From the NCBI GenBank assembly GCA_025451425.1, contig JANWKK010000158.1, positions 1 through 11,168 on the forward strand: a stretch of DNA of 11,168 nt. The letters run 5' to 3'. The first letter of the stretch is position 1. Each line of letters begins with the position of its first letter. The position numbers were made by a program, and so were the translations under genes. Below are positions 1 through 11,168 of the stretch, one piece after another. Under the pieces are notes generated by a model, which was not told the DNA's origin, made no database searches, and saw nothing but the letters and a program-made list of their open reading frames with translations. The stretch comes from Gemmatimonadaceae bacterium. GTDB taxonomy: Bacteria; Gemmatimonadota; Gemmatimonadetes; Gemmatimonadales; Gemmatimonadaceae.

Positions 1-828
1 AGCGAGCGCGCGGAAGCCGCCATTCGGCGAGTTGAGCACGAAGAGCGCGGGCAGCGTTGTCGACAACAGCGTGCCGAAGAACGGTATAATCGCGACGAGG
101 CCAGTAAACATCCCGAACGTCAGCGCGAACGGGACATTGAGGATGTAGAGAAAGATCGCGGTCAGCGCCGCGAGAAACGCCATGACGAGGAGCTGTCCGA
201 CGATGTATGAGCGCAGCGTGTCGCCGAGATCGCTCAGCAGGTCGCGCACGAGGTCGCGATGGATCGGCGGAAAGAGCGCGATGAGCCACTCGCGATACAG
301 CGCGGGATGGAGCGACAGGTAGATGGCGATGACCGAGATCGAGAAGATGCTAATCGCGCCCTGGACGACACTCAGTACTCGTGTCGGTATGGTCGCGAAG
401 GTGCCCGAGACCTCACTGTAGACGGCGCCGAGGATCTTGTGCTGGCCCGGCGGCCAGAATTCGCGGAGCGCCGGCACGCGGCTGATCGTGCGATCGAGGC
501 TATCCTCCCAACCGGTGATGTAGTTCGGCAGCACCTTGATCAGCGCCTGGGTCTGCGAGATCACCGGCGGCACGAGAATGTAGAAGATCGCGACGACGCC
601 GGCGAGACTCAGCAGGAGCGACGTCAGGAACGCGAGCCGTTCGGGAAAATGCCACCGCCGTTCGAACCATCCGGCGACGGCGCGCAGATACAGCGACAGC
701 AACACGCCGATGAACAGCAGGATGAGAACTTGCGCAACCCTGGCAAACAGCCACAGTCCCAGAACCGTGAGGACCGTGGCCGTCAGAATTGGCGCGAATT
801 TGAACCGTCGTGCTGAATCGTTGCTCAA
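1..828 (-). CDS. AI-2E family (PerM-like) transporter, C-terminus cut by window edge
   Basis: Integral membrane protein of the AI-2E/PerM family, whose members are proposed exporters or ion antiporters; the substrate cannot be told from sequence. The frame stays open to the window edge and gives 276 residues; members are usually about 340-400, so the end is missing. Hydrophobic segments lie near residues 11-29, 31-50, 64-88, 151-174, 207-231 and 232-266, with the family's amphipathic stretch between the third and fourth. Near the end, IIPFFGTLLSTTLPAL matches the conserved family region (PFFG, then a proline within the helix). I chose TTG at 828-826 as start: it overlaps the TGA of the pspA-like gene as TTGA, a purine-rich GAGAAG lies just upstream, and the protein then begins MSNDSARRFK. 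No ATG fits better. It is the third gene of a YbjN-PspA-transporter operon and is probably translated by coupling to PspA. Family call is firm, start good, function open. Confidence 0.88.
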   Translation of the reverse strand, partial: MSNDSARRFKFAPILTATVLTVLGLWLFARVAQVLILLFIGVLLSLYLRAVAGWFERRWHFPERLAFLTSLLLSLAGVVAIFYILVPPVISQTQALIKVLPNYITGWEDSLDRTISRVPALREFWPPGQHKILGAVYSEVSGTFATIPTRVLSVVQGAISIFSISVIAIYLSLHPALYREWLIALFPPIHRDLVRDLLSDLGDTLRSYIVGQLLVMAFLAALTAIFLYILNVPFALTFGMFTGLVAIIPFFGTLLSTTLPALFVLNSPNGGFRALA

Positions 829-1625
829 CTTCTCTTCTTCTCGCTCTCGATGTCCTCGTCGATTTCGGCGTGCACCGTTTCTTCGTCGTGTTTGGCGTTA
901 CCGCCGCCGATCTGCCGCGGGGCCTGCGCGGGCGCGGCCGGTGGAAGCATTCCCATCTTCTGCTTCAGCTCGATCAACCGCATGTCGACGGTCGTCGACG
1001 TGGCGCCGCGCTCGAGTTGCTTGAACTGATTGGCGAGCGTGTCCCCGGAGAACTCTTCGTCGATCTCGACCGACGCCTTCAATTGTCGCTCGCTCTGCTC
1101 GATTCGCTCTTCCATGCGCGCGAATGCCTCGAACGCTGACTTTTCGGACAGCGACGACATCGTCTCGGCGATGCGCTTCTGCGCCTGCGCGCGTCGCTGG
1201 CGAGCGACGAGCAAATTCTTCTTCCGCTTCGCTTCCTCGATCTTGTCGTTCAGATCGCGGAGCGAGTTCTTCAGCTTTTCCGTCTCAAGGCGATGTGCTT
1301 CCCACGTCTGCTCGAGCTGCTGCGCATGCGATGTGTGCTCGCCCTCGCGAATGAGCGCTTGCTTGGCGAGGTCCTCGCGATTCTCCTGCAGCGCGAGCAT
1401 CGCGCGCTTTTGCCAATCCGCCGCCTGACGATACTCGCCGTCGGCCTGGTCGCGCAGGCGCTTCTCGTCGGCGATCGCCGTCGCGACCTGCTGCTTCGCC
1501 TTGGCGAGTTGCGACCGCATGTCGACAAGTATTTGGCTGAGCATCTTCTCGGGATCTTCGGCCCGAGAGATCAAATCATTGATGTTCGACCGCAGCAGCG
1601 TCGACAGTCTATCGAAGAGTCCCAT
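825..1625 (-). CDS. pspA: PspA/IM30 (Vipp1) family membrane-stress protein
   Basis: Peripheral membrane protein of the PspA/IM30/Vipp1 (ESCRT-III-like) family, which binds stressed inner membrane and forms large homo-oligomers that limit proton leakage. The 266-residue length is a little above the usual 220-260. The N-terminal amphipathic helix (MGLFDRLSTLLRSNINDLIS) and the following EDPEKML motif are typical. Residues about 25-220 are almost all charged heptad-like helix rich in Q, K, E and R, as expected for the coiled-coil hairpin. After about residue 225 comes a proline/alanine linker (LPPAAPAQAPRQ) and an acidic tail, an extension many family members lack. ATG at 1625 is preceded by TGAGG, which is both the stop of the YbjN gene and a plausible Shine-Dalgarno site. 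No PspF, PspB or PspC is nearby and no sigma-54 type site is evident upstream of the operon, so control differs from the enterobacterial psp system. Confidence 0.93.
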   Translation of the reverse strand: MGLFDRLSTLLRSNINDLISRAEDPEKMLSQILVDMRSQLAKAKQQVATAIADEKRLRDQADGEYRQAADWQKRAMLALQENREDLAKQALIREGEHTSHAQQLEQTWEAHRLETEKLKNSLRDLNDKIEEAKRKKNLLVARQRRAQAQKRIAETMSSLSEKSAFEAFARMEERIEQSERQLKASVEIDEEFSGDTLANQFKQLERGATSTTVDMRLIELKQKMGMLPPAAPAQAPRQIGGGNAKHDEETVHAEIDEDIESEKKRS

Positions 1626-1637
1626 GGTCGATTGGCC

Positions 1638-2042
1638 TCAGTGTGCCTGCCGATAGGTGCCGAGCTCGCGCAAATGCGACGCGAGAGCAAGGCTGATGCT
1701 CTCGAACGCGGCTTGAAACTCCTCGTAATCGAGGTGCGCGAGCTCGAGCGCCTCCGTCATGACGATCGAGTCTTCCTCGATGCCATACGACCCGTGGACC
1801 AAGTCCGTCGCGTTTAGTTCGAGAAGCCGGCGGCTGAGTGTGGCCAGATCGTTCTCGTTTGTCGGTAATGACATCACCTTCACACGCATCAAGACGACCG
1901 GCGGCGTGTAGTTCACGACGATCGCAAAATCCAGCTCGCCGCCGGGTTTGACGATCCACAGTCCGGGCTCCACCTCGCGATAACTCGCGCCTTCAGCGCT
2001 GATGCGATCGAGGAAGCCTTCGATGTCTTCCTTGCTGACCAT
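1638..2042 (-). CDS. YbjN-domain protein (T3SS-chaperone-like fold)
   Basis: A 134-residue soluble protein resembling YbjN/type III secretion chaperone-like domain proteins; these are small alpha/beta proteins of poorly known function, sometimes called sensory transduction regulators. Seen in the sequence: an N-terminal helix (MVSKEDIEGFLDRIS), beta strands (LWIVKP, DFAIVVNYTPPVVLMRVKVMS), a helix starting LSRRLLELN, the strand DSIVMTEALELAHLD and a long C-terminal helix. No signal peptide or membrane segment. The frame stays open upstream to 2189, but I reject that extension: its 49 residues are arginine/proline-rich without domain character and overlap two intergenic hairpins. ATG at 2042 begins the domain and has AGG about 9 nt upstream. 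It is the first gene of the operon, 12 nt before pspA, so it may regulate or partner PspA at the membrane; that is inference from position only. Confidence 0.8.
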   Translation of the reverse strand: MVSKEDIEGFLDRISAEGASYREVEPGLWIVKPGGELDFAIVVNYTPPVVLMRVKVMSLPTNENDLATLSRRLLELNATDLVHGSYGIEEDSIVMTEALELAHLDYEEFQAAFESISLALASHLRELGTYRQAH

Positions 2043-2120
2043 CGCTTGACCTGGTTTGAGGTACGTGAGATGCCCTACGGGTGTTTGGGGCCGGACAGTT
2101 TCTTCAGGCGCGTCGCGCGG

Positions 2121-2140
2121 CCCGGGGTACGGGCCCCGGG
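2121..2140. other. Perfect 7-bp GC-only inverted repeat in the leader of the YbjN-pspA operon
   Basis: CCCGGGG at 2121-2127 and CCCCGGG at 2134-2140 pair perfectly around a 6-nt loop. It lies about 80 nt upstream of the YbjN start. No T-run follows on either strand, so a classical intrinsic terminator is unlikely. A 5' leader hairpin or a protein-binding palindrome is possible. Function unknown. Confidence 0.4.
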
Positions 2141-2148
2141 TGTGAGCG

Positions 2149-2180
2149 CAAAATACTGTCAGACCGCGGCTTCGGACAGT
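2149..2180 (-). terminator. Possible weak terminator after sdaAA
   Basis: Read on the minus strand, 25 nt after the sdaAA stop there is ACTGTC (2180-2175), a 14-nt middle containing CCGCGG, then GACAGT (2160-2155), followed at once by ATTTT. The 6-bp stem with a short T-run fits a weak rho-independent terminator separating the serine dehydratase genes from the YbjN-pspA operon. The short stem and run of only four Ts keep confidence low. Positions 2043-2204 hold no gene; I could not pick a convincing promoter there, although one for the stress operon would be expected. Confidence 0.33.
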
Positions 2181-2204
2181 CGCGAGCACGGCCCGCGTCC
2201 CACT

Positions 2205-3089
2205 TCACGCGCCGCGCGATTTGATCTGCACCAGGCGTTCGCGCGCCAATCGACGACCCGTCGGTGTCGCCGCGAGTCCGCCGCCCGCGGTCTCGCGGTA
2301 GCGAACGTCCATCTCGCGCCCGATCTCGCCCATCGTGTCAATGACTTCGTCTGCTGGAATCGCGAACGTGATTCCGGCAAGCGCCATCTCGATCGCAGCG
2401 AGGGCGATCGCGGCACCCGTCGCATTGCGGAACACGCATGGCAACTCCACCAAGCCGCCGAGCGGATCGCACACGAGGCCGAGGGTACCCTGCTGTGCTA
2501 GCGCGACGGCGTGTACGACCTGCGTCGGAGTTCCGCCGAGCATCTCGGTCGCGGCGCCGGCGGCCATCGCCGCTGCTGCTCCAGTCTCCGCCTGACAACC
2601 GCCCTCGGCGCCCGACAGCGACGCGCGCTCCGCAACTACCGCTCCGATCAATCCTGCCGTTGCGAGTGCGTCGATGAGCTGCTCGTCGCCTAGTTTGCGC
2701 GCGTCGGCGAGTCCAGTGAGCACCGCGGGCAGAACGCCGGCGCCTCCTGCTGTCGGCGCGGCGACGATCACTCCCATGGCAGCGTTCACTTCCTGCACCG
2801 CAAGCGCGCGGGAGAGGATGTCGCGAAAGGGGGTATCGGCGAGCGGGCCCATGGCATGCGTATGCAACTTTGCCGCGTCCCCGCCGACGAGACCACTCGC
2901 GGAACGGAGCTCACCGGTGAGCCCCTGAGCAATCGCGCCGCGCATCACCTCGAGCGCGCGGCCGAGGGCAGCGCGAATCTCCGCGACGGGGCGCCCTTGG
3001 TCGCGCGACTCCGTTTCGAGGGCGAGCTGCCCGAGGCTCTTCCACTGCGCCTCGGCGTCGCGGACGGCTTCCTGGAGTGAGCGATACAT
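2205..3089 (-). CDS. sdaAA: L-serine dehydratase, iron-sulfur dependent, alpha subunit
   Basis: Catalytic subunit of the two-subunit [4Fe-4S] L-serine dehydratase, which deaminates L-serine to pyruvate and ammonia in the cytoplasm. The 294 residues match the usual alpha subunit length (about 290-300). Three conserved cysteines expected to bind the cluster are visible: C165 in GGCQAE, C207 in CDPLGG and C218 in VELPC. The glycine-rich APTAGGAGVLPAVL (from residue 111) and the later LGGTPTQ are family hallmarks. ATG at 3089 gives the usual N-terminus (MYRSLQEAVRDAE), but no purine-rich ribosome binding site precedes it; the C-rich arm of a heptamer repeat ends 7 nt upstream. It follows sdaAB, whose product carries the beta domain and ACT domain. 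In many proteobacteria the two are fused in one chain; the split form here is like Bacillus. Family call firm. Confidence 0.95.
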   Translation of the reverse strand: MYRSLQEAVRDAEAQWKSLGQLALETESRDQGRPVAEIRAALGRALEVMRGAIAQGLTGELRSASGLVGGDAAKLHTHAMGPLADTPFRDILSRALAVQEVNAAMGVIVAAPTAGGAGVLPAVLTGLADARKLGDEQLIDALATAGLIGAVVAERASLSGAEGGCQAETGAAAAMAAGAATEMLGGTPTQVVHAVALAQQGTLGLVCDPLGGLVELPCVFRNATGAAIALAAIEMALAGITFAIPADEVIDTMGEIGREMDVRYRETAGGGLAATPTGRRLARERLVQIKSRGA

Positions 3090-3096
3090 GACTCAA

Positions 3097-3174
3097 AGGT
3101 GCTAGGTGATAGGTGCTAGGTGCTAGTGCTTTTCCGTCGTTCCCTCGCACCCAGCACCAAGCACCGAGCACCTG
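3097..3174. repeat. Inverted heptamer array A (unit AGGTGCT) between sdaAB and sdaAA
   Basis: On the plus strand four tandem heptamers fill 3097-3124: AGGTGCT, AGGTGAT, AGGTGCT, AGGTGCT, followed by a partial AGTGCT. After a loop of about 21 nt, four heptamers of the reverse complement fill 3146-3173 (core GCACC with a varying two-base joint). The outer unit pairs perfectly (3097-3103 with 3167-3173) and the whole arm matches at 23 of 28 positions, mismatches falling mainly in the joints. The array takes up nearly all of the 91-bp gap: it ends 7 nt before the sdaAA ATG and 6 nt after the sdaAB stop. CTAG, rare elsewhere in the window, occurs three times here. It does not resemble an insertion sequence end and codes for nothing plausible. 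Confidence 0.85.
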
Positions 3175-3180
3175 GCTTCT

Positions 3181-3855
3181 TCATGCCGAAACCTTATCCA
3201 ACCGGAACGCCCACTTTACCCACGACAGCTCGCGGATCTCATCTCTCACCCTCTCGTCCGGGACGTCGTCGGTCTCGATGACCATGAAGGCATCGCCGCC
3301 GCGCTCTTTTCTCGTTAGGCGCAGCGTCGCAATGTTGATGTGATGGTCGGCGAGAATGCCGGCGATCCGGGCAACCGATCCGGGAATGTCCTCGGCGACG
3401 AGCACGATCGTGTGATAATTGCCCGTCACCTCGACGGGATAGCCGTCGATCTCGGTGACGACCACGCGGCCAGCACCTAGCGAGGATCCGACCATCACCG
3501 ACTTGCGATCGCCGCGTTCGACCGAGATCCGCGCTGTATTCGGATGCACCACACCCTCTTCGCCGAGCTTCGTCTTCTCGAATCGGTAGTCGAGCCCTTC
3601 GCGCTCGGCGATCTCGAGTGATGTTCGTAAACGCTCATCGTCCGGCCGAAAGCCCATCAGCCCGCCAACGATCGCTTTGTCCGTACCATGACCTTCGCCC
3701 GTTCGCGCAAACGAGCCGTGAAGCTCGATGCGCGCCCGCTCGGGCGTGCCGCCGACCAGACAGCGCGCGAGTAATCCAATGCGGCAGGCTCCAGCCGTAT
3801 GCGAGCTGGAGGGACCGACCATCACTGGGCCGATGATATCGAGAAGGCTAACCAT
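3181..3855 (-). CDS. sdaAB: L-serine dehydratase, iron-sulfur dependent, beta subunit with ACT domain
   Basis: Second subunit of the iron-sulfur L-serine dehydratase. The 224 residues match the family (about 220). The N-terminal SDH-beta domain shows MVSLLDIIGPVMVGPSSSHT; the GPSSSHT stretch (residues 14-20) and FARTGEGHGTDKA (49-61) are highly conserved in the family. Residues about 147-220 form an ACT domain (YHTIVLVAEDIPGSVARIAG, then HHINIATLRLTR), typical of amino-acid sensing, so serine may regulate the enzyme. ATG at 3855 starts the conserved N-terminus; a weak GAG lies upstream. It follows uvrA by 36 nt on the same strand and precedes sdaAA, from which it is separated by heptamer array A. 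The order beta then alpha is common. Unusual only in following uvrA; the spacing suggests read-through but this is unproven. Confidence 0.95.
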   Translation of the reverse strand: MVSLLDIIGPVMVGPSSSHTAGACRIGLLARCLVGGTPERARIELHGSFARTGEGHGTDKAIVGGLMGFRPDDERLRTSLEIAEREGLDYRFEKTKLGEEGVVHPNTARISVERGDRKSVMVGSSLGAGRVVVTEIDGYPVEVTGNYHTIVLVAEDIPGSVARIAGILADHHINIATLRLTRKERGGDAFMVIETDDVPDERVRDEIRELSWVKWAFRLDKVSA

Positions 3856-3865
3856 GGTTCAGCTC

Positions 3866-3877
3866 TGTCATCCTGAG
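3866..3877 (+). repeat. Fragment resembling the TGTCATCCTGAG dispersed repeat
   Basis: The 36-bp gap between uvrA and sdaAB contains TGTCATCCTGAG, which I recall as the beginning of a short repeat seen between genes in many bacterial genomes, recognisable when translated as LCHPERSEG. Here the plus-strand reading is LCHPE and then diverges, so at most a remnant is present. Recognised from memory, with only this one copy in the window. Confidence 0.3.
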
Positions 3878-3891
3878 TGCACTGGTAAGCG

Positions 3892-6732
3892 TTACCCGAT
3901 GGCCGAAAGTTCTCGCCTTGACTGCCGCTTCCGCTCGAGCAACGGCTTGAGGTAAATCCCCGTATGACTCTCCTCGATTTCCGCGACTTCTTCCGGCGTC
4001 CCCGCGGCGACAACCGTGCCGCCGCGCGTCCCGCCCTCCGGCCCGAGGTCGATGATCCAGTCGGCCGTCTTGATCACATCGAGATTGTGTTCGATCACAA
4101 GCACCGTGTTCCCGCGATCCACGAGTCGATGCAACACATCGAGCAAGAGCCGCACATCCTCGAAGTGTAGTCCAGTCGTTGGCTCGTCGAGGATGTAGAG
4201 CGTTCGGCCGGTGTCGCGCTTCGACAGCTCGGTCGCGAGCTTGACCCGTTGCGCCTCGCCGCCCGAGAGCGTCGTCGCGCTCTGGCCAAGGTGGATGTAG
4301 CCGAGGCCGACGTCGTTCACCGTCTCTAACTTTTGGCGAATCCGCGGCTGATTCTCGAAAAAGTGCAGCGCGTCCTCGACCGTGAGCTCCAAGACATCCG
4401 CGATGCTTTTTCCGCGGAATCGCACCTCGAGTGTCTCTCTATTGTACCGCTTTCCCTTGCAGACCTCGCACGGGACGTAGACGTCGGGCAGAAAGTGCAT
4501 CTCGATCTTCACGAGGCCGTCGCCCTGACACGCCTCGCATCGCCCGCCCTTCACATTGAAGGAGAATCGGCCCGGACCGTAGCCGCGAATCTTCGCTTCC
4601 GGCAATTCGGCGAACAGCTCACGGATCGGCGTGAAGAGTCCCGTGTAAGTCGCCGGATTCGATCTCGGCGTTCTACCAATCGGGCTCTGATCGATGTCGA
4701 TGACCTTGTCGATATGCTCGAGTCCCGTGATGCGCCGGTGCGCGCCGGGAATCACCCGCGCGCGATAGAAATGACGCGCCAGCGATCGGTGGAGGATGTC
4801 TTCGATCAACGTCGACTTGCCCGAGCCGGAGACGCCCGTGACAGCAACGAACACGCCTAACGGCACCTCGACGTCGAGGTTTTGCAAGTTGTGCTCGCGC
4901 GCGCCTTCGACACGGATCACCCGCCGCGCATCGACCGAGCGCCGACCGCTCGGGGTCCGAATCTCCATCTCGCCGCTCAGATACTTGCCCGTGATCGAGC
5001 TCGAGTTCTGGGTGATGTCGCGGATGGTCCCGACAGCGATCACTTCTCCACCGTGCTTCCCCGCTCCCGGGCCGAGGTCGATGATGTAATCCGCGGCGCG
5101 CATCGTTTCCTCGTCGTGCTCGACGACGATGACAGTATTCCCGAGATCCCGAAGTTGCTCGAGGGTGGCTATCAATCGCGCATTGTCGCGCTGATGTAAT
5201 CCAATAGAGGGCTCGTCGAGGATGTACAATACACCGACCAGCCGCGAACCGATTTGCGTGGCAAGACGAATGCGTTGCGCTTCGCCGCCGGACAGCGATT
5301 CGGCCGCTCTGCCTAACGTCAGGTAATCCAACCCGACGTCGACGAGGAAGCGAAGCCGCTCTCGCACTTCCTTGAGAATCGGACCGGCGATCTCGGGATC
5401 GATGCCTGGTCGTCCGTTGCCGCGTACCGGCACCTTCTCGAAGAACTCCAGCGCCTCGGTGACTGGAAGCTCGGTCAGCTCACCGATGTTTCGGTCAGCC
5501 ACGGTTACCGCGAGCGCTTCGCGCTTGAGCCGGCGTCCGCCACACTCGGCGCACGGCACGGCGACCATATAGGCCTCGAGCTCGGCGCGGACGGTATCCG
5601 AGTCCGTCTCTGCATAACGACGCTCGATGTTGGCGAGGACGCCCTCCCACTCGAACTCGCCCTTTTTCTTGCCGCCGTCGCCGCCGAGGATCGTGTCGCG
5701 CACGCTCTTCGGCAGCTCCCCCCAGGGCGCATTGAGATCGAACTTGAGGGCTCGCGCAATCGCCGGCAGTACGATCTTGCGCAGGTAGCCCTGAGGCTCA
5801 CCCCACGGAATGATTACGCCCTCCAAAATCGAGATGCGCGGATCCCCAAGGATGAGCTCCTCGCTCACGCGACGCCGAGTGCCCAATCCTCCACATGCGG
5901 GACAGGCGCCAAACGGCGAATTGAAAGAGAAGTGACGCGGCTCCAGCTCCGGCAGCGAGATGCCGCACGTCGGACAACCGTACCGCTCTGAAAACAGCTC
6001 GACGTGCTCATCGTCGGCTCGGCTCACTTGCACGAGTCCATCTGCGAGCTTGAGCGCAGTCTCCAGTGAGTCCGCAAGTCGTCCGCGATCTTCGGCGCGA
6101 ACTACAAGCCGGTCGACCACGACCTCGATCGTGTGATTCTGCCGGCGATTGAGCTTTGGCGGATCAGAGACTTCGATCAGGTCGCCATCGACGTAGGCTC
6201 GAATGAATCCTTGCTTGCGAACTGTCTCAAAAAGCTCACGGAACTCTCCCTTCCGACCCTGAACGAGCGGCGCTCTGACCTCGATGCGTGCGCCCGGTGG
6301 CCATGTGAGAATGATGTCCGCAATCTGGCCGGCGCTCTGCCGCTGAACCGGTCGCCCGCAATTGGGGCAATGAGGCGTTCCAACACGGGCGTACAGCAGA
6401 CGCAAGTAATCGTAGATCTCGGTGACGGTTCCAACCGTCGATCGCGGATTGTGACCTGCGGTTTTCTGTTCGATGGAGATCGCCGGCGACAGCCCTTCGA
6501 TCGAGTCGACGTCGGGCTTTTCCATCAGCCCGAGGAACTGGCGCGCGTACGCCGACAGCGACTCGACGTATCGGCGCTGACCCTCTGCGTAGATCGTATC
6601 GAACGCGAGCGAGGACTTTCCCGAACCGGACAGGCCGGTGATCACGGTCAGCCGATCGCGCGGGATCCTGACGTCGATGTTCCGAAGATTGTGCTCGCGC
6701 GCGCCGCGAATGATCAGTGCGTCTTCTGCCAT
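3892..6732 (-). CDS. uvrA: UvrABC excinuclease subunit A
   Basis: DNA damage-recognition ATPase of nucleotide excision repair; dimerises, loads UvrB at lesions and acts with UvrC. The 946 residues equal a full-length UvrA. Both ABC modules are intact: Walker A GLSGSGKS at 33-40 and GVSGSGKS at 633-640, signatures LSGGEAQ at 490-496 and 822-828, and Walker B regions [10 protein letters not shown] and [10 protein letters not shown]. Zinc-binding pairs are C253/C256 with C277/C280 in the first module and C732/C735 with C755/C758 in the second; a further CPNCG pair near residue 122 and CAEC near 394 are also usual. ATG at 6732 gives the standard N-terminus ([20 protein letters not shown]). It is divergent from cutA across 134 bp that includes heptamer array B. 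No SOS operator was recognised, though LexA sites vary by phylum. Two CGTTAGGC words lie in this gene. Confidence 0.98.
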
Positions 6733-6778
6733 AACCAGGGAAAGCTGTGGCGCGGATGCGATCGAGACAAGGGAAGGG

Positions 6779-6866
6779 ATTGTTGGTGGTTGGTGGTTGC
6801 CGTCCGGCCGCTGTGCGAGCGTTGGTAGATTTCACGAATCACCAACCACCCGTCGCCAACAACCCA
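6779..6866. repeat. Inverted heptamer array B (unit GTTGGTG) in the uvrA-cutA divergent gap
   Basis: The left arm has GTTGGTG at 6782-6788 and again at 6789-6795, then GTTGCCG. The right arm (6840-6866) has CACCAAC, CACCCGT and CGCCAAC, the reverse complement of the same degenerate heptamer. The best register pairs 6785-6798 with 6837-6850: 11 perfect base pairs, then a G-U, then two more pairs. A further isolated unit GTTGGTA lies in the loop at 6821-6827. The right arm ends exactly at the GTG start of cutA; the left end is 46 nt from the uvrA start. The gap must also hold promoters for both genes, but no convincing -35/-10 pair was seen. Confidence 0.8.
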
Positions 6867-7199
6867 GTGCACACCGACGCCATCGTCGTTCTCACGACCG
6901 TCGCCTCCGAAGATGAGGCTGTGAAACTCGTACGAACTTTGCTCGAGCGACGCCTCATCGCGTGCGGCACGCTGCTGCCGCGTTCCCGGTCGCTTTATCG
7001 CTGGCAAAGCAAGATCGCTGACGAGAGCGAGGTCGTGGTGCTCCTCAAAACGCGCTCCGCGCGCCTCGAGTCATTGCAGAACGCATTTGGAGAGCTGCAC
7101 CCGTACAAAGTGCCGGAGCTGCTCGCGTTGCCGGTTGCGGCAGGGTTAGGCAAGTACCTCGATTGGATCAACGGCGAGACTTCTTTGGCCTTGGCGTGA
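6867..7199 (+). CDS. cutA: CutA1-family divalent ion tolerance protein
   Basis: Small trimeric cytoplasmic protein of the CutA1 family, linked to copper and divalent cation tolerance in Escherichia coli, although its exact function remains disputed. With GTG at 6867 the protein is 110 residues, the usual size. It shows the family beta-alpha-beta core: [20 protein letters not shown] at the start, then [16 protein letters not shown] (the YRW-x-x-KI motif), VVVLLKT, and [14 protein letters not shown] followed by YLDWI at the end. An in-frame extension to 6747 exists, but it translates heptamer array B and adds 40 residues without family character, so I reject it. No Shine-Dalgarno sequence precedes GTG; the repeat arm ends there. 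It is the first gene of a coupled four-gene run; its stop overlaps the next start as GTGA. Confidence 0.93.
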
Positions 7200-7981
7200 A
7201 GATGAAGCAGTCGAAGAACCTGCCGGGACAGTCCGAGCAGATAAGTGAGCCGGAGAGCGTGCAGCAGTCCGACGAGCAGACATCGTTAGAGATCGAGCGA
7301 ACGAGCCCGTCGATTGCCGCGCCACTCGCTGACGTACCGATCAAGGCGCCCGTCGCTCACGTGGAACGAGACGCTAACCCGCTCGCCCGCGCTGCCGAGC
7401 TCGCGAGAAACGGCGATCTCAGGGAAGCGGCGAGCGCGTACCGCGCCTACATCACGCGTCATCCGGACGACGTCTCCGCTCGGCGCGGGCTGGCGGGCGT
7501 TCTCGGGCAAAATGGCGATTTGATCGGCGCGGTTGGTGAGCTCGGACGAGCGATCGACGCGCAGCCCGACGACATTTCGCTGCTTTGCGACCGAGCGGCG
7601 GTGCAGATGTCGCTGCAGCGCTACGAACAGGCCGAAACCGACCTGCGGCGCGCGACGAAGATCGACGCAGACAGCGCCGAAGTCCTGTTCAACCTCGGCA
7701 TGTTGTTCTGTAAGAAGGCGCGTTGGCGCGAGGCGATCGAACCGTTGCAACGTGCCGTGGAGCGCGATCCCTCCAACCCGCAGGGGCACTATTACCTCGG
7801 CGAAGCGTACAACCAGACCGACCAGAGCAAGCTCGCGTTGGCATCGTACGAAGAGGCGGCAAAGCTCCAGCCGACGAATTACCGTGCCCTGAAGGGCGTG
7901 GGAATCGTCCTCGACAAGCTAGGGCGGCCGGCTGAAGCCACCGCCGCATACCAGAGAGCTCGAGAAGCCCAACGACGGTGA
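7196..7981 (+). CDS. TPR-repeat protein
   Basis: Predicted soluble protein-binding scaffold of about 261 residues. The first 60 or so residues are polar and low in complexity with no signal peptide. Six consecutive 32-34 residue tetratricopeptide repeats follow at about 61-92, 93-126, 127-160, 161-194, 195-228 and 229-261; typical signatures are LGMLFCKKARWREAIEPLQRAVERDP and YYLGEAYNQTDQSKLALASYEEAAKLQP, shown here only as spacing guides with A-x-x-Y/L and P at the ends. The repeats run to the C-terminus, so there is no extra catalytic domain. Start choice: GTG at 7196 overlaps the cutA stop as GTGA, matching the two junctions that follow; ATG at 7202 would shorten it by two residues and ATG at 7163 would lengthen it by 11. 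Partners are unknown, but the coupled neighbours (macro-domain and transglutaminase-like proteins) are candidates. Confidence 0.85.
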   Translation: MKMKQSKNLPGQSEQISEPESVQQSDEQTSLEIERTSPSIAAPLADVPIKAPVAHVERDANPLARAAELARNGDLREAASAYRAYITRHPDDVSARRGLAGVLGQNGDLIGAVGELGRAIDAQPDDISLLCDRAAVQMSLQRYEQAETDLRRATKIDADSAEVLFNLGMLFCKKARWREAIEPLQRAVERDPSNPQGHYYLGEAYNQTDQSKLALASYEEAAKLQPTNYRALKGVGIVLDKLGRPAEATAAYQRAREAQRR

Positions 7982-8481
7982 TCCGAGTCTGCATCGATGA
8001 TCTCGCGTTCTTCGACGGAGAGGCAATCGTCCGGCCGGTGAACGAAGATCTCGGTGCGACGACGCCGCTGCTCCGGCGGCTCGAGCTCGCCGCGGGGACG
8101 CAATTGCACGACCAGATTCGTCTTCAGGAGCCGCTGCCGGTCGGTGCAGCCGTCGTCACAGGCGCGGGAGCACTGTCCGCACAGCTTCTCGTAAGCGCCG
8201 TTGTGATGAGCCGCACCGAGCGCGTGACGTCGGACTCCGTGCGGCGCGCGCTGGTGAGTGCATTTCAGCGCGTCGAATCCTGGCAGATCAAGCACGTCGC
8301 GATTCCCCCGTTCGGCCTTGGCGCCGGGAACCTCGAGGTCGACGAGAGCGCCAAAATCATGCTGGGCGTGATTGCTCAGCATCTTCTCGGGGCACGGTAC
8401 CCCGAGACTATCACGCTCGTCGCCGAGACCGCTGAGGAAGAGCGGGCTCTCTCGGCCGCGCTCGCGCGCAGCGGACTATGA
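7978..8481 (+). CDS. Divergent macro-domain-like protein
   Basis: A 167-residue soluble protein that I read as a distant macro (ADP-ribose/nucleotide-binding) domain. Support is general: the size; an early strand followed by an N-containing loop (AIVRPVNEDLG, where canonical macro domains have VNAAN); the order of a central PLPVGAAVVTGAGAL strand-turn resembling the G-x-A-x-x-T-x-G region; then SDSVRRALVSAFQRVESWQIKHVAIPPFGLGAGNL, like the helix-strand-glycine-loop near the domain end (canonical A-x-P-x-x-G-x-G). The usual catalytic/binding asparagine pair and the first GGG loop are not conserved, so hydrolase activity should not be assumed. GTG at 7978 overlaps the TPR gene stop (GTGA), and its own TGA overlaps the next ATG (ATGA), which argues for coordinated synthesis of the four proteins. 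It could instead be an unrelated alpha/beta protein. Confidence 0.6.
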   Translation: MIRVCIDDLAFFDGEAIVRPVNEDLGATTPLLRRLELAAGTQLHDQIRLQEPLPVGAAVVTGAGALSAQLLVSAVVMSRTERVTSDSVRRALVSAFQRVESWQIKHVAIPPFGLGAGNLEVDESAKIMLGVIAQHLLGARYPETITLVAETAEEERALSAALARSGL

Positions 8482-10043
8482 TCGCGCGTCGCCGTTTCAC
8501 GAAGCCGCGAGCGCTGACTGCCCTGCTCGTGCTGCTCCTGTGGGTTGGCGGCCTCGGTTTTCTCGTTAGGCGCGAATATTTCCGGCCGAATACCGAGCGT
8601 CTCGCGGAAGCGGCGCTACGCGTTTCTCCCGGTGCCGTCTATTACGCGGTGATGCAAGGGAGCCGGCAAATCGGCTTTGCGTCGTCGACGATCGATACGG
8701 CGACGACGACCATCTCGGTCGATGACTATCTCGTCGCCGATCTGCCGGTAGGCGGTCGCACGCATCGCGCGTCTGCGCGCACGCACGTCGTGCTCACGCG
8801 TGCCCTGCGCACGAAAGCATTCGTGGTCACCTTCGAGGGCGACGCCGGACCAATCATTGCTCGGGGCCGCGTGCTCAATGACAGTTTGCTCATTCTCATG
8901 CTCGCCACGGGCAGTGACGTTCCGGTGGACACGCAGCGAATCAAGCTCTCCGGGCCGATCCTTCTGCCAACGTTGCTTCCTCTCGCGGTCGCGCTGGGTG
9001 AACAGCCGAAGGTCGGTCATACGTACAAGCTCCCCGTGTTCGATCCGGTTGGCCTCACCCCGCGCGAGGTCTCACTGAACATCGCGGCCGAATCAAGTTT
9101 CGTCGTCGACGACAGCTCCGCGCTCGATCGAGCGACCGGGAGTTGGCGTGGCGTGCAGCCGGATACGCTCCGCGCGTACCGAGTCGTTACCGACACTGGT
9201 GCGGGCGCTGCGGGCTTCAGCGGTTGGATCGACGAGCAAGGACGCGTCGTCCAAACGTCGCAGCTTGGTTTCGAGCTGCGACGTCTCCCGTACGAGGTCG
9301 CCTTCGAGAACTGGCGGCTCGCGAGTGCAAAAGGTGCCGCGCCGATCTCAGAGGATCGTGACATGCTCGAGACGACGGCGATCGGCGCGAATCGACGTCT
9401 CGATTCAAGTATCACCTCACTTCGCGTCACGTTAGGCAACGCCGACTTGCGCGGCTTCGATCTGACGAGCCCTCGCCAGCGAATGCACGGCGACACGCTG
9501 CTGGTGACCCGCGAGCTGCCGGAGGCGCTGGTTGCTGGGTACGCGCTGCCCGACGGCGGGCGGAAGATGATGCCCGAGCTCACGATGGCCGAGCCACTCG
9601 TGCAGAGTAATCATCCGGACATCGTGCGTCTCGCAAGGCGACTCAGCGGCGGGCAGCGGGATCCTCGCGTTGTCGCCGAGCGAATCAATCAGTGGGTTTA
9701 CGATTCGCTCACGAAGCGTATCACTTTTGGTATTCCGAGCGCACTTCAGGTGCTGCGTGCACGCGGCGGCGATTGCAATGAGCACGCGCAGCTGTTCGTC
9801 GCGCTGGCGCGCGCCGCTGGGATCCCCGCACGTGTCGATGCCGGCCTCGCCTACATCGACGGCAAATTCTACTACCACGCCTGGCCGGAGATCTTCCTGC
9901 GCGACTGGGTGTCGGTCGATCCCACCTTCGGTGAGTTTCCGGCAGACGCGGCGCACTTACGCTTCACTGTCGGCGGATTGGGACGCCAGGCAGAGATGAT
10001 TCGTCTTATGGGGAGACTGAAGCTCAACGTGCTGAGGGGCTAG
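8478..10043 (+). CDS. Membrane-anchored transglutaminase-like (papain-fold) protein
   Basis: A 521-residue protein with an N-terminal membrane anchor and a C-terminal transglutaminase-like domain. After a basic start (MIARRRFTKPR), residues about 12-30 are hydrophobic with no obvious cleavage site, so the rest is probably outside the cytoplasmic membrane. Residues about 50-370 are beta-rich and not recognised; the pattern resembles long extracytoplasmic regions that precede such domains. Residues about 380-490 carry a complete catalytic triad: C433 in GGDCNEHA, H467 in YYHAWPEI and D481 in VSVDPTFGEFPAD. Bacterial relatives are mostly proposed proteases or crosslinking enzymes with unknown substrates. 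ATG at 8478 overlaps the macro-like gene stop. The stop TAG (10041-10043) lies inside heptamer array C. Two CGTTAGGC words fall in this gene. Confidence 0.87.
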   Translation: MIARRRFTKPRALTALLVLLLWVGGLGFLVRREYFRPNTERLAEAALRVSPGAVYYAVMQGSRQIGFASSTIDTATTTISVDDYLVADLPVGGRTHRASARTHVVLTRALRTKAFVVTFEGDAGPIIARGRVLNDSLLILMLATGSDVPVDTQRIKLSGPILLPTLLPLAVALGEQPKVGHTYKLPVFDPVGLTPREVSLNIAAESSFVVDDSSALDRATGSWRGVQPDTLRAYRVVTDTGAGAAGFSGWIDEQGRVVQTSQLGFELRRLPYEVAFENWRLASAKGAAPISEDRDMLETTAIGANRRLDSSITSLRVTLGNADLRGFDLTSPRQRMHGDTLLVTRELPEALVAGYALPDGGRKMMPELTMAEPLVQSNHPDIVRLARRLSGGQRDPRVVAERINQWVYDSLTKRITFGIPSALQVLRARGGDCNEHAQLFVALARAAGIPARVDAGLAYIDGKFYYHAWPEIFLRDWVSVDPTFGEFPADAAHLRFTVGGLGRQAEMIRLMGRLKLNVLRG

Positions 10044-10119
10044 AGCGTGGGGCCAGGGGCTAGGGTGAACGATCCGGCTCGTGCCCCTAGGCCGCTACTC
10101 CCTAGCCCATCGCCCCTCA
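10033..10119. repeat. Inverted heptamer array C (unit AGGGGCT) between the transglutaminase-like and ABC genes
   Basis: The left arm runs from AGGGGCT (10035-10041) through AGAGCGT, GGGGCCA and GGGGCTA to about 10065; the right arm (10083-10119) has degenerate units of the reverse complement at about 7-nt spacing. Perfect pairing occurs at 10033-10040 with 10112-10119 (8 bp, TGAGGGGC) and at 10057-10065 with 10100-10108 (9 bp, GGGCTAGGG), leaving a loop of 34 nt. The first unit supplies the TAG stop of the upstream gene, and the right arm ends one base before the ATG of the downstream ABC gene. CTAG occurs four times. Units are more degenerate than in array A, with one joint only six bases long. 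Confidence 0.78.
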
Positions 10120-10120
10120 C

Positions 10121-10879
10121 ATGATCCGGCTCTCGTCCCTCTCCAAGCGCTACGGCTCCTTCACCGCCGTCGATAGCATCGACCTCTCGGTTCCTCGCGG
10201 TGAGCTGTTCGGATTCCTGGGGCCTAACGGCGCCGGGAAGACGACGACGCTGCGTATGATCGCCGGCATTCTGCGCCCTACTGCGGGGCGCGTCGAGATC
10301 GCCGGCATCGACATCGTCGCCTCGCCCGCCGTCGCGAAGTCCAAGCTCGGCTTCATCCCGGATCGGCCTTTTATATATGAGAAACTGACCGGCGCCGAGT
10401 TCCTGCGTTTCGTCGCCGGGCTATACGATCAGAGTGGACCGAAGATCGAGCACCGCGCGCGCGAACTGCTCGCCCTGTTCGATCTCGAGGAGTGGCGCGA
10501 CGAGTTGGTCGAGAGCTACAGCCACGGCATGCGGCAGAAGCTGATCATCTCGAGTGCTTTCGTTCATCGCCCCGAAGTGATCGTCGTCGACGAGCCGATG
10601 GTCGGTCTCGATCCAAAAGCAGCAAGGATTCTCAAGGACCTGTTTCGCGAGTACACGCGCCGCGGACACACGATCATGATGTCGACGCATACGCTCGAGG
10701 TCGCGGAGGCGCTCTGCGATCGCATCGGGATCATTCAGGGCGGGAAGATTCGCGCGTGCGGAACGATGGACGAGTTGCGTCGCGACGCGGAAGCAGGAGC
10801 AATTGGCCTCGAGCATATCTTCCTCAAGCTCACCGGCGAAAATGCGGCCCGCGAACTGGTCGCAGTTCTCAATGCGTAG
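10121..10879 (+). CDS. ABC transporter ATP-binding protein (ABC-2 exporter type)
   Basis: Cytoplasmic ATPase of 252 residues that should power an ABC-2 type exporter with the next gene. Motifs: Walker A GPNGAGKTT at 34-42, Walker B VIVVDEP at 153-159 followed by the D-loop GLDP, and the switch histidine H190 in STHTLEVAEA. The signature is YSHGMRQK (133-140) in place of LSGGQ, and the Q-loop glutamine is replaced by aspartate (D81 in FIPDRPFIYEKLTG). Both changes are seen in exporter ATPases of the NatA/EcsA sort, so they do not imply inactivity. The substrate is unknown. ATG at 10121 starts the conserved N-terminus (MIRLSSLSKRYGSF) but lacks a Shine-Dalgarno site: C-rich repeat array C precedes it. 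The gene overlaps the next one by 8 nt if that starts at 10872. Confidence 0.95.
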   Translation: MIRLSSLSKRYGSFTAVDSIDLSVPRGELFGFLGPNGAGKTTTLRMIAGILRPTAGRVEIAGIDIVASPAVAKSKLGFIPDRPFIYEKLTGAEFLRFVAGLYDQSGPKIEHRARELLALFDLEEWRDELVESYSHGMRQKLIISSAFVHRPEVIVVDEPMVGLDPKAARILKDLFREYTRRGHTIMMSTHTLEVAEALCDRIGIIQGGKIRACGTMDELRRDAEAGAIGLEHIFLKLTGENAARELVAVLNA

Positions 10880-11168
10880 TGAGTTGAGCATGGCGGGCAC
10901 AGCGGACACGGAGCCAGTCGACGTACCGAACCCGGGACTTCTTCATTTATTGCTGCCGAAGTACCTAACGGCAAAGTCGCGCGCGCTCGCCGGTGAGCGT
11001 GGTCGAACGGCACGCTGGCTTGTCCTCGGCATATTCGGCGTTCTCTTCTGGGCGTTCATCTTCGGCGTTGTGTTTCGGCTGTTGAGGTACTTCCGCGGCG
11101 TGCAGGAGATCGGACCGCTACTCGCGGGAAAGCTGCTTGGACTCATCCTGATCGGGTTCTTCTCGATC
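10872..11168 (+). CDS. Presumed ABC-2 type permease, N-terminal part only
   Basis: Start of a membrane protein that remains open to the window edge (99 residues visible). The first 25 residues are polar, then LLHLLLPKYLTAKSRAL forms a cytoplasmic helix, followed by a hydrophobic segment at about 48-70 and another from about 82 onward. This layout, directly after an ABC-2 type ATPase, suggests the permease half of the exporter; the LLLPK...R start recalls putative ABC permeases with many helices. ATG at 10872 overlaps the ATPase stop by 8 nt; ATG at 10890 (residue 7, MAGTADTEP) is an alternative with a weak purine-rich stretch upstream. Without the rest of the protein the family cannot be named. 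Confidence 0.72.
   Translation, partial: MRSELSMAGTADTEPVDVPNPGLLHLLLPKYLTAKSRALAGERGRTARWLVLGIFGVLFWAFIFGVVFRLLRYFRGVQEIGPLLAGKLLGLILIGFFSI

Follow-up and report, generated by a model that had tools for sequence, protein, structure and literature searches.

Intergenic inverted heptamer arrays of a Gemmatimonadaceae contig as probable gene-less copies of an IVP/S23-bearing mobile element

Three inverted arrays in the window

The window, that is, the whole stretch of DNA analysed here (11,168 nucleotides; contig JANWKK010000158.1 of assembly GCA_025451425.1, from a Gemmatimonadaceae bacterium), carries three arrays, A, B and C, all in gaps between protein genes and none in an rRNA gene (Table 1). 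Two of the three gaps are flanked by co-directional genes, and gap B by divergent genes. Array C starts within the frame 8478-10043, whose TAG stop codon (10041-10043) falls inside the first unit of the array. As had been predicted, the arrays make up most of the non-coding DNA outside the 2043-2204 gap (approximately 242 of 356 bases, both rounded hand counts).

Table 1. Parts of arrays A, B and C in the window.
Feature	Coordinates	Strand	Method	Ungapped inverted-repeat score
Array A, left G-rich arm, GGTGCTA / GGTGATA heptamers	3097..3130	+	Inverted-repeat search, Tandem Repeats Finder	15
Array A, right C-rich inverted arm	3144..3173	+	Inverted-repeat search, Tandem Repeats Finder	
Array B, left G-rich arm, GGTGGTT heptamers	6777..6799	+	Inverted-repeat search, Tandem Repeats Finder	11
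Array B, right C-rich inverted arm, degenerate	6843..6865	+	Inverted-repeat search	
Array C, left G-rich arm, degenerate GGGGCTA units	10034..10065	+	Inverted-repeat search (no Tandem Repeats Finder period-7 call)	11
Array C, right C-rich inverted arm	10077..10117	+	Inverted-repeat search	

The original prediction of three inverted heptamer arrays was sound in that all three are real and that A clearly displays the plan of G-rich arm, spacer and C-rich inverted arm; B and C proved to be weaker and more degenerate. The inverted-repeat search paired 30 nt in A (3097-3126 with 3144-3173, 83% complementary, 17 nt spacer) and 23 nt in B (6777-6799 with 6843-6865, 78% complementary, 43 nt spacer). 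In C, two arm pairs were found, 10049-10065 with 10100-10116 (88%) and 10034-10048 with 10097-10111 (80%). Tandem Repeats Finder detected period 7 on both arms of A (3097-3130 and 3147-3172) and on the left arm only of B (6782-6799). It detected no 7-bp array in C, where a looser scan gave one short 7-periodic stretch only. Only array A passes the threshold of 14 for the ungapped inverted-repeat score, and the lower values of B and C count against reading them as copies of a mobile element. The RNA-fold z-scores were -5.6 for A (0 of 200 shuffles as good), -2.3 for B (5 of 200) and -2.5 for C (2 of 200). No Rfam family matched the window at the gathering threshold. As first supposed, no transposase adjoins the arrays, and no named class was found for them.

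Arrays in relatives, orthologous gaps and shuffled sequence

In the nearest relatives, G001 and G002, 31 places carry arrays of the strict GGTGCTA type, in agreement with the claim of one shared plan that is dispersed and intergenic. The pattern (GGNGCTN)3 gave 16 matches at 11 places in G001 (reversed-pattern control, 0) and 50 matches at 20 places in G002 (control, 4), so that the suggested scan of relatives returned far more than three copies. Six other genomes together gave 1 match (control, 3), and the consensus originally proposed was not found in 60 other genomes of the phylum. An inverted partner accompanied 13 of the 31 strict arrays; the other 18 were one-sided, which counts against reading A-C as copies of a mobile element.

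Array A is absent from the orthologous gaps of L001, L003, L004 and L011, which measure 21-24 nt. Gap A, empty in L001, is filled by units of GGTGCTA in the window and by units of AGCTATC in L002, which favours the mobile-element reading. At the counterpart of gap C, the two neighbouring genes share a 4-nt overlap in L003, L004, L011 and L014. Presence and absence at orthologous gene junctions were therefore found for gaps A and C; in gap B the unit differs between orthologues, with no clean empty counterpart established. Inverted repeats were also read by eye in the gaps of L040 and L043.

In 921,404 bases, comprising the window and 56 related loci, there were 60 segments of period 7. An inverted partner accompanied 13, which correspond to about 9 elements spread over 7 sequences. 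One dinucleotide shuffle of the same bases gave 12 such segments, none partnered. For periods 4, 5, 6, 8, 9, 10, 11 and 13, the segments with an inverted partner numbered 0, 0, 0, 1, 4, 0, 0 and 0, respectively.

IVP/S23 genes between inverted tandem-repeat arms

IVP/S23 (PF05635), a four-helix-bundle protein, is known from intervening sequences in rRNA genes, and its function is called unknown in PMC4990558. The window contains no IVP gene, which counts against reading A-C as ORF-less copies of an IVP element. Locus L104 of G002, in the clade of the window, has GGTGCTA arms around an IVP-domain frame and is a candidate IVP-bearing relative with the same unit; its IVP domain is N-terminally incomplete (first fifth missing), which counts against this reading. 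Among 98 IVP/S23 genes with full flanks, 66 lay between inverted arms, compared with 1 of 294 mismatched (cross-paired) flank pairs and 7 of 279 other genes. The repeats of the arms are most often 7 bp long, with units that vary from element to element, and the left arm had more G than C in 56 of the 66, the polarity also seen in arrays A-C. Period 7 was the strongest in 28 of the 66 (3.5 expected). That this is under half, and that 32 of the 98 genes had no arms at the threshold, both count against the element reading. At the genome level, a period-7 array was present in the locus in 20 of 50 IVP-bearing and 0 of 6 IVP-free genomes (hand-computed p about 0.06; loci of unequal length, and the L031 row dropped as its 'array' was a run of N), an association that is only suggestive.

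Outside the phylum, 12 of 22 IVP genes lay between inverted arms, compared with 0 of 110 controls. Named plasmids, of which 16 were fetched from 37 records with a match, had inverted arms at IVP in 11 cases, and on cyanobacterial plasmids heptamer arrays form inverted arms around IVP genes. Sequence comparison thus establishes the architecture, inverted short tandem repeats, most often of 7 bp, flanking a single IVP/S23 gene, and its spread over several bacterial groups. These plasmid arms do not support the earlier statement that heptamer repeats already described lack an inverted-arm arrangement, and neither do the convergent GGGAATC array pairs of Xanthomonas, 70 and 75 in two genomes, each pair being termed an inverted repeat in PMC4692102.

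The original prediction saw no sign of mobility, but the relatives provide some, in the arms at IVP genes and in the following comparisons. Five junctions on plasmids of Nostoc and other cyanobacteria occur in both filled and empty versions, the filling being an IVP element at some and an IVP-less array at some. On the Nostoc plasmids, both the IVP-bearing and the IVP-less forms have filled and empty sites. One 182-bp IVP-less array of similar unit interrupts an IVP frame, and the IVP-less inverted arrays of L280 and L285 are discrete insertions relative to intact or empty siblings. Within one genome, L146 and L211 are 90% identical over a stretch bounded on each side by the outer end of an arm, and comparison of this copy pair shows a unit with these limits. 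The dN/dS of the pair was 0.07, and purifying selection on IVP is evident. Five pairs are homologous across most of the IVP frame; in only one of them does the homology end at the arms, which counts against the element reading. By eye, the Nostoc filled/empty pairs had no constant target duplication, which also counts against it; GTCA stood on both sides in L285, L280 had no duplication, and the other sites gave no consistent length.

A proposed mobile element and its alternatives

We consider that arrays A-C are probably copies without an ORF, either non-autonomous or decayed, of a mobile element that ends in inverted arms of short tandem repeats and in its full form carries IVP/S23 between them; that A-C belong to it is what we infer. 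IVP would bind the hairpin of the arms, either in RNA form or as single-stranded DNA, and would help to copy the element into gene junctions using host enzymes. IVP-less copies may move in trans or arise through gene loss, and the repeat units may turn over by slippage. By analogy with rRNA intervening sequences, transcribed arms could form a stem that RNase III can cut, and we propose that insertions are tolerated for this reason. A broader view, to which we give an even chance, is that IVP/S23 genes and intergenic heptamer repeats each represent one half of a single, widespread class of mobile element without a known nuclease, transposase or reverse transcriptase. The tandem arms would be the substrate of IVP, IVP-less arrays (A-C among them) the non-autonomous copies, and rRNA intervening sequences a special case in rRNA.

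Arrays A-C might instead be ordinary simple-sequence repeats that grew by slippage and became hairpins by template switching, with IVP genes merely sitting in or capturing repeats and no descent from IVP elements. The one-sidedness of 18 of the 31 strict arrays, the interchangeability of arms within one unit family and the difference in unit between species at one gap all speak for this explanation. We nevertheless regard this explanation as unlikely, taking into account that the L146/L211 homology stops exactly at the arm ends, that the insertions in L280 and L285 are discrete, and that arms are in strong excess at IVP genes relative to other genes. The interchangeability of arms bears also on the original suggestion of a structured RNA family, and on the related idea of a regulatory hairpin (attenuator, terminator or mRNA stabiliser) selected between genes. 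Stable predicted stems and the two gaps between co-directional genes are compatible with it. However, the own-arm match in the GGTGCTA family was no better than the cross-element match (mean score 19.8 against 20.2, 13 hand-picked elements), giving no sign that an element's own arms are co-maintained in pairing. Together with the lack of an Rfam match in the window, the divergent genes at gap B and the frequently empty orthologous gaps, this makes such a family very improbable.

Least credible to us is movement by a RAYT (Y1) transposase, as for REP/BIME hairpins, or by a reverse transcriptase. Like REP/BIME, the hairpins are dispersed and intergenic, and PF05635 is similar to Avd, which serves diversity-generating retroelements as an accessory protein (PMC10053308). 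Unlike in REP/BIME systems, Y1_Tnp was present in 0 of the 8 genomes tested, both nearest relatives included, and RAYT was rejected as the mover. Reverse transcriptase occurred in 6 of 34 IVP-bearing and 8 of 27 IVP-free genomes and was rejected as the engine, showing no association with IVP across the 61 genomes. As most genomes are drafts, a single absence of either enzyme is weak evidence.

Intergenic heptamer repeats are familiar from the STRR sequences of Calothrix. Others are GGGGA(T/C)T in Nostoc (PMC4692102) and TAACTGA in Beggiatoaceae, cyanobacteria and Bacteroidetes (PMC4679880). The present arrays resemble the repeats in these accounts in being intergenic, with 7-bp units and many copies per genome. 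They differ in their GGTGCTA-like unit and in their probable link to IVP and origin from a mobile element; neither such a link nor such an origin is stated in the portions of PMC4692102 and PMC4679880 available to us; the former describes its repeats as generally not associated with mobile elements, which counts against the element reading. MITEs are likewise small, intergenic and gene-less with inverted ends, and apparently dependent on a larger relative, but here the inverted ends are copy-variable short tandem repeats, and neither a transposase-encoding parent nor a constant target duplication was found.

In the open-licence PMC literature, as far as its accessible text goes, we found no description of IVP elements that lie between genes and have arms of tandem repeats; PMC4990558 was the nearest. 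The rRNA intervening sequences described there share the protein family and place the gene between terminal inverted repeats forming a stem (28 bp in the described case), an RNA stem excised by RNase III, with tandem heptameric GACAGAT repeats just before the S23 frame. They lie within 23S and 16S rRNA genes, whereas the present elements occupy gaps between protein genes, have arms of per-element tandem units and include IVP-less forms. The heptamer repeats of cyanobacteria, xanthomonads and Beggiatoaceae have no agreed origin in the literature accessible to us, and our data tie heptamer repeats to IVP/S23 across several bacterial groups. With plasmid pairs from named cyanobacteria in which a junction is filled in one and empty in the other, both the origin of the heptamers and the function of IVP/S23 become directly testable. 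A homologue of IVP with a solved structure is XCC0516 (2gsc).

Inverted heptamer arrays in the window and its relatives

The window encodes, by Pfam, PspA, a CesT_Tir_1-domain protein, the two halves of serine dehydratase, UvrA, CutA, a TPR protein, a macro-domain protein, a transglutaminase-like protein and an ABC transporter ATPase. For arrays A, B and C, located in the intergenic gaps of the same letters, the original prediction proposed one plan of inverted 7-bp tandem arms. Inverted arms were found in all three and clear 7-bp tandem arms in A; the period of 7 was confined to one arm of B and the units of C were degenerate. Measured with the same ungapped score throughout, A scored 15, B 11 and C 11, and only A reached the threshold of 14. 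Repeat scans of the window detected no heptamer array in the remaining large gap, which contains a GC-rich palindrome, GGCCCGGGGTACGGGCCCCGGG.

Coordinates of arrays, gap and related features
Feature	Sequence	Positions
Array A	window	3097-3174
Array B	window	6779-6866
Array C	window	10033-10119
Remaining large gap	window	2043-2204
GC-rich palindrome	window	2113-2140
IVP-less element beside sdaAB	L002	1119-1240
IVP-less element beside sdaAB	L002	1916-2115

The closest relatives found were L001 and L002 (84% and 87% identity to the query protein), loci of the Gemmatimonadota metagenome-assembled genomes G001 and G002, respectively. The expectation that such arrays exceed those in shuffled sequence was borne out: among the period-7 segments in 921,404 bases, 13 had an inverted partner scoring at least 14 (about 9 elements), against none in one dinucleotide shuffle, and eight other periods gave 0-4 such segments each. 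Dispersal of the predicted consensus GGKGSTW held within G002, where three consecutive units matched 49 times (reversed-pattern control, 1), and did not extend to 60 other genomes of the phylum, a set exclusive of G001, with no matches (controls, 0-3 each). For the strict pattern (GGNGCTN)3, G001 had 11 places and G002 had 20, with one match altogether in six other genomes. An inverted partner of score at least 11 lay within 250 nt at 11 of these 31 places, and 18 arrays were one-sided; L169 has a palindrome inside one single array, and in L104 the partner lies on the far side of an IVP frame. At L109, L113 and L131, a further GC-rich hairpin, whose end reads ACTCCAAATA or similar, comes after a one-sided GGTGCTA array and may represent a separate dispersed repeat family.

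Orthologous gaps were compared. In L001, L003, L004 and L011, 21-24 nt separate the serine dehydratase genes at gap A; in the window this gap is filled by an array of GGTGCTA units, and in L002 by one of AGCTATC units. The genes flanking gap C overlap by 4 nt in L003, L004, L011 and L014; a GGGGCTA-like array fills this gap in the window, and GGTGCTA arrays do so in L001 and L002. Gap B carries arrays in the window, L001 and L002, each with different units; in L040 and L043 it contains other inverted repeats, judged by eye. The comparison thus indicates that the same junctions are empty or filled, by different units. In L002, two elements flank sdaAB in opposite orientation, with AGCTATC-type arms and a common core, TTCGGAACGAAGCG; a similar core adjoins GGTGCTA arrays in L119, L123 and L168.

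Inverted arms around IVP genes

IVP (PF05635, also S23 or 23S_rRNA_IVP) is a four-helix-bundle protein. Matches to PF05635 were present in all 8 genomes tested first, 34 of 61 drawn across the phylum (two shared with the positives of the first 8), 42 of 48 behind other loci (three shared with the 61-genome draw) and 16 of 22 behind loci of other groups, and in none of 14 control genomes. The first 8 genomes and the 61-genome draw gave about 180 distinct matches, of which 106 were sampled, consisting of the loci returned by the search and 48 chosen by hand, mostly strong matches not at contig ends; 98 with 350-nt flanks on both sides were kept and 8 dropped. An inverted repeat of score at least 14 spanned the flanks of 66 of the 98 genes, compared with 1 of 294 cross-pairings between flanks of different IVP genes. 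Such arms were found at 7 of 279 other genes of the phylum, array-adjoining genes included. Among the 66 left arms, 28 had 7 as their strongest period, where 3.5 would be expected from shuffles; 39 exceeded all 20 shuffles in periodicity, and G outnumbered C in 56, the same polarity as in A-C. Units vary by element (TCTGTGG, GTGGGAC, GGAGTCA, GGTGCTA and others). Outside the phylum, where 22 of 29 loci taken had full flanks, arms were present at 12 of the 22 versus 0 of 110 cross pairs. At L086 (G001:C199), the repeats on either side of the IVP gene are direct, not inverted, and consist of units of the GGGACTTCGCGC type, about 17 nt each. The IVP gene of L218 lies between inverted arms that are very long and repeat imperfectly (score 186).

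L146 and L211, on separate contigs of the draft genome G055, are 90% identical across 527 bp. Their homology starts 126-128 nt before the IVP domain and stops 25 nt past the stop codon, limits that coincide within 3 nt with the outer arm ends. They are the sole pair with arm-to-arm homology. In four other pairs the homology also covers most of the IVP frame: it continues into a flank in three and, in one without arms, stops near the frame. The dN/dS of the frame was 0.07 for L146/L211 and 0.13-0.40 for the other four. Seven pairs from different genomes (L079/L165, L083/L163, L092/L094, L150/L154, L154/L201, L166/L201 and L201/L213) share a flank and carry IVPs merely 35-64% identical. The same sites thus carry different IVPs in different genomes, reflecting either recurrent sites or fast divergence.

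Relation of arrays A-C to IVP elements

Arrays A, B and C have the architecture and polarity of IVP-less forms, that is, arms without the gene, and A and C display empty-site behaviour. In L104, which belongs to the window's clade, an IVP-domain frame lies between GGTGCTA arms; the domain is N-terminally incomplete and the stop codon falls within the right arm. On these grounds, we infer that A, B and C are IVP-less copies of an IVP element. IVP would act on the arms, element copies would move in trans, and RNase III, by analogy with rRNA intervening sequences, would cut the transcribed arm stem. Avd binds reverse transcriptase and nucleic acid. PF05635 is described as related to Avd in PMC10053308. 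For rRNA intervening sequences, PMC4990558 describes inverted repeats at the termini, excision by RNase III, and heptameric repeats preceding the S23 frame.

Several points count against A-C being IVP-element copies. B and C are sub-threshold, most strict arrays in G001 and G002 are one-sided, arms fall below the threshold at a third of IVP genes, and many arms do not have 7-bp periodicity. No mobilising enzyme or target rule for the elements was found in this analysis, and PMC4692102 reports that, in general, no association of its heptamer repeats with mobile elements was found. Some arrays may have arisen by slippage only.

Filled and empty sites on plasmids

With tblastn, IVP was detected in 37 plasmid records, mostly of cyanobacteria, and 16 (15 cyanobacterial and that of Gemmatirosa) were examined. 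By raw count, arms of score at least 14 were present at 11 of the 16 genes, and none of that score at the other five (L260, L262, L265, L269 and L270). Arm heptamers include GGGAGTA, GGGAACA, GGGTGTA and GGTGACA. The junction behind a TraM-domain gene holds an IVP element with GGGAACA arms in L263 and L274, an inverted array without IVP (score 19) in L276, and an IVP-less element of AATTCAA units (score 18) with GTCA on both sides in L285; it is empty in L275, L284 and L286. A second junction holds an IVP element with AGGAGTC-like arms in L277 and L279, is empty in L278 and L267, and has another small gene in place in L281. In L280, a 182-bp IVP-less array (score 20, similar unit) splits the IVP frame of the second-junction element. 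Further filled/empty pairs were L267 versus L277/L278/L279, L272 versus L282/L283 and L258 versus L273. No constant-length duplication was seen by eye at the filled/empty plasmid junctions. One plasmid IVP gene sits between nrdB and nrdA, and on the cyanobacterial plasmids of L257, L266 and L268 the gene lies within CRISPR-cas clusters, twice as cas6/IVP/cas4 and once as cas10/IVP/cmr3.
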